A DNA stretch of 64,000 nt from the NCBI GenBank assembly GCA_026125895.1, contig JAHCKG010000005.1:62001-126000 (forward strand), given 5' to 3'. Below, piece after piece: positions 1-64,000 of the stretch (position 1 is its first letter; the number at the start of each line of letters is the position of its first letter). Both the position numbers and the translations under genes were made by a program. The notes below the pieces were generated by a model. That model ran no database searches, was not told the DNA's origin, and saw nothing but the letters and a program-made list of their open reading frames with translations. The DNA is from Pseudolabrys sp. (GTDB lineage Bacteria; Pseudomonadota; Alphaproteobacteria; Rhizobiales; Xanthobacteraceae).

Positions 1-563
1 TGGTGTGGCTGCGGGATAACCTCGGCCCCGACGCCATCATCACCAACGGCGCCGGCAACTTCGCCACCTGGATCAACCGCTTCTATCGTTTCCGCCGCTA
101 CTCGACGCTGATCGCGCCGACCTCCGGCTCGATGGGCTACGGCTTGCCGGCCTCGCTGGCGATGAAGACTTTGTATCCCGAGCGGACCGTGGTGTGCGTT
201 GCGGGCGATGGCGATTTCATGATGACCGGCCAGGACTTCATGACTGCGGTCCAATACGGGCTCGGGATTGTCGTTGTCCTTTGGGACAACGGCACCTACG
301 GCACCATCCGCATGCATCAGGAGCGCGAATATCCGGGCCGCGTGGTTGGCACCGACCTGCGCAATCCGGACTTCGCCGCCTATGCCAAGGCCTTCGGCGG
401 CTTCGGCATCCGCGTCGACAAGACCGCCGACTTCCCGGCGGCGTTTGCGCAGGCGCAGAAGTCCGGCCTGCCGTCCATCATCCACCTCAAGGTCGACGCC
501 GAGCCGCTGACCCCGGGCCTGTCGATGAGCGCGATCCGGCAGAAGGCGCTGTCGGGCAAATAG
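1..563 (+). CDS. Thiamine-diphosphate-dependent enzyme, C-terminal part (acetolactate synthase family; 5' end outside window)
   Basis: This is the last 186 residues of a ThDP enzyme; the gene starts upstream of the window. The visible part is the pyrophosphate-binding (PP) domain. It shows GDGDFMMTGQDF at about residues 68-79 and LWDNGTYGTIRMHQ from about 93, together the GDG...N Mg2+/ThDP-binding motif of acetolactate synthase, benzoylformate decarboxylase and related enzymes. The substrate cannot be deduced because the N-terminal PYR and central domains are missing. A TetR-type regulator follows 74 bases downstream on the same strand. The family call is secure; the exact activity is open. 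Confidence 0.85.
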   Translation, partial: VWLRDNLGPDAIITNGAGNFATWINRFYRFRRYSTLIAPTSGSMGYGLPASLAMKTLYPERTVVCVAGDGDFMMTGQDFMTAVQYGLGIVVVLWDNGTYGTIRMHQEREYPGRVVGTDLRNPDFAAYAKAFGGFGIRVDKTADFPAAFAQAQKSGLPSIIHLKVDAEPLTPGLSMSAIRQKALSGK

Positions 564-614
564 CTGTCCACCCCTGCGTCGGTCCGGCCCGGCCCGGGCG
601 CTTGCCAGGTTTGG

Positions 615-630
615 GTGAATCGCTATTCAC
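615..630. promoter_or_regulatory. Inverted repeat just before the tetR start, candidate TetR operator
   Basis: Perfect 6-bp arms GTGAAT and ATTCAC are separated by CGCT, and the repeat ends 7 bases before the TetR start codon. Palindromes of this kind are typical TetR-family autoregulatory sites. A second half-site-like ATTCA lies at 633-637. The role is inferred from position and symmetry. Confidence 0.5.
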
Positions 631-637
631 TCATTCA

Positions 638-1288
638 ATGCCATACCGTCGCACGGAAAATGTCGTTCGCCGGCTCGCCGAGCGCGAGAAGGCCATTCTC
701 GATGCCGCCATCGCCTTGGCGGCCGAGGGTGGTATGGCGGCGGTGCAGATCGTCGCGGTGGCCGGCCGCGCCGGCATCGCCGCCGGCACCGTCTATCGCT
801 ACTTCCCCACCAAGAACGACCTCGTGGCCGAACTGATCGCGGCGGTGGCCGGCCGCGAACTCGAGGCCATGCAGACGGCGGCCGATGCGGCGCCGGGACC
901 GCTGTCGGCGCTGGCCTCGGCGATCGCCCGGTTTTCGGCACGGGCGCTGGCCGAACGGCGGCTGGCCTGGGCGGTGATTGGCGAGGCCGTGGATGCCGAA
1001 GTCGATGTCCTGCGAATGGACTTCCGTCAATCGCTGGCCGGCGAACTGGAGCGGCGCATCAACATCGCCATCGGCCTGCGCTTTCTGCCGGATCAGGATG
1101 CGCGGCTCGCGGCACCCGCCATCGTCGGCGCGCTGATGGAGGGACTGCTCAGCCCGCTGGCGCCGGCCTATGAGGATGCCGCGCAGGCTCGCGAGGCGGT
1201 GCAGACGGTGACGCTGCTGTCGCTGCGGGCGCTCGGCGTCATCGACGCGCGGGCCCGCGGTCTGGTAGCGCAGGTCGTGCTGACTTAG
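638..1288 (+). CDS. TetR/AcrR-family transcriptional regulator
   Basis: 216-residue one-component repressor. The N-terminal helix-turn-helix spans about residues 36-67 and contains AGIAAGTVYRYFPTKNDL, the hallmark TetR recognition helix followed by the YxYFxxK segment. The remaining ~150 residues are an Ala-rich helical ligand-binding domain. The ATG at 638 is chosen because the open frame upstream overlaps the preceding gene and because a palindrome sits immediately 5' of this start, which suggests autoregulation. The target and inducer are unknown; the ThDP enzyme upstream is a possible target but lies on the same strand and ends before the palindrome. Confidence 0.88.
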   Translation: MPYRRTENVVRRLAEREKAILDAAIALAAEGGMAAVQIVAVAGRAGIAAGTVYRYFPTKNDLVAELIAAVAGRELEAMQTAADAAPGPLSALASAIARFSARALAERRLAWAVIGEAVDAEVDVLRMDFRQSLAGELERRINIAIGLRFLPDQDARLAAPAIVGALMEGLLSPLAPAYEDAAQAREAVQTVTLLSLRALGVIDARARGLVAQVVLT

Positions 1289-1297
1289 GGCCGACGG

Positions 1298-1825
1298 TCA
1301 GACCATCGCCTCTGCGGGCACGTCGGCGAGCGGAAGCTCGACGTGGTAGGTGCCCGGGTCGTCCGGGTCGTGGCTGCTGTGAAAGCCGAGTTCGGCGCAC
1401 ATCTGCAGCATCGTGGTGTTCTCCGCGAGCACCTGGCCGCGCACCGCCTTGAGGCCGTGTTCCTTCGCATAAGCGATCATGTGTTTCATCATCAGCCAGC
1501 CGAGACCGCGCCCCTTGAGATGCGAGCGCAACAGGATGGCGAATTCGCCGGTCTCGTGCTGTTCGTCGTCATGCAGGCGGACGACGCCGAGCAGTTTGCC
1601 GTCGGCATCGAGCGCGACGAACGCCATCGCGTTTGCCGGGTCGTAATGAACCAGCTTGTCGATCATCTCCGGCGACAATTCCCGGATGGCCGAGAAAAAC
1701 CGCAGCCGCAGATCGAAGCTCGTCACCTTGGCAAGAAAGTCGGGATAGAGCGCGGCGTCCTCCGGCCGAAGCGGGCGGAGCACCACCATTTCGCCGTTGA
1801 GCAGTTTGACGTGGCGGCTGAGCAT
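1298..1825 (-). CDS. GNAT-family acetyltransferase (Pat-like, stand-alone)
   Basis: About 175 residues. The sequence is close to the GNAT domain found at the C-terminus of acyl-CoA-synthetase-like protein acetyltransferases (Pat family): VLRPLRPEDAALYPDF, LRLRFFSAIRELS, EFAILLRSHLKGRGLGWLMM (acetyl-CoA P-loop) and ENTTMLQMCAELGFH. Here the domain stands alone without the ADP-forming ligase part. ATG at 1825 has GGAGGA just upstream; a GTG at 1837 is the alternative start. The gene lies downstream of the universal stress protein in the same orientation, so the two may be co-transcribed. Lysine acetylation of proteins is a family-based inference; small-molecule substrates remain possible. Confidence 0.82.
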   Translation of the reverse strand: MLSRHVKLLNGEMVVLRPLRPEDAALYPDFLAKVTSFDLRLRFFSAIRELSPEMIDKLVHYDPANAMAFVALDADGKLLGVVRLHDDEQHETGEFAILLRSHLKGRGLGWLMMKHMIAYAKEHGLKAVRGQVLAENTTMLQMCAELGFHSSHDPDDPGTYHVELPLADVPAEAMV

Positions 1826-1837
1826 GTTCCTCCACAC

Positions 1838-1857
1838 GTCTCCGCCAATGCGGAGAC
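1838..1857 (-). other. Hairpin between USP and GNAT genes
   Basis: An 8-bp perfect stem (GTCTCCGC / GCGGAGAC) with a CAAT loop lies directly before the GNAT gene. It lacks a T-run on either strand, so it is not a classical terminator. It overlaps the ribosome-binding region of the alternative GTG start and could stabilise or modulate the downstream message. Confidence 0.3.
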
Positions 1858-1930
1858 CGGAGTGTTGGTTCCTGCGTCAATCGGCAGCCATTGCTGCGCA
1901 GGCAAGAACGGGCGTCAAGCCGGGCCGCCG

Positions 1931-2758
1931 CTAGTGCGACATCAGGACCGGGACGGTCATGCTCTCGAGGATGCCGCGGGTGGCGCCGCCGAGCACGAAT
2001 TCACGCAGCCGCGAGTGACCATAGCCGCCCATGACGATCATGTCGGCGCTGGAATCGGCGGCATAGGACAGGATCGTCGAGGCGACGTCGATGTCGGGCG
2101 AGGTGATGCGCTTGACGTCCACCTTGAGACCGTGACGCGCCAGATGCTGGCCGAGGTCGGCGCCGGCGATTTCGTTTTCCTTGCCGGCCTTGTTGCCGAT
2201 CATGACAACCTCGACCTGCCTGGCCTTTCGCAGGAGCGGCATGCTGTCGGCGACGGCGCGGGTCGCGGCGCGGCCGCCGTCCCAGCAAACCATGACGCGG
2301 TCGAGCTTGAGTCCACCTTTGTGAATGAACGGCACATAGACCACCGGCCGCCCGGACTCGAACAAAGCGGCTTCGTCGATGACTTCGTCCTGGATGCCTT
2401 CGTTCGGATCGGGCTGGCCGACGACCACGAGGTCGAAGCGCCGCGCGATGCGGGCAAACTGATCCGCCGCGCCGGATACGCTCGAGGTCAAGGTGCGGGT
2501 CTCGGCCGAGAGGCTGGACCGCTTGGCGGCGGCTTCGAAGCGCGCCGCCGCCTGCTTGGCTTTCTTCTCGGATTCGGTGCGCTGCGCCTCGATGAATTCG
2601 GGCGGAATGCCGCCCATGACGGCGCCGGGAATGATCGGCTCGTAGGCTACGGCAATGCCGGCGACGTGCGCCTCGAAGGCTTCGCCGACTGCGACGGCGA
2701 AATCGCCGGCGGGGTCCTTGGCGCCCAAGCCCAGATTGACGACAACATCCTTGATCAT
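1931..2758 (-). CDS. Universal stress protein, two-domain
   Basis: 275 residues with two tandem UspA folds. The second keeps the ATP-binding motif GGYGHSR...GGATRGIL (about 244-264), the canonical G-x2-G-x9-G-(S/T) signature, and ends with VPVLMSH. The first domain ends around VVYVPF and looks degenerate at the ATP loop. ATG at 2758 (MIKDVVVNLG) is chosen over an in-frame upstream start at 2800 because it matches the usual Usp N-terminus. An FNR/FixK-type palindrome lies upstream, which fits induction of Usp proteins under oxygen limitation. The GNAT acetyltransferase lies downstream on the same strand. Confidence 0.9.
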   Translation of the reverse strand: MIKDVVVNLGLGAKDPAGDFAVAVGEAFEAHVAGIAVAYEPIIPGAVMGGIPPEFIEAQRTESEKKAKQAAARFEAAAKRSSLSAETRTLTSSVSGAADQFARIARRFDLVVVGQPDPNEGIQDEVIDEAALFESGRPVVYVPFIHKGGLKLDRVMVCWDGGRAATRAVADSMPLLRKARQVEVVMIGNKAGKENEIAGADLGQHLARHGLKVDVKRITSPDIDVASTILSYAADSSADMIVMGGYGHSRLREFVLGGATRGILESMTVPVLMSH

Positions 2759-2804
2759 AATAACGGCCTCCCTTGCGACCTGTGCGCCTGAAATTGGCAA
2801 CCGG

Positions 2805-2847
2805 TTTATGCTCGGTTCCCCGCACGGCAGCTTTGACCAAGGTCAAA
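2805..2847 (-). promoter_or_regulatory. FNR/FixK-type box with matching -10, promoter of the universal stress gene
   Basis: TTTGACCAAGGTCAAA at 2832-2847 is a palindrome with 7-bp arms and fits the Crp/FNR-family pattern TTGA-N6-TCAA. On the minus strand CATAAA (2810-2805) would be the -10 element. If the box is centred at -41.5, transcription starts near 2798 and the hexamer falls exactly at -12 to -7, the class II activator geometry. The 5' UTR to the ATG at 2758 would then be about 40 bases. Which regulator (FixK, FNR, NnrR) binds cannot be read from the sequence. Confidence 0.6.
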
Positions 2848-2946
2848 TGCTACCATGCTTTCGGTCGTGTTGCCGAACCCCGGTGGCTGGCAATCAATAT
2901 CACGATTGCGGTCGAATTGACCGCCGTCAGGCGGGGAGCTGCTGCG

Positions 2947-3345
2947 CTACTTCTTCTTGCCCGACGCGTCGAACTGCTTGAGGTAGGCCCACAGGTTCTT
3001 CGCCTCGGTCTCGTTCTTGATGCCGGGGAAGATCATCTTGGTGCCTTTGATCTTGGCGCGCGGATCCTTGATGTAATCGAGGAATTGCGTCTCGTCCCAG
3101 GTGATGCCGGAATTCTTGTTGGCGTCCGAGTAGGAATAGCCCGGCGCCGTGCCGGAGTGGCGGCCGTCGATGCCGTTGAGCTCGGGGCCGACCTTGTTCT
3201 TGGCGTCTTCACCGATCGCATGGCAGGGCAGACATTTCTTGAACGACGCTTCGCCTGCCGCCAGGTCCTGCGCCGCGGCATTTTGCGCCGCCACAACGAG
3301 CGCCGCCGCGCCCAACAATGCGCCCCAGACATACGCCTTGCTCAT
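2947..3345 (-). CDS. Class I cytochrome c (c2-type), periplasmic
   Basis: 132 residues. A signal peptide is visible (hydrophobic stretch 7-20, cleavage after AAAQ around 25). Haem attachment is at CLPCH (38-42). GPELNGIDGRHSG and GYSYSDANKNSG match the cytochrome c2 fold, and Met104 in GTKMIFPG is the expected sixth iron ligand. It probably shuttles electrons between the bc1 complex and terminal oxidases or dehydrogenases. It is transcribed divergently from glcD, with about 160 bases between the two starts. Confidence 0.93.
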   Translation of the reverse strand: MSKAYVWGALLGAAALVVAAQNAAAQDLAAGEASFKKCLPCHAIGEDAKNKVGPELNGIDGRHSGTAPGYSYSDANKNSGITWDETQFLDYIKDPRAKIKGTKMIFPGIKNETEAKNLWAYLKQFDASGKKK

Positions 3346-3509
3346 CGGGTATTTCCTTTCCTCGGTTCGGGCGACATTGGGCCCCGCTTCGCTTATATTC
3401 TAATAACTGAATGCTTCTGCCGGCGCCCGGTGTCAACCCGCGCGATTGACTGATAACGTCGCCGCCGACAATTGCCGAGATATGACCTTCGAGTCCGGAG
3501 ACTTAATCG

Positions 3510-5003
3510 ATGTCGGTCAAAATGCCGGAAACGGATGCCGCAGTCCTGGGCCGGCGCGCCCAGATCGTCAAGACGCTGCGGGATATCGTGCCAGGCGAGG
3601 GCGTGATCGACCGCGAGCGCGAGATGAAGCCCTTCGAATCGGACGGGCTGACCGCCTATCGCCAGCTCCCGATGGTCGTGGTGCTGCCCGAGACCACCCG
3701 GCAGGTCTCCGAAGTGCTCAAATATTGCCACGACAACGGCATCAAGGTGGTGCCGCGGGGCGCGGGTACCTCGCTGTCCGGCGGCGCGCTGCCGCTGGCT
3801 GATGGCGTGCTGCTCGGCATGGCCAAGTTTAACAAGGTCCGCGAGATCGATTTCGAGAACCGCGTCGCGGTGGTCGAGCCCGGCGTGACTAATCTCGCGG
3901 TCTCGAACGCCGTCGCCCATGCCGGCTTCTATTACGCGCCCGACCCGTCGTCGCAGATCGCCTGCACCATTGGCGGCAACATCGCGGAGAATTCCGGCGG
4001 CGTGCATTGCCTGAAATACGGCATGACGACCAACAACGTGCTCGGCTGCGAGATCGTGCTGATGACCGGCGAGGTGCTGCGGCTCGGCGGCAAGCATCTC
4101 GACTCGGAGGGCTACGATCTGCTCGGTCTGGTCGTTGGTTCGGAAGGGCTGCTCGGCGTCGTCACTGAGGTAACGGTGCGCATCCTCAAGAAGCCGGAGA
4201 CGGCGCGCGCGGTGCTGATCGGTTTCCCGACCTCGGAAGAGGCGGGCGCCTGCGTGTCGAAGGTGATCGGCTCCGGCATCATCCCCGGCGGCATGGAGAT
4301 GATGGACAGACCGGCGATCCATGCCGTCGAGCAATTCGTTCACGCCGGCTACCCGCTCGATGTCGAGGCGCTGCTGATCGTCGAACTCGACGGTCCGGCA
4401 GCGGAGGTCGATCACCTCATCGGCCGGGTGGAGAGCATTGCCAAGGAATGCGGCGCGGTGTCATGTCAGGCCTCGACCTCGGAGCAGCAGCGGCTGTTGT
4501 TCTGGGCCGGCCGCAAGGCCGCATTCCCGGCGGCGGGTCGCATTTCGCCGGACTATTACTGCATGGACGGCACCATTCCGCGCGCCAAGCTGCCGCTGGT
4601 GCTCAAGCGCATGAAGGAGTTGTCAGAGAAATACGGCCTCGGCGTCGCCAACGTGTTTCATGCCGGCGACGGCAACCTGCACCCGCTGATCCTCTACGAT
4701 TCCAACAAGCCGGGCGAGCTCGACCGCGCCGAGGAATTCGGCTCGGACATCTTGCGGCTCTGCGTCGAGGTCGGCGGCGTCCTCACCGGCGAGCATGGGG
4801 TTGGCGTCGAGAAGCGCGACCTGATGCCGGCGATGTTCTCCGAGATCGATCTTGCCGCCCAGCAGCGCGTCAAATGCGCCTTCGACGCCAAGGGACTGCT
4901 CAACCCCGGCAAGGTGTTTCCGCAACTGCACCGCTGCGCCGAACTCGGCCGCATGCACATCTCGGGCGGCCGGGTGCCGTTCCCGGATCTGCCGAGGTTT
5001 TGA
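3510..5003 (+). CDS. glcD: Glycolate oxidase subunit GlcD (FAD-linked)
   Basis: 497 residues, the expected length for the FAD-binding catalytic subunit of the membrane-associated glycolate oxidase, which converts glycolate to glyoxylate. The PCMH-type FAD domain holds VPRGAGTSLSGGALPLADG and GGNIAENSGGVHCLKYG. The C-terminal domain has HAGDGNLHPLILYD and GEHGVGVEKRDLMP, typical of GlcD and D-lactate dehydrogenases. It heads a glcD-glcE-thiM-glcF arrangement; 166 bases with a palindromic repeat separate it from glcE. The presence of GlcE and GlcF supports glycolate rather than D-lactate as substrate. Confidence 0.95.
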   Translation: MSVKMPETDAAVLGRRAQIVKTLRDIVPGEGVIDREREMKPFESDGLTAYRQLPMVVVLPETTRQVSEVLKYCHDNGIKVVPRGAGTSLSGGALPLADGVLLGMAKFNKVREIDFENRVAVVEPGVTNLAVSNAVAHAGFYYAPDPSSQIACTIGGNIAENSGGVHCLKYGMTTNNVLGCEIVLMTGEVLRLGGKHLDSEGYDLLGLVVGSEGLLGVVTEVTVRILKKPETARAVLIGFPTSEEAGACVSKVIGSGIIPGGMEMMDRPAIHAVEQFVHAGYPLDVEALLIVELDGPAAEVDHLIGRVESIAKECGAVSCQASTSEQQRLLFWAGRKAAFPAAGRISPDYYCMDGTIPRAKLPLVLKRMKELSEKYGLGVANVFHAGDGNLHPLILYDSNKPGELDRAEEFGSDILRLCVEVGGVLTGEHGVGVEKRDLMPAMFSEIDLAAQQRVKCAFDAKGLLNPGKVFPQLHRCAELGRMHISGGRVPFPDLPRF

Positions 5004-5024
5004 GGTGGCGGTGAAGGTTCTGAC

Positions 5025-5147
5025 CCGTCATCCTGAGGTGCGAGCGCAGCGAGCCTCGAAGGATCGACGGCCCCATCAATTTTGGAGCGGGGCCTCGGCC
5101 GTCGCCCTTCGAGGCTCGGCCTTCGGCCGAGCACCTCAGGGTGACGG
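5025..5147. repeat. Intergenic palindromic repeat, family A copy 1
   Basis: The ends CCGTCATCCTGAGGTGC and GCACCTCAGGGTGACGG form a long stem, with internal GAGCCTCGAAGG pairing CCTTCGAGGCTC. The element fills the glcD-glcE gap. Related copies are at 24070-24177 and 60143-60234. Such elements are common in Bradyrhizobium-like genomes and can form long RNA hairpins between operon genes. Confidence 0.85.
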
Positions 5148-5169
5148 ATTAATGCTAGAGACTCTGTGA

Positions 5170-6384
5170 ATGACCGACGTCCTCAAGCCCACCGACACCT
5201 CTCAAGTCGAAGAAGCCGTGCGCTGGGCGCTCGGCAACGACAAGACACTCGAGCTGGTCGGCTCCGGCTCCAAACGTGCGCTAGGGCGGCCGAGCCAGAC
5301 CGACATGACGCTCGATCTGGGGTCCTTCACCGGCGTCACTTTGTACGAGCCGGACGAGCTCATCCTGTCGGCGCGCGCCGGCACGCCGCTCGCCGAGATC
5401 GAGAAGCTGCTCGACGACAACAACCAGCAGCTCGATTTCGAGCCGATGGATTACGGGCCGCTGCTCGGCCAGGGCGCCGGGCAGGGCACCATCGGCGGCG
5501 TCATCGCCACCAATCTGTCGGGCCCGCGCCGCATCAAGGCCGGCGCGGCGCGCGATCATTTCCTCGGCGTCACGGCGGTGACGGGCCGCGGCGAGGCGAT
5601 CAAGTCGGGCGGCCGCGTCGTCAAGAACGTCACCGGCTACGATATGTGCAAGGTGCTGGCCGGCTCCTGGGGCACGCTCGGTGCGATGACCGATGTCACC
5701 GTCAAGGTACTGCCGAAACCGGAAACCGAAATGACGGTGGTGGTCGGAGGCCTCGACGACGCGCAGGCCTGTGCGGCGATGGCCGCGGCGCTCGGCTCGT
5801 CCTGCGACGTGTCCGCCGCCGCGCATCTGCCGGATCATGTAGCGTCCTACTTCGACGGCTTGCCGAAACCGGAAGCGGCGACGGTGCTGCGGCTGGAAGG
5901 GGTGACGCCGTCGGTCGCGCATCGTATGGCCATGCTGACGAAGCTCTTGCAGTCGTTCGGCGCGGTGGTGGCGCTCGACGAAGCCCATTCGAAGAAGCTG
6001 TGGCGCAGCGTGCGGCAGGTCGCCCCGTTCACCGGCGACAATGCACGCGCGCGGCCGTTGTGGCGGATTTCGACGGCGCCGGCACAGGCGCACCGGCTGG
6101 TCGATCTCATCACGCCGGCCGCGCAGATGTTCTACGACTGGGGCGGCGGTCTGGTTTGGGTGGGGATGCCGTTCGAGGGCGAGGCGGATGTCGGCTCGAT
6201 CCGCCGCGCCGTGGCGGAACTCGGCGGCCACGCGACGCTTGTCCGCGCGCCGGCGGCGCTGCGGGCCTCGATCGACGTGTTTCAGCCGCAGGAGCCGGGG
6301 CTCGCCGCCCTGAGCAAGCGGGTCAAGGACAGTTTCGATCCCAAGGCGGTGCTCAACCCGGGCCGGATGTGGGCCGGCGTCTAA
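5170..6384 (+). CDS. glcE: Glycolate oxidase subunit GlcE (FAD-binding)
   Basis: 404 residues, the second FAD-binding subunit of glycolate oxidase. The N-terminal PCMH domain shows LVGSGSKRALGRPSQ, GAGQGTIGGVIATNLSGPRR and VKNVTGYDMCKVLAGSWG, the conserved GlcE FAD-binding segments. The C-terminus ends in DPKAVLNPGRMWAGV, the usual GlcE/GlcD tail. It follows glcD across a palindromic repeat. It is followed by a TPP riboswitch and thiM rather than directly by glcF. Confidence 0.95.
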   Translation: MTDVLKPTDTSQVEEAVRWALGNDKTLELVGSGSKRALGRPSQTDMTLDLGSFTGVTLYEPDELILSARAGTPLAEIEKLLDDNNQQLDFEPMDYGPLLGQGAGQGTIGGVIATNLSGPRRIKAGAARDHFLGVTAVTGRGEAIKSGGRVVKNVTGYDMCKVLAGSWGTLGAMTDVTVKVLPKPETEMTVVVGGLDDAQACAAMAAALGSSCDVSAAAHLPDHVASYFDGLPKPEAATVLRLEGVTPSVAHRMAMLTKLLQSFGAVVALDEAHSKKLWRSVRQVAPFTGDNARARPLWRISTAPAQAHRLVDLITPAAQMFYDWGGGLVWVGMPFEGEADVGSIRRAVAELGGHATLVRAPAALRASIDVFQPQEPGLAALSKRVKDSFDPKAVLNPGRMWAGV

Positions 6385-6420
6385 CGGTTGCGCCACCGCC
6401 CGGCGGCGCCTAGTTTCATC

Positions 6421-6513
6421 GACGTTTCCATCGGGGTGCCCCGCGAGGGGCTGAGAGGCGGCTTGCCGCCAACCCGTCGAACCTGATCCGGGTCGTTCCG
6501 GCGGAGGGAAGTG
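6421..6513 (+). promoter_or_regulatory. TPP riboswitch (THI box) controlling thiM
   Basis: All conserved THI-box blocks are present: CGGGGTGCC (from 6432), GGGGCTGAGA (from 6447), then ACCCGTCGAACCTGATCCGG and GGCGGAGGGAAGTGG just before the thiM start. TTTCC at 6425-6429 can pair with GGGAA at 6506-6510 as helix P1. The thiM Shine-Dalgarno GGAGG (6503-6507) overlaps the 3' side of P1. TPP binding would therefore hide the ribosome-binding site, which points to translational repression. No separate terminator is visible between aptamer and ATG. Confidence 0.95.
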
Positions 6514-6514
6514 G

Positions 6515-7324
6515 ATGGCGATCCTCAATACCCATGATGCCGTCTGGTCCGCGCTCGAGGAACTGCGCGCCAAGCGGCCGTTGGTCCACAACATCACCAA
6601 CTACGTCGCGATGACGGTGTCCGCCAACGTGCTGCTGGCGCTCGGTGCGTCGCCGGCCATGGTGCACGCGGCCGAGGAGGTCGAGGACTTCGTCGCCATC
6701 TCGGACGCGCTGTGCATCAACATCGGCACGCTGTCGCCGCCGTGGGTCGAGGCCATGGGCAAGGCGGCGGCGCGCGCCAACGCGCTCGGCAAACCCTGGG
6801 TGTTCGATCCGGTCGGCTGTGGCGCCACGCCGTACCGGACCCGAGTGTCGGATGAACTGGCGGTCCTGCGCCCCGCCGTGATCCGCGGCAATGCCGGCGA
6901 GGTGCAGAGCATGGCCGGCGCCGGGGCGGGCGCGACCAAGGGCGTTGATTCGGTGGCCGGCGCCGATGCGGCGACCGCCGCCGCGGCCGAGGCTGTGTCG
7001 CGCCGGACTGGCGCGGTGGTCGCCGCCACCGGTGCCATCGACCATGTCGTCGAGGGCACCGCCCACCAGGCCATCGAAAGCGGGGACGCCTTGATGCCGC
7101 TATCGACCGCGCTGGGCTGCACGCTCAGCGCCGTCGTGGCTGCCTTTACCGCGGTGCGTCCGCCGCGGCAGGCGGCCATCGCCGCGCTCGCCGTCTACGG
7201 CGCCGCCGGCGCTGTGGCCGCGCGGAACTGCCGCGGGCCCGGTCATCTGCCGGCCGAGCTCTGCGACGCACTCTATTTGATGGATCGCGACACCCTCCAG
7301 CGCGAGGTTCGGTTCACAGCCTGA
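6515..7324 (+). CDS. thiM: Hydroxyethylthiazole kinase ThiM
   Basis: 269 residues, the standard length. It phosphorylates 4-methyl-5-(2-hydroxyethyl)thiazole for thiamine salvage. Recognisable segments are PLVHNITNYV at the N-terminus, PWVFDPVGCGATPYRT, VIRGNAGEV, and LGCTLSAVVAAF with the conserved active-site cysteine. The start ATG lies 7 bases after the Shine-Dalgarno embedded in the TPP riboswitch. No thiD or thiE follows; the next gene is glcF, so thiM is a single-gene insertion in the glc locus. Confidence 0.95.
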   Translation: MAILNTHDAVWSALEELRAKRPLVHNITNYVAMTVSANVLLALGASPAMVHAAEEVEDFVAISDALCINIGTLSPPWVEAMGKAAARANALGKPWVFDPVGCGATPYRTRVSDELAVLRPAVIRGNAGEVQSMAGAGAGATKGVDSVAGADAATAAAAEAVSRRTGAVVAATGAIDHVVEGTAHQAIESGDALMPLSTALGCTLSAVVAAFTAVRPPRQAAIAALAVYGAAGAVAARNCRGPGHLPAELCDALYLMDRDTLQREVRFTA

Positions 7325-7405
7325 CGTCAAGGATTGACCGGCCCGGGAAAAGCGGGCTTCGATCCATCCGGCGCCGTCGCGCCGACAGCCCGGGTTACTT
7401 TCTCG

Positions 7406-8740
7406 ATGCAGACCAACTTCTCGCTGGCCCAGCTCGCCAATCCGCAGATCGCGGAGGCCGACCAGATCCTGCGCGCCTGCGTGCATTGCGGCTTCTGCAC
7501 CGCGACCTGCCCGACTTACGTGCTGCTCGGCGACGAGCTCGACAGCCCGCGCGGCCGTATCTACCTGATCAAGGAGATGCTGGAGAACGACCGGCCTGCC
7601 GACCGCGAGACCGTCAAGCACATCGACCGCTGCCTGTCCTGCCTGTCCTGCATGACGACCTGCCCGTCGGGCGTGCACTACATGCACCTGGTCGATCATG
7701 CCCGCGACCACATTGAGAAGACCTACAAGCGGCCGCTGCCGGACCGGGCCATCCGGGCCATGCTGGCGCGGGTGCTGACTGACCAGAGCCTGTTCCGTCT
7801 CGCAGTGGTTGGCGGCAAGCTCGCCCGGCCATTCGCGGCGGTTTTCTCTGCGCTCGGCCTGTCGCGGCTGGCGGCCATGGTGCGGCTGACGCCGGTGACC
7901 TCGCCGGCGCCGCCGTCCGACCGCGCCCGCAAGGTCTATCCGGCGCAAGGCGAGCGGCGCGGCCGCGTGGCGCTGCTCGGCGGCTGCATCAATCCGGTGC
8001 TCAGCCCGTCCACCAACGAGGCCGCCATCCGCACCCTCAACCGCCACGGCGTTGAGGTGGTGATCGCCGAAGGCGAAGGCTGCTGCGGCTCGCTGACCCA
8101 CCACATGGGCCGCGAGGAACAGGCTTTCGCGCAGGCGCGGGGCACCATCGATGCGTGGATACGGGAGATCGAGCGCGAGCCGCTCGACGCCATTCTGGTC
8201 ACCGTGTCGGGCTGCGGCACCACGATCAAAGACTACGGCCACATGTTCCAGGGCGATGCGGCCTACGCCGACAAGGCCAGGCGCGTCTCAACATTGGCCA
8301 AGGACGTCAGCGAATACCTCGCTACGCTCGGCCTTGTGGCCAACGCGACGGCGCAGCCGCTCAACGTCGCCTATCACGCCGCGTGTTCGTTGCAGCACGG
8401 CCAGAAGGTAGTGCATGCGCCGAAAGATTTGCTTTCCAAGTTGGGGTTTGTCGTCAAAGATATTGGCGAGGGGCATTTGTGTTGCGGCTCAGCGGGCACC
8501 TACAACATTCTTCAGCCGGCCATCGCGGCGCGGCTGCGGGACCGCAAGGTTGCCAATATCGAACAGCTCCAGCCGGATGTGATCGCGGCCGGTAATATCG
8601 GCTGCATGACTCAGATCGCTTCCGGAACGTCGATACCGGTCGTCCACACGGTCGAGCTGATCGATTGGGCGACCGGCGGCCCGGTGCCGGAGCCGCTCGC
8701 CCGACAAGGTCTCAGCCTTGACGAAGCCAGCGCCGGCTAG
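7406..8740 (+). CDS. glcF: Glycolate oxidase iron-sulfur subunit GlcF
   Basis: 444 residues. Two ferredoxin-type 4Fe-4S sites lie near the N-terminus: CVHCGFCTATCP and CLSCLSCMTTCP. Two CCG domains follow, with GGCINPVL/EGCCGSL and HAACSLQHGQ/LCCGSAG, as in GlcF and heterodisulfide-reductase-like subunits. It passes electrons from GlcD/GlcE to the quinone pool at the membrane. The start at 7406 (MQTNFSLAQL) matches the family N-terminus; an in-frame TTG at 7334 adds 24 unconserved residues. It follows thiM by about 80 bases. Confidence 0.95.
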   Translation: MQTNFSLAQLANPQIAEADQILRACVHCGFCTATCPTYVLLGDELDSPRGRIYLIKEMLENDRPADRETVKHIDRCLSCLSCMTTCPSGVHYMHLVDHARDHIEKTYKRPLPDRAIRAMLARVLTDQSLFRLAVVGGKLARPFAAVFSALGLSRLAAMVRLTPVTSPAPPSDRARKVYPAQGERRGRVALLGGCINPVLSPSTNEAAIRTLNRHGVEVVIAEGEGCCGSLTHHMGREEQAFAQARGTIDAWIREIEREPLDAILVTVSGCGTTIKDYGHMFQGDAAYADKARRVSTLAKDVSEYLATLGLVANATAQPLNVAYHAACSLQHGQKVVHAPKDLLSKLGFVVKDIGEGHLCCGSAGTYNILQPAIAARLRDRKVANIEQLQPDVIAAGNIGCMTQIASGTSIPVVHTVELIDWATGGPVPEPLARQGLSLDEASAG

Positions 8741-8852
8741 GGCGCGAACCGGCAGGTTGATTGTTTCGTGTGAAGGTCGCGGAATGAGTGGCCGCGGCCT
8801 TTGGTTGGACCAAACGTAATCCCGTTGAGCCTAAACCGATCGGAGGTCGATC

Positions 8853-9086
8853 ATGGCGAAGAAGCGGAAGAAGGCTGCAAAGACGTCGAAGAAGAAAGCC
8901 AAGAAGGCTGCACCGGCCAAGAAAAAGGGCATGGTGAAGACCAAGAAGAAGGCCGCGAAGAAGGCGGCGAAGCCGGCCAAGAAGGCGGCGCCCAGGAAGA
9001 AGGCGGCCCCCAAGCCGGCGGCGCCCGCGCCGATGGCCCCGGCGCCGGCCGCGCCGAGCATGGGCGGCATGGGCGACGGACAATAA
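8853..9086 (+). CDS. Lysine/alanine-rich histone H1-like small protein
   Basis: 77 residues. The N-terminal two-thirds is almost entirely Lys and Ala in KKAAK/AKKAA repeats, like the C-terminal tail of histone H1 and bacterial H1-like proteins. The rest is Pro/Ala-rich and ends in a Gly/Met-rich stretch (SMGGMGDGQ). There is no signal peptide or membrane segment. GGAGG at 8842-8846 lies 6 bases before the ATG, supporting translation. The composition predicts a disordered, strongly basic protein that binds DNA or RNA. It is a single-gene unit between glcF and the hydroxylase. Confidence 0.75.
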   Translation: MAKKRKKAAKTSKKKAKKAAPAKKKGMVKTKKKAAKKAAKPAKKAAPRKKAAPKPAAPAPMAPAPAAPSMGGMGDGQ

Positions 9087-9120
9087 GCGCGCGGCTTTCG
9101 CCGCCGCGACGTCACCGTGA

Positions 9121-9152
9121 GACGGGCGGTCGCCAGCCGGCGGCCGCCCGTC
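9121..9152 (+). terminator. Hairpin after the H1-like gene
   Basis: GACGGGCGG (9121-9129) pairs with CCGCCCGTC (9144-9152) across a 14-base loop, about 35 bases after the stop codon. The T-run is poor, so it may be a weak or Rho-dependent terminator or simply an mRNA-stabilising hairpin. Confidence 0.35.
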
Positions 9153-9255
9153 GCGTTTCACCGGGGACGCGAAAAAATCGGCCCTTCTTTGTAAGCAAAT
9201 CATTACCAAGGCCCCGCTAGGATCGCGCGTCCGTCAACGACGCGAGGATAGGCTG

Positions 9256-10284
9256 TTGGAATTCCTGTGGGCCGCGCTGACGCGCAATTTCGACCACCTT
9301 TTGAATGTCTTCTTCAGGGTCGGCTCGGATTTCTCGATCAACTCGCTGCTCTGCGCCCTGACCGTGGCCGTCGCGTTCGTCGTCTGGCGGAGGCTGCGCC
9401 GTGGCCGGCCGCTTCGGCTGCGGGCGCTGGGGCGCGCCTTGTTCCCGCGCCGTATCCTGCGCAGCCCCTCGACCGTCGCCGATATCGGCTACTTTCTGTT
9501 CAACGTCTTCGTTTTCGGCGCCATCGTCAGCTTCGTCGCCGTCTCGTATCAGTTCCTGACCAATGGGGTATTGAACGGCCTGATCGCGCTGTTCGGCAAG
9601 CCTGCGCCCTCGACCTGGCCGGAATGGGCGTCACGATCCGTCATCACCGTGATGCTGTTTCTCGCCTACGAGCTCGGCTACTGGATCGATCACTATCTCA
9701 AGCATCGGGTGCCGTTCCTGTGGGAGGTGCACAAGGTGCATCACACCGCGGAGGTGCTGACGCCGCTGACGACCTTCCGCATGCATCCGCTCGACAGCTA
9801 TGTCTTCGGCAACATCCTCGCCATCGTCGCCGCGATCACCAACGGCGTCGGCGCCTACACTTTCGGCGACACGACCTATCAATATGCACTGTCGGGCAGC
9901 AACATCATCCTCGTGGCTTTCATCCACATCTACGTCCACTTGCAGCACACCCATATGTGGATCGCGTTCCGCGGCCTGCTCGGCCGCGTCTTCCTGAGCC
10001 CGGCGCATCATCAGGTTCATCACTCGACCAATCCGGTCCACTTCAACAAGAACCTCGGCAGTTGCCTGGCGATTTGGGATTGGCTGTTCGGCACCTTGCA
10101 TGTTCCATCGAAGGCGCCGGAGAAGCTCACATTCGGCGTCGAACCGGCGCAGGCCAATGCCCACACGATCACCGGCGAGTTCATTACGCCTTTCGGCCGT
10201 GCTTTCACGGCATTGGTGGCGATGATTCCCGGCCTGCCGCGGCGGTCTGTCCCGCTGACTGTCGCTGAAACCGAGCAATCCTGA
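9256..10284 (+). CDS. Sterol desaturase / fatty acid hydroxylase family membrane protein
   Basis: 342 residues with several N-terminal membrane segments. The di-iron histidine boxes of the fatty acid hydroxylase superfamily are all visible: DHYLKH (HxxxH), HKVHH (HxxHH), HLQHTH, and HHQVHH near the end. Members hydroxylate or desaturate lipids such as sterols, hopanoid precursors, ornithine lipids or carotenoids; the substrate cannot be fixed here. The frame opens with TTG at 9256 and no ATG lies close by, so the start is less certain than the frame. No lipid-biosynthesis partner is adjacent. Confidence 0.85.
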   Translation: MEFLWAALTRNFDHLLNVFFRVGSDFSINSLLCALTVAVAFVVWRRLRRGRPLRLRALGRALFPRRILRSPSTVADIGYFLFNVFVFGAIVSFVAVSYQFLTNGVLNGLIALFGKPAPSTWPEWASRSVITVMLFLAYELGYWIDHYLKHRVPFLWEVHKVHHTAEVLTPLTTFRMHPLDSYVFGNILAIVAAITNGVGAYTFGDTTYQYALSGSNIILVAFIHIYVHLQHTHMWIAFRGLLGRVFLSPAHHQVHHSTNPVHFNKNLGSCLAIWDWLFGTLHVPSKAPEKLTFGVEPAQANAHTITGEFITPFGRAFTALVAMIPGLPRRSVPLTVAETEQS

Positions 10285-10414
10285 GCTGCGAAGCACGGGT
10301 CTGCGGGCGCGCCGATTGCATCGGTGTGCCATGCCGCCTAAATTGACCGTTTGGCGGCCTGCGGGCCGTCATCCAGAAACGTCCGTCCAGAAACGCGAGA
10401 GGGAGAGCCAATCC

Positions 10415-11479
10415 ATGCCGCACAAAATTCTACTCATGGGCGCATCCTACGGGTCGCTGTTGGCCTCCAAGCTGCTGTTTGGCGGGCATTCGATCCACCT
10501 CGTGTGTCTGCCGGCCGAAGCCGACCTGATCAACGCCGAGGGTTTCAAGGTGAAGCTGCCGGTGCGCGGGCGCGCCGAGCCGGTGCTGCTGGAATCGCGC
10601 AAGCTGCCGGGCAAGGTGACCGCGGGGCCGGCGGCCGGGGTCAATCCGGCCGACTACGATCTCATCGGTCTGTGCATGCAGGAGCCGCAATATCGCTCGG
10701 AGGGCGTGCGGCAATTGCTCGACGCCGTCGGCAAATCAAAGAAGCCGTGCATGTCGATCATGAACATGCCGCCGCTGCCATACATCAAGCGCATCCCCGG
10801 CCTCGACTACGAGCCGCTGAAGGCGGCCTACACCGACGCGTCGGTATGGGATTCGGTTGATCCGAAGAAGATTACGCTCAACAGTCCCGATCCGCAGGCG
10901 ATCCGTCCGCCCGACGGCAAGGCAAACGAACTGCTGGTGACGCTGCCGACCAACTTCAAATGCGCCCGCTTCGAGGACGACAAGGACACGGCGCTGGTGC
11001 GTCAGCTCGAGAAGGATGTCGAGGCGGCGCGCTTCGACGCGCCCGAGGGCAAGATCGAACTGCCGGTCAAGCTGAAGGTCTACGATTCGATCTTCGTGCC
11101 GCTCGCCAAGTGGTCGATGCTGCTCGCCGGCAACTACCGCTGCATCACCAAGGACGGCATGCGCACCGCCAAAGAGGCCGTGCACACCAACATCGAGGAA
11201 TCGCGCTCGGTCTATAACTTCGTGTTCGACCTGTGCGTCAAGCTCGGCGCCTCGCCGTCCGACCTGGTGCCGTTCGAGAAATACGCCGCCGCGGCCGAGA
11301 GCCTGTCGCGTCCAGCCTCGGCGGCCCGCGCCCTCTATAACGGCGCGCCGAACATCGAGCGGGCCGACAAGCTGGTCCAGCTGATCGCCAAGCAAAAGGG
11401 GCTGAGCCATCCTGTCATTGATGCCGGGGTTGCCCTGGTTGACGAGCTTCTCGCCGCCAACCGCAAGAAGGCCGCCTGA
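10415..11479 (+). CDS. Ketopantoate reductase-like (ApbA/PanE-type) NAD(P)-binding protein
   Basis: 354 residues. The N-terminus KILLMGASYGSLLASKLL resembles a Rossmann nucleotide-binding loop of the ApbA/PanE type. The rest is a helical C-terminal domain, with GNYRCITKDGMRTAKEAVH and SRSVYNFVFDLC in the position of the PanE C-terminal domain. It is longer than classic PanE (~300 residues) and the GxGxxG loop is altered to GASYGS. True ketopantoate reductase activity is therefore doubtful and a related 2-oxo/hydroxy acid dehydrogenase is possible. GAGAGGGAGAG precedes the ATG. A strong terminator follows. Confidence 0.65.
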   Translation: MPHKILLMGASYGSLLASKLLFGGHSIHLVCLPAEADLINAEGFKVKLPVRGRAEPVLLESRKLPGKVTAGPAAGVNPADYDLIGLCMQEPQYRSEGVRQLLDAVGKSKKPCMSIMNMPPLPYIKRIPGLDYEPLKAAYTDASVWDSVDPKKITLNSPDPQAIRPPDGKANELLVTLPTNFKCARFEDDKDTALVRQLEKDVEAARFDAPEGKIELPVKLKVYDSIFVPLAKWSMLLAGNYRCITKDGMRTAKEAVHTNIEESRSVYNFVFDLCVKLGASPSDLVPFEKYAAAAESLSRPASAARALYNGAPNIERADKLVQLIAKQKGLSHPVIDAGVALVDELLAANRKKAA

Positions 11480-11510
11480 GCCCCGAATCACGCGGCGATA
11501 CCGCCGATCC

Positions 11511-11546
11511 GGCCGGCCTGTCATGCGGACAGGCCGGCCTTTTTAT
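11511..11546 (+). terminator. Rho-independent terminator
   Basis: A 12-bp perfect stem GGCCGGCCTGTC / GACAGGCCGGCC (11511-11522, 11528-11539) has a 5-base loop and is followed by TTTTTATTT. It ends the transcript of the ketopantoate-reductase-like gene. Confidence 0.9.
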
Positions 11547-11915
11547 TTGTTTTATATACGGATGGCTGAGCACGGCGGCCGCGGGATCGATTGCCGCTGC
11601 CTCTTAAAAAGGCAATCAAACAGGGGCTATTTGGCCGCAAGCGGTTTCGTTCTACCGGGGGCAGCTCTGTGACTTCGCCGCAACACCGTGTTTTGAATCT
11701 CTGGAAAGTCGGGCTGTTCGCCTAATAAGGCAGCAACTGCCAACGTTTTCGCCTTGCCGATTTGCATGACTCCGGACGAAAAATAATCCCAACGCGCGCC
11801 TCGTTGCGTCAGAGCGCGAGATCGGCAGCCGGGGGTACGGCCAGCCGAGACCGCAAGGGGGCGTTGCTGGTGGATCGGCGTTGCGTCGATCGAAATGCAA
11901 AAGGGGCAGGGTCCT
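11547..11915. other. 369-base gene-free stretch before the porin gene
   Basis: This stretch holds no supported ORF or tRNA. It is less GC-rich than its surroundings and includes short AT-rich patches around 11600-11640 and 11780. It most likely carries the promoter and a long leader for the outer-membrane porin downstream, with AAGGGGCAGGG as ribosome-binding region just before 11916. No recognised riboswitch or operator was seen. Confidence 0.5.
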
Positions 11916-12845
11916 ATGAAGAAGGTTGTGTTGTCAGCTCTCGCCGCGGTGGCTTTGTCCGCTGCGCCCGCGTTTGCCGCGGACATGCCGGTGAAAGCGG
12001 CGAAGGTCGCCCCGGCGCCCGCGCCGAGCATCTTCGATATCGCCATCGGCGGCGTCGTCATGTCGGATTACAATTTCCGCGGCGTTTCGCAGTCGAACCG
12101 CGGCTTCTCGGGCGGCGCTTACTTCGAGCCGCAGCTCTCGATCGGTTTCGGCACGCTCTACGCAGGCATCGCGGCTTACGGCATCAGCTGGCCGACCAAT
12201 CTCGGTTTCACCGATCCGTCCGCCGAAGTCGACCTGTACGGCGGCTGGCGCAACACCTTCGGCGCCTTCTCGGTCGATCTCGGGTTCATCTACTATTACT
12301 ACCCGAAGGAAACCTTCAACGGCTTCACCAACGACAGCGATTTCTACGAAATCTACGGCAAGTTCGCCTACGCCATCACGCCGGACCTGTCGATCGGCGC
12401 CAACGTCTTCTATACGCCGGACCTCCTGAACTACAGCGAGACCTTCGCCACGGTCGGCGTCGGCGGCGGCAATGTCGGTGCGACCTATGCGTCGTTGACC
12501 GCCAAGTGGACGACGCCGTGGACCTATAGCGGCATCGGCTCCTTCATCAGCGGCGAACTCGGCCACTGGTGGATCGACGGCAGCCAGTTCATCGCCGCGG
12601 GCTTCGGCCCGGCGGGCGCGGTCGCGGGCGGCGGCCTCGACCCGGACTACACCTACTGGAACGCCGGCATCGGCTTCACCTACAAGGCGCTGACACTCGA
12701 CCTGCGCTACCACGGCACCAACCAGAGCGACGACAAGTGCGCCGCCTTCCTGGCGACCAACTCGCCGGTTTCGGCCAACCGCTGGTGCAGCGACACGTTC
12801 ATCGCCTCGCTCAAGTTCGACACCACGCTCTCGGCCCTCAAGTAG
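11916..12845 (+). CDS. TorF-family putative porin (outer-membrane beta-barrel)
   Basis: 309 residues. A clear Sec signal peptide (MKKVVLSALAAVALSAAPAF, cleavage near AFAAD) is followed by a Pro/Ala linker and a beta-barrel-like body rich in alternating aromatic and Gly residues. Segments such as VMSDYNFRGVSQSNRGFS, VDLYGGWRN and GLDPDYTYWNAGIGFTYKALTLDLRYHGT match the TorF/Gcw_chp putative porin family. A C-terminal FDTTLSAL strand ends the barrel. It probably forms a small-solute channel in the outer membrane. The ATG at 11916 is chosen over 11895 because it opens the signal peptide directly. It is followed by a terminator. Confidence 0.85.
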   Translation: MKKVVLSALAAVALSAAPAFAADMPVKAAKVAPAPAPSIFDIAIGGVVMSDYNFRGVSQSNRGFSGGAYFEPQLSIGFGTLYAGIAAYGISWPTNLGFTDPSAEVDLYGGWRNTFGAFSVDLGFIYYYYPKETFNGFTNDSDFYEIYGKFAYAITPDLSIGANVFYTPDLLNYSETFATVGVGGGNVGATYASLTAKWTTPWTYSGIGSFISGELGHWWIDGSQFIAAGFGPAGAVAGGGLDPDYTYWNAGIGFTYKALTLDLRYHGTNQSDDKCAAFLATNSPVSANRWCSDTFIASLKFDTTLSALK

Positions 12846-12879
12846 GCCGAACGGATACGGCCCTCATCGGCCAAACGAA

Positions 12880-12911
12880 AACGGCGGTCCCGCAAGGACC
12901 GCCGTTTTTTA
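12880..12911 (+). terminator. Rho-independent terminator after the porin
   Basis: AACGGCGGTCC (12880-12890) pairs with GGACCGCCGTT (12896-12906) across CGCAA and is followed by TTTTA. It ends the porin transcript just before the convergent ABC transporter gene. Confidence 0.9.
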
Positions 12912-12937
12912 TTGCCCGGCTTTGAGTACCGGTGGTC

Positions 12938-14686
12938 TCACTCGGCCGGGGCCAGGGTGCCCTCGCTGAGCCTTGAGCCTTCGGCCTCGCGCTCGACATT
13001 GAGACGGCGGCGGTGGAACGCCGCCAGCGTCGAGCGGTGGCCGATCGAGACGATGGTCGTGCCGGGCAGCCGCTCCTGCAACAGCTTGTAGACGGCGGCC
13101 TCCGCTGCCTCGTCGAGCGAGGCGGTGGCCTCGTCGAGGAACAGATAATCCGGCTTGAGCAGCAGAGCGCGGGCGATGCCGAGGCGCTGCTGCTCGCCGA
13201 GCGACAGCATGCGGTTCCAGTGCGCTTCTTCCTCGAGCCGGGGCACCAGCCCCGGCAGACCGGCGGCGGCGATCAGGTCGCCGATCGCGGCGTTGTCGGC
13301 GCTGTCCGGCTCGAGCGGATAGGCGACCGCGGCGGCGAGCGGCGCGATCGGGAAGTAGGGCCGCTGCGGCAGCATCATCACCCGGGCGCCCTTGGGTACA
13401 TGGACGGCGCCGGAGCCGAACGGCCAGATCCCGGCCAGCGCCCGGAAGAAGGTCGATTTGCCGGAGCCCGACGGCCCGGTGACCAGCACGTGCTCGCCGG
13501 CGCCGATGGTCAGGTCGCGGGCGGCGATCAGCGGTGCGCCGGTCGGCAGCTTCACGGCGAGATCCTTGATGGTGATGATGATGGCCTGGCCGTCGCCCGG
13601 CGTCACCTCGACGACCGGCGGCGTCACGGCGAGCGCCTGCGCGCTCACGACCGAACGGTCGAAACCGTCGAGACGTTCGATGACCGCGCGCCAGTCGGCG
13701 AGGCTGCGGTACAGCGTGACGAAGATCGACAGCGCATCCTGCACGCGGCCGAAGGCGTTGGCGGTCTGCATCAGGCCGCCGAGTTGCATGGCGCCGGCAA
13801 AATAGGCCGGACTGACCATGATGAAGGGAAACACCACGGCGGCCTGCGAGTAGGTCGCGGTGAAGAAGGTCAGCTTCTTCTGCCGCGACATGATGGCGAG
13901 CCAGTTCGAGACGACGTTGCCGAACCGCATCAGCAGGCGGTCGCGCTCGGCCGCCTCGCCTTCGAGCAGGGCGATCTGCTCGGCGTTCTCGCGCACGCGC
14001 ACCAGGTTGAAGCGGAAATCGGCTTCGTAGCGCTGCTGCTGGAAATTCAGCGCGATCAGCGGCCGGCCGATCAGATGCGTCAGCGCCGTGCCGATGACGG
14101 CGTAGATGAGCGCCGCCCACAACAGATAGCCGGGGATGTTGTAGTCGATGCCGAACAAATGCAGCGGCGCCGCCGCCGACAGATTCCACAGGATGACCAT
14201 GAAGGAAAACAGCGTCACCAGCGAACTGAGCAGCTGAATGCTGATCGACAGAGTGCTCGAGACGAACGAGGTCACGTCTTCGGCGATGCGCTGGTCGGGG
14301 TTGTCGGCCGCTTCGCCGTACAATTGCATGCGGTAGTGGTTGGCGCCGGCGAGCCATTCGTCGAGGTAATGCCGTGTCAGCCAGCGCCGCCAGCGGATCT
14401 GGAGCCATTGGTTGAGATAGAGCTGATAGACGGCAAGGCCGACAAAAACCGCTGCCAGTATTGTGAAATAGCCGAGCTGATAGACGAAGGCGTTCCAGTC
14501 TTTGTTTTGCAGCGCATTATAAAAATTGGCATTCCACGAATTGAGCAGCACCGTGATGCCGACGATCGTCAGTTCGATGGCGATGACCGCGGCGAGCAGA
14601 ATGCGCCCGGGCCAGCGGTCCTCGGACCAGAAGTAGGGGCTGGCGATGCGCCACACGGTGGCAAGCGTTGCGATAATGCCTCTCAA
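12938..14686 (-). CDS. SbmA/BacA-like ABC transporter, fused permease and ATPase (YddA type)
   Basis: 582 residues. The N-terminal membrane domain (about 1-330) has the SbmA/BacA signature: PYFWSEDRWPGRILL, LNSWNANFYNALQNKDW, WRRWLTRHYLDEWL and NPDQRIAEDV. The C-terminal ABC ATPase carries Walker A GPSGSGKST, signature LSLGEQQRLGIARALL and Walker B YLFLDEATASLDE. BacA-type transporters import peptides or very-long-chain acyl groups, and rhizobial BacA matters in symbiosis. This is the ATPase-containing paralogue family (BclA/YddA). The gene is monocistronic and faces the porin across its terminator. Confidence 0.9.
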   Translation of the reverse strand: MRGIIATLATVWRIASPYFWSEDRWPGRILLAAVIAIELTIVGITVLLNSWNANFYNALQNKDWNAFVYQLGYFTILAAVFVGLAVYQLYLNQWLQIRWRRWLTRHYLDEWLAGANHYRMQLYGEAADNPDQRIAEDVTSFVSSTLSISIQLLSSLVTLFSFMVILWNLSAAAPLHLFGIDYNIPGYLLWAALIYAVIGTALTHLIGRPLIALNFQQQRYEADFRFNLVRVRENAEQIALLEGEAAERDRLLMRFGNVVSNWLAIMSRQKKLTFFTATYSQAAVVFPFIMVSPAYFAGAMQLGGLMQTANAFGRVQDALSIFVTLYRSLADWRAVIERLDGFDRSVVSAQALAVTPPVVEVTPGDGQAIIITIKDLAVKLPTGAPLIAARDLTIGAGEHVLVTGPSGSGKSTFFRALAGIWPFGSGAVHVPKGARVMMLPQRPYFPIAPLAAAVAYPLEPDSADNAAIGDLIAAAGLPGLVPRLEEEAHWNRMLSLGEQQRLGIARALLLKPDYLFLDEATASLDEAAEAAVYKLLQERLPGTTIVSIGHRSTLAAFHRRRLNVEREAEGSRLSEGTLAPAE

Positions 14687-14953
14687 GGAAGGCTCCTTTG
14701 GCGCGGGCGAAATGAAATGCAGGCAACGGCACAGGCTGTGTCAATTTGACTGCACTGGATATCCGAAAATAGGGCTTTTGCCGGGCCGCCCAACCCTGCC
14801 CATGGTTGCGTACCGCTCTCGCTAACCGTACGATGAATTCTCAAGGGTTACCTTGGTATTAGCCTTCCGGCTTAGACTAAGGAATAAGACCCGATTAAAA
14901 ACGTTTAATAACAAGAACAAAGCGCGACAAAGCAACCCAAGGGAGGGATTCAG

Positions 14954-16087
14954 ATGACCAAGAGCTTGTCTTCGACGACGTCCCGTCGCCGGTTTCTCGG
15001 CGGCGCTGCGGTCGCCGGCGTGGCCACGATCGCCATGCCCCAGGTCTCACGCGCGCAAACCGTGACCCTGAAGATGCAGAGCGGTTTCGGCCCGACCGAT
15101 ATTCTCAGCGATTACGGCCGTGACTACGTGACCAAGGTCAACGCCATGGGCGGTGGCCGCCTCAAGATCGACTTCCTTAATTCCGGCGCGGTGGTCAAGC
15201 CGTTCTCGGTGATGGATGCGACGTCGACCGGCGTGCTCGATGCGAATTGGAGCGTTCCGGCCTACTGGTACGGCAAGCACCGTGCCGCGTCTCTGTTCGG
15301 CACCGGCCCGGTCTACGGCACCAACGCCGATCAATACATGAGCTGGTTCTACTATGGCGGCGGCGACAAGCTTTATCGTGAGCTGACGCAGGACGTCCTG
15401 AAGCTCAACGTCGTCGGCTTCTTCTCCTTCGCCATGCCGACCCAGCCGCTCGGCTGGTTCAAGAAGCCGATCAACGGTCCGGAAGACCTCAAGGGCCTGA
15501 AGTACCGCACCGTCGGCCTGGCGTCGAATGTCATGCAGGCGATGGGCGCCAGCGTCGCCCAACTCCCCGGGCCAGAAATTCTGCCGGCCATGGAAAAGGG
15601 CGTCATCGACGCGTTCGAGTTCAACAACCCGACCTCGGACAGCCGCTTCGGCGCGCAGGACGTCGCCAAGAACTATTACCTGGGTTCGTATCACCAGGCC
15701 TCGGAAGCGATCGAAGTCGTCTTCAACAAGGGCAAGTATGAGAGCCTTGCCAAGGAGCAGCAGGAACTTCTCAAGATCGCCGTACAGGCGACCTCGGCCG
15801 ACGGTGGCTGGAAGGCCTCCGACATCTACTCGAACGATCTCCAGGACCTGATGAGCAAGCACAAGGTGGAGGTCAAGCGCACGCCGGTGTCGGTGTTCAA
15901 GGCGCAGCTCGCCGCCTGGGACAAGGTGGTGGAGGAAATCGGTGCGGATTCAGCGCAGGGTCCGATGATCAAGAAGATCCTCGAGAGCCAGAAGGCCTAC
16001 GCCAAGCGCGTTGCCTTCTACTCGATCAACAACGAAGCCGACTTCAAGTCCGCCTACGAGCACTATTTCGGACCGATGAAGGTCTAG
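14954..16087 (+). CDS. TRAP transporter substrate-binding protein (DctP family), Tat-exported
   Basis: 377 residues. A twin-arginine signal is visible (SRRRFLGGAAVAG, cleavage near SRAQT). The mature part has the DctP fold with KYRTVGLASNVMQAMGAS, LPAMEKGVIDAFEFNNPTSD and YLGSYHQASEAIEVV, closest in style to 2-oxoacid/monocarboxylate-binding TakP proteins. It captures solute in the periplasm for the DctQM permease. GGGAGGG lies upstream of the ATG. It starts the four-gene unit dctP-dctQ-dctM-amidase. The ligand is not known; the amidase suggests an amide or amidated acid. Confidence 0.92.
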   Translation: MTKSLSSTTSRRRFLGGAAVAGVATIAMPQVSRAQTVTLKMQSGFGPTDILSDYGRDYVTKVNAMGGGRLKIDFLNSGAVVKPFSVMDATSTGVLDANWSVPAYWYGKHRAASLFGTGPVYGTNADQYMSWFYYGGGDKLYRELTQDVLKLNVVGFFSFAMPTQPLGWFKKPINGPEDLKGLKYRTVGLASNVMQAMGASVAQLPGPEILPAMEKGVIDAFEFNNPTSDSRFGAQDVAKNYYLGSYHQASEAIEVVFNKGKYESLAKEQQELLKIAVQATSADGGWKASDIYSNDLQDLMSKHKVEVKRTPVSVFKAQLAAWDKVVEEIGADSAQGPMIKKILESQKAYAKRVAFYSINNEADFKSAYEHYFGPMKV

Positions 16088-16162
16088 GCGGACACAATCT
16101 CTGGCGCCGGGGCGGCACAACCGCCCCGGCAGCACTTTGCTGCATAAGGGGCTGATCTTCCC

Positions 16163-16768
16163 GTGGAACGTACTCTGCTGTTCATCGACCGGCTCAGCGC
16201 CGGAGTCGGCAAGGCCTTCGGCTGGTGCATCATCATCATGACGCTCGGCACCTGTTACGAGGTGTTCGTGCGTTATGTGCTTCGGGCGCCGACCAATTGG
16301 GCCTTCGACCTGTCCTATTTCATGTATGGCGCGCTGTTCATGATGGCCGGCGCCTACACCTTATCGCGCAACGGCCATGTCCGCGGCGACGTCATCTACC
16401 GCATGATGCCCGTGCGGGTGCAGGCTTCGATCGACCTGGTGCTCTATATCATCTTCTTTCTGCCCGGGGTCGGGGCGCTGCTCTGGTACGGCATCCCTTA
16501 CGCGCACATTTCCTGGCAGATCCACGAGGTCAGCATCTACAGCCCGACCGGCGCGCCGGTGTACCCGCACAAGACACTGATCCCGATCGCTGCCTTCTTC
16601 CTGCTGTTGCAGGGCTTTGCTGAAATCGTCCGCTGCATCGTGTGCATTCGCGACGGCATGTGGCCGGCGCGCCTGCACGACGTCGAGGAAATGGAGTCGG
16701 CCATCATGGCCGAGGCCGAGGATCGGCGGCGCATTGAAGATGAGTTGCATGTGGGGGCCAAGCAATGA
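16163..16768 (+). CDS. TRAP transporter small permease (DctQ family)
   Basis: 201 residues with four hydrophobic segments, the usual DctQ topology. VFVRYVLRAPTNWAFDLSYFMYG is the conserved DctQ core (TNWAFDLS). It starts with GTG at 16163, 75 bases after dctP, and its stop overlaps the dctM start (ATGA at 16765-16768), implying translational coupling. The cytoplasmic tail is charged and longer than in minimal DctQ proteins. It forms the membrane complex with DctM. Confidence 0.9.
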   Translation: MERTLLFIDRLSAGVGKAFGWCIIIMTLGTCYEVFVRYVLRAPTNWAFDLSYFMYGALFMMAGAYTLSRNGHVRGDVIYRMMPVRVQASIDLVLYIIFFLPGVGALLWYGIPYAHISWQIHEVSIYSPTGAPVYPHKTLIPIAAFFLLLQGFAEIVRCIVCIRDGMWPARLHDVEEMESAIMAEAEDRRRIEDELHVGAKQ

Positions 16769-18090
16769 CCTTCACCAATCCGGAAGTCGGCATCATCCAG
16801 CTCGCCGGCTTCATCGTCATCATCCTGCTCGGCTTCCCCATTACCTTCACGCTCGTCGCGATGGGCGTGATATTCGGCTATTACGCCATGGGGTCGCGCA
16901 TCTTCGATCTGCTCGTCACCAACACCTACGACGTGATGTCGAATGACGTGCTGACCGCGGTGCCGTTGTTCCTGTTCATGGGCTACATGGTCGAGCGCTC
17001 CAACATCCTCGATCGGCTGTTCTACTCGATCCAGATGGCGGCGCGGCGCGTGCCGGGTGCGCTGGCGGTGGCGACACTGATCACCTGCGCGCTGTTCGCG
17101 ACCGCGACCGGCATCGTCGGCGCGGTGGTGACCTTGATGGGGCTGCTGGCGTTCCCGGCGATGCTGAAGGCGGGTTACGACGTCAAGCTTTCCGCCGGCG
17201 TGATCTGCGCCGGCGGCTGTCTCGGCATTCTCATTCCGCCGAGCGTGCTGCTTATTCTCTACGGCGCGACGACCTCGGTGTCGGTGGTGCAGCTCTATGC
17301 CGCCGCCTTTATACCGGGATTCATGCTGGCCGGGTTCTACATCCTTTACGTCATCGCTCGTGTGATGATCAATCCGAAGCTGGCGCCGCGGCCACCGGAG
17401 TTCGACAGACCGATCCCGCTCGGCGAAGTCGTCTGGGCGCTGGCCACGTCGTTCTTCCCCTTGGCTGTGCTGATCCTGTCGGTGCTCGGCGCCATCCTGT
17501 TCGGCCTCGCGACGCCGTCGGAGGCGGCGGCGGTCGGCGCCGGTGGCTCGATCCTGCTGGCGGCGGCCTATCGGTCGCTGACATTCCAGCGCCTCAAGGA
17601 GGCCGTGTACCTGACCGCGCGCACCTCGGCGATGGTCTGCTACCTGTTCATTGGGTCGTGGACTTTCTCCTCGGTGTTCTCGTATCTCGGCGGTCACGAG
17701 GTGATCGAGCACTGGGTGCTGGCGGCGAACCTGTCCTCGACCGGTTTCCTCATCCTGACCCAGGTCATCATCTTCCTGCTCGGCTGGCCGCTGGAGTGGA
17801 CCGAGATCATCATCATCTTCGTGCCGATCTTCCTGCCGCTGCTGAAGACCTTCAGCGTCGACCCACTGATCTTCGGCATTCTGGTCGCGCTCAACATCCA
17901 GACCTCGTTCAACACGCCGCCGATGGCGATGGCGGCCTATTACCTGAAAGGTGTGTCGCCGCCTCAGGTCAAGCTGACGGAAATTTTCTCCGGCTCCTTG
18001 CCGTTCGTTTTGCTGGTGTTCCTGTCGATGACGCTGGTCTATATATACCCCGGCATTGCGTTGTGGCTGCCGCACACGCTCTACAAGTGA
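16765..18090 (+). CDS. TRAP transporter large permease (DctM family)
   Basis: 441 residues with about 12 membrane segments, the ion-coupled transport subunit. Diagnostic pieces are LLGFPITFTLVAMGVIFG, FLFMGYMVERSNILDRLF, GILIPPSVLLILYG and SFNTPPMAMAAYYLKGV. It overlaps dctQ by 4 bases and is followed 28 bases later by the amidase GTG start, so all four genes probably form one operon. Confidence 0.93.
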   Translation: MTFTNPEVGIIQLAGFIVIILLGFPITFTLVAMGVIFGYYAMGSRIFDLLVTNTYDVMSNDVLTAVPLFLFMGYMVERSNILDRLFYSIQMAARRVPGALAVATLITCALFATATGIVGAVVTLMGLLAFPAMLKAGYDVKLSAGVICAGGCLGILIPPSVLLILYGATTSVSVVQLYAAAFIPGFMLAGFYILYVIARVMINPKLAPRPPEFDRPIPLGEVVWALATSFFPLAVLILSVLGAILFGLATPSEAAAVGAGGSILLAAAYRSLTFQRLKEAVYLTARTSAMVCYLFIGSWTFSSVFSYLGGHEVIEHWVLAANLSSTGFLILTQVIIFLLGWPLEWTEIIIIFVPIFLPLLKTFSVDPLIFGILVALNIQTSFNTPPMAMAAYYLKGVSPPQVKLTEIFSGSLPFVLLVFLSMTLVYIYPGIALWLPHTLYK

Positions 18091-18118
18091 GTGCGGCCTA
18101 AATACGAGTGAGCTGGGT

Positions 18119-19450
18119 GTGACGGACGACGAACTGACAGGGCTGACCGCGATCGAAGCGGCCGAGCACATTGCGAACGGCGACTTCAGCTCCGAGGAGT
18201 ATGTCGGCGCCTGCCTGGACCGGATCGCGGCGATCGACGGCGAGGTGCATGCCTTCGTGCATCTCGACCCCGACGCAGCGCTGGCTCAGGCGCGCGAGGT
18301 CGACGAGCGCCGGCGCAACGGCCAGCCGATCGGCCTGCTGCACGGCATTCCGGTCGCCATCAAGGACATCTTCGATACGGCCGATTACCCGACCGAGTGC
18401 GGCACGGCCGTGCTCAAGGGCCGGCAGCCGATGCAGGATTCGGCAGTCGCCGCGCGCTTGCGCGAGGCGGGCGCCGTCATCATCGGCAAGACGGTGACCA
18501 CCGAATGCGCCTATTTCTCACCCGGACCGACGCGTAATCCGCATGACCTGACGCGCACGCCGGGCGGCTCGTCGTCGGGCTCCGCCGCCGCGGTAGCGGC
18601 CGCCATGGTGCCGCTCGCCGTCGGCTCGCAGACCAATGGCTCGGTGATCCGGCCGGCGGCGTTCTGCGGCGTCTATGGCGTCAAGCCGAGCCACGGTCTG
18701 ATCTCGCGCGCCGGCGCGCTGATGCTGTCGCGGACGCTCGACCATGTCGGCGTCATGGCGCGATCGCTGGCCGACGCCGCGCTGATCCTCGAAGTGCTGG
18801 CCGGTTACGATGCGGCCGACGCCGATACGCGGCCGGTGGCTTCACCCGACTATCTCGAGCAGGTGGCCGAGCCGCCGCCGGTGCCGCCGCGGCTTGCTTT
18901 CGTGCGCACGCCGGCCTGGGACAAGGCCGATCCGGCGACGCATGCGGCCTTCTCCGAACTCGCGGCCAGCCTCGGCGAACAGGTGTCGGAGATCGATCTG
19001 CCGGACGACTATGCGGCCGCCTGGGACGATCACCACGTCATCATGGCGACCGACATGGCGCACAATCTCGATCCCCTGCTGCAACGCGGCGGCGATGTGC
19101 TGAGCCAGCAGTTGCGCGATCTGATGACCGAGGGCCGTTCATTCTCGGCGGTCCGGTACCTCCAGGCGCGGCAGAACGGCAAGGCCTACGCCACCGGCAT
19201 CGGCAAGCTGTTCGACGAGTTCGACGCCATCCTGACGCCATCGACGCCGGGCGTGGCGCCGGTCGGCGAGGCAACCGGCAGCCCCGCGTTCAACACGCTG
19301 TGGAGCCTGACTGGCCTGCCGGCGGTGACGCTGCCGCTCCTGAATGGCGAGGGCGGCATGCCGCTCGGCGTGCAGCTCGTCGGCGCAACGCGCGACGATG
19401 CGCGGCTCTTGCGCACCGCCAATTGGTTGATCGAGCAATTGGATAGCTAA
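18119..19450 (+). CDS. Amidase (amidase-signature family)
   Basis: 443 residues, average for the family. The Ser-cisSer-Lys machinery is visible: Lys in GIPVAIKDIFDT, the glycine/serine loop TPGGSSSGSAAAVAA, and GSQTNGSVIRPAAFCGVYG. GTG at 18119 is chosen because no ATG/GTG closer to the conserved region fits and the frame upstream lies within dctM. It probably hydrolyses an amide brought in by the TRAP system. Its last 4 bases overlap the convergent small membrane protein gene. Confidence 0.9.
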   Translation: MTDDELTGLTAIEAAEHIANGDFSSEEYVGACLDRIAAIDGEVHAFVHLDPDAALAQAREVDERRRNGQPIGLLHGIPVAIKDIFDTADYPTECGTAVLKGRQPMQDSAVAARLREAGAVIIGKTVTTECAYFSPGPTRNPHDLTRTPGGSSSGSAAAVAAAMVPLAVGSQTNGSVIRPAAFCGVYGVKPSHGLISRAGALMLSRTLDHVGVMARSLADAALILEVLAGYDAADADTRPVASPDYLEQVAEPPPVPPRLAFVRTPAWDKADPATHAAFSELAASLGEQVSEIDLPDDYAAAWDDHHVIMATDMAHNLDPLLQRGGDVLSQQLRDLMTEGRSFSAVRYLQARQNGKAYATGIGKLFDEFDAILTPSTPGVAPVGEATGSPAFNTLWSLTGLPAVTLPLLNGEGGMPLGVQLVGATRDDARLLRTANWLIEQLDS

Positions 19451-19641
19451 CGGGACGCCGTGCTATTTGGGGTGCGGGCGAAGAGCGGCTTCCAGTCGTC
19501 GCCCCAGAACGCCCACAGCATCAAGGCGAGCCCGATCAGCGAGCAGATCCACAGCGGCAGGGCGGCGAGCTTGCCGGCGATCAGCAGCATGTAGCCGATC
19601 ATGATGATAGCGCCGATCAAAGCTGTGATTGCGTCCGCCAT
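19447..19641 (-). CDS. Small two-helix membrane protein, unknown function
   Basis: 64 residues with two hydrophobic helices: about 5-25 (ITALIGAIIMIGYMLLIAGKL) and 28-45 (PLWICSLIGLALMLWAFW). A short polar tail follows. ATG at 19641 has GAGGAA upstream; a longer frame to 19707 adds an unconserved Arg-rich stretch. It converges with the amidase, overlapping by 4 bases. No function can be assigned. Confidence 0.65.
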   Translation of the reverse strand: MADAITALIGAIIMIGYMLLIAGKLAALPLWICSLIGLALMLWAFWGDDWKPLFARTPNSTASR

Positions 19642-19723
19642 GCGTTCCTCGAGCCAGGTTGTTTGTTCGTTCCCGCCAGTGTAGCGGCGCCGCGGGCGGC
19701 GTACCACCGCTTTTTCTGTGCGC

Positions 19724-20608
19724 TCAGCCCTTCGGCGGCGCGCCGAGCTTTTCCTTTAAGAAGGCGACGGTGCGGCTCCAGGCGAGATCGGCGGCCGCCT
19801 TGTCGTAGCGGCTGCTGGTGTCGTTGTTGAAGGCGTGATTGACGTCCGGATAGACGTCGATGGTGAAGGTCTTGCCGGCCTTCCGCAGCGCTTCTTCGTA
19901 TGCCGGGATGCCGGCGTTGATGCGGCTGTCGAGCCCGGCATAGTGTAGAAGCAGTGCCGCGTGTATTTTCGGCACATCGGCGGCGGGCGGCTGCGCACCG
20001 TAATAGGCGACGGCGGCTTTCAAATCCGGCGCCAGCACGGCGATGCGGTTCACCATGCCTCCGCCCCAGCAAAAGCCGACCGCACCGACATTGCCCGTCG
20101 ATCCGGCATGTGTCGCCAGGAAAGGCACCGCGGCGGCGATGCGCTGCGCGGTCTCGCCGGCGTTGAGCGTGGCGATCATCTCGCGGCCCTTGTCCTCGTC
20201 CTTCGGCGTGCCGCCGAGCGGCGACAGCGCATCGACGGCGAAGGCGAGAAAGCCGTCGAGCGCCAGCCGCCGCGCGATATCCTGAATATGCGGATTGAGG
20301 CCGCGGTTCTCGTGAATGACGATCACGGCCGGCCTTCTGGCGTCGCCCTTCAGCCGCGCGAGATAGCCGGACATCCGCGTGCCGGCGGCTTCATACGTCG
20401 CCGTCTCCGTCGTCAGCCGCGCGTCGCCCGCCGGAACGGTCTCGGCCCGCGCATAATCGTTCTGCAACAGCGGCAGCAACGCCAGCGCCGCGGCGGTCGA
20501 GCCGGCGATGGCGGCAAGCCGGTCGAGAAATGTGCGACGATCGATCTGGCCATGCGTGAAGCTGTCATAGAGTTCGACGATGCGTTGGTCGGTCGGGCGC
20601 TGATCCAT
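19724..20608 (-). CDS. Dienelactone hydrolase family protein, probably exported
   Basis: 294 residues. The N-terminus has RRTFLDRLAAIAGSTAAALAL, a Tat-like or Sec signal region. The alpha/beta-hydrolase domain has the DLH nucleophile motif GFCWGGG (Cys), an Asp in YAGLDSRIN and the catalytic His in DVNHAFNND, plus VIHENRGLNPHIQDI typical of carboxymethylenebutenolidase-like enzymes. It hydrolyses lactones or related esters; the exact substrate is unknown. ATG at 20608 is chosen because the conserved MDQRP...IVELYDSFTHG N-terminus starts there. Confidence 0.87.
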   Translation of the reverse strand: MDQRPTDQRIVELYDSFTHGQIDRRTFLDRLAAIAGSTAAALALLPLLQNDYARAETVPAGDARLTTETATYEAAGTRMSGYLARLKGDARRPAVIVIHENRGLNPHIQDIARRLALDGFLAFAVDALSPLGGTPKDEDKGREMIATLNAGETAQRIAAAVPFLATHAGSTGNVGAVGFCWGGGMVNRIAVLAPDLKAAVAYYGAQPPAADVPKIHAALLLHYAGLDSRINAGIPAYEEALRKAGKTFTIDVYPDVNHAFNNDTSSRYDKAAADLAWSRTVAFLKEKLGAPPKG

Positions 20609-20801
20609 GCGGGGCTCCGGTTGTCGCGGCGGCATTGCGTGCAATGCTGCGTCAAGCGGCGGCCGCGACAAAATAAATTCGGTGTATCGCGGCGATCCGC
20701 CGCGCATGGCCGGCATGGCTTGACGCCGCAGCGCCCGCGCGTCATTTCAATGGTCCTTTCCCCGCGCGGCCCGGTGCGGGCTCGCATTACCCGGAGACGC
20801 C

Positions 20802-21251
20802 ATGATTTCCCATCGCCTGACCGCGAGCCGGACTGCCGTTGCCCTGACGCTTGCGGCATTGACGTTCGCGAGCGGCGGAGCGGCCGTGGCGCAATCTTTT
20901 CCGCTCGGTCAGGTGCTGGTGCTCGACGCTCCGCGCATCGGTGCGCTCAAGCGCGTGCCGGTGATCACCACCGAGAGCGACGGCACCGCGACGATCGATC
21001 TGTGGTGCAAGACCGTGGCGGCGCGCCTCACCGTCGAAGGCGCCGGCATCCGCATCGAGACCGCGCCGCTGCCGGAGGCGCTGCCGCAATACATGAGCTC
21101 GGGGCAATGCAGCGAGGAGCGCATGCGGGCCGACGTCGATACGCTGACGGCGCTGACGCAGGCGAGCAACTGGCAGCGCCGCGGCGATCATATCTCGCTC
21201 GCCGGCCCGGACGGCGCGGCGCCGCTGCGCTTCAGCCTGTCGAGCCACTAG
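20802..21251 (+). CDS. Secreted META/HslJ-like protein
   Basis: 149 residues. A signal peptide runs to about residue 30 (ALTFASGGAAVAQS). The C-terminal half, MSSGQCSEERMRADVDTLTAL followed by WQRRGDHISLAGPDG, resembles the META domain pattern (M-x-C, helix, then a gdxLxL strand). Two cysteines (LWCK and GQCS) could form a disulfide. The function is unknown; META-domain proteins of this type are found in envelope stress and motility contexts. Its 3' end overlaps the convergent CDF transporter by 20 bases. Confidence 0.65.
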   Translation: MISHRLTASRTAVALTLAALTFASGGAAVAQSFPLGQVLVLDAPRIGALKRVPVITTESDGTATIDLWCKTVAARLTVEGAGIRIETAPLPEALPQYMSSGQCSEERMRADVDTLTALTQASNWQRRGDHISLAGPDGAAPLRFSLSSH

Positions 21252-22227
21252 GGCTTTCGCCCGGCAACGCCGCGAACCGCCGCGCCCTGCCGGGGAAGCG
21301 GCCGGGCAGGGTGATCTGCGAGGCGGCAGCCTGCGGCTTGACGAAGATGGCGATGACATCCGGATGGCGCTGATGAATGGCGCGCTCCAGCGCGTCGATC
21401 GCCTGTTCGATGTCCGGCGTTTCCAGATCATCCTTGAACTCGAGGCTGAGCGCGGCGATGACCTGATCCGGCGCCATGTGCACGGTGAAGGCGATATGCG
21501 CGCTGACGATGCCGTCGATCTCGCGCGCCGTGGTGAGGATCGCATCGCGCAGGCGCGGGCTGGCCGGCTCGCCGATCAGCAGGCCCTTGCTCTCGCGCGC
21601 CAGGGTCAGGGCCGTGACGCCGAGCACCAGCGCGATGCCGATCGAGGCGGCGCCGTCGAGTTCGGGCCGGCCGAAATAATCGGAGGCGAAGGTGCCGAGT
21701 GCGGCCAGCGCCAGCCCGATCAGCGCCGCTGAATCCTCGAACAGAACGATGAAGGTCGGCGGATCCTTGCTGCGGATCACCGCTTCGATGTAACCGGCGC
21801 CGCCCTTGGCGCGGCGGAATTCGCGCAGCGCCACGTACCAACTCGCGCCTTCGAACACCATGGCGCAGCCGATGACGATGTAGTTGACATGCGCCGACAC
21901 AATCTCGGTTGGGTGCAGGACATGCTGCACGCCTTCGTACAGCGCGACCCCGGCGCCGAGCGTGAACAGCAGCAGCGCGACGATGAAGCTCCAGAAATAC
22001 AGTTCGCGGCCGTAGCCGAGCGGATGGCTCGCGTCCGGCGGCCGCGACGCCTGACGTAGGCCGTAGAGCAGCAGCAACTGGTTGCCGGTATCGACCACCG
22101 AGTGGATCGCTTCCGACAGCATCGCGGAGGATCCGGTCCACCAGGCCGCGACAAACTTCACCAGCGCCACCAGCAGATTGCCGGCGGCGGCCGCGTAGAC
22201 GACGGTTCTGGATTGCGAGGCGGCCAT
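21232..22227 (-). CDS. Cation diffusion facilitator (CDF) family transporter
   Basis: 331 residues with six membrane segments. The first metal site appears in SSAMLSEAIHSVVDTGNQLLLL (Ser/Asp/His pattern of TM2) with SHPLGYGRELYFWSF next to it, and the second in LFEDSAALIGLALA (Asp of TM5). A cytoplasmic C-terminal domain, VHMAPDQVIAALSLEFKDDLE, ends the protein. CDF proteins export Zn2+, Fe2+, Co2+ or Mn2+. ATG at 22227 is chosen; an in-frame ATG at 22290 is possible. It faces the META-like gene and is followed by an 18-residue extra tail beyond the usual end. Confidence 0.9.
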   Translation of the reverse strand: MAASQSRTVVYAAAAGNLLVALVKFVAAWWTGSSAMLSEAIHSVVDTGNQLLLLYGLRQASRPPDASHPLGYGRELYFWSFIVALLLFTLGAGVALYEGVQHVLHPTEIVSAHVNYIVIGCAMVFEGASWYVALREFRRAKGGAGYIEAVIRSKDPPTFIVLFEDSAALIGLALAALGTFASDYFGRPELDGAASIGIALVLGVTALTLARESKGLLIGEPASPRLRDAILTTAREIDGIVSAHIAFTVHMAPDQVIAALSLEFKDDLETPDIEQAIDALERAIHQRHPDVIAIFVKPQAAASQITLPGRFPGRARRFAALPGESPSGSTG

Positions 22228-22289
22228 GGACGAGAAGGCTGAGGTTCCTGCGGATGGAACTTCAACGCCGCACGCCTCCCGGAGTTTCA

Positions 22290-22320
22290 AATAAAAAGGC
22301 CCGGCATTGCTACCGGGCCT
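22290..22320 (-). terminator. Terminator on the minus strand after groEL
   Basis: AGGCCCGG (22297-22304) pairs with CCGGGCCT (22313-22320) across 8 bases. On the minus strand it is followed by TTTTTATTT, so it ends the groES-groEL transcript. Confidence 0.85.
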
Positions 22321-22337
22321 CTCTTAGGTCTTGGCGA

Positions 22338-22383
22338 TCCCGGATCAGCGGCGCACCGTTTCACGCTGCGCCGCGCCCGGGAT
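22338..22383. repeat. Partial palindrome, family B
   Basis: TCCCGGATCAGCGGCGCA and TGCGCCGCGCCCGGGA form an imperfect stem between groEL and its terminator. The right arm matches the end of the element at 28473-28582, so this looks like a shortened copy of that family. Confidence 0.6.
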
Positions 22384-22395
22384 AACGCTGTCGCG

Positions 22396-24042
<1,647 letters not shown>

Positions 24043-24069
24043 TTAACTCCAATAGGGGGTTACTTTGAT

Positions 24070-24177
24070 CCGTCATCCTGAGGTGCGAGCGTAGCGAGCC
24101 TCGAAGGATGGCGGGCAGTGACTTGGCCGCTCATCCTTCGAGGGCCGCGCGTTGCGCGGCCACCTCAGGATGACGGG
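24070..24177. repeat. Intergenic palindromic repeat, family A copy 2 (between groES and groEL)
   Basis: The ends CCGTCATCCTGAGGTGC and CACCTCAGGATGACGGG pair, with TCGAAGGATG matching CATCCTTCGA inside. It is almost identical at its ends to the element at 5025-5147. It sits inside the groESL operon, where it would be transcribed as a long hairpin. Confidence 0.88.
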
Positions 24178-24192
24178 TTGAGGTCGGTGCGC

Positions 24193-24489
24193 TTAGCCGA
24201 CGACGCCCATGATGTCGCTCTCCTTCATGATCAGGAGATCTTCACCGTCGATCTTCACTTCAGTGCCGGACCACTTGCCGAACAGCACGCGGTCGCCGGC
24301 CTTGATGTCCATCGGCACCAGCTTGCCGGCCTCGTCGCGGCCGCCGGGGCCGACGGCGATCACTTCGCCTTCGGACGGCTTTTCCTGGGCGGTGTCGGGA
24401 ATGATGATGCCGCCCTTGGTCTTCTCCTGGGCGGTGATGCGGCGCACGACGACGCGGTCGTGCAGCGGGCGGAACTTGGTCTTGGCCAT
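24193..24489 (-). CDS. groS: Co-chaperonin GroES (10 kDa)
   Basis: 98 residues with the full GroES pattern: [18 protein letters not shown], the mobile loop [21 protein letters not shown], and [19 protein letters not shown]. It caps the GroEL ring. ATG at 24489 has AGGAAG upstream; a frame extension to 24612 runs into the promoter and is rejected. It is the first gene of the heat-shock operon and is preceded by a perfect CIRCE operator. Confidence 0.98.
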
Positions 24490-24595
24490 TGGGGCTTCCT
24501 CGTTGACTAGATCGCAAATAGCGAAAACTGGCGGAGCCGTTTTCTGCGCCACCTGAACCGGGACGCGAGACGGAAAGTGCAGGGCGTATAACCCT

Positions 24596-24622
24596 TTAGC
24601 ACTCCTGATCACAGAGTGCTAA
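24596..24622 (-). promoter_or_regulatory. CIRCE operator (HrcA binding site)
   Basis: TTAGCACTC-N9-GAGTGCTAA, a perfect match to the CIRCE consensus, lies about 107 bases upstream of groES and just downstream of the -10 element. HrcA binding here represses groESL until GroEL is titrated by unfolded proteins. Confidence 0.97.
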
Positions 24623-24633
24623 TTGCGCCAGCG

Positions 24634-24662
24634 GAGATATTGCCTTAAGGGTTGGGAGTCAA
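24634..24662 (-). promoter_or_regulatory. Sigma-70-type promoter of groES-groEL
   Basis: On the minus strand TTGACT (24662-24657) and TATCTC (24639-24634) are 17 bases apart. The expected start point lies just before the CIRCE operator, the usual arrangement for housekeeping-sigma plus HrcA control. No RpoH-type element is evident at the same place. The remaining 135 bases up to the lipoprotein gene at 24798 show no other feature. Confidence 0.75.
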
Positions 24663-24797
24663 GTTTGGACGGCAAAGGCGGCCATTTGGCCGCAATCCGG
24701 GCACAAGCGTTGGTTATCGACGATTTGCGGCTTTTACTTGCACTCGTTGTCAATGCCTCGCAATGTCGCCCCGCCCTCGCGTTTTCCAGGAGCCCCG

Positions 24798-25391
24798 ATG
24801 AGCTTTTTCTCCCGCCACGGTTCATTCAGCCAAACCCGTTCTCCCGCCGGTTTGCGGGCAGGTTTGGTTCTCGGCGTGATTGCGCTCGGGATCGCGGGGT
24901 GCAGCACCACGCCGAGTGCGCCGCCGGAGCCGCCGCCGCCGCCGGTGGTGCCGACCTTGCCGCCGTCGTTCCCGCCGCAGAATCTGGTCGGTAACTGGGG
25001 TCTGGCCGCCTACCACCGCGAGGAAGACCGTACGCGCACCGAGAACAATGCCGCCGGCCAGTGCCGCCAGCCCTACGTCATCACCGCCGGTCCGACCGGG
25101 GGCATCATGATGCACCTTGCCGACCAGTCGACGCCGACCGAGCTGCGCGTCAAGGGCGCGCCGGGCGGCAAGAATTACATCGGTCCGGCCGACGATCCGC
25201 CGGGCAGCCAGCAGGACCGCGAAGTCGTCCAGTTCGATGGCCGCGTTCTCATCCTGCATTGGATGGACCCGGAAGTGCAGGGCCGCTACGGCAACATGAT
25301 CTACGTGCGCTGCGGTGCCGAGGGCTCCAAGAAGCCGGCCAAGCCGCGCCGGCCCGCCGCCAAACCGGCGCCGAAGCCGCCGGCGCGCTGA
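24798..25391 (+). CDS. Lipoprotein of unknown function, Pro-rich
   Basis: 197 residues. The N-terminus carries a lipobox, LGIAGC (signal-peptidase II site), followed by a Ser/Pro-rich linker (PPEPPPPPVVPTLPP). A globular middle part (NLVGNWGLAAYHREEDRTRT...) and a basic Pro/Lys/Ala tail follow. It is probably anchored in the outer or inner membrane facing the periplasm. ATG at 24798 has AGGAG upstream. The family was not recognised. It is transcribed divergently from groES. Confidence 0.75.
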   Translation: MSFFSRHGSFSQTRSPAGLRAGLVLGVIALGIAGCSTTPSAPPEPPPPPVVPTLPPSFPPQNLVGNWGLAAYHREEDRTRTENNAAGQCRQPYVITAGPTGGIMMHLADQSTPTELRVKGAPGGKNYIGPADDPPGSQQDREVVQFDGRVLILHWMDPEVQGRYGNMIYVRCGAEGSKKPAKPRRPAAKPAPKPPAR

Positions 25392-25399
25392 TGCTCTTA

Positions 25400-25501
25400 C
25401 CCTCCCCTCATCGAGCGCTAGCGAGATGAGCGGGGTGGGGGTGTAGGATGTCATCGCTATTGACCCCCACCCCCAGCCCCTCCCCACAAGGGGGAGGGGA
25501 G
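25400..25501. repeat. Compound palindromic intergenic repeat, family C
   Basis: Three nested hairpins are visible: CTCATCGAGCGCTAGCGAGATGAG, GGGGTGGGGGTG pairing with CACCCCCAGCCCC, and CCCCTCCCCACAAGGGGGAGGGG. The element lies between the lipoprotein and MFS genes. No second copy was seen in the window. Confidence 0.7.
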
Positions 25502-25521
25502 TTGGTCAGCATGCGTGGCTG

Positions 25522-26715
25522 ATGATTTCTTCTAGTAACTTCCTCTCAGGCCCCTGGCGTGCCGTGCCGGTTCTCGGCGTCACGCAGATCCTCGCCTGGG
25601 GCGGCATCTACTACACGCCCGTGCTGATCGTGCCGCTGATCGCCCGCGAGCACGGCTGGTCGATGTCGTTCGCCATGGGCGGCTTCTCGTTCGCGCTGCT
25701 CGCGGCCGGACTGGCCGCGCCCTATGTCGGCCGCTCCATCGACCGCTATGGCGGCCATGTCGTCATGACGATCGGCTCGCTCCTCGGGGCGCTTGGCCTC
25801 GTGCTCATCACCGTCGCCGACAACCGCATCGCCTATGTCGCGGTGTGGATCCTGCTCGGCATTGCTCTGTCGGCAAGCCTGTACGATGCCGCCTTCGCTT
25901 CGCTCGGCCGCATCTTCAGCGCCGCGGCGCGCCGGCCGATCACGGCGCTGACGCTCGCCGGCGGGTTTGCTTCCACGGTCGGCTGGCCAGCGACGCATTT
26001 CCTGAGCGAGGCGGTCGGCTGGCGCGGCACATATCTGATCTATGCCGGGCTGCTGCTCGTCGTCGCCGCACCGCTGCACGCCTTCCTGCTGCCGCGCGAG
26101 CGCGTCGAGTTCAGTCCGCCGACGCCGCAGCCCGGCGCCAAGGCGCCCGACCGCGTGCTGCCGGCGCGTGGCCTGCCGTTCCTTCTGGTGGCGGGCGGCT
26201 TTGCCATTTACGCCTTCGTGCCGTCGGGCCTGGCCGCGCATCTCCTGGCGATCTTCACGCGCGCCGGCATCGACGGCGACACCGTGGTGATGATCGGCGC
26301 GCTGTTCGGTCCGGCGCAAGTCGGCGCGCGAGTCATCGAATTCGCCTTCGGCCGCAACATGCATCCGCTGTGGATCGCGCGCATTGCGCTCACCGCGCTG
26401 CTCGCCGGCTTCGTCATGGTCGGCGTCTTCGGCATCGCGACGCCGGTCGCCGCCGCCTTCGCCATCATCTTCGGCGGCGCCAATGGTCTCATCACCATCG
26501 CGCGCGGCGCGGTGCCGCTCGCGCTGTTCGGCGCGGCCGGCTACGGGCGGCTGATGGGGCGGCTCGCCTTCCCGTTCCTGATGGTGCAGGCGGCCGCGCC
26601 TCTAGTGATGGCGATGGTCGTCGATCGCGCGTCCGACGCCGCCGCGCTGGCAATGGCCTCGGCCTTCGCCGCCATCGGGCTCATCTGCTTCGTCGTGATC
26701 CGGCGGCCGCGCTGA
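25522..26715 (+). CDS. MFS transporter
   Basis: 397 residues with 12 predicted membrane helices. RSIDRYGGHVVMTIG is the loop 2-3 region typical of the major facilitator superfamily (G-x3-D-R-x-G). SLGRIFSAAARRPITALTLAGGFASTVGWP and GGANGLITIARGAVPLALFG are conserved in the oxalate/formate-like and CynX-like MFS group. The substrate is unknown. The start ATG is directly after a palindromic repeat. Confidence 0.85.
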   Translation: MISSSNFLSGPWRAVPVLGVTQILAWGGIYYTPVLIVPLIAREHGWSMSFAMGGFSFALLAAGLAAPYVGRSIDRYGGHVVMTIGSLLGALGLVLITVADNRIAYVAVWILLGIALSASLYDAAFASLGRIFSAAARRPITALTLAGGFASTVGWPATHFLSEAVGWRGTYLIYAGLLLVVAAPLHAFLLPRERVEFSPPTPQPGAKAPDRVLPARGLPFLLVAGGFAIYAFVPSGLAAHLLAIFTRAGIDGDTVVMIGALFGPAQVGARVIEFAFGRNMHPLWIARIALTALLAGFVMVGVFGIATPVAAAFAIIFGGANGLITIARGAVPLALFGAAGYGRLMGRLAFPFLMVQAAAPLVMAMVVDRASDAAALAMASAFAAIGLICFVVIRRPR

Positions 26716-26721
26716 GCGTGT

Positions 26722-27357
26722 TCAGCCGAAAATCCGGTCGACGTCGTGCTGGGTGGCGTGGCCGGTGTCGCTGGCGAGCTTCGGCCCGTTCAACAGCCCG
26801 TCACTGATCGTCGCCTTGCCGCGCGGCTGTGCTTCCCGATGCGCGCCGGCGCTGCGCGCAATGATCGCGTCGAGCTGGCCTTCCATCGTGCCCAGGAGGC
26901 TGATCACCTTGCCGATGTGCTGGCCGGCGATGTCCTGGAAATTGCAGGCCTCGTAAATCTTGACGATCTGATCCTGGATTTCCTGGGCGAGGCCGCGCTT
27001 GTAATCGTCCTTCAGGCTGGCCGCGAGGGCGCGCGCATTGTCGTCGGCGGCTTCGGCGAGGTTGAGGATCTGGTCGGTGGCGCTGCGCATGTCATCGACC
27101 GCGGCGCCGAGCTGCGCGGCGGCACGAGGCAGGCGGCGCTCTTTGGCGTCACCCACCAGCGCGGTGAGATCCTGGCGGTTGCGCGCCATCGCTTCGCGGG
27201 CGGCGGCGATCTCGCTGCGCAACGTCGACAGGGCATCGATATCGACGGCGACGTCGGCCGCATAGGACGCGGCCGCGCCGTTCCGGCGCGGCGTCAGCAT
27301 CGATTCGATCCGAAAAGCCTTGCGCTGCACGGCCTGATCCTCAGCCTTATCCGCCAT
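26722..27357 (-). CDS. CheZ-family protein phosphatase
   Basis: 211 residues, mostly helical. The active-site segment EACNFQDIAGQHIGKVISLL matches the CheZ motif, in which Asp and Gln of QD-x2-GQ orient water for CheY-P dephosphorylation. The C-terminal HDVDRIFG could be the CheY-docking tail. It probably acts on a CheY-type regulator such as the one at 54980-55381. It is a single gene; no chemotaxis cluster is nearby. The preceding N-terminal region is Ala/Arg-rich and not conserved. Confidence 0.87.
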   Translation of the reverse strand: MADKAEDQAVQRKAFRIESMLTPRRNGAAASYAADVAVDIDALSTLRSEIAAAREAMARNRQDLTALVGDAKERRLPRAAAQLGAAVDDMRSATDQILNLAEAADDNARALAASLKDDYKRGLAQEIQDQIVKIYEACNFQDIAGQHIGKVISLLGTMEGQLDAIIARSAGAHREAQPRGKATISDGLLNGPKLASDTGHATQHDVDRIFG

Positions 27358-27590
27358 AGCGTGTAGCGCATGGTGAATTAACGACGCGTTGCAGCGCTAG
27401 AATGCCGCGCACTTTGCCGCTGCGACGGCAACGAAGCATTAACCACGTCGTTTCGCATTTTACTCAAAATAAACGTTAGCCCCACGAAGCGTGCGCAAAG
27501 CGCGCAAGGCGATCGGCCTGGTTTACCAATCCGATGTTTGATTGTGAGGTGGTGCGGGCGGCATTCTTTTCTTCGTGTGCGAGTAGCGTG

Positions 27591-28466
<876 letters not shown>

Positions 28467-28472
28467 ACCTCT

Positions 28473-28582
28473 TGCCCCGGACGCGGCGCGAAGCGCCGCA
28501 GAGCCGGGGCCGTTCCAGGCTCAGGTCCGCGACGGTCCCGGTTCAGCCGCGCATCACTGCGTGCTGCGCCGCGCCCGGGACA
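28473..28582. repeat. Palindromic intergenic repeat, family B
   Basis: The ends TGCCCCGGACGCGGCGC and GCGCCGCGCCCGGGACA pair. Inside are GCAGAGCCGGGGCCGTTCC and GGTCCCGGTTCAGCCGCGCATCACTGCG. The element at 48996-49119 has the same blocks. It separates the L,D-transpeptidase from the convergent DUF2076 gene. Confidence 0.82.
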
Positions 28583-28584
28583 AG

Positions 28585-29343
28585 TCAGGCGCTGTCGTCG
28601 CCGCTGAAGTCGCCATCGAAATCGCCGCTGTCGGCAACGTCGAAGTCGCTGGCATTGTCGCTGTCGCCGTCGTCGAACAGGCCGGCGCTGCGGTCGTTGC
28701 CGCCGACATCGTTGAGCCCGGCATCGCGCGACAGATCGCTACCGGCCGCATTGTCTTTGCCGCCGCCCCACGGATTGTTCGAGCCCTGATCGCGCGGCGC
28801 GTCGGCAAGGGTGCTGCCGCTGCCGCGATGGCCGCCGAACATACCGCCCAGCGCGTTGAACAGCATCGAGCCGCCGATGACGCCCGCGGCCGTCGCCGCG
28901 GCGGTACCGAGGAACGAGCCGCCACCGCCGCCCTGCGGCGCCGCGTTGAAGGGCGAGGCCGGCTGGCCCTGCGGGGCGTATTGCGGCGCTCCGCCCGGCG
29001 AGAGGGCGCCGCCGGTATTCCAGCGCGGGTCCGGTTCGCCACCGCCGGCGCGCGGTACGCTCGGCACCGAGCCGCGGCCCAAAGCGCTCCGCATCGAATC
29101 GAGGAAGCCGCCGCTGCCGGCAGCCGTCTCGGCGCCGGTGAGTTCGCGGATGCGCGCTTCGGCCTGCTTCAGGGCTTCGTCCTGCACCAGCGCGGTCTGC
29201 ACCAGCGCGTAGAGGGCGTGCGGCGCGCGCTGTGCGCCGGCGGCGATGGCGCGTTCGGCCTCCGGATCGCGCGGCCCGGTTTCGAGCTTGGCGATGCGGT
29301 CGAACAATTCGTCGATCAGTTGGCGTTCCTGCGGCGTCATCAC
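28585..29343 (-). CDS. DUF2076 family protein
   Basis: 252 residues. The N-terminal MTPQERQLIDELFDRIAKLE and HALYALVQTALVQDEALKQAE match DUF2076. A Gly/Pro-rich middle, one hydrophobic stretch (LGTAAATAAGVIGGSMLF) and an acidic, Asp/Ser/Gly-rich C-terminus follow (SGDFDGDFSGDD). The function of the family is not established. It ends against the palindromic repeat; ATG at 29343 or the next codon (29340) both fit. Confidence 0.8.
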   Translation of the reverse strand: MMTPQERQLIDELFDRIAKLETGPRDPEAERAIAAGAQRAPHALYALVQTALVQDEALKQAEARIRELTGAETAAGSGGFLDSMRSALGRGSVPSVPRAGGGEPDPRWNTGGALSPGGAPQYAPQGQPASPFNAAPQGGGGGSFLGTAAATAAGVIGGSMLFNALGGMFGGHRGSGSTLADAPRDQGSNNPWGGGKDNAAGSDLSRDAGLNDVGGNDRSAGLFDDGDSDNASDFDVADSGDFDGDFSGDDSA

Positions 29344-29382
29344 CGTTCTCCCTCGGCGCGCACGGCCGTGCGCCCGGAAGAT

Positions 29383-30261
29383 CTAGGCAGCGCCGCCGTC
29401 TCTGCCAGAGGGGTCGATCAAGGCCACGCCGTGGGCGGCAAGCGCAGCCGGAAAAGCATCCGAACTGAAGAAGGCGAATTCGTGCTCGCGCAGTGTCGTC
29501 AGCGAGTCGAGCGCGGTCAGATCGGCATCGACGAAGCCGGGGTGGCACATGATCAGGCCACCGCCCGGCAAGTTCTTCAGGAACCGCGGGAAAATCGCCG
29601 CGAAGTTCGCCTTGGTGCTGAACGAATAAACACCGGCGAAGGCCGGATTGGTGGTGACGCCGAGGCGGGCGGCGCGGCTGCGGAAACCGAGATTGAGAAT
29701 GTCGATGACCAGGCCCTTGCGGTCGTGCAGCGGGCGCGCGCCGCGTGGCCGGCCGCATTGCCGCACCCAGGCGCCGGGCACGGTTTCAGCCGCCACCTTG
29801 AGGAAGGCGTCGCGCACCTGCGGCAGCAATTGCACGTGCTGATGGCCGTCGAGATAGGCGGGCAGTGTACCGAAGGTCTCGACGAACGCTTCCACCTGCG
29901 TCGCGATCTCAACGGTGAGCATGTCGATATCGAGCCGGCGCGTCATCGCCGCGCGCATCAGGTCGATCTGCGGCAGGAAGGCGCCGCCGCGAAGCGGCGC
30001 GAAGTTGGCGCTCAACGGTTTGAAGGGCGCGGTCAGCGTGACATGCAGGCCGATCGCGGCGTTGCCGTCGCCATTGGCTTCGACCAGGGCGTCGGCCTCG
30101 TCGCGGTCGAGGTGACCTGCCGCCGTCATCACCGAGGTGGCGTTGATGCGGCGGTTCGCGATCAACTGGCGGATCGCATCGTTGACGCCGGGCGCCATGC
30201 CGTAATCGTCGGCGCACAGCCAGACGCGGCGGGTCCTGCTGCTCAAGAGGGACAGGCTCAC
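29383..30261 (-). CDS. ChbG/HpnK-family deacetylase
   Basis: 292 residues. The metal site is visible as LCADDYGMAPGVN (Asp-Asp), LHVTLTAPF and LDGHQHVQLLP (His ligands). MCHPGFVD is a conserved family motif. ChbG removes acetyl groups from chitooligosaccharides, and HpnK acts in hopanoid side-chain synthesis. Here the partner genes (GT2 and divergent GtrA) suggest action on a lipid-linked sugar. GTG at 30261 overlaps the glycosyltransferase stop (GTGA), so the two are translationally coupled. Confidence 0.9.
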   Translation of the reverse strand: MSLSLLSSRTRRVWLCADDYGMAPGVNDAIRQLIANRRINATSVMTAAGHLDRDEADALVEANGDGNAAIGLHVTLTAPFKPLSANFAPLRGGAFLPQIDLMRAAMTRRLDIDMLTVEIATQVEAFVETFGTLPAYLDGHQHVQLLPQVRDAFLKVAAETVPGAWVRQCGRPRGARPLHDRKGLVIDILNLGFRSRAARLGVTTNPAFAGVYSFSTKANFAAIFPRFLKNLPGGGLIMCHPGFVDADLTALDSLTTLREHEFAFFSSDAFPAALAAHGVALIDPSGRDGGAA

Positions 30262-31325
30262 TCGGCCGCGCGCGACGACGTGCTGCGCGGCTCCTCGTCC
30301 TGCTTAACCTGCTTGAGATTGTGTTCGGCGACGAAATAGACCGGCCGACCTTTGATCTCGGACAGAAGCTTGCCGATATATTCGCCGAGAATGCCGATCA
30401 TCATCAACTGCACGCCGCCGAGCACCATCATGCCGATGACGATCGACGGATAACCGGGCACGTCCTCGCCGAACAGAACGGTCTCGAGGAAGATCCAGAA
30501 GCCGAACAGCAACGACGAGGCCGCGATCATAGCTCCGAGCAGGCTGGCGACGCGCAACGGCGCCACCGAGAACGAGGTCAGGCCCTCGATCGACAGGCCG
30601 ACCAGCGACCAGATGTTCCACGAGGTGACACCGTGCTCGCGTTCGGCCGGTTCGTAATCGACACGCACCTGCTTGAAGCCGATCCAGGTCGACAGGCCCT
30701 TGAAGAAGCGGTTGCGCTCCGGCATCTGCCGCAGCGCGTCGGCGGCGCGCGGCGACAGCAGGCGGAAATCGCCGGCGTCTTCCGGGATCTTGAGGCGGGC
30801 GCGCCAGTTGAGCAGCCAGTAGAACCAGTGCACGCCGGTGCGGCGCAGGAAGGATTCGTTCTCGCGGTGCGCCTTGGCGGTATAGACGACGTCATAGCCG
30901 TCATCGATCCAGCGCATGACCAGGGTTTCGATCAGGCTCGGCGGATGCTGGCCGTCGGCGTCCATGAACATGACGGCGCCGAGCCGGCAATGGTCGAGAC
31001 CGGCGAGCAGCGCGGCCTCCTTGCCGAAATTGCGCGACAGGGTGACGACCTGGACGTCGAGCGAGATGGCGGGGAGGGACATCGCCACCTCGCTGGAGCC
31101 GTCGCGGCTGCCGTCGTCGACATAGACGACCTCGACCGCCAGCCCGTATTTGCTCTTGAGGAAGCGGGCCACCTCGGCGACGCGCTCGTGCAGGCCCGGC
31201 AGGCCCTTGGCCTCGTTGTACACCGGGACGACGATCGACAGTCCGGCCCGGGGTCCGGCGCCGGCGCGCTTGCTCTGGCCGGCCCGGCTGGCCGTTCGGG
31301 TGGTTTTTGCCGGCGATTTAGGCAC
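30258..31325 (-). CDS. GT2 glycosyltransferase (GtrB/DPM1-like), membrane-anchored
   Basis: 355 residues. The GT-A domain has VVPVYNEAKGLP, VDDGSRDGS and MDADGQHPP, the nucleotide-sugar and metal-binding motifs of polyprenyl-phosphate glycosyltransferases. Two C-terminal membrane helices (FGFWIFLETVLFG and GMMVLGGVQLMMIGILGEYIGKL) anchor it. It probably transfers a sugar to undecaprenyl phosphate. It lies upstream of and overlaps the ChbG/HpnK gene, and is divergent from a GtrA flippase-like gene, a classic pairing. Confidence 0.92.
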   Translation of the reverse strand: MPKSPAKTTRTASRAGQSKRAGAGPRAGLSIVVPVYNEAKGLPGLHERVAEVARFLKSKYGLAVEVVYVDDGSRDGSSEVAMSLPAISLDVQVVTLSRNFGKEAALLAGLDHCRLGAVMFMDADGQHPPSLIETLVMRWIDDGYDVVYTAKAHRENESFLRRTGVHWFYWLLNWRARLKIPEDAGDFRLLSPRAADALRQMPERNRFFKGLSTWIGFKQVRVDYEPAEREHGVTSWNIWSLVGLSIEGLTSFSVAPLRVASLLGAMIAASSLLFGFWIFLETVLFGEDVPGYPSIVIGMMVLGGVQLMMIGILGEYIGKLLSEIKGRPVYFVAEHNLKQVKQDEEPRSTSSRAAE

Positions 31326-31457
31326 GCAATTCTCCGCTCAAGGCGCGATCTATAGCGCATGGTGATGGCCTTGTCGCCATGCGCCGCGCCATCGGCGCTC
31401 GGACGGAACCGCCTTTTCGGGCAAGACCTTGGCGGTTCGAGATGGTATGGAGGCGGC

Positions 31458-31913
31458 ATGATTCAACCGCTGCACGACCTCCGTGAACGATTGCGCGTCG
31501 CCTGGGCCGAGCGCGCCGTGGCGCTCAAGGCGATCAGCTTCGCGCTGATCGGCGTTGTCAATTCCGCAATCGACTTTGCGGTATTTTCCTTCGCCTATTA
31601 TTTCCTGGCACTGCCCATCCTGGTGTCGAACAGCATGGCCTGGGTGGTCGCGGTCAGCGGCTCCTACGTGATGAACTCGACCATCACCTTCGCCACCGAG
31701 TCCGGCCGCAAACTCGCTTTTGATCGCTATATCGGCTTCGCGCTGTCGCAGTTCGCCGGGTTCCTCGCCAACACGCTGACGGTATGGTGCATGGTCGAAC
31801 TCGCCCACATTCCGGCCTGGGGCGGCAAGCTGGTCGCGATCTTTGTGTCCTTCGCCGTCAATTTCTCGCTGTCGCATTTCGTGGTGTTCAGAAAGCGCGA
31901 GACGGCCGAGTAA
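31458..31913 (+). CDS. GtrA family membrane protein (putative polyprenyl-phosphate sugar flippase)
   Basis: 151 residues with four membrane helices. FALIGVVNSAIDFAVFSF, MAWVVAVSGSYVMNSTITF and FVSFAVNFSLSHFVVF are typical GtrA motifs (helices with NxxxxF and FxxxNF). The protein is thought to flip undecaprenyl-linked sugar across the membrane. ATG at 31458 has GGAGG at 31449-31453. It is divergent from the GT2-ChbG pair across 132 bases. Confidence 0.9.
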   Translation: MIQPLHDLRERLRVAWAERAVALKAISFALIGVVNSAIDFAVFSFAYYFLALPILVSNSMAWVVAVSGSYVMNSTITFATESGRKLAFDRYIGFALSQFAGFLANTLTVWCMVELAHIPAWGGKLVAIFVSFAVNFSLSHFVVFRKRETAE

Positions 31914-31939
31914 CCTACCCTGCGCCAGGGAGTTTTCCG

Positions 31940-33181
31940 ATGCGCCATGACGACAACCTGACGGCCGACCTGCCGAACTTCGTCACGCATCTGGAATGTT
32001 CGATGACCGGCGAGCGCCACGAGGCGGACGAGGTGCATAACCTCTCGCGTGCCGGTAAGCCGCTGCTGGTGCGCTACGACCTCACCGGCGTGAAGCAGGC
32101 GCTGAGCAAGGACAAACTGGCGCAACGTCCCGCCGACCTCTGGCGCTACCGCGAACTGCTGCCGGTGCGGCGCAAGGAGGACATCGTCAGCCTCGGCGAG
32201 ATCATGACGCCGATCGTGCCGATGCCGAAGCTGGCGAAAAAGCTCGGCGGCGGCGAAATCCTGGTCAAGGACGAGGGCCGTCTGCCGACCGGGTCGTTCA
32301 AGGCGCGCGGCCTCGTCATGGCGGTGTCGATGGCCAAAGCGCTCGGCATCAGGCACATGGCGATGCCGACCAACGGCAATGCCGGCGCGGCGCTGGCGGC
32401 TTACGCCTCGCACTGCGGCATCAAGACGACAATCTTCTGCCCGGAAGACACGCCGGAGGTGAATGTCAGTGAGATCGCGCTGCAGGGCGCGGCCGTGTAC
32501 CGCGTCAACGGCTTGATCGACGACTGCGGCAAGATCGTCGCCGAGGGCAAGGCCAGGGTCGGGTGGTTCGACACATCGACGCTGAAGGAGCCCTACCGCA
32601 TCGAAGGCAAGAAGACGATGGGCCTCGAACTCGCCGAGCAACTCGGTTGGAGCGTGCCGGATGCGATCTTCTATCCAACCGGCGGCGGCACCGGCCTGAT
32701 CGGCATGTGGAAGGCGTTCGACGAACTGGAGAAGATCGGCTTCATCGGTTCGAAGCGCCCGCGCATGATCGCGGTGCAGGCGGCCGGATGCGCGCCGATG
32801 GTGAAAGCTTTCGACGAAGGCAAGGAGCACGCGCCGCGCTGGGAGAACGCGCACACGATCGCTTCCGGCATCCGCGTGCCGCAGGCGGTCGGCGATTTCC
32901 TCATTCTCCGCGCCGTGCGCGAGTCGGGAGGCTTCGCCATCGCGGTCGAGGACCCGGCGATCGAACTGGCGCTCGACGAGATGGCGCGCGAGGAGGGCTT
33001 CCTGCTGTGCCCCGAGGGCGCCGCGACCTATGCCGCCTACAAGCAGGCGCTCGCCGACGGCCGCGTGTCGAAGTCGGATCGCGTCGTGCTGTTCAACTGC
33101 GCGAGCGGTTTGAAATATCCGCTGCCGAAGATCGAGAAGAAGCTCGATCGCTTGAAGCCGATCGATTACGCCGCGCTGTAA
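31940..33181 (+). CDS. thrC: Threonine synthase (PLP-dependent, fold-type II)
   Basis: 413 residues. The PLP-lysine lies in RLPTGSFKARGLVMA, and TNGNAGAALAAYASHCGIKT and PTGGGTGLIGMWKAF are the phosphate-binding loops of the threonine synthase/dehydratase group. It converts O-phosphohomoserine to threonine. ATG at 31940 follows GCCAGGGAG. It starts 26 bases after gtrA on the same strand. Related enzymes such as cysteate synthase cannot be excluded from sequence alone. Confidence 0.85.
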   Translation: MRHDDNLTADLPNFVTHLECSMTGERHEADEVHNLSRAGKPLLVRYDLTGVKQALSKDKLAQRPADLWRYRELLPVRRKEDIVSLGEIMTPIVPMPKLAKKLGGGEILVKDEGRLPTGSFKARGLVMAVSMAKALGIRHMAMPTNGNAGAALAAYASHCGIKTTIFCPEDTPEVNVSEIALQGAAVYRVNGLIDDCGKIVAEGKARVGWFDTSTLKEPYRIEGKKTMGLELAEQLGWSVPDAIFYPTGGGTGLIGMWKAFDELEKIGFIGSKRPRMIAVQAAGCAPMVKAFDEGKEHAPRWENAHTIASGIRVPQAVGDFLILRAVRESGGFAIAVEDPAIELALDEMAREEGFLLCPEGAATYAAYKQALADGRVSKSDRVVLFNCASGLKYPLPKIEKKLDRLKPIDYAAL

Positions 33182-33331
33182 TTCCGCATCCAAATGCGGT
33201 TTATGGCTCCGCTACGCGCCCGCTACACCATAGCTACGCGGCGCGCCGATTATTAAAGAACCTTTTGTCGTTTCAGCAGCGCGGCCGCCTCCTAGTTTCG
33301 CGTAACGCTTGGGGGCGTCACGGAGAACGAC

Positions 33332-33628
33332 ATGCGCTGCCTGACCTTTGCCGTCATTATCATGGCGGCGGGTATCGTCACCCCTTGCCTTGGCGAGGAC
33401 TCCTATCTGCAAACCTGGCATCCGCTCGGCAATGAGGCATCCGCCCGGGCGTCCGCCAACGCCCCGACCTATGACGAATGCTTCCGGCTCGGCTGGGTGC
33501 GCGGCGTTCATGTCGAGCGCGAGGAGTGGGACGACTTCTACGCACAATGCGTTGCGGGGCAGGTGCCGTTCCAAAGCGGGATGGCGATCGACTCGGTGCC
33601 GCTCGAGCACGGCGAGCCGGCGCCGTGA
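33332..33628 (+). CDS. Small secreted protein, unknown function
   Basis: 98 residues. A signal peptide (MRCLTFAVIIMAAGIVTPCLG) precedes a short mature part with TYDECFRLGWVRGVHVER and EWDDFYAQC, so two cysteines (in DEC and AQC) may form a disulfide. CGGAGA lies ahead of the ATG. A single-gene unit between threonine synthase and the PLP lyase. No family was assigned. Confidence 0.65.
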   Translation: MRCLTFAVIIMAAGIVTPCLGEDSYLQTWHPLGNEASARASANAPTYDECFRLGWVRGVHVEREEWDDFYAQCVAGQVPFQSGMAIDSVPLEHGEPAP

Positions 33629-33809
33629 CGCGGTCGGCGTAAGACAGGGCGAAGGTGGCGTTCTCCTCGCCGAGCACGACGGCGGGCGAGTTCCTGTTGC
33701 GCAAGCGCGATCGCTGTATTCGACTTTCGCATGACGTCGAGACAGAATGCGGTGCACGATCGGTCCGATTTGTGAATCGGGCCGTTTCGCATCCGAGAGG
33801 GACACCGCC

Positions 33810-35090
33810 ATGGCCGCGCCGCGCGCCTCCAAGACCAAGATCGGCAATCACGTGCTCAAGCCCGAGACCCTGATGCTCGGCTATGGGTACGATCCCATGC
33901 TGTCGGAAGGGGCGGTGAAGCCGCCGGTGTTCCTGACCTCGACCTTCGTGTTCGGCACCGCGGAAGAAGGGCGCGATTTCTTCGACTATGTGTCTGGGCG
34001 CAAGACGCCGCCGGCCGGTACCGGCGCGGGCCTCGTCTATTCGCGCTTCAACCATCCAAACAGCGAGATCGTCGAGGATCGTCTTGCCGTTTATGAGGGC
34101 GCCGAGTCCGCCATCCTGTTCTCGTCGGGCATGTCGGCGATTTCGACGTCGCTGATGGCCTATGCGCGCCCCGGCGACGTCATCGTGCATTCGCAGCCGC
34201 TCTATGGCGGCACCGAGACCTTGCTGAGCAGGACCTTCGCCCAGTTCGGCATCAAGTCGGTGCCGTTCGCCGACGGCGTCAGCGAAACCGCCATTCGCGC
34301 GGCGCTCGCCGAAGCGCAGAAGCTCGGCCGCGTCGCCGTGGTGCTGATTGAGACGCCGTCCAATCCGACCAACACTTTGGTCGATATCGCGCTGGTGCGC
34401 CGGCTCGCCGACGAGATCGGCAAGGCGCAAGGCCACCGGCCGATCATCGCCTGCGACAATACCTTGCTCGGGCCGGTGTTTCAGCGGCCGCTGGAATTCG
34501 GCGCCGACCTGTCGCTCTATTCGCTGACCAAATATGTCGGCGGCCATTCCGACCTCATCGCCGGCGCGGCGCTCGGCAGCAAGGCGGTCATCGGGCCGGT
34601 GAAGGCGTTGCGCAGCGCCATCGGCACGCAGCTCGATCCGCATTCGTGCTGGATGCTCGGCCGTTCTCTCGAGACGCTGGCGTTGCGAATGGAAAAGTCC
34701 AACGCCAATGCCAAGGTCGTCGCCGAATTCCTGCGCGATCATCCACGCGTCGGCAAGGTGCATTACTTGCCGTTCCTCGGTGAGGGCGCAGCGCGCGACA
34801 CCTATGAGCGGCAATGCAGCGGCGCGGGCTCGACCTTCTCCTTCGACATCAAGGGCGGGCAGGCGGAGGCTTTCGCCTTCCTCAACGCGCTGCAAGTGTT
34901 CAAGCTCGCCGTCAGCCTGGGCGGCACCGAGTCGCTCGCCAGTCATCCGGCGGCGATGACGCATTCCGGCGTGCCGGCCGATGTGCGCGCCCGCATCGGC
35001 GTCCTCGACACCACGATCCGCCTGTCGGTCGGCATCGAGCATCCGGACGATCTCGTCGCCGACATCGCCCAGGCGCTGGCGCAAGGCTGA
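33810..35090 (+). CDS. Cys/Met metabolism PLP enzyme (cystathionine gamma-synthase / methionine gamma-lyase family)
   Basis: 426 residues, fold-type [52 protein letters not shown] and the PLP-lysine region [11 protein letters not shown] are family hallmarks, and [17 protein letters not shown] is the C-terminal signature. The insertion [19 protein letters not shown] is characteristic of a subgroup often annotated as cystathionine gamma-synthase-like. Synthase versus lyase activity cannot be told apart. ATG at 33810 follows GAGAGGG. Confidence 0.85.
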
Positions 35091-35179
35091 GCACAGCCGC
35101 GATAGCGCGCTTGTGTGTTGAGGAGCCGATGCTAAGCTTCCCCCAATTTCCGGCGTAACGGAACAATATGGGGGGAACC

Positions 35180-36157
35180 ATGGCACGCTCCATGACCACG
35201 CTCGCCGCTCTGTTCGCGGCCTATCTGATCGGCACGGCAGCGGCGCCAATGCAAGCCCAGGCGCAGGGTTGCGAGCGCGGTGCGCTCGATGCGGCCTATT
35301 GCGACGCCGACGGCGACATGGTGGCGGACACGCCGACCGATCCGAAGCAGCGCGTCAATCCCTCCGTCCTTGTATTCGCCTACACGCCGGTCGAGGACCC
35401 CGCGGTCTACGGCAAGGTCTGGGACGGCTTCATCAAGCACATGGAGAAGACGACCGGAAAGAAGGTCGTGTTCTTCCCGGTGCAGTCGAACGCCGCCGAG
35501 ATCGAGGCGATGCGCTCCGGCCGTCTGCACGTCGCCGGCTTCAATACCGGCTCCAATCCGATCGCGGTGAACTGCGCCGGCTTCGTGCCCTTCGCCATCA
35601 TGGGCGGCAAGAACGGCGAATTCGGCTACGAAATGGAAATCATCGTACCGGCCGACAGCGCAGTCAAATCGCCGGCCGATCTGAAGGGCAAGAAGATCGC
35701 CTTTACCGAACCGACCTCAAACTCCGGCTTCAAGGCGCCGTCGGCGATCCTGAAGGCGGACTTCAACCTCGAGAAGGATCGGGACTACACCGCCGTGTTC
35801 TCCGGCAAGCACGACAATTCGGTGATCGGCGTCGCCAACAAGGATTATGAAGCCGCCGCCATCGCCAACGAGGTGATGTTCCGCATGTTTGCCCGTAACG
35901 TGGTGGACAAGGCGAAGATCCGCACCATCTACAAGTCGGACACGTTCCCGACCACCGGCTACGGCGTCGCGCACAATCTCGATCCGGCGCTGACCGAGAA
36001 GATCAAGCAGGCCTTCTTCACTTTCCCGTGGGAAGGCTCGGCGCTCAAGGCCGAGTTCAAGCAGCAGGATCGCTTCGTGCCGATCACCTACAAGAAGGAC
36101 TGGAACGTCATTCGCAAGATCGATGCGGCCAATGGCGTGAAGTATTCGTGCAAGTAG
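35180..36157 (+). CDS. phnD: Phosphonate/phosphite ABC transporter substrate-binding protein PhnD
   Basis: 325 residues. A signal peptide (cleavage near AQAQG) is followed by the PhnD-type periplasmic fold: [59 protein letters not shown]. It binds phosphonates or phosphite. An unusual Cys/Asp-rich insert ([20 protein letters not shown]) follows the signal peptide and looks like a Ca2+-binding-like loop. ATG at 35180 has GGGGGAACC directly upstream; ATG at 35168 is an alternative. It is the first gene of phnD-phnC-phnE-phnE. Confidence 0.9.
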
Positions 36158-36171
36158 CCCCGTCCGGGCCC

Positions 36172-37023
36172 ATGCTGCGCATCCGCGGACTGACCAAGCG
36201 CTATCGCACCGGCGATCTGGCGCTCGACAAGATCGATCTCGACGTCGCGCAAGGCGAGGTCGTCGCGCTGATCGGCCCGTCCGGCGCCGGCAAGTCGACG
36301 TTGATCCGCTGCATCAACCGGCTGGTCGAGCCGACCGCCGGCACGATCGCGCTCAAGGACGTCGAGCTCACCACCTTGGGCAAGGGCGCGCTGCGGCGGG
36401 CGCGGCGCAAGCTCGGCATGATCTTCCAGGAATACGCGCTGGTCGAGCGGCTGTCGGTGATGGAGAACGTGCTCAGCGGCCGGCTCGGCTATGTCGGCTT
36501 CTGGCGCAGCTATCTGCGCCGCTTTCCGCAGGCCGACATCGACGAAGCGTTCCGGCTGTTGTCGCGCGTCGGTCTCGATCACATGGTGGACAAGCGCGCT
36601 GACGCGCTGTCGGGCGGGCAGCGCCAGCGCGTCGGCATCTGCCGCGCGCTGATCCAGAACCCCGATCTGCTGCTGGTCGATGAGCCGACGGCCTCGCTCG
36701 ATCCGAAGACGTCGCGGCAGATCATGCGGCTGATCACCGAACTCTGCCGCGAGCGCAACCTGTCGGCCATCGTCAACATCCACGACGTCCAGCTCGCGCA
36801 GATGTTCGCCTCGCGCATCGTCGGCCTGCGCCAGGGCAAGATCGTCTATGACGGCCCGCCGGACGGCCTGACCTCGGAAGTCCTCACACGGATCTACGGC
36901 GAGGAGGACTGGTCGGCGACGGTGCAGCAGGGGCAGGACGCCGACGACGACGAGGCGGCGCCACCGCTCGCCGGGCTCGAGCCGGGCCCGCTCGACCGCG
37001 GCCGCCTCGCGGGGCTGACGTGA
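36172..37023 (+). CDS. phnC: Phosphonate ABC transporter ATP-binding protein PhnC
   Basis: 283 residues. Walker [21 protein letters not shown], signature [17 protein letters not shown] and Walker [14 protein letters not shown] are intact, and [22 protein letters not shown] is typical of PhnC. It energises uptake through the two PhnE permeases. ATG at 36172 follows phnD by 14 bases. An acidic, Pro-rich C-terminal tail is longer than usual. phnE1 starts 1 base after the stop. Confidence 0.93.
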
Positions 37024-37024
37024 C

Positions 37025-37840
37025 ATGAGCCTCGCCGGCACCGCGCCTGCCGTCCCGCGCGTCTGGCGCAAGCCGCCGCTGATCAAGAGCCCGGCGCTGC
37101 GCTGGAGCATCGCGCTCGGCGCGGCGCTTTATCTCGCCGCCGCCTTCGGCACCACCGAGGTGAATTGGGGCCGCGTCTGGGAAGGCTTGCCGCGCGGCGC
37201 GCGGTTCTTCGCCGCGTTCTTTCCGCCGGACTTCACCACGCGCTCGTCGGAAATCTTCGACGGTATTCTCGAGAGCATCTGGATGACATTGGTCGCCACG
37301 GCGATCGGCATCGTGCTGTCGATCCCGGTTGGCCTCGGCGCCGCCAGGAACGTCGCGCCGGCACCGGTCTATTATGTCTGCCGCGGCTTCCTCGCCGTGT
37401 CGCGCAGCTTCCAGGAGATCATTCTGGCGATCTTCTTCGTCAAATTGTTCGGCTTCGGCCCGTTCGCCGGCGTCGTGACGCTCGCCTTCGCCACCATCGG
37501 CTTCTACGGCAAGCTGCTCGCCGAAGACATCGAGGACATGGACCCGAGCCAGGCCGAGGCCGTGCGCGCCACCGGCGCGAGCTGGCTGCAATGGATCAAT
37601 TTCGGCATCCAGCCGCAGGTCCTGCCGCGCATGCTCGGCCTCGCGCTGTACCGCGTCGACATCAATTTCCGCGAGTCGGCGGTGGTCGGCATCGTCGGCG
37701 CCGGCGGCATCGGCGCCACGCTCGACACCGCGTTCAACCGCTACGAGTTCGATTCCGCCGCCGCCATTCTGCTGGTCATCATCGGCATCGTGATGCTGAT
37801 GGAATATCTCTCCGGCTATATCCGGCGCTGGGTGCAGTGA
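37025..37840 (+). CDS. phnE: Phosphonate ABC transporter permease PhnE (first copy)
   Basis: 271 residues, six membrane segments. SIPVGLGAARNVAPAPVYYV, VSRSFQEIILAIFFVKLFG and the EAA-loop-like DPSQAEAVRATGASWLQWIN are PhnE features. Its last base overlaps the ATG of the next permease (TGATG). The two PhnE proteins presumably form a heterodimeric channel. Confidence 0.92.
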   Translation: MSLAGTAPAVPRVWRKPPLIKSPALRWSIALGAALYLAAAFGTTEVNWGRVWEGLPRGARFFAAFFPPDFTTRSSEIFDGILESIWMTLVATAIGIVLSIPVGLGAARNVAPAPVYYVCRGFLAVSRSFQEIILAIFFVKLFGFGPFAGVVTLAFATIGFYGKLLAEDIEDMDPSQAEAVRATGASWLQWINFGIQPQVLPRMLGLALYRVDINFRESAVVGIVGAGGIGATLDTAFNRYEFDSAAAILLVIIGIVMLMEYLSGYIRRWVQ

Positions 37841-38655
37841 TGGCGGTGGCGATCCGGCAGGGCACCAAGGTCTGGCAGCGGCGCGATCGCGCCGCGCAGT
37901 TCGCGATCTGGGCGGCGTGGCTCGCCGGCGTCGCCGTACTGGTGGTGAGCTGGAGCTTCATCAGCGAAAAGACGATCTGGGCCTTCGTGCTCGACGCGCC
38001 GCAGCAGGCCGCCGATCTCGGCGTGCGCATGGTGCCGCCGGACTGGGGCTTCATCGGCGCGCTATGGCGGCCGATGTGGGACACGATCAATATGGCGACG
38101 CTCGGCACGGTGATGGGCATCGTCATCGCGGTGCCGGTCGCCTTCTGCGCGGCGCGCAACACCACGCCGAGCGCCGCCATCGTTCGGCCGATCGCGATGT
38201 TCATCATCGTCTCGTCGCGGTCGATCAACTCGCTGATCTGGGCGCTGATGCTGGTGACGATCATCGGCCCCGGCGTGCTCGCCGGCATCCTGGCGATCGG
38301 GCTGCGCTCGATCGGCTTCTGCGCCAAGCTGCTGTACGAGGCGATCGAGGAGATCGACGAGTCGCAAGTGGACGCGGTGCGCGCCACCGGCGCGAGTTCG
38401 CCGCAGGTGACGGCCTACGGCATCGTGCCCCAGGTGATGCCGGCCTTCGCCGGCATCTCGGTGTTCCGTTGGGACATCAACATCCGCGAGTCGACCGTGC
38501 TCGGGCTGGTCGGGGCGGGCGGCATCGGCCTGCCGCTGAACTCGGCGATCACGACTTTGGCCTGGACGCAGGTGTCTCTGATCCTGCTGGTGATCATCGC
38601 CAGCGTGGTGCTCAGCGAATGGATCTCGGCCAAGGTGCGCCAGGCGATCATCTGA
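37840..38655 (+). CDS. phnE: Phosphonate ABC transporter permease PhnE (second copy)
   Basis: 271 residues and clearly related to the gene before it: AVPVAFCAARNTTPSAAIVRP, SSRSINSLIWALMLVTIIGPG and DESQVDAVRATGASSPQVTAYG parallel the same positions. ATG at 37840 overlaps the stop of phnE1. It closes the transporter operon; no C-P lyase or phosphonatase gene follows, so the degradation enzymes must lie elsewhere or the ligand may be phosphite. Confidence 0.92.
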   Translation: MAVAIRQGTKVWQRRDRAAQFAIWAAWLAGVAVLVVSWSFISEKTIWAFVLDAPQQAADLGVRMVPPDWGFIGALWRPMWDTINMATLGTVMGIVIAVPVAFCAARNTTPSAAIVRPIAMFIIVSSRSINSLIWALMLVTIIGPGVLAGILAIGLRSIGFCAKLLYEAIEEIDESQVDAVRATGASSPQVTAYGIVPQVMPAFAGISVFRWDINIRESTVLGLVGAGGIGLPLNSAITTLAWTQVSLILLVIIASVVLSEWISAKVRQAII

Positions 38656-38699
38656 GGCGGCCCACCGCCTGCCGCGCCATCCAGCCGGGGCGGGCCTCT

Positions 38700-38723
38700 A
38701 TATTTCGATAATTCTAGAAATAT
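38700..38723. promoter_or_regulatory. Candidate ArsR operator before arsR
   Basis: TTCGATAATTCTAGAA (38704-38719) sits within longer arms ATATTTC / GAAATAT (38700-38706, 38717-38723). The same 16-mer recurs before the flavoprotein gene at 39101-39116. Repetition within 400 bases and palindromic arms indicate the binding site of the adjacent ArsR repressor. Confidence 0.8.
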
Positions 38724-38760
38724 GGTTGACTCGCCGCCGCCCTGCGCCTATCGTCAGGGC

Positions 38761-39084
38761 ATGAAGATCGATGACGCCGCCGCACGCCTCGAAGCCCTCG
38801 GCAATCCGACCCGCCTGCAGATCTACCGCGCCCTGGTACGCGCGGGCGATCCGGGGCTTCCGGTCGGCAAGCTGCAGGCCAAACTGGATATCGCCGCCTC
38901 GACGTTGTCGCATCATCTCAAGACGCTGATGGCGGTCGAACTCATCACCCAGGAGCGGCAAACAACGACGCTGATCTGCCGCGCCAACTACAAGGCCATG
39001 CACGGCCTCATCGGCTTCCTCGCCGACGAATGCTGCGCCGACGCCGGCTGCGCGCCGTCCGCCGCGAAATCCAAGGTCGCCTGA
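38761..39084 (+). CDS. ArsR-family metalloregulator
   Basis: 107 residues. The winged-helix DNA-binding domain covers about residues 15-75, with LDIAASTLSHHLKTLMAVEL as the recognition helix. The C-terminal DECCADAGC places Cys91, Cys92 and Cys97 in a CC-x4-C cluster, close to the As(III) site of Acidithiobacillus-type ArsR (CC-x5-C). ATG at 38761 is chosen; an upstream ATG at 38722 lies inside the operator. It probably represses itself and the downstream flavoprotein/MFS genes and is released by arsenite or another soft metalloid. Confidence 0.88.
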   Translation: MKIDDAAARLEALGNPTRLQIYRALVRAGDPGLPVGKLQAKLDIAASTLSHHLKTLMAVELITQERQTTTLICRANYKAMHGLIGFLADECCADAGCAPSAAKSKVA

Positions 39085-39100
39085 TTTTTTTGCTCGCTAG

Positions 39101-39116
39101 TTCGATAATTCTAGAA
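39101..39116. promoter_or_regulatory. Second ArsR-type operator, before the flavoprotein gene
   Basis: Exact second copy of the 16-mer TTCGATAATTCTAGAA, ending 11 bases before the chosen flavoprotein ATG (39128). It suggests that the flavoprotein-MFS pair has its own ArsR-controlled promoter or that read-through is blocked by bound repressor. Confidence 0.78.
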
Positions 39117-39127
39117 GGATGGATGTC

Positions 39128-40513
39128 ATGGGTACGCAGGGCAAGACGGTCGCCATCATCGGCGCCGGACCGGTCGGTCTCGCGGCGGCGGCGCATGCGC
39201 TGGAGCGCGGGCTGACACCGGTCGTGGTCGAAGCCGGCGTCGAGGCGGGACACGCCGTGCGCCAGTGGGGTCATGTGCGCATGTTCTCGCCCTGGGAATA
39301 CAACATCGACCGTGCCGCCGAGCGACTCCTGAAGGCGGTGGGCTGGAATTCACCCGATCCGCAGCAATATCCGACGGGCGGCGAACTGGCCGAGCGCTAT
39401 CTCGCGCCGCTCGCCGAACGCACCGCGCTCAAGGATCACATCCGCACGGCGAGCCGCGTCACGGCGATCGCCCGCGTCGGCTTCGACAAGGTGAAGACCA
39501 AAGGCCGCGAGCATGCGCCCTTCGAGCTGCGTTATCGGAACGGGGCAGGACAGGGGACGTTGCGCGCCGATTTTGTCATCGACGCCTCGGGTTCGTGGAC
39601 GTCGCCCAATCCGGCCGGCGCCGACGGGCTGACCGCGATCGGCGAAACGGAGGCGCAGGCCCGCATCGCCTATGCCATGCCCGACGTACTCGGACGCGAC
39701 CGAGCGCGCTATGCCGGCCGGAAAGTCGCGGTGCTCGGCAGCGGCCATTCCGCCGTCGGTACGCTGATCGATCTCGTCCGCCTCAAGCAGGACGAACCGG
39801 CGACGCAAGCGATCTGGCTGGTGCGCGGCGACCGGCCCGAAAAGGCCTTCGGTGGCGGCGCCAACGACAAGCTGGCGGCGCGCGGCGAGCTCGGCGCGCG
39901 CCTCGCGCAGCTGGTGGGCGACGGCGCCATCGACGTTCAGGCAAGCTTCCCCGTCACTCACATCGCGTTGCGCGACGACGGCCTGCGCATCGGCGCGGGA
40001 TCGTCCTGCTGCGGCCGCAGCGTCGTGGTCGATGAACTGATCGTGGCGACCGGCTTCCGGCCCGATCTGTCGTTCCTGCGCGAGATGCGGGTGGCGCTCG
40101 ATCCGGCACTCGAATCCGCGCAGGCACTCGGCCCGCTGATCGATCCGAACGAGCACAGTTGCGGCACGGTGCGGCCGCATGGCGCCCGCGAGCTGGCGCA
40201 GCCGGAACCGGGCTTCTACATTGCCGGCATGAAATCGTACGGCCGGGCGCCGACCTTCCTCATGCTCACCGGCTACGAGCAGGTCCGCTCGATTGTCGCC
40301 GATATCGTTGGTGACCGGGCCGGCGCCGAACGCGTCGAACTCGTGCTGCCGGAAACCGGCGTGTGCAGCCTGTCGCCGGTTGCCGGTGAAGCGTCCGGCT
40401 GTTGCGGCGGGCCGGCGAAGGCGGATACTAGCGCCTGCTGCGCCGCCGACGAAACGGCGAAGGCGCAGACCGGCAGCGGCTGCGGCTGCGGCCCGACGGG
40501 ACAGGCCGCGTGA
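39128..40513 (+). CDS. FAD/NAD(P)-dependent flavoprotein with cysteine-rich tail (ArsR-linked)
   Basis: 461 residues. The N-terminal FAD loop is VAIIGAGPVGLAAAAHALERG, and a second nucleotide loop is VAVLGSGHSAVGTLIDL, as in flavin monooxygenases and disulfide reductases. TGFRPDLSFL is the ATG-box near the C-terminus. The last ~50 residues carry clustered cysteines: GVCSLS, SGCCGG, SACCAADE and SGCGCG, plus an internal SSCCGRS. Such a tail can bind thiophilic metals. It lies 44 bases after arsR, behind a copy of the ArsR operator. Oxidation or reduction of an arsenical is inferred. ATG 39119 is an alternative start. Confidence 0.85.
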   Translation: MGTQGKTVAIIGAGPVGLAAAAHALERGLTPVVVEAGVEAGHAVRQWGHVRMFSPWEYNIDRAAERLLKAVGWNSPDPQQYPTGGELAERYLAPLAERTALKDHIRTASRVTAIARVGFDKVKTKGREHAPFELRYRNGAGQGTLRADFVIDASGSWTSPNPAGADGLTAIGETEAQARIAYAMPDVLGRDRARYAGRKVAVLGSGHSAVGTLIDLVRLKQDEPATQAIWLVRGDRPEKAFGGGANDKLAARGELGARLAQLVGDGAIDVQASFPVTHIALRDDGLRIGAGSSCCGRSVVVDELIVATGFRPDLSFLREMRVALDPALESAQALGPLIDPNEHSCGTVRPHGARELAQPEPGFYIAGMKSYGRAPTFLMLTGYEQVRSIVADIVGDRAGAERVELVLPETGVCSLSPVAGEASGCCGGPAKADTSACCAADETAKAQTGSGCGCGPTGQAA

Positions 40514-40538
40514 GCGGGGCGACGGCGGGGGATCGGCC

Positions 40539-41744
40539 ATGCGCCTGACCGGCCGTCCGCTCGTCGTCGCGATGTGTTTCGGCCAGCTCGGCAATCTGCT
40601 GCCGCACGTGGCGGTGCCCGCCGTCATGCCGCAGCACCTGATGCCGTTATGGTCGCTGAGCGGCGCCGAGGCAGGCCTGATGGCGAGCGCCTTTGCCTTC
40701 GGCTACATGCTGGCGGTGCCGGTGCTGACGACGCTGACGGATCGCATCGACGCGCGGCTGATCCTGCTCGTCGGTTCGGCGGCGACGGCGCTGGCCACTC
40801 TGGCCTTCGGCCTGTTCGCGCGCGGCCTGTGGTCGGCGTCGCTGATTTGGGGCCTCGCCGGCATCGGCTTTGCCGGCGCCTACATGCCCGGCCTCAAGGC
40901 GCTGACGGACCGCCTGCCGCCCGGCGACGTGTCGCGCAGCGTCACGCTCTACACGTCGAGCTTTTCATTCGGCGTCGGCCTGTCCTTTCTGGTCGCGCAA
41001 CTGGCGGCAGAATGGCTCGGCTGGCGCGCCGCCTTCTTCATCACGGGGCTCGGCCCCTTCGCCATGGTGGCGGCGTGCCTGGCCATGGGGTCGGTGAAGC
41101 CCCTGCCGGTGCAGCGGCGGCTGTTCGATTTCGGTCCGGTCCTGCGCAACCGCACCGCCATGGGCTATGTGCTCGGCTACGGCGCGCATTGTTTCGAGCT
41201 CTATGGCATCCGCACCTGGCTGGTGGCGTTCTGGAGCTTTGTCGTCATGCACAACGGCGGCGCGGCCGTGCTCGGTCCCGTGGCCGTGAGCGTCCTGTTC
41301 TCGCTCCTGGCGATGCCGGCGAGCATCCTCGGCAACGAATGGGCGCTGCGTTTCGGCCGCCACCGCGCACTGACCGTGTTGATGATCGCCTCGGCAGTGA
41401 TTGCGCTCACGATCGGCCTGTCGGCCGGCGCCCCGCCGCTGCTGCTGCTTCTTCTGCTTCTGCTGTACGCATTTTCGGTGCCCTCCGACTCCGGCACGCT
41501 GACTTCCGGCATGACGATGAGCGCCGCGCCCTCGCACAAAGGCGCGACCATGGCGATGCACACCACGGTCGGCTTCGGCCTCTCGGCGTTCGGAGCTTGG
41601 GGCGCGGGCGTGACGCTGGATCTGGCCGGCGGACCAGAAAGTACTTCCGGGTGGCTCGCCGTGTTCGTGCTGCTTGCCGGCTCGATCCTGCTCGGACCGC
41701 TGGCGCTGTGGTGGTCGCGCCGCGGTGGCGAAGAGACCGTCTAA
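40539..41744 (+). CDS. MFS transporter linked to the ArsR/flavoprotein module
   Basis: 401 residues with 12 hydrophobic segments. TDRIDARLILLVGSAATAL is the loop 2-3 motif, and a very Leu-rich helix (SAGAPPLLLLLLLLLYAF) is present. SVTLYTSSFSFGVGLSF and GMTMSAAPSHKGATMAMHTTVGFG are conserved-looking stretches. It starts 26 bases after the flavoprotein stop, so they are probably co-transcribed. An export role for the flavoprotein product or substrate is inferred from context. GGGGGAT precedes the ATG. Confidence 0.85.
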   Translation: MRLTGRPLVVAMCFGQLGNLLPHVAVPAVMPQHLMPLWSLSGAEAGLMASAFAFGYMLAVPVLTTLTDRIDARLILLVGSAATALATLAFGLFARGLWSASLIWGLAGIGFAGAYMPGLKALTDRLPPGDVSRSVTLYTSSFSFGVGLSFLVAQLAAEWLGWRAAFFITGLGPFAMVAACLAMGSVKPLPVQRRLFDFGPVLRNRTAMGYVLGYGAHCFELYGIRTWLVAFWSFVVMHNGGAAVLGPVAVSVLFSLLAMPASILGNEWALRFGRHRALTVLMIASAVIALTIGLSAGAPPLLLLLLLLLYAFSVPSDSGTLTSGMTMSAAPSHKGATMAMHTTVGFGLSAFGAWGAGVTLDLAGGPESTSGWLAVFVLLAGSILLGPLALWWSRRGGEETV

Positions 41745-41751
41745 ACGCCGC

Positions 41752-42723
41752 TTACAGCGCCGCTTCCAGCCTGGCGTAGAGCGGATTGTCCTTGGAGAAC
41801 ACGTAATCGAGGTCGGCGACTGCGACCGCTTCGGCGCCGCGCTCACGCAGGAACGACGTCAGCGCGTAGACTTGCGCCGGCGGGCAGTGCAGCGTCAGCA
41901 TGCCCGACGAGGTCGGGCCGCCGAACGGCGTTTCGACGCCGAACTTCGCTTTCGCGTCATCGACCACCTTGCCGTCGCAGGCGGCAAAGCGCGAGCGCAC
42001 CTCGCGGAAGGCACGGGCGCGGGCCTGCGCGGCGATGCGATCGAGGATGACGCGCGCGGTCTCGCGCTGCTCGGCCGTCCACTCCGCCTTGCGCGCGGCG
42101 ACGAGATTGGCCTGCGAGCGCAGGATGATGCCGTCGTCGATGATCTTCAGCGCGTTGGCGGCCAAAGTCGCGCCGGTCGTGGTGATGTCGACGATCATCT
42201 CGGCGGTGCCGGCGGCGGGCGCGCCTTCGGTGGCGCCGGCGCTCTCGACGATGCGATAGTCGATGACGCCATGCCGGGCAAAGAACTCGCGCGTCAGGTT
42301 GATGTACTTGGTTGCGACGCGCATCTTGCGGCCGTGATGCTGGCGGAAGCCGGTGGCGACGTCGTCGATGTCGGCCATGGTGCGCACGTCGATCCAGGCC
42401 TGCGGCACCGCGACGATGACATTGGCCGAGCCGAAGCCGAGCGGCTCGATGAGCACGACGCGGTCGTCGGCGTCGGCGATCTGTTCGCGGATCAGATCTT
42501 CGCCGGTGACGCCCATATGCACGGAGCCGGCGGCGAGTTGCGCGGTGATTTCGCTGGCCGACAGATAAGCGACCTCGACGCCGTCGAGGCCGGCGACGGC
42601 GCCGCGATAGTCGCGGGCGCCGCGCGGCTTGACGAGTTGCAGGCCAGAGCGCGCGAAGAACGCTTCGGCGTTTTCCTGGAGCCGGCCCTTGGCGGGCACG
42701 GCGAGAACGAGCGGCGCGCTCAT
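41752..42723 (-). CDS. hisG: ATP phosphoribosyltransferase HisG
   Basis: 323 residues. First enzyme of histidine biosynthesis (PRPP + ATP to PR-ATP). [44 protein letters not shown] and [18 protein letters not shown] (PRPP loop) are visible. The C-terminal ~60 residues ([20 protein letters not shown]) look like the ACT-type regulatory domain, which short HisZ-dependent HisG proteins lack. The start overlaps the hisZ stop by 4 bases (ATGA), so the pair is translationally coupled. Confidence 0.95.
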
Positions 42724-43883
42724 GCTGCGCCTCCATAGTCGGAGAGGCGTTCGATCCACACCGAGAAGCCGACCGCCGGGATCGGTTCGGCGGCGCCGAG
42801 GCGCGTCAGCAAGCCGTCATAACGGCCGCCGGCGACCAGCGGATCGCCGGTGCGCGCCGGATCGGTCAGTTCGAACACGAAGCCGGTGTAGTAGTCGAAG
42901 CCGCGGCCGAAGGCGGTGGAGAAATGCACGCGCTTCAAGTCGATGTCGCGCGCGGCGAGGAAGCCGTTGCGGCTTTCCAGCAGATCGAGTGAAGGCGCCA
43001 GTTCGCTGGCGAGATTGGCGTCGGCGGCGAGCGCGCGCAGGTCGGCGGCGGCGTCGTCCGGATCGCCGGCGATGGCGAGGAAGCGTTCGATCAGGCCGCG
43101 CACGTCGCGCGGCAGCTTGGTCGAAGCGCCCAGCGCCGATTGCTCGAGGAAGCGGTCGGCGATCTCGGCGACCGAGCGGCCGCCGACGGCGGTGATGCCG
43201 GCGATCGAGAGGAGGTCGGTGACCAGCGCGTGCGCGCCTTTCGGGTCGGAGCCGGCGAGCGCGGCGAGCACGCCCTGGTATTCCGGCCGGCCGTTATTGC
43301 CGCCGAGCATGAGGCGGTCGAGGTCCTGCGCCAGGTTGGTCTTGCGGTTGAAATCCTTGATCAGGCGGCGCTTCCACGCCGGCGCCAGGTCGAGTGCGGC
43401 GATCAGCGCCGCGAACAAAGCGACGTCGCCGGTGCGCATCTCCGGCGCCGCCAGACCGTATCCGGCGGTCGCCTCCAGCCCGAGCGCCAGCATTTCCGCA
43501 TCCGCTGCTGCCGTATCGGGACGCCCGAAGCTTTCGATACCGGCTTGCAGGAATTCGGCCGGGCCGTCGGCGCGGTGGCGAAAAACCTTGCCGAGATAGG
43601 AAAACGATGCCGGCCGGCCGGCCGCCGGGGAGGCGAGGTAATCGCGCGACACCGGGATGGTCAGATCCGGCCGCAGGCAGAGTTCGGAGCCGCCGGGGGC
43701 GGTGGTCAGGAACATGCGGCGGCGGATGTCCTCGCCGGACAGGTCGAGGAACGGCTCGGCCGGCTGCAGGATGGCCGGCGCAACGCGGGCGTAGCCGGCG
43801 CGCTCATAGGAGGCGACCAGCGCCTCGGCGCGTACGTCCGGGGCCGCGGCCCCCAAGCCCAGTTGTTCCGAATTTCCGTCCAT
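42720..43883 (-). CDS. hisZ: ATP phosphoribosyltransferase regulatory subunit HisZ
   Basis: 387 residues. A HisRS-like class II fold without tRNA-charging function; [35 protein letters not shown] and [14 protein letters not shown] correspond to motif 2 and the histidine-binding region. It regulates HisG by sensing histidine. It overlaps hisG by 4 bases. In related genomes hisS is usually next to it; here a 2.1-kb plus-strand island separates them. Confidence 0.93.
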
Positions 43884-44127
43884 CGCCGTCTCATAACCTC
43901 AAGTCTGGCGGCCCTTTAGCACGTCAAGTTTAAGGTTTCGACGACGAATGCCGCCCGCCGTTAACGGTGCCTCTCGGTAAATGGCTGGTGTCGTTAACAA
44001 ATTTTCCGCCTTGGTTCGGCTCGGTAATTTCCGGCGGCAGGACGGCTGCGGCCGGGACAATCCCTGCGTTGTAGGTAAGAAATTTTCAACATAAGGCGGT
44101 TTCACTGGTATCAGGAGGCCGTGCCCG

Positions 44128-44610
44128 ATGCCCTATACCGTCACCAAAGAGGTGGTGGACGCGTTCTACGACGCCTTCGTCAAACCGGACGGCGACAAGC
44201 TTGCCGATCTGGTTCACGACGACGTGCGCTGGACGACGCGCGGCCCCATCGACGTTCTCAGGTTCTGCGGCACCCACCACGGCAAGGCCCAGGTCCTGGA
44301 GCTCGCCACCAAGACGCTTCCGACCGTGTTCACAGACATCAAGCTGGTGCGCGAGTCGCTGGTCATCGACGGCGACCGCGCGGCGGCCCTGAATTTCCAG
44401 ACGGCGCAGCGCCGCGCCGACGGCCGCGTCATCACCTATCGGTTCGCGCACTTTTTCCGCTTCATGGATGGCAAGGTGATCGAGACCACCACCATCATCG
44501 ACACCTTCAATGCCGCCGAGCAGGTCCTCGGCCACGCGCTGCCGCGCGACGGCGTGCTCACCATGATGGGGGCCACGCCGGCTGAGCTCAACGATCTGGT
44601 GTTCCTATGA
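44128..44610 (+). CDS. SnoaL-like / NTF2-fold protein (first of a tandem pair)
   Basis: 160 residues, a nuclear transport factor 2-like fold. HDDVRWTTRGPIDVLRFCGTHHGK and TYRFAHFFRFMDGKVIETTTI are typical SnoaL/polyketide-cyclase-like segments, and DTFNAAEQVLGH is shared with the next gene. AGGAGG lies at 44112-44117. It overlaps the next gene by 4 bases (ATGA). The family includes steroid isomerases and cyclases as well as binding proteins, so the activity cannot be assigned. Confidence 0.82.
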   Translation: MPYTVTKEVVDAFYDAFVKPDGDKLADLVHDDVRWTTRGPIDVLRFCGTHHGKAQVLELATKTLPTVFTDIKLVRESLVIDGDRAAALNFQTAQRRADGRVITYRFAHFFRFMDGKVIETTTIIDTFNAAEQVLGHALPRDGVLTMMGATPAELNDLVFL

Positions 44611-45092
44611 CGCTGAACCCCGGTACGGCCGAGCAGGTCGTCGATCGCGCCTTCGTCGAAGCCTATTTCAACGCCTTTGCGGCGCGCGATACCGAGACCT
44701 TCGCCACTTATCTGCACGACAACGTACGCTGGATGATCAGTGGTCCGATCGACGTCATTCCCTATTGCGGGGTTCACCACGGCAAAGCCGCCGTCATCGA
44801 TGTGATGGCGCGCCGGGCCCGCAGTGTCCTTGGCGTCACCCACATCGCGCGCGAGCAGTTCCTGATCCAGGGAAACCAGGGTGCGGCGCTGACGCGCCTG
44901 ACCGCGCAAATGCGGGCCGACGGCCGCACCATCAGCTACCGCATCGCCAACTTCTTCCGTTTCGAGGACGGCAGGCTGATCGAAAACGTGTCGCTGATGG
45001 ACAGCTTCGATGCCGCCGAGCAGGTGCTCGGCCATGTCATCGACGTCGATGACGCGCCGCCGCTGGCGAACGGCAATATCGCGATCGTCTGA
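44607..45092 (+). CDS. SnoaL-like / NTF2-fold protein (second of a tandem pair)
   Basis: 161 residues and a paralogue of the gene before it: both share VRW, GPIDV, CG-x-HHGKA-x-V, RADGR, FFRF-x-DG and AAEQVLGH. Several other positions differ, so they have diverged and may form a heterodimer. The overlapping ATGA start couples translation. No signal peptide is present, so it acts in the cytoplasm. Confidence 0.82.
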   Translation: MTLNPGTAEQVVDRAFVEAYFNAFAARDTETFATYLHDNVRWMISGPIDVIPYCGVHHGKAAVIDVMARRARSVLGVTHIAREQFLIQGNQGAALTRLTAQMRADGRTISYRIANFFRFEDGRLIENVSLMDSFDAAEQVLGHVIDVDDAPPLANGNIAIV

Positions 45093-45174
45093 ACGCCGGC
45101 TCTGTGATGGCCGTCACGCCGCTTCCTTGAGCTGGGGGATAATCTCCGACCGTTCCATCGTTCGGAGACCGAGC

Positions 45175-45690
45175 ATGCGCCATCTGTCCGCCGTCGCCTT
45201 CGCAATTCTCGCCGCCACGCCTGCACTGGCTCTCGACATGCCGGCACGCAAAGCCGGACTGTGGGAACTGAAGATGGACTTCGTCGGCCGCGAGCTGCCG
45301 GGCCAGACCATGAAGCAGTGCATCGATGCGGCGACCGACAAGTTGATGAACCAGGCCTATGGCGGCGCCAGCAAGGAAGCCTGCGCCAAGGAGGACGTTT
45401 CGAACGCCGGCGGCGTCATGACCATCGATTCCGTGTGCAAGTTCGGCCCGGCTACCGTGACCTCGCACGCCGTGGTCTCCGGCAGCTTCGACAGCGCCTA
45501 TTCGGTGGACGTCCAATCGACCCGCGAGGGCGGGCCGCCGATGCCGGGCGGCGGCAAGAGCCACATGAAGATCGCGGCGAAATGGCTCGGGCCCTGCGCC
45601 GCCGGGCAGAAGCCGGGCGACATCGTCATGCCGAACGGCATGACGATGAACGTGCTCGACATGGCGCCGCCGGGCGCGCCGCGCCGCTGA
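45175..45690 (+). CDS. DUF3617 family periplasmic protein
   Basis: 171 residues. A signal peptide (MRHLSAVAFAILAATPALAL) and KAGLWELKMDFVG, TMKQCIDAATDKLM, GVMTIDSVCKFGPATVTSHAV match DUF3617. Conserved cysteines (QCID, EACAK, VCKF, GPC) may form disulfides. CGGAGA lies ahead of the ATG. It lies downstream of the SnoaL pair on the same strand, 82 bases away. Function unknown. Confidence 0.82.
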   Translation: MRHLSAVAFAILAATPALALDMPARKAGLWELKMDFVGRELPGQTMKQCIDAATDKLMNQAYGGASKEACAKEDVSNAGGVMTIDSVCKFGPATVTSHAVVSGSFDSAYSVDVQSTREGGPPMPGGGKSHMKIAAKWLGPCAAGQKPGDIVMPNGMTMNVLDMAPPGAPRR

Positions 45691-45997
45691 GGTCAGCGGA
45701 CGTCGGAAGCGGCCGGAGCGTCGGTGGTCCTGGCGCCGGCAGTCTCGTCCGGCACGGCAGAAGGCGCCACCGGCGGGCTTTTCACCGCCCGCGGCTTCGG
45801 CGCCGAGCCGGCCTGGCGCTGCATTGTCATCGGAATTGGATAGGCCCAACGATCGTCCATCGGACCGACTCCCCGTTGTTATTATTGGTTGGATCGGTGC
45901 CAATAATGCGCCGGAACGTTTTTCGTTCCGCGCACGGTCGGGGATTCCGGCTGCGACAGAATTACCGGTTTGTGACGCGTGTGTGAAATGACACGCG
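45691..45997. other. 307-base gap between DUF3617 and hisS
   Basis: Apart from the small minus-strand ORF at 45693-45860 it contains two hairpins: CGGAACG-TTTTT-CGTTCCG near 45912-45930, and a 10-bp stem TGACGCGTGT / ACACGCGTCA at 45973-46000 that overlaps the hisS stop. The latter lacks a U-run but may act as an end-of-message hairpin. Confidence 0.5.
45693..45860 (-). CDS. Small Pro/Ala-rich hypothetical protein (55 residues)
   Basis: A short ORF opening MDDRWAYPIPMTMQRQAGS and ending in DAPAASDVR. GGGGAG lies 8 bases before the ATG, a good ribosome-binding site, and the third codon positions are GC-rich as in neighbouring genes. It is basic in the middle and Pro/Ala-rich, with no signal peptide or membrane helix. 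It sits between DUF3617 (convergent, 2 bases away) and hisS. No homologue was recognised. Confidence 0.5.
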   Translation of the reverse strand: MDDRWAYPIPMTMQRQAGSAPKPRAVKSPPVAPSAVPDETAGARTTDAPAASDVR

Positions 45998-47509
45998 TCA
46001 GCCCTTGTGCTTCGCCAGCACCTTGCGGACTTCGGCGACCAGGTCAGCTTCACTGACCGAAAACTGCGCCTCGGCCTGCTTCTTGAGATAATCCTCGCGG
46101 TCGCCTTCCGACGACGCGGCGCTCTGCGCGCCGGCGATCAGGTCACGGATGATGACCTGCTTGGCCTCGCGCTCGTTCGAGCCCTGGATGATGGCGCAAG
46201 GGCTGTGGCGCTTGTCGGCGTATTTGAGCTGCTGGCCGACATTGTTCTTCGGGTTGCCGAGATAGAGCTCGGCGCGGATGCCGGCGTTGCGCAGCTCGGT
46301 GACCATGCGCTGATAGGCGGCGACATTGTCGCGGTCCATGATGGTGACGACCACCGGGCCGGGCTCCGGCTTGCTCGACAGCTTGCCGAGCGCGGTCAGC
46401 GCCGCCTGAAGCCGCGACACGCCGATCGAGAAGCCGGTCGCCGGCACCGGCTGGCCCATGAAGCGCGAGACGAGGCCGTCATAGCGGCCGCCGCCGCCGA
46501 CCGAGCCGAACCGCACCGGTCGGCCCTTGTCGTCCTTGATCTCGAAGGTCAGCTCAACCTCGTAGACCGGGCCGGTGTAGTATTCGAGGCCGCGGACCAC
46601 GGAGGAATCGATGCGAACGCGGCCGTTGTCGTAACCGGCGGCGCGCACGAGGTCGCCGATGGCGCGCAGTTCGTTGACGCCGTCGAGGCCGGCATTGGAG
46701 CCGGACACCAGCGCTTCCATCTGATCGAGCATCTGCGGCACGTTGTTGGTTTCGACGCGCAGAAAGCCGAGCACGGTGTCGCAGGCAGTCTCGTCGAGGC
46801 CCGCGCCCTTGGTGAAGTCGCCGCTCTCGTCCTTGCGGCCGGGGCCGAGCAGATCGCGCACGCCGTCCAGACCGAGACGATCGAGCTTGTCGATGGCGCG
46901 CAGAACGGTGAGGCGGCGTCCCGCATTGGCGTCGCCGCCGAGCTCGATGGCTTCGAGAATGCCGTCGAGCACCTTGCGGTTTGAGACCTTCACCACATAG
47001 TCGCCGCGCGGAACGCCGAGCGCTTCCATCGTGTCGGCGGCGAGCATGCACATCTCGGCGTCCGCGGCCATCGACGGCGAGCCGACGGTGTCGGCGTCGA
47101 ACTGCATGAACTGGCGGAAGCGGCCGGGGCCCGGCTTCTCGTTGCGATAGACGAAACCGTGGCGATAGCTGCGGTAGGGCACCGCGAGATGCTGGTAGTT
47201 CTCGGCGACGAAGCGGGCGAGCGGCGCGGTCAGGTCGTAGCGCAGCGAGATCCACTGCTCGTCGTCGTCCTGCAGCGAGAACACGCCTTCGTTCGGCCGG
47301 TCCTGGTCGGGCAGGAATTTGCCGAGCGCGTCGGTGTATTCGAAGGTCGGCGTCTCCACCGGCTCGAAGCCGTAGCGCTCGAACGTGGTGCGGATGGTCT
47401 CGACCATGGCGCGGGTCGCGGCGATCTCGGCCGGGCCGCGATCGGCCAGCCCGCGCGGCAGGCGCGCCTTGAGTTTCTGCGGCTTTTTACCGGATTTTGT
47501 GTCGGTCAT
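45998..47509 (-). CDS. hisS: Histidyl-tRNA synthetase HisS
   Basis: 503 residues. Class II motifs are visible: [18 protein letters not shown] and [25 protein letters not shown] (motif 2), [18 protein letters not shown] (histidine-A loop) and [17 protein letters not shown], plus the C-terminal anticodon-binding domain [20 protein letters not shown]. The LRYDLTAP form is the alphaproteobacterial/eukaryote-like variant reported in species whose tRNA-His lacks the usual G-1. It heads the direction toward hisZ-hisG but is separated from them by the SnoaL island. Confidence 0.95.
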
Positions 47510-47644
47510 CGGTGCAAAATCAGCTTTAAATTATGGCGCGCGCGTCGTAGCAGCCGTTTCGTGCTTTGTCATTAGAGGCAAAAGCGGATATCTCAGGGGC
47601 TTGTCCGATCATCCGCCACCTGGCGGCAGGAAGCGAGTGCACCC

Positions 47645-48988
47645 ATGGCTTTGGCCCCCAAAATCGCATCGACCTCCGTCCCCAACGACCTTGCGCCGTT
47701 CTGGATGCCCTTCACGTCCAACCGCGCCTTCAAGGCGCGGCCGCGCATGATCGCCAGCGCCAAGGACATGCACTATTTCACCCCGGAAGGCCGCAAGATC
47801 ATCGACGCTTCGGCCGGCCTGTGGTGCACCAATGCCGGCCATAACCGCGAACCCATCGTCGCCGCCATCCAGAAGCAGGCCGCGGAGCTCGACTTCTCGC
47901 CGACCTTCCAGTTCGGCCATCCCAAGGCTTTCGAGCTGGCGAGCCGCATCGCCGCGCTGGCGCCGGGCGACCTCGACCATGTGTTCTTCTGCAACTCCGG
48001 TTCGGAAGCCGACGACACCGCGATGAAGATCGCGCTGGCCTATCACCGCGCCAAGGGCGAGGCGACGCGCGTGCGCTTCATCGGCCGCGAGCGCGGCTAT
48101 CACGGCGTCGGCTTCGGCGGCACCTCAATCGGCGGCATGGTCGCCAACCGCAAGCAGTTCGGCACGCTGCTCGCCGGCGTCGATCATCTGCAATCGACTT
48201 ACAACAGAGCCGAGCAAGCGTTCTCGGTCGGCGAGCCGGACTGGGGCGAGCATCTCGCCGACGAACTCGATCGTCTGGTGGCGCTGCATGACGCCTCGAC
48301 CATCGCCGCCGTCTTCGTCGAGCCGGTGTCCGGTTCGACCGCGGTGCTGCCGCCGCCGAAGGGCTATCTCAAGCGCCTGCGCCAGATTTGCGACAAGCAC
48401 GGCATCCTTTTGGTGTTCGACGAAGTCATCACCGGCTATGGCCGCCTTGGCCATGCCTTCGCCGCCGAGCGCTACGGCGTCACGCCGGACCTGATCTGCT
48501 TCGCCAAGGGCATTACGTCAGGCAGCGTGCCGATGGGCGGCGTCATCGCGCGCAAGCACATCCACGACGCGTTTATGTCCGGGCCGGATCACGTCATCGA
48601 ACTGTTCCACGGCTACACCTATTCGGCGCATCCTCTGGCCTGTGCCGCCGGCCTTGCGACGCTCGACGTCTATCGCGATGAGAAGCTGTTCGAACGCGCC
48701 AAGAAGCTGGAGCCGGTCTGGGCCGACGCGGTGATGAGCCTCAAGGGCCTGCCGGGCGTCCTCGACATCCGCGTCGTCGGCCTGATGGCGGGCATCGATC
48801 TCGCTTCGAAGCCGGACGCCGTCGGCAAGCGTGGCTATGAAGCGATGGAAAGCGGCTTCCACGATCACGGCATCATGTTCCGTACCTCGGGCGATGCCAT
48901 CGCCATGTCGCCGCCGCTGATCGTGACCGAAGAGCAGATCGACGAGATCATCTCCAAGGTCGCCGCGATCATCAAGCAGGGGGCGTAA
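47645..48988 (+). CDS. Omega-amino acid:pyruvate aminotransferase (class III)
   Basis: 447 residues. PLP-enzyme motifs: FYCNSGSEADDTAMKIAL-like stretch FFCNSGSEADD, VFDEVITGYGRLGHAFAAE, and the PLP-lysine in CFAKGITSGSVPMGGVIAR. WMPFTSNRAFKARPRMI and ASAGLWCTNAGHNREPIV are typical of beta-alanine/omega-amino acid:pyruvate transaminases. It probably moves amino groups from beta-alanine, taurine-like or other omega-amines to pyruvate. Monocistronic; starts on the strand opposite to hisS, 135 bases away. Confidence 0.92.
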   Translation: MALAPKIASTSVPNDLAPFWMPFTSNRAFKARPRMIASAKDMHYFTPEGRKIIDASAGLWCTNAGHNREPIVAAIQKQAAELDFSPTFQFGHPKAFELASRIAALAPGDLDHVFFCNSGSEADDTAMKIALAYHRAKGEATRVRFIGRERGYHGVGFGGTSIGGMVANRKQFGTLLAGVDHLQSTYNRAEQAFSVGEPDWGEHLADELDRLVALHDASTIAAVFVEPVSGSTAVLPPPKGYLKRLRQICDKHGILLVFDEVITGYGRLGHAFAAERYGVTPDLICFAKGITSGSVPMGGVIARKHIHDAFMSGPDHVIELFHGYTYSAHPLACAAGLATLDVYRDEKLFERAKKLEPVWADAVMSLKGLPGVLDIRVVGLMAGIDLASKPDAVGKRGYEAMESGFHDHGIMFRTSGDAIAMSPPLIVTEEQIDEIISKVAAIIKQGA

Positions 48989-48995
48989 GGCTCTC

Positions 48996-49119
48996 CTGTC
49001 CCGGGCGCAGCGCTGCACGACTTCGTGCGCGATGCAGAACCGGGACCGTTACGCATTCGGAGTTTGGAACGGCCCCGGCTCTGCGTCGCATCACTGCGTG
49101 ATGCGCCGCGTCCGGGGCA
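48996..49119. repeat. Palindromic intergenic repeat, family B copy
   Basis: The ends CTGTCCCGGGCGCAGCG and TGCGCCGCGTCCGGGGCA pair; inside are GCAGAACCGGGACCGTTACG, GGCCCCGGCTCTGCG and GCATCACTGCGTGATGC. Same blocks as at 28473-28582. It overlaps the 3' end of the convergent GT39 gene by about 28 bases. Confidence 0.82.
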
Positions 49120-50638
49120 AAGACGCAAACGACGGCTTCGGCAGCACGATCGCCCAGCCGACGGCGATCTGCCCCGGTCCGCGGCGATACGGCAGCGTGA
49201 AGGATGGCTGCACCGCCGCGTCCGGCGCCACGGTGCGATAGGCCGGCGGCACGACCTTGAGATCCGCATCGGTCCACACGATGACGGCGCCGCGCGAGCG
49301 CAGGTCGTTGAGGTCGATCCACGGCGCGCGTTCCGGCTTGCCGTCGATCAGCACCCGCGGATGGCTCGGCGCGTAATGCGCGATATTGCCGCCGTCCCAC
49401 ATCGAGCCGATGACGTAAGCGAGCCGCTGGCCGGTGACGGCGCGGTAGCGTAGCGCGATCTCGTCGGCCAGTGCGCTGCCGGGGAAGAACACGGCGCGAT
49501 AGCGGTGGTCGAAGCGCGGCAGGATCTCGTAATTGGTGATGAAGGCCAGCGCGAGCAGCACCAGGACGATGGCCCAGGTCACGACGATGCGCGCCAGACG
49601 GAAGCCGGCGATACCGTGCCGAGCCATCAGCACCAGCCACAGACCGAGGAACAGCCACAGCGGATAGCCCCACATGGCGATGGCGCCGCGGCCGGACACG
49701 AGGCCCATCAGCAGCACGACAACGAAAGGCCCGAAAGCCAGCCAGGTGACGATGCGGTGGTCGAAGGCGTCGGCCGCAAGTGCCGCCGGCGGCGCTTCGT
49801 CGGCGCGGCGCTTGGGGATGAACAGCGGTCCGGCGATCAGCAGCGACGGGATGAGGAAGAACAACTGGCCGATGCCGAACTCGAACGGATGCAGCAAGTG
49901 GTCGTACCAGCCGCGTGGCAGCACGGCGCGGTGCTCGGCATAGGCGAAGGGCAGGAAATCGTTGCGCACCAGCCATATCAGGTGCGGCGCGGCGATGATC
50001 AGCGCCACCGCGGCGGCGATATAGGGCCCCGGCGTCTTGAGTGACTTGCGGGCGTCCCCGTCGAACAGCGCGAAGGCCACCATCGGCGCCACCAGGACGA
50101 CGACGAAGTATTTCGCCCACAGCGAGATGCCGACCGCGATGCCGAGCAACAGCCAGTGCACGAGGCGGCCGCCGCGCAAGGCTCGGTGCAGCGCGTAGCC
50201 GGCCAGCGCCCAGAACGGCAGCTGGACGACGTCGTGATTGAACTTGGCGGCCGTGTAATTCAGGTAGTGCAGGCCATCGACGATGAGCACCGCGACCAGC
50301 GCTCCCAAGGGGCCGACCAATGGCCGGGCGGTAACGAACACCAGGGCGAGCGCCGCGACGACGGCGATCTGGGCCAGCAGGTAATAGGCGTAGTCATGAC
50401 CGAGGGTCAGGTTTGCGACCTCGACCAGCCACCACGGCAGCGGCGGCAGCTTGTCGTAGCCGAGCTGCCATTCGCGGCCATAGGTCAGCGCTTCGATCAG
50501 GTCGAGCGGCAGGTTGGGGTAGAGCAGGTCCGGGAGCACCGTCCACAGTAGGGCGTGGGCTGCGAGAATGGCCACCAGCGCTCGCTCCGGAGCGGCCGCG
50601 ATCCTGGCGAAAATGGACGTCGAACGCGAAGCCTGCAT
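49091..50638 (-). CDS. GT39/ArnT-like membrane glycosyltransferase
   Basis: 515 residues with about 10-12 membrane helices. LPLDLIEALTYGREWQLGYDKLP has the acidic residue after the first helix found in polyprenyl-phosphate-sugar-dependent GT-C enzymes (PMT/ArnT group), and KFNHDVVQLPFWALAGYAL and DGLHYLNYTAAKFNHD are conserved-like loops. The C-terminal part (about 400-515) is soluble and periplasmic. It probably transfers a sugar from undecaprenyl phosphate to a lipid or polymer. The GT2-GtrA pair at 30-32 kb could supply the donor. ATG at 50638. Confidence 0.87.
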   Translation of the reverse strand: MQASRSTSIFARIAAAPERALVAILAAHALLWTVLPDLLYPNLPLDLIEALTYGREWQLGYDKLPPLPWWLVEVANLTLGHDYAYYLLAQIAVVAALALVFVTARPLVGPLGALVAVLIVDGLHYLNYTAAKFNHDVVQLPFWALAGYALHRALRGGRLVHWLLLGIAVGISLWAKYFVVVLVAPMVAFALFDGDARKSLKTPGPYIAAAVALIIAAPHLIWLVRNDFLPFAYAEHRAVLPRGWYDHLLHPFEFGIGQLFFLIPSLLIAGPLFIPKRRADEAPPAALAADAFDHRIVTWLAFGPFVVVLLMGLVSGRGAIAMWGYPLWLFLGLWLVLMARHGIAGFRLARIVVTWAIVLVLLALAFITNYEILPRFDHRYRAVFFPGSALADEIALRYRAVTGQRLAYVIGSMWDGGNIAHYAPSHPRVLIDGKPERAPWIDLNDLRSRGAVIVWTDADLKVVPPAYRTVAPDAAVQPSFTLPYRRGPGQIAVGWAIVLPKPSFASLPRTRRITQ

Positions 50639-50890
50639 CGGCGTGAAGTTCCGGTTGGGTCGGCCCTTGGCTCCGACTTAGCCGCTTAACCGGCCTGCGC
50701 CAAATGTGCTGGGGAAGGGTGGCTTAACGCCGTTACCATAGCAGGAATTCCCGGTTGCACAGGCGCGTCGGCTCATGGACATTGAGGCGGGCGGAGGCGA
50801 ATCACCTGCCGCCGCCCAGAAACGGTCCGAACTGCCCAAGTGCGCGACTTGTAAAGACCCTGGCCGAGGCTCCGCGGGACCCTGAATCAA

Positions 50891-52276
50891 ATGCTTCGTC
50901 TCAGTGCCATCTTCATCGCGGTCTGCATGGTGCTCATCGCCGGCTCGATCGGCGCCGTCCTGTATTTCGGCCTCAAGCTGGACGTGCGTACCGCAGCCAT
51001 TGCCGCGCTCGGCGCGCTGATCGTCATGGCGCTCTACAATTCCATCACCAGCCGGCTGCGCGACCGCGGCGTGCTCGGCGACCAGATCGCCGATCTGTCG
51101 CGCGGCACCGCCGACCTGTCGCGGCAGATGGCCGAAATGTCGCGGCGGCTGGCCGCGGTCGAAAGCCGCGTCGAGCAGACTGTCAACCGCGCGCGCGGCG
51201 CTGTCGATCCGATCGCGGCCGAGATCGGCGAACTCGGCGGTCTGGTGCGGCAACTGGCCGAGACCGTCGCCGCGCATGAGAGCATGCTCGGCACGCCGAA
51301 CGGCGTGCAGCATCAGCCGGCGGCGGCGCCGGCCGCCGCCATGGCGATCGCACCGGCCGCGCCCGACGAGGCCGAGGCGCCGCTGGCGCTGAAGGAAACC
51401 GACGCCGTGAGCGGGCCGCGCCGGTTCAAGAGCCTGTCGCGCGAACAGATCAGCGACATGGTCGCCAGCGCCGCCGACGCCAACCGCATCGATCTCTATC
51501 TGCAGCCGATCGTAACGCTGCCGCAGCGCAAGGTGCGCTTTTACGAGGCGTTGTCGCGGCTGCGCACCGAGGACGGCGAGATCATCCCCGCCGTCGATTT
51601 CGTCGATATCGCGGAAAGCGCCGGGCTGATGCCCAAGATCGACAACATGCTGGTGTTCCGTTGCGTGCAGGTCGTGCGCCGCCTGCAACTCAAGAGCCGC
51701 GACGTCGGCCTGTTCTGCAACATCAACGGCACGACGCTGACCGATGCCGTCTTCTTCAAGCAGTTTCTCGATTTCATGCGCGCCAATCGCGCACTCGGCG
51801 GTTCGCTGATGTTCGAATTCACCCAGGCGGCCTATCGCTCGTTCGGCCCGATCGAACACGAAAGCCTTGCTGCGCTGGCCGACTGCGGTTTCCGGTTTTC
51901 CATGGACCACGTGACCGACCTGCGCTTCGAGCCGAAGGAACTGGCCGACCGCTCGTTCCGTTTCGTCAAGGTGCCGGCCAACCTGCTGCTCAACCGTGCC
52001 GCCACGGCGCAGAGCGACATTCAGGCGGAGGATCTCGCCGATCTTCTGGCGCGCAACGGCATCGATCTCATCGGCGAGCGCATCGAGAACGAAAGCACGG
52101 TGGTCGATCTGCTCGATTATGACGTGCGCTTCGGCCAGGGATTCCTGTTCTCGGCGCCGCGTCCGGTGCGTGCCGAAGCGCTGCAAGGCGCCGCATCGCC
52201 GCCGCCGGCTCCGGAAAATCCCGCCGCCACCAAGACGTTGAGCGAATACCTCGCCGCCAACGCGCATACCGTTTAA
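50891..52276 (+). CDS. tipF: TipF-like EAL-domain protein with degenerate catalytic loop
   Basis: 461 residues. Two N-terminal membrane helices are followed by a heptad-like coiled coil (SRGTADLSRQMAEMSRRLAAVE) and a C-terminal EAL domain. The EAL motif is present as YEALSRLR and the end motif as GQGFLFSAPRP. The DDFGTG loop is replaced by MDHVTD, and ELTE by EFTQ, so phosphodiesterase activity is doubtful. This layout matches TipF of Caulobacter, a c-di-GMP-binding flagellar regulator. It probably senses c-di-GMP at the membrane. Confidence 0.75.
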   Translation: MLRLSAIFIAVCMVLIAGSIGAVLYFGLKLDVRTAAIAALGALIVMALYNSITSRLRDRGVLGDQIADLSRGTADLSRQMAEMSRRLAAVESRVEQTVNRARGAVDPIAAEIGELGGLVRQLAETVAAHESMLGTPNGVQHQPAAAPAAAMAIAPAAPDEAEAPLALKETDAVSGPRRFKSLSREQISDMVASAADANRIDLYLQPIVTLPQRKVRFYEALSRLRTEDGEIIPAVDFVDIAESAGLMPKIDNMLVFRCVQVVRRLQLKSRDVGLFCNINGTTLTDAVFFKQFLDFMRANRALGGSLMFEFTQAAYRSFGPIEHESLAALADCGFRFSMDHVTDLRFEPKELADRSFRFVKVPANLLLNRAATAQSDIQAEDLADLLARNGIDLIGERIENESTVVDLLDYDVRFGQGFLFSAPRPVRAEALQGAASPPPAPENPAATKTLSEYLAANAHTV

Positions 52277-52288
52277 CGGGTACCCAAT

Positions 52289-53146
52289 TTGCCAAATCTA
52301 GAGCCTCATTTTTCGGCGCTTGCGTCCGCCTATGACGTGTTCCTGTCCGATGTCTGGGGCGTCGTGCACAACGGCGAAGTGTCGTTTCCCGACGCCTGCG
52401 ACGCGCTGATGCGGGCGCGCGCCACCGGCAAGGTCGTGATCCTCATCACCAATGCGCCGCGGCCGGGCGAGTCGGTAATCCGCCAGATCGACCATCTGCA
52501 TGTGCCGCGCGAAGCCTACGACGGCATCGTCTCGTCCGGCGACGTCACCCGTGACGTCATCGCTCACCGCAAGGGGCAAAGCATTTGCCACATCGGCCCC
52601 GAGCGCGACCATGCGATCTTCAAGGATCTCAACGTCGAATTCGCTCCGCTCGAGAAAGCCGACTACATCGTCTGCTCCGGCCTCTATGACGACGAAATCG
52701 ACAAGCCGGAAGACTATCGCGCACGGCTCGAGATCGCGCTGAGGCGCAAGCTGTTCATGGTGTGCGGCAATCCGGATCTCGTTGTCGAACGCGGTTCGCG
52801 GCTCGTCTATTGCGCGGGCTCGATCGCCGATCTCTATGCGACGATGGGTGGCGAAGTGCTCTATGCCGGCAAACCGTATCGGCCGATCTACGACATGGCG
52901 CTGGCGAAAGCGGAAGCCGCGCTCGGCCGCAAGGTCGACAGGTCGCGCGTGATGGCGATCGGCGATTCCGTGCGCACCGATCTCAAGGGCGCGTGCGCCT
53001 TCGGCGTCGATATGCTGTTCATCGCCGCCGGCATCCACGCCGAGGAATTCGGCGGCCGCGACATGCCGCAGCGCGATGCGATGAAGACGGTGTTCGCCGC
53101 CGCCGGCGAAATGCCGACCGCGGTGATGAAGCTTCTTATTTGGTAA
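52289..53146 (+). CDS. HAD-superfamily hydrolase (TIGR01459 / class IIA)
   Basis: 285 residues. HAD motifs: FLSDVWGVVHNG (motif I with the nucleophilic Asp), VILITNAPRP (motif II), a Lys in AGKPYRPIYDMAL and MAIGDSVRTDLKGA (motif IV). It dephosphorylates an unknown small metabolite. It starts with TTG at 52289, 12 bases after tipF, with no better start nearby. It probably shares the tipF transcript. A perfect 26-bp inverted repeat follows. Confidence 0.87.
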   Translation: MPNLEPHFSALASAYDVFLSDVWGVVHNGEVSFPDACDALMRARATGKVVILITNAPRPGESVIRQIDHLHVPREAYDGIVSSGDVTRDVIAHRKGQSICHIGPERDHAIFKDLNVEFAPLEKADYIVCSGLYDDEIDKPEDYRARLEIALRRKLFMVCGNPDLVVERGSRLVYCAGSIADLYATMGGEVLYAGKPYRPIYDMALAKAEAALGRKVDRSRVMAIGDSVRTDLKGACAFGVDMLFIAAGIHAEEFGGRDMPQRDAMKTVFAAAGEMPTAVMKLLIW

Positions 53147-53150
53147 CTGT

Positions 53151-53267
53151 CGTCCCCGCGAAGGCGGGGACCCATAGGCCGCAGCGTCGCTTTGACGTGA
53201 TGCGGTTATTGATTCTCATTTTCTATCGCAACCTCGGGGATTATGGGTCCCCGCCTTCGCGGGGACG
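53151..53267. repeat. Perfect 26-bp inverted repeat, family D
   Basis: The left arm (53151-53176) and right arm (53242-53267) are exact reverse complements and carry CGTCCCCGCGAAGGCGGGGA at the end. The element separates the convergent HAD and garD genes and could work as a bidirectional terminator-like structure. This sort of CCCGCGAAGGCGGG repeat is common in alphaproteobacteria. Confidence 0.9.
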
Positions 53268-53275
53268 ACGATGGG

Positions 53276-54829
53276 TTACGTAATCGGCGCGGGATTGAAC
53301 AGCGCGAGCTGATTGTACAAGCCCCACTTGTCGGTGCAGGTCTTCTTGCGGCCGCTCGCGACATCGAGGATGAGGCGGAACAGCTCCCAGCCAACCTCCT
53401 CGATGGTGGCCTCGCCGGTGGCGATGGTGCCCGCATTGAGATCGATGAGATCCGACCAGCGCTCGGCGAGCTCCTTGCGCGTCGCCACCTTGATCACCGG
53501 CACCGACGACAGCCCGTAGGGGGTGCCGCGCCCCGTCGTAAAAATGTGCACGTTCATGCCGGAGGCGAGCTGCAGCGTGCCGCAGACGAAGTCGGAGGCG
53601 GGGGTGGCGGCGAAGATGAGCCCCTTGTCCTTGACGCGCTCGCCCGGCGCCAGCACGCCGCTGATCGCCGACGAGCCGGACTTGGCCGACGAGCCGAGCG
53701 CTTTCTCGACGATATTGGCGAGGCCGCCCTTCTTGTTGCCGGGGGTGGTGTTGGCCGAGCGATCGACGCCGCCCTTGTCGAGATAATCGTCGTACCATTG
53801 CATTTCGCGGATCAGGTCGCGTGCCACTTGCTCATTCGCCGCGCGTGGCGTGAGCAAATGGATGGCGTCGCGCACTTCGGTCACTTCCGAGAACATGACG
53901 GTGGCGCCGGCGCGCACCAAAAGATCGGAGGCGAAGCCCAAAGCCGGGTTGGCGGTGACGCCGGAAAACGCGTCCGAGCCGCCGCACTGCATGCCGACCA
54001 CGAGGTCGGAGGCGGGGCAGGTCTCGCGCCGGCGTTCGTTGAGCACCTTGAGCCGCTCGTCGGCCATGCGCATGATCAGTTCGATCATGGCGCCGAATGA
54101 GGTCAGGCTCTCGTCCTGCAGGCGCATGATCTCCTGGTCGGCGTCCTTGCCGGCGGGCAGCAGGCGCTCCGGCGATAATTTTTCGCAGCCGAGGCCGACC
54201 ACCATGACTTCGCCGCCGTAGTTCGGATGGCGGGCGAGGTTCTGCAAGGTGCGGATCGGGATCTCCGACTTCGGCGCGTTGATGGCGACACCGCAGCCAT
54301 AGACATGGGTCACCGCGACGACGTCATCGACGTTCGGATATTTCGGCAGCAACTCGTCCTTGATGCGCTTGAGCGCGATCTCCAGCGTGCCGGCGACGCA
54401 TTGCACGCTGGTGGAGATGGCGAGGATGTTCTTGGTGCCGACGGTGCCGTCCTTGTTACGGTAGCCCTCGAAGGTATAGCCCTCGAGCGGCGGCAGCGCC
54501 GGCGGGGTGCGGGTGGCGAGTTCGAGGCCCTCGAGGCTCGGCGGCGCCGGCATGCGCACGCGCGATTCCTCGACCCAGGCGCCGGCGGCGATGTCGTCCA
54601 CCGCGTAGCCGATGACCTCGCCGTAGCGGACGATCGGCCGGTCTCTGGGTATGTCGGTCAGCGCCACCTTGTGGCCCTGCGGCACGTAGTCCTTCAGCGT
54701 CAGGCCGTCGGGAAAGCGCGAGCCGGCCGGCATGCCGAAGGCATTGGCGACGATGGCGACGTTGTCGGCATCGTTGAGCTTGATGTAGCGCGGCGTCTCG
54801 GCGGGCGGCTTCACCGGTATGGTCATCAT
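53276..54829 (-). CDS. garD: Galactarate dehydratase-like (UxaA/GarD family)
   Basis: 517 residues, matching GarD length. The N-terminal SAF-like domain ([20 protein letters not shown]) is followed by [40 protein letters not shown], and [21 protein letters not shown] with the Fe-binding cysteines, and [22 protein letters not shown]. It dehydrates a hexarate (galactarate or a related sugar acid); UxaA-type altronate dehydratase is a possible alternative. It stands alone; no aldolase or reductase of the pathway lies nearby. ATG at 54829. Confidence 0.88.
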
Positions 54830-54898
54830 ACGTCTCCGGGCAAGACGCTAATATAGCGTGCGCGGGCGATGAGGGAAGGCCAAGGGAAAGGCATCATC

Positions 54899-54968
54899 GT
54901 AGCCCGGCTGAGCGCAGCGAAAGCCGGGAACGGCATTCCCGGGTTTCGCTTCGCTTCACCCGGGCTAC
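54899..54968. repeat. Palindromic repeat, family E
   Basis: GTAGCCCGG...AGCGAAAGCCGGGAA and TTCCCGGGTTTCGCT...CCGGGCTAC pair almost end to end, with a short central loop. It sits between cheY and garD, both on the minus strand. The type is common in this group of bacteria. Confidence 0.82.
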
Positions 54969-54979
54969 AATGGCTGCGT

Positions 54980-55381
54980 TTACGCCGCCGGGGCGTCGGC
55001 CGGTTCGAACACCGCGTCGATCTTGGACTTCAAGGTCTGGGCGTTGAACGGCTTGACGATATAGTTGGAGACGCCGGCCTTCTTGGCGGCGATGACGTTC
55101 TCGGTCTTGGACTCGGCGGTGATCATGATGAAGGGGGTCTCGGCCAGCCCTTCGTCGCCGCGGACCTCCCGGAGCAGGTCGTAGCCGGTCATCGGCTCCA
55201 TGTTCCAGTCGGAGATGACGAGGCCGTATTTGCGCTCGCGCATCTTGGCCAGCGCCGCGCGCCCGTCATTGGCCTCGTCGATTTCGACAAAGCCGAGCTG
55301 TTTCAAAAGATTGCGAATAATGCGGACCATCGTGGAATAGTCGTCCACGACCAGCACCGGCATCGACAGGTCGACGGCCAT
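54980..55381 (-). CDS. CheY-like single-domain response regulator
   Basis: 133 residues. The receiver domain has LVVDDYSTMVRIIRNLLKQLG (acidic pair), phospho-acceptor Asp in LVISDWNMEPMTGYDLL, Thr/Ser in MITAES and Lys in NYIVKPF. It lacks an output domain, so it acts by binding targets, as in chemotaxis. ATG at 55381 (MAVDLSMPVLVVDD) matches the usual start; ATG at 55393 is 4 residues longer. The CheZ-like phosphatase at 26.7 kb would be a natural partner. Downstream of ribF on the opposite strand. Confidence 0.9.
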   Translation of the reverse strand: MAVDLSMPVLVVDDYSTMVRIIRNLLKQLGFVEIDEANDGRAALAKMRERKYGLVISDWNMEPMTGYDLLREVRGDEGLAETPFIMITAESKTENVIAAKKAGVSNYIVKPFNAQTLKSKIDAVFEPADAPAA

Positions 55382-55602
55382 GATCTCATCCACGCCCCGC
55401 CCAGGGCGTCCCCACCGCTATTGTTCGTACTCTAACGTTCCGCTTTTGAATATCCGGTTAACTTGAAGGTTTGGTAACGGACTAATAACTCTTAACTCTG
55501 TCCATACTTGGATATGGCGGTTGCCACACATGGTGGCCAAAGCGTAAAGAGCGGCAACCCGCTGACACAACGGCCCGATTTGGCGCGAGAACCCGACCCG
55601 AC

Positions 55603-56580
55603 ATGAGCGAAGTTTCGTCCGACCGGCCCTTTACCGTCGTGACCGATGGCGAGCCGGGCGCGCTTGCCGGCGCCGTGGTCGCCATCGGCAATTTCGACGG
55701 CGTGCACCGCGGCCACCGCCAGGTGATCGGCACCGCGCTCGAGCGCGCCGCCCAACTCGGCCGCAAGGCGGCGGCGCTGACGTTTTCGCCGCATCCGCGC
55801 AAGTTCTTCCGCCCCGAGACGCCGCTGTTCTCGCTGTCGAGCGATATCAACAAGCTGCGCTTGCTGGCCGCCACCGGCCTCGACGGCGCCATCGTGTTCC
55901 ACTTCGACGCCGCCTTCGCCTCGACGACGGCCGAGGATTTCGTGCGCCGCATCCTGGTCGAGAAGTTCGGCATCGGCGGCGTCGCCATCGGCTACGACTT
56001 CCATTTCGGCAAGGGCCGCGCCGGCTCGCCGAACTTCCTGAGTTTCGAAGGCACGCGGCTCGGCTTTCCGGTCGATGTCGTGCCGCCCTTGGAAGACGAG
56101 GGCAGGCCGGTGTCGTCCGGCTCGATCCGCGAGACTTTGGCGCAAGGCAAGGTCGTGGAAGCCGCCGAACTCCTCGGCGCGCCATGGTTCATCACCGGCG
56201 AAGTCATCCACGGCGAAAAGCGCGGCCGCGAGCTCGGCTTTCCGACCGCCAATATCAGGCTCGATCCGTCGTGCCAGCTCAAGCACGGCATCTACGCGGT
56301 GCGCGCCGATATCGACGGCCAGCGCGTCGATGGCGTCGCTTCGTTCGGCACGCGGCCGATGTTCGACGACGGCGCGCCGCTGCTCGAGATCTTCCTGCTC
56401 GATTACGAGGGCGATCTCTACGGCAAGTCGCTCGACGTCGCTTTCATCGGCTGGATCCGTCATGAGCAGAAATTCCCGTCGATCGAGGCGTTGAAGAAGC
56501 ACATGATCGCCGACGTCGCCCAGGCGCGCGCCTCGCTGCTGCGCTCCGGCAAGGCGTTCCCGCGGTTGGGGAAGATTTAG
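55603..56580 (+). CDS. ribF: Bifunctional riboflavin kinase / FAD synthetase RibF
   Basis: 325 residues. The N-terminal adenylyltransferase domain has AIGNFDGVHRGHRQVI, LTFSPHPRKFFRP and VAIGYDFHFGKGRAGSP. The C-terminal flavokinase domain has GRELGFPTANIRLD and VASFGTRPMFDDG. It converts riboflavin to FMN and FAD. Monocistronic; followed by a 518-base non-coding region. Confidence 0.95.
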   Translation: MSEVSSDRPFTVVTDGEPGALAGAVVAIGNFDGVHRGHRQVIGTALERAAQLGRKAAALTFSPHPRKFFRPETPLFSLSSDINKLRLLAATGLDGAIVFHFDAAFASTTAEDFVRRILVEKFGIGGVAIGYDFHFGKGRAGSPNFLSFEGTRLGFPVDVVPPLEDEGRPVSSGSIRETLAQGKVVEAAELLGAPWFITGEVIHGEKRGRELGFPTANIRLDPSCQLKHGIYAVRADIDGQRVDGVASFGTRPMFDDGAPLLEIFLLDYEGDLYGKSLDVAFIGWIRHEQKFPSIEALKKHMIADVAQARASLLRSGKAFPRLGKI

Positions 56581-57098
56581 CCAGCGGGCGTGCGACATCG
56601 CCCCTGTTCTTGAAGGCCCGGGGCGAGCCTTTCCCTTTTTTTTTCCCTTCTCCGAAGAGAAATGGAGCGCCGGGAGGCGCCAAGGGGCTGGCGAGGCCCC
56701 TTTGTGGGCCCCCCTTGCGATCGGGAAAGCCCGCACGCCGTTCGGGTGCGGGCTTACGAGGCCCGCTCCTTGAGGCGCGCGCGCCGGAGGACGGCAGGGT
56801 TGCGAGGCCCGCCGCCACGGCGCTGCGCCTCCCGGCGCTCCACCGCCGGTCTCGCGCCCCAAGGGCGAAGACCGGTCACGGCGCCATTGTCGGGCGCCGG
56901 ACCCGGCCGCCGCGCCCGCCGCGTCATGACGGCGGCGGAGGCATCGGCCGGACCGGTTGAAACTATAATCCTAGGACTATAGACCGTCAAGCGGGGCTGT
57001 CATGCCGGACCGGCCGTTTACCCGGCCGAAGCCTTTGCGCCGCTAAAGTGCCCCTGCTAAACACCCCGCCGACCCCCTGATTTTGCCCGAAAAGTCGA
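56581..57098. other. 518-base structured non-coding region before ileS
   Basis: No convincing gene is present although open frames exist on both strands; they have skewed Arg/Pro/Ala composition and overlap hairpins. Notable elements are a 9-T run at 56636-56644, a 10-bp stem AAGCCCGCAC / GTGCGGGCTT at 56727-56755, GC-rich short inverted repeats from 56660 to 56930, and a near-palindrome at 56963-56982. It may hold the ileS promoter, a repeat element, or a non-coding RNA. Confidence 0.6.
56963..56982. promoter_or_regulatory. Near-perfect 20-bp palindrome with embedded TATAAT upstream of ileS
   Basis: CTATAATCCTAGGACTATAG is a palindrome with one mismatched pair and contains TATAAT at 56964-56969 and the central TCCTAGGA. 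It could be an operator overlapping a -10 element for ileS, 117 bases upstream of its start. No recognised regulator matches it by eye. Confidence 0.4.
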
Positions 57099-60000
57099 AT
57101 GTCCAAGCCCGAACGCGATTATTCCGAGACCCTGTTCCTGCCGCAGACGGATTTCCCGATGCGCGCCGGCCTGCCGCAGAAGGAGCCCGAGCTGCTCAAG
57201 CGCTGGCAGGACAGCGACCTCTATGCCCAGCTCCGCGCCGAGGCCAAGGGCCGCGAGAAGTTCGTGCTTCACGACGGCCCGCCTTACGCCAACGGCAACA
57301 TTCATATCGGCCACGCGCTCAACAAGATCCTCAAGGACGTGGTGACGCGCAGCCAGCAGATGCTCGGCTACGATTCCAATTACGTGCCGGGCTGGGACTG
57401 CCACGGCCTGCCGATCGAATGGAAGATCGAGGAAGAGAACTACCGGTCCAAGAACAAGCAGAAGCCGAACTTCTCCGACCCGGCAGCGATGGTCGCGTTC
57501 CGCCAGGAATGCCGCGCCTATGCGCAGAAGTGGCTCGACGTGCAGCGCACCGAGTTCAAGCGGCTCGGCGTCGAGGGCGACTGGGATCATCCCTATACGA
57601 CGATGAGCTATCCGGCCGAGGCGCAGATCGCGCGCGAGCTGATGAAGTTCGCCGCCAATGGTTTGCTCTATCGCGGCTCGAAGCCGGTGATGTGGTCGGT
57701 GGTCGAGAAGACCGCGCTCGCGGAAGCGGAGATCGAGTACGAGGATTACACGAGCGACACGGTCTGGGTGAAGTTTCCGGTGGCGAACAGCACCGGCGAT
57801 GTGGCGAAGGCTTCGGTCGTCATCTGGACCACGACGCCGTGGACGCTGCCGGGTAACCGCGCCATCTCGTTTTCGCCGAAGATCGCTTACGGACTCTACA
57901 AGGTCACCGACGCGCCCGCCGAGAACTGGGCCAAGGTCGGCGATCTTCTGATCCTCGCCGACAAGCTCGCCGCCGATGTGTTCAAGCAGGCGAAGGTGGC
58001 CGCGTTCGAGAAGGTGAGCGATGTTTCGGCCGAGACGCTGGCGGCGATCGTCTGCAAGCATCCGCTCGCCGGAAAGGGGTACGACTTTCAGGTGCCGTTG
58101 CTCGCGGGCGATCACGTTACCGACGATGCCGGCACCGGCTTCGTCCACACCGCGCCGGGCCATGGCCGCGAAGACTTCGAAGTCTGGATGGATAACAAAG
58201 CCGCGCTCGAAGCGCGCGGCATCAACACCGCCATTCCCTACACCGTCGATGAAAACGGCGCGCTGACCGCACAGGCGCCGGGCTTCGAGGGCAAGCGCGT
58301 CATCAACGACAAGGGCGAGAAGGGCGACGCCAACAACGCCGTGATCGCGGCGCTGGCCGAAGCCGGCAACATCATCGCGCGTGGCCGTCTCAAGCATCAG
58401 TATCCGCATTCGTGGCGCTCGAAGAAGCCGATCATCTTCCGCAACACGCCGCAGTGGTTCATCGCCATGGACCAGTCGTTCGCCGGCGCGTCGAGCGTGG
58501 CGGCCGTGGCGGCGACGCCGCGCGGCATCGCGCCGAACGACCAGCGCACCTTGCGCGAAGTGGCGCTCGACGCCATCGCGGCGACGCGCTGGGTGCCGGC
58601 GGCGGGCGAGAACCGCATCAACGGCATGATCTCGGGCCGCCCCGACTGGGTGATCTCGCGGCAGCGCGCCTGGGGCGTGCCGATCGCGGTGTTCATCAAG
58701 GAAAAACCGGACGGCTCGGTCGAAATTTTGCAGGACCCGGAAGTCGAGCTGCGCATCGTCGAGGCCTTCGACAAAGAAGGCGCCGATGCCTGGTACAAGG
58801 AAGGCGCGCGCGAGCGCTTCCTTGGGGCCAAGCTGTCCGCCGATAGCTGGAAAAAGGTCGACGACATCTGCGACGTCTGGTTCGACTCAGGCTCGACGCA
58901 CGCTTTCGTGCTCGAGGACCCGGTGCATTTCCCGCAGCTCGCCGGCATCAAGCGCAAGGTCGATGGCGGCGACGACACCGTGATGTATCTGGAAGGCTCC
59001 GACCAGCATCGCGGCTGGTTCCACTCGTCGCTGCTGGAGAGTTGCGGCACGCGCGGCCGCGCGCCGTTCGATGTCGTGCTGACGCACGGCTTCGTGCTCG
59101 ACGAGAACGGCCGCAAGATGTCGAAGTCGCTCGGCAACGTCGTCGCGCCGCAGGACGTGATCAAGGAATCCGGCGCCGACATCCTGCGCATGTGGGTCTG
59201 CGCCTCGGACTACGCCGACGACCTGCGCATCGGCAAGGAAATCCTCAAGACCACCGCCGACACCTATCGCAAGCTGCGCAACACCATCCGCTGGATGCTC
59301 GGCTCGCTGGCGCATTTCCATGCCGACGAGGCGGTCAAGGTCGAGGCGATGCCGGAGCTGGAGCGGCTGATGCTGCACCGGCTCACCGAGCTCGATGACG
59401 TCGTGCGCAAGGCCTATGCGGAATTCGACTACAAGAAGATCTTCGCGGCGCTGTCGGCGTTCATGACGTCGGACCTGTCGGCGTTCTACTTCGACATCCG
59501 CAAGGACACGCTGTACTGCGATCCGTATTCGTCGGTGACGCGCAAGGCGGCGCTGACGGTGATCGACCACCTGTTCCGCTGCACGGTAACGTGGCTGGCG
59601 CCGATGCTGTGCTTCACCGCGGAGGAATCGTGGCTGTCGCGCTACGGCGTCGACGCCAAATCGGTGCATCTGCAAACCTTCCCCGAGGTGCCGGCGTCAT
59701 GGCGCGACGACGCTCTGGCTGAAAAATGGCGCAAGGTGCGCACCGTGCGCCGCGCCGTCACCGGCGCGCTCGAAGTGGCGCGCGCCGAGAAGCGCATCGG
59801 CTCCTCGCTCGAGGCGCATCCGATCGTGCACGTGTCGAACGGCGAACTCTACGAGGCGGTGCTCGACGTCGACATGGCCGAAGTCTGCATCACCTCGGCG
59901 CTGACGTTGGTCGAAGGCGAGGGGCCCGAGAGCGCCTTCCGTCAGCCCGACGTGAGCGGCGTCGCCGTGGTGCCGAACCTCGCCGAGGGCACCAAGTGCG

Positions 60001-60116
60001 CGCGGTCGTGGAAGATTCTCACCACCATCGGCGCCGATCCGGACTATCCGGACGTTTCGCCGCGCGACGCCAAGGCGCTGCGCGAACGCGAGACGATGAA
60101 GAAGGCGGCGGTGTAG
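57099..60116 (+). CDS. ileS: Isoleucyl-tRNA synthetase IleS
   Basis: 1005 residues. Class I motifs: [15 protein letters not shown] (HIGH) and [13 protein letters not shown] (KMSKS). The long CP1 editing insertion with [14 protein letters not shown] and the DITAT-like region are present, followed by the anticodon-binding domain. The C-terminal zinc-finger region keeps only one Cys ([10 protein letters not shown]), so the Zn site of E. coli-type IleRS is degraded. It is the head of the conserved ileS-lspA-DUF3035-M16-M16 order; lspA follows after a repeat. Confidence 0.97.
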
Positions 60117-60142
60117 GGCGGGGCGGCCCAGTGTTTAACCGG

Positions 60143-60234
60143 CCTCATGGTGAGGAGGCGCGGAACGCGCCGTCTCGAACCATGGGGCCGCCCATCCTTC
60201 GAGACGCGCACTGTGTGCGCTCCTCAGGATGAGG
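60143..60234. repeat. Intergenic palindromic repeat, family A copy 3
   Basis: CCTCATGGTGAGGAGGCG pairs with CGCTCCTCAGGATGAGG, and internal GGCCGCCCATCCTTCGAGACGCGCA resembles the core of the copies at 5025-5147 and 24070-24177. It lies between ileS and lspA, inside a likely operon. Confidence 0.78.
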
Positions 60235-60247
60235 CGGAGAGACGTCA

Positions 60248-60763
60248 ATGAACGTGAAGCAATATCTCTCCGGTCCGCTCACCGCCTTCGGCGTCACCAT
60301 CGCGGCGCTGGCGCTCGTCATCGACCAGGCGAGCAAGCTCTATCTCGTCTTCGTCCACGATCTCGACGCCAACCCGATGCGGCTCGGGCCGTTCTTCGAC
60401 TTCGTGCTGACCCGCAATTACGGCATCAGCTACGGCCTGCTGCAGATGCCCGGCGAGGCCGGGCAGTGGGCGCTGGTCGGCTTCAAGGTGCTGGCGGTGG
60501 CGCTGCTGTGGGCCTGGCTGGCCAAGGCGGAGGACCGGCTGACGGCGGCCTCGCTCGGCCTGGTCATCGGCGGCGCGGCCGGGAATACCATCGACCGCCT
60601 GCTCCATGGCTGGGTGGTCGATTTCGTGTTTTTTCACGTTTCCGGGGCAGGTTGGCAGTTCAAATGGTACGTTTTTAACCTCGCCGACGTGGCCATCGTT
60701 GCCGGGGTGGCGGGTCTGCTGTATGAGTCCTTCTTCGGCGGACGTGCCGTAAAAGCGCCCTGA
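60248..60763 (+). CDS. lspA: Lipoprotein signal peptidase LspA
   Basis: 171 residues with four membrane helices. Conserved segments are LVIDQASKLYL, the RNYG-like motif TRNYGISYGLL (usual NxGaAFG has altered residues), GGAAGNTIDRLLHGWVVDF and FNLADVAIVAGV; the two Asp in NTIDR and FNLAD are the catalytic pair. It cuts lipoprotein signal peptides in the inner membrane. ATG at 60248 follows a palindromic repeat. Confidence 0.95.
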   Translation: MNVKQYLSGPLTAFGVTIAALALVIDQASKLYLVFVHDLDANPMRLGPFFDFVLTRNYGISYGLLQMPGEAGQWALVGFKVLAVALLWAWLAKAEDRLTAASLGLVIGGAAGNTIDRLLHGWVVDFVFFHVSGAGWQFKWYVFNLADVAIVAGVAGLLYESFFGGRAVKAP

Positions 60764-60849
60764 TCCCAATGCAATAGGCGGCAATAGGCCGGTTCAGGAT
60801 GAAGTTGGTGCCCAATCCGGCGGACACCCGAACAGAAGGGGCAAGTTCC

Positions 60850-61572
60850 ATGATCGCTCGTCGCTCCTCCCGTCAGGCCGCGCTCGCGGCTTTGGTGCTC
60901 GGCCTCTCCGTTGCTGCGCTGGCCCTGCCGGCGCGCGCTGCCGACGCCGGTGACGATCGGCCGTGGGATTCCAAGCTGATCGGCAACCTGCTCGAAGGCC
61001 TCGGCCTGCAGTCGCCGAACAAGGACGCGATCGTCTATCAGGAGCGCGCGCCGCTCGTCATTCCGCCGTCCACCGATCTGCCGACGCCGGAGAAGACGGA
61101 TGCCGCCATCGCCGGCAACCCGGCCTGGCCGAAGGACCCCGATGTCGCCCGCAAGAAGGAAGCGGCCCGGCAGGCCCGCATCGAAGCGTCGAAATCGGCC
61201 GACGAGAAGTTCCGCGAAGAAAATCGCGTGCTCAATCCGAGCGAAATGACGCCGGGCGCCAGCGCCACCAACCGCATGCCGCGCGTCGGCACCGGCAACC
61301 GCACCGCCGGCACCTTCAGCGAAAGCAACCAGCGGCTGACGCCGTCGCAGCTCGGCTACAACGGCGGCATGTTCGGCAGCCTGTTCGGCGGCAAGAAGGA
61401 CGACGAAAGCGCGCGCTTCACCGGTGAACCGCCGCGCGCGTCGCTGACCGATCCGCCGGCCGGCTATCAGACGCCGTCGGCCGATCAACCCTACGGCGCC
61501 GGCAGCGATCGTAACCAGGCGCCGAAGGCGACCAATTATCTGGAAAGCAAGGGCGGCGACATTCAGCACTGA
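60850..61572 (+). CDS. DUF3035-like exported protein
   Basis: 240 residues. A signal peptide (MIARRSSRQAALAALVLGLSVAALALPARA) is followed by LQSPNKDAIVYQERAPLVIPPS and LPTPEKTDAAI, as in DUF3035 proteins that often follow lspA in alphaproteobacteria. The rest is charged and Gly/Asn/Pro-rich, probably disordered. Unlike many relatives it has no clear lipobox cysteine. ATG at 60850 with AAGGGG upstream is chosen over 60799. Function unknown. Confidence 0.75.
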   Translation: MIARRSSRQAALAALVLGLSVAALALPARAADAGDDRPWDSKLIGNLLEGLGLQSPNKDAIVYQERAPLVIPPSTDLPTPEKTDAAIAGNPAWPKDPDVARKKEAARQARIEASKSADEKFREENRVLNPSEMTPGASATNRMPRVGTGNRTAGTFSESNQRLTPSQLGYNGGMFGSLFGGKKDDESARFTGEPPRASLTDPPAGYQTPSADQPYGAGSDRNQAPKATNYLESKGGDIQH

Positions 61573-61671
61573 CGCGCGCGTCGCGCGCCGTTCGCGTGAG
61601 CGTCATCGCCGGTCTGCCTGATGAGCCGTCGCGTGGGGCGACGCCAACGCTAACGCCATAGGGTCTGCTTC

Positions 61672-63099
61672 GTGGATTTCAGACAACTCGTCGAACGCGC
61701 CGGCGCCATGACCGTGGCGGCAGCGCTTGCGCTGTCGTTTGCGCCGGCTAACGCCGCCGAGCAGAGCGGACCGAAGATTTCCGATTTCAAGCTCGACAAC
61801 GGCCTCGAACTCGTCGTCATTCCCGATCACCGCGCGCCGGTGGTCACGCACATGATCTGGTACAAGGTCGGCGCCGCCGACGAGACCGCGGGCAAATCCG
61901 GTCTGGCGCATTTCCTCGAGCATCTGATGTTCAAGGGCACGGCGAAGAATCCGGCGGGACGCTTCTCGCAGGTCGTTGCCGGCATGGGCGGCCAGGAAAA
62001 CGCCTTCACCTCGAGCGATTACACCGGCTATTACCAGCGCGTGCCGAGCGAGAAGCTGAAGCAGGTGATGAGCTTCGAAGCCGACCGCATGACCGGCCTG
62101 GTGCTGACCGACGCCGTCGTGCTGCCCGAGCGCGACGTCATCCTCGAAGAGCGCAACCAGCGCATGGAGAACAATCCGCGCGCCCGGCTCGGCGAGCAGA
62201 TGGACGCCGCGCTGTTCCTCAATTCGCCCTATGGCCGGCCGGTGATCGGCTGGCGCCACGAGATGGAAGGCCTGACCAAGGACGACGCCATCGGTTTCTA
62301 CCGGCGCTTCTACGGACCGAACAACGCCGTGGTCGTGGTCGCCGGCGACATCGAGCCGGAGCAGGCGCTGGCTTTCGCCAAGGAAACCTACGGCGCGCTC
62401 AAGCCGCACGCCGACATCGCGCCGCGGGCGCGGCCGCAGGAGCCGCCGCCGGCCGCGGCGCGTTCGCTGACGCTGGCCGATCCGCGCGTCGAGCAGCCGA
62501 CCTTGCAGCGCTCCTATCTGGTGCCGTCGTTCCACACCGCCCAGGCGGGCGAGTCCGAGGCGCTCGAGGTGCTGGCGCATATTCTCGGCGCCGGCTCGAA
62601 CAGCCGGCTCTATCGCGCGCTGGTGGTGGACAAGCATGTCGCGACCAGCGCCGGCGCTTATTACGACTCCTCCGCCTATGACCTGTCGAAGTTCGGCGTC
62701 TATGGCGCGCCGGCCGAGGGCGTGAGCCTGCCGCAGCTCGAAGCCGACATCGACGCGGTGATCGCCGACATGATCGACAAGGGCGTCAGCGACGACGAAC
62801 TCGAGCGCTCGAAATCGCGGCTGGTGGCCGACGCCATCTACGCGCAGGACAACCAGGCGATGATGGCGCGCTGGTACGGCCAGGCGCTGATGTCGGGCGC
62901 CACCGTGAACGACGTGCAGAAGTGGCCGGAGCGCATCCGCGCCGTCACCGCGGCGCAGGTCAAGGACGCGGCGCTCAAATGGCTCGACAGGAAGCGTTCG
63001 GTCACCGGCTATCTAGTCAAGGAAACGACGCCCGCCGTCAACAAGGCGGAGCAGGCGCCGCCGGCAAAATCCGGCAGCACCGGGGAGAAGCGGTCATGA
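61672..63099 (+). CDS. M16 family zinc metallopeptidase (pitrilysin type, catalytic)
   Basis: 475 residues. A signal region (MTVAAALALSFAPANAAE) precedes the inverted zinc motif HFLEH at residues 80-84, with the distal Glu in the VILEERNQRMENNPRARLGEQ segment. VVVVAGDIEPEQALAFAKETYG and the R/Y-type pattern near the C-terminus fit M16B peptidases, which degrade peptides in the periplasm. GTG at 61672 is the best start. Its stop overlaps the start of the second M16 gene (ATGA), suggesting an obligate pair. Confidence 0.92.
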   Translation: MDFRQLVERAGAMTVAAALALSFAPANAAEQSGPKISDFKLDNGLELVVIPDHRAPVVTHMIWYKVGAADETAGKSGLAHFLEHLMFKGTAKNPAGRFSQVVAGMGGQENAFTSSDYTGYYQRVPSEKLKQVMSFEADRMTGLVLTDAVVLPERDVILEERNQRMENNPRARLGEQMDAALFLNSPYGRPVIGWRHEMEGLTKDDAIGFYRRFYGPNNAVVVVAGDIEPEQALAFAKETYGALKPHADIAPRARPQEPPPAAARSLTLADPRVEQPTLQRSYLVPSFHTAQAGESEALEVLAHILGAGSNSRLYRALVVDKHVATSAGAYYDSSAYDLSKFGVYGAPAEGVSLPQLEADIDAVIADMIDKGVSDDELERSKSRLVADAIYAQDNQAMMARWYGQALMSGATVNDVQKWPERIRAVTAAQVKDAALKWLDRKRSVTGYLVKETTPAVNKAEQAPPAKSGSTGEKRS

Positions 63100-64000
63100 T
63101 GCGGCTTCTCGCAGGCGCCGCTGGCGCACTGATGCTGGCGCTGGTGCAGATCGCACCGGCGGCCGCCATGACCATCGAGCCGGTGGTCAGCCCCAAGGGC
63201 ATTTCTTTCTGGCTGGTGCGGGAAAAGGCCGTGCCGCTGGTGGCGCTCAACTACGCCTTCAAGGGCGGCGCGGCGCAGGATCCGGCCGGCAAGGGCGGCA
63301 CCGCCAATCTGGTCGCCGACACGCTCGACGAAGGCGCCGGCGATCTCGACAGCAAGGCATTCCACGACCGCCTGGAACGGCGCGCCATCGAACTGTCGTT
63401 CAGCGCCAACCGCGACGAATTCCGCGGCTCGCTGCGCGCGCTCAACGAACATCGCGACGAGGCCTTCGACCTGCTGCGCAAGGCGCTCGCCGAGCCGCGC
63501 TTCGAGCCGTCGGCGGTCGAGCGCGTGCGCGGTCAGGAACTGGCGGGGCTGCGCCGCGAGATCACCAACCCCAACAACATTGCCGGCCGCACCTGGTGGC
63601 AGACGGCGTTTCCCGGTCATCCCTACGGGCTCGAGACCAAGGGCTCGCTCGAGACCGTGCCGGCGATCACCCCCGCCGACCTGCGCGACTTCACCAAGCG
63701 CGTCTTTGCGCGCAACGGGCTCACCGTCTCCATCGTCGGCGACATCGACGACAAGACCGCCGGCGCGCTGATCGACAAGGCGTTCGGCGATCTGCCGGCG
63801 GCGAACGATCTCAAGCCGGTTGCCGACGTCAAGCCGCAAGGCCTCGGCCGCCGCATCGTCGCGGAATTGAACGTGCCGCAGGCGGTGATCACCTTCGGCG
63901 GTCCGGGCATTGCCCGCAACGATCCGGATTTCATGGCGGCCTATATCGTCAATCACATCCTCGGCGGCGGCTCGTTCTCGTCGCGGCTCTACAAGGAAGT
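63096..64000 (+). CDS. M16 family peptidase-like subunit, non-catalytic (3' end outside window)
   Basis: The first 301 residues are visible; the gene continues beyond the window. A signal peptide (MMRLLAGAAGALMLALVQIA) is followed by the M16 fold, with FWLVREKAVPLVALNYAFKGGAAQDPAGKGGTANLVADTLDEG. Where catalytic partners have HxxEH, this protein has NLVAD, so zinc binding is lost. Such inactive subunits pair with the catalytic M16 encoded just upstream. ATG at 63096 overlaps the preceding stop. Confidence 0.9.
   Translation, partial: MMRLLAGAAGALMLALVQIAPAAAMTIEPVVSPKGISFWLVREKAVPLVALNYAFKGGAAQDPAGKGGTANLVADTLDEGAGDLDSKAFHDRLERRAIELSFSANRDEFRGSLRALNEHRDEAFDLLRKALAEPRFEPSAVERVRGQELAGLRREITNPNNIAGRTWWQTAFPGHPYGLETKGSLETVPAITPADLRDFTKRVFARNGLTVSIVGDIDDKTAGALIDKAFGDLPAANDLKPVADVKPQGLGRRIVAELNVPQAVITFGGPGIARNDPDFMAAYIVNHILGGGSFSSRLYKE

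Follow-up and report, generated by a model that had tools for sequence, protein, structure and literature searches.

A recurrent ArsR–flavoprotein–MFS gene module of Pseudolabrys sp. with a putative role in arsenical oxidation and export

Gene layout and regulatory sites

The window, which is the whole 64,000-nucleotide (64-kb) stretch of DNA analysed from this soil-type bacterium, contains three co-oriented genes on the + strand, which the ORF calls resolve as arsR, the gene of an FAD/NAD(P) flavoprotein and the gene of an MFS transporter. What the computation shows is which genes are present and in what order, the conservation of operators and cysteines, a flavoprotein fold with two nucleotide-binding domains, an MFS-fold model and the genetic linkage to arsenic genes. 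An earlier note on this DNA, made from the sequence alone, had reported the same three adjacent genes, and the ORFs together with matches to HTH_metalloreg, Pyr_redox_3 and MFS_1 confirm them.

The arsR gene (38761..39084, + strand) belongs to a longest ORF that begins at 38722, and its product scores 62.3 bits with HTH_metalloreg (cut-off 55), which identifies it as an ArsR/SmtB metalloregulator. A motif search of 38640–41800 yielded a single promoter-like site, TTGACT-17-TATCGT (38726..38754, + strand). Because the site occupies these positions, the ATG at 38761 is a likelier start than 38722, and the arsR mRNA is perhaps leaderless, beginning at this ATG. A TTGAC-like box followed at the same spacing by an ATG occurs in 87 of 97 relatives, a raw count for which the -10 box was left free. 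Numbered from the ORF start at 38722, the cysteines C86, C104, C105 and C110 are kept in 101, 102, 102 and 84 of 103 sequences, respectively, the window's sequence included, and these four residues could be ligands of a trivalent metalloid.

Operator 1 (38701..38722, + strand), upstream of arsR, is a perfect inverted repeat, TATTTC-N10-GAAATA. Operator 2 (39098..39119, + strand), directly before the flavoprotein gene, is an exact copy of its 16-base core. With up to three mismatches allowed, the operator pattern matches only these two sites in the 64 kb, and 0 of 100 shuffles matched. When the 16-base core was searched in 97 relatives with up to four mismatches, a predicted operator preceded arsR in 88 and the flavoprotein gene in 85, with both sites present in 79. 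The rarity of the operator in the window and the recurrence of the ArsR–flavoprotein pair in relatives establish that the grouping is not due to chance.

Recurrence of the module and its arsenic linkage

The reference set consisted of the 80 closest genome loci. A copy of the window (L001) and a row with no flavoprotein ORF (L105) were left out of the analysis. The search for neighbourhoods that the earlier note had proposed placed ArsR directly upstream of the flavoprotein in 76 of the 80 loci and an MFS gene downstream of it in 68. Within the DNA stretch covered per locus, a classical ars or aio gene is present in 63 loci and absent from 17; arsC occurs in 57 and acr3 in 27. On plasmids, 11 of 15 regions contain arsC, acr3, arsB, arsH, arsJ or aio near the flavoprotein gene and four contain none of these; the ars-bearing regions span Pseudomonadota, Actinomycetota and Bacillota. 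On the plasmids a directly upstream ArsR is confined to 8 of the 15 copies, the position being taken elsewhere by MarR, PadR, arsN1, arsC or a divergent ArsR. The flavoprotein is found in 12 of 43 genomes of the genus, and one of the same genus (G100) has an arsR 93% identical and a flavoprotein 92% identical to those of the window, without the MFS gene. Judged by these neighbourhoods, the set is a member of a widespread arsenic-linked cluster group and not an orphan.

Searches of the window by tblastn at E 1e-5 detected no Acr3 (one query), ArsC (two types), ArsH, ArsJ with its GAPDH, AioA, AioB, MIP channel or ArsO, and the ArsM model had no match over its cut-off in the whole assembly. The absence of arsC, acr3, arsH and arsM noted earlier thus stands, but not as a distinctive trait: it is a local accident, because relatives often sit in classical ars islands and the same genome carries an arsR-arsC-acr3 operon on another contig. 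One match to the ArsC model (G000:C6) has no ars neighbour by the marker set used.

The inference of a metalloid-type regulator joined to a redox enzyme and a transporter fared better, given the conservation of C86, C104 and C105 of ArsR and the arsenic genes at 63 loci, and no clear match to a characterised non-metalloid family, the outcome named beforehand as counter-evidence, was found in NCBIfam and Pfam. A metalloid-responsive redox step with export is supported by genomic context. It is highly improbable that the module responds to another soft metal or metalloid, such as Hg, Au, Te or Se, and not to arsenic or antimony. merA or chromate genes adjoin some plasmid copies, one of which is also near classical ars genes; against this, arsenic genes lie near most copies, and the best solved relative of ArsR, 6j05, is deposited as transcriptional regulator ArsR. 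The flavoproteins among the plasmid records listed are labelled mostly 'FAD-dependent oxidoreductase' or 'NAD(P)-binding domain-containing protein', and with such generic annotation a recurrent As/Sb detoxification route in three phyla would easily be overlooked by surveys for arsC, acr3, arsM and arsH.

The flavoprotein

The flavoprotein (39119..40513, + strand; 464 aa, with a possible alternative start at ATG 39128) scores 64.2 bits with Pyr_redox_3 (cut-off 30) and ends in a Cys-rich tail. C348 and C416 are invariant across all 115 sequences, that of the window among them, and the last 60 residues contain exactly seven cysteines in 91 of the 115; sequences of ≤400 aa were left out of the cysteine count. 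The structural model, built on an alignment without L008, L047 and L075 (stops in the coordinates used), has a mean pLDDT of 70.5, with residues 325–361 and 411–445 below 50. Its confidence is confined mainly to the two nucleotide-binding domains, too little to place the Cys-rich tail relative to the flavin. Structure comparison of the model gave YpdA, FMO and N-hydroxylase flavoproteins as the nearest folds, with the bacillithiol disulphide reductases Bdr/YpdA ranking first among solved structures. Class B flavin monooxygenases are recognized by the fingerprint FxGxxxHxxx(Y/F/W), which is unmatched in the flavoprotein even though FMOs are among the nearest folds.

The Bdr/YpdA folds, the missing fingerprint and the CC pairs of the tail would suit a reductase or thiol-recycling enzyme acting on a pentavalent organoarsenical or a metalloid-thiol adduct, with the MFS exporting the trivalent species. 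We regard this as unlikely: a motif scan of the 464 residues found no CxxC or CxxxxC redox pair of the thioredoxin reductase/MerA type, and arsC is already present in 57 of the 80 loci and acr3 in 27.

ArsO of Streptomyces FR-008 resembles the flavoprotein in being an arsenic-linked FAD/NAD(P) flavoprotein. However, the ArsO model NF040505 aligns with residues 11–223 only and scores 43.9 bits, far below its cut-off of 425, and the FR-008 island contains both ArsO and a separate homologue of the module flavoprotein.

The exporter and the proposed route

The MFS transporter (40539..41744, + strand; 401 aa) exceeds the gathering score of PF07690 (91.5 versus 33.4 bits), which assigns it to the MFS, and its model has a pLDDT of 91.7, with SPNS2, G6PT1, MdfA, sialin and the E. 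coli galactonate symporter as the nearest folds. It represents a group termed here B type, distinct from ArsK-like proteins. With proteins that NCBI names ArsK it gave either no BLAST alignment or one of 13 residues, and HMMs of the B-type and ArsK-like families cross-match weakly (hhalign 97%); their kinship lies only at the level of the MFS superfamily. The claim that known analogues differ in gene make-up therefore holds for the exporter and fails for the architecture: Ensifer and Rhizobium plasmids carry ArsR–flavoprotein–ArsK modules of the same gene order and ArsR type, with flavoproteins ~48–52% identical, but their exporter is an MFS named ArsK by NCBI that BLAST does not align with that of the module. 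ArsJ with its GAPDH is likewise an MFS exporter coupled to an arsenical-changing enzyme; ArsJ itself aligns with the module MFS over only 29 residues (18 bits), and an ArsJ-type GAPDH was not found in the window. By these comparisons, the main oddity of the module is an exporter from an MFS subfamily other than that of the ArsK-like pump of many relatives.

A B-type MFS lies beside the flavoprotein in 51 of the 80 loci. The exporter set is ArsK-like only in 17 loci, B-type only in 20 and both in 31, and on plasmids 11 of 12 MFS partners are ArsK-like. The closest B-type MFS belongs to L006, with the gene order arsR-flavoprotein-arsC-MIP-MFS. On a B-type tree of 64 rows (L006 entered once; copies of other rows, L144 and L147 left out), the state 'next to flavoprotein' takes five changes, of which well-supported branches force four, and losses are possible; the linkage would thus have undergone several gains or losses. 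A contrast in charged residues, the B type keeping more, was dropped since an ArsK-like subset of matched diversity (n = 46) also keeps its charges.

The same five changes could also reflect an MFS that serves as a general exporter of organic anions or drugs, captured downstream and functionally uncoupled from the flavoprotein. B-type genes stand alone in several genomes, no ars marker occurs in the stretches of L140–L142, L144–L147, L149 and L205–L207, and G100 has the arsR–flavoprotein pair without MFS. Co-occurrence makes this explanation rather unlikely. Across 398 genomes of this phylum, 18 contain the flavoprotein, 14 the B type and 8 both (p ~8e-9), in one cluster in 8/8, with few candidates scored per genome, six of the eight joint genomes from one genus and the window's genome among them. 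In a family sample (n = 100) the respective numbers are 20, 19 and 8 (p 0.012), and the two genes share a cluster in 7 of the 8.

A methylarsenite pathway of ArsV and ArsW has reportedly been described by Chen et al. 2021 (doi 10.1111/1462-2920.15817) and Zhang et al. 2022 (doi 10.1111/1462-2920.15488). Here these proteins are known through excerpts of PMC10080717, PMC9144182 and PMC11719878 and are likened to the module by description, not by sequence: a flavin monooxygenase oxidising a trivalent arsenical or Sb(III), followed by an exporter. According to the excerpt of PMC10080717, ArsV carries out the oxidation of methylarsenite, and ArsW expels methylarsenate from the cell. The phrase 'widely present in soil bacteria', from a title on this pathway, would agree with how broadly the module is distributed. 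By contrast, in the excerpt of PMC11719878 the authors name arsV separately from the arsROC-mfs-arsH operon of Achromobacter As-55 ('arsO' being their label). That operon, with the aio and pst operons of the same island, is reportedly up under Sb(III); loss of the island accompanied higher Sb(III) resistance, and its genes are called not necessary for Sb(III) detoxification (PMC11719878, same excerpt).

On the analogy of ArsV/ArsW, it is on balance probable that the three genes form a self-contained ars module in which oxidation of a trivalent (organo)arsenical or antimonite by the enzyme precedes export of the product by the MFS. ArsR on both operators would repress arsR and the flavoprotein and MFS genes, the latter presumably co-transcribed. 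A trivalent thiol-binding metalloid, putatively As(III), Sb(III) or an organoarsenical such as methylarsenite, would bind the ArsR cysteines and cause release. The trivalent species would be held by C348, C416 and the Cys-rich tail of the flavoprotein, which, with NAD(P)H, FAD and O2, would convert it to a less toxic pentavalent form, oxidation being the predicted redox direction. The MFS would export the product, with both substrate and direction of transport predicted. Oxidation followed by export is favoured because ArsR and MFS flank the flavoprotein in most loci, ars/aio genes lie near, the operator is dual and C348 and C416 are invariant; the excerpted As-55 gene order and Sb(III) induction were also counted for it and the island-loss phenotype against it. 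Also on the opposing side are the missing class B fingerprint, B-type MFS genes without ars markers, the G100 locus, the 17 loci and four plasmid regions without classical ars genes, and the 8 of 15 count for plasmid ArsR.

More tentatively, and with somewhat less than even confidence, the module MFS may belong to an additional class of arsenical exporter that differs in sequence from ArsK and ArsJ and has been recruited repeatedly to the ArsR–flavoprotein pair. In the 31 loci where an ArsK-like pump stands in tandem with it, the two would divide the work, one exporting the trivalent substrate and its partner the oxidised anionic product. Alternatively, the module MFS could be ArsW. Modules with an ArsK-like pump only, a B-type MFS only or both offer a natural set for testing such a trivalent/pentavalent division. 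No paper on the flavoprotein with a B-type MFS was recognised in the openly licensed literature, a scope that says little about print since key ArsV, ArsW and ArsK papers lie outside it.

Two neighbours were considered as partners and rejected. For the upstream phnDCEE-type transporter, phnD/phnE occurs in only one of the 80 loci (L042), and in two same-genus genomes phnDCEE abuts hisG without the ars module; its position beside the module is incidental. An ArsK-like MFS at 25522–26715, 13 kb upstream of the module, is 33% identical to Ensifer ArsK and at most 42% to partner MFS proteins. Its spread across the genus (41 of 43 genomes, versus 12 of 43 for the flavoprotein) makes it look like a core gene outside the module, and it shows that the ArsK-like family includes stand-alone members.

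Gene layout and predicted operators

The module comprises three adjacent genes on the forward strand: an ArsR-type repressor gene (open reading frame 38722-39084), a gene for a 464-residue FAD/NAD(P) flavoprotein (39119-40513) and a gene for a 401-residue MFS transporter (40539-41744). The scores exceed the curated cut-offs of the HTH_metalloreg, Pyr_redox_3 and MFS_1 models, respectively, which bears out the three-gene assignment of the earlier note. The arsR and flavoprotein reading frames are separated by 34 bp that include an operator copy, and those of the flavoprotein and the MFS transporter by 25 bp. Upstream lie a cystathionine gamma-synthase family gene (33747-35090) and the genes of a phosphate/phosphite/phosphonate-type ABC transporter (35168-38655), encoding PhnC, two PhnE proteins and a substrate-binding protein that scores below the cut-off of the PhnD equivalog model. 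Downstream, hisG and hisZ are convergent to the module.

A perfect inverted repeat, TATTTC-N10-GAAATA (38701-38722), is located before arsR, just 5' of a promoter-like site, TTGACT-17-TATCGT (38726-38754). The 16-base core of the repeat recurs unchanged directly 5' of the flavoprotein gene. With up to three mismatches, the full pattern occurs at no further place in the 64-kb window and has 0 hits in 100 shuffles. Among 97 relatives with ArsR directly upstream of the flavoprotein and sufficient DNA, 88 have a predicted operator ahead of arsR and 85 have one ahead of the flavoprotein gene; 79 have both. In the controls, 580 bp of shuffled sequence gave 0.011 hits on average, and a stretch within the flavoprotein gene gave a single hit across 95 loci. 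ArsR translation probably starts at ATG 38761, a few bases past the -10 box, and the arsR transcript may be leaderless. Within 38726-38761 this ATG follows the -10 box by 6 bases, and similar spacing is seen in 87/97 relatives.

The flavoprotein and its neighbourhoods

YpdA, DiatB, FMOs and N-hydroxylases are the nearest matches to the predicted fold of the flavoprotein, in which the cysteine tail is poorly defined. Cys348 and Cys416 are invariant in 115 flavoprotein sequences, and the tail residues Cys428, Cys429 and Cys440 are kept in 113, 113 and 112 of these. The flavoprotein contains neither CxxC nor CxxxxC motifs and is therefore not a thioredoxin-reductase or MerA-type enzyme. It has no match to the class B FMO fingerprint, and its score with the ArsO model is one tenth of the cut-off. 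One island of the Streptomyces FR-008 plasmid (L005, 5175-9314) encodes a homologue of the window flavoprotein alongside ArsO and another ArsO-like protein, so the names are not interchangeable.

Species genomes were scanned for close flavoprotein relatives, and 299 stretches were confirmed. In the best 80 of these, ArsR is directly upstream in 76 and some MFS transporter downstream in 68 (17 with an ArsK-like transporter alone, 20 with a window-like one alone and 31 with both), with none in 8 and a contig end in 4; the ArsR-flavoprotein-MFS neighbourhood, for which the earlier note proposed a search, is thus recurrent. A classical ars/aio gene (Acr3, ArsC, ArsJ, ArsH, AioA or AioB, within at most 8 kb on each side, often less) is near the flavoprotein in 63 of the same 80. 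Flavoprotein homologues occur in 133 of 72,556 plasmid records. Classical arsenic genes are present in 11 of the 15 plasmid regions examined and absent from the Hydrogenophaga, Staphylococcus, Rhodococcus and Roseomonas regions. By annotation, ArsR is directly upstream in 8/15 and an MFS gene downstream in 12/15; in the Ensifer and Rhizobium copies the flavoprotein is followed by an MFS transporter named ArsK by NCBI. The module is real, conserved and arsenic-linked. An arsN1-type N-acetyltransferase gene, named by NCBI for arsinothricin resistance, is the immediate upstream neighbour of the flavoprotein gene in a Pseudomonas plasmid (L109); in a Cytobacillus plasmid (L111) such a gene follows the MFS gene.

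The exporter

The module is ordinary in kind; its odd part is the exporter, and the exchange of that gene marks the module as a variant that merits testing. The plasmid MFS partners of the flavoprotein are ArsK-like in 11 of 12 cases, and nine of these share 28-59% pairwise identity. In contrast, the module transporter gives only trivial alignments with these nine partners, and profile comparison indicates superfamily-level kinship only. The Cytobacillus plasmid partner is a third MFS transporter, unrelated to either type.

On a tree of 64 window-like (B-type) MFS rows, adjacency to the flavoprotein requires five gains or losses, four of these forced by well-supported branches. The rows nearest to the window transporter are L006, a locus with the order arsR-flavoprotein-arsC-MIP-MFS, and that of genome G055, in which ArsR directly precedes the B-type MFS gene and no flavoprotein was found. 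Further B-type genes have no ars marker within the stretch examined. In a phylum sample of 398 genomes, 18 carry the flavoprotein, 14 a B-type transporter and 8 both, in one cluster in all 8; the p value of 8e-9 overstates independence, because a single genus accounts for 6 of the 8 genomes, and the 8 include the genome of the window. The corresponding numbers for 100 genomes of the family are 20, 19 and 8 (p 0.012), clustered in 7/8.

An ArsK-like MFS gene elsewhere in the window (25522-26715) has 33-42% identity to flavoprotein-linked exporters. Carried by 41/43 genomes, this gene belongs to the core of the genus, the flavoprotein occurring in 12/43, and the window search found no operator copy near it; it is not linked to the flavoprotein.

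Proposed mechanism and genomic location

The most economical reading is that a trivalent metalloid would de-repress ArsR, the flavoprotein would oxidize the metalloid and the MFS transporter would export the product, the ligand, redox direction and transported species all being putative. This oxidation-then-export scheme matches the ArsV-ArsW logic as outlined in PMC10080717. The PMC11719878 study places arsROC-mfs-arsH, an operon reported as up under Sb(III), within an aio/pst island; it also reports loss of the operon in a strain more resistant to Sb(III), and it names arsV separately. For these reasons, caution is needed in equating the window enzyme with ArsV and the module with resistance to Sb(III). 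The window's genome encodes Acr3 on another contig (C50), within an arsR-arsC-acr3 operon. ArsM and ArsH models score below cut-off in this 82% complete assembly, and therefore methylated arsenicals, if they are a substrate, would come from neighbours.

In two genomes of the same genus (G034 and G070) phnDCEE directly abuts hisG with nothing in between, and a third (G105) has a different insert between the phn genes and hisG. In G100, of the same genus, arsR and the flavoprotein gene, which are 93 and 92% identical, are flanked by a cystathionine gamma-synthase-like gene on one side and hisG on the other; phn and MFS genes are lacking there. Across the genus, the flavoprotein occurs in 12/43 genomes and the window-type phnE2 in 16/43. 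Judged from these gene orders, the module was most simply inserted beside hisG, its phn linkage being incidental.

In a Bradyrhizobium ars island (L042, 2611-6069), phnC-, phnD- and two phnE-like genes lie between arsJ and an arsR-flavoprotein pair. The 3' side of hisG has the look of an insertion hot spot in the genus: the G105 insert (L179, contig C1) contains a 342-residue reading frame between phnE2 and hisG and is flanked by a 160-bp direct repeat (7474-7633 and 8858-9017, 90% identical) that duplicates the 3' end of hisG.
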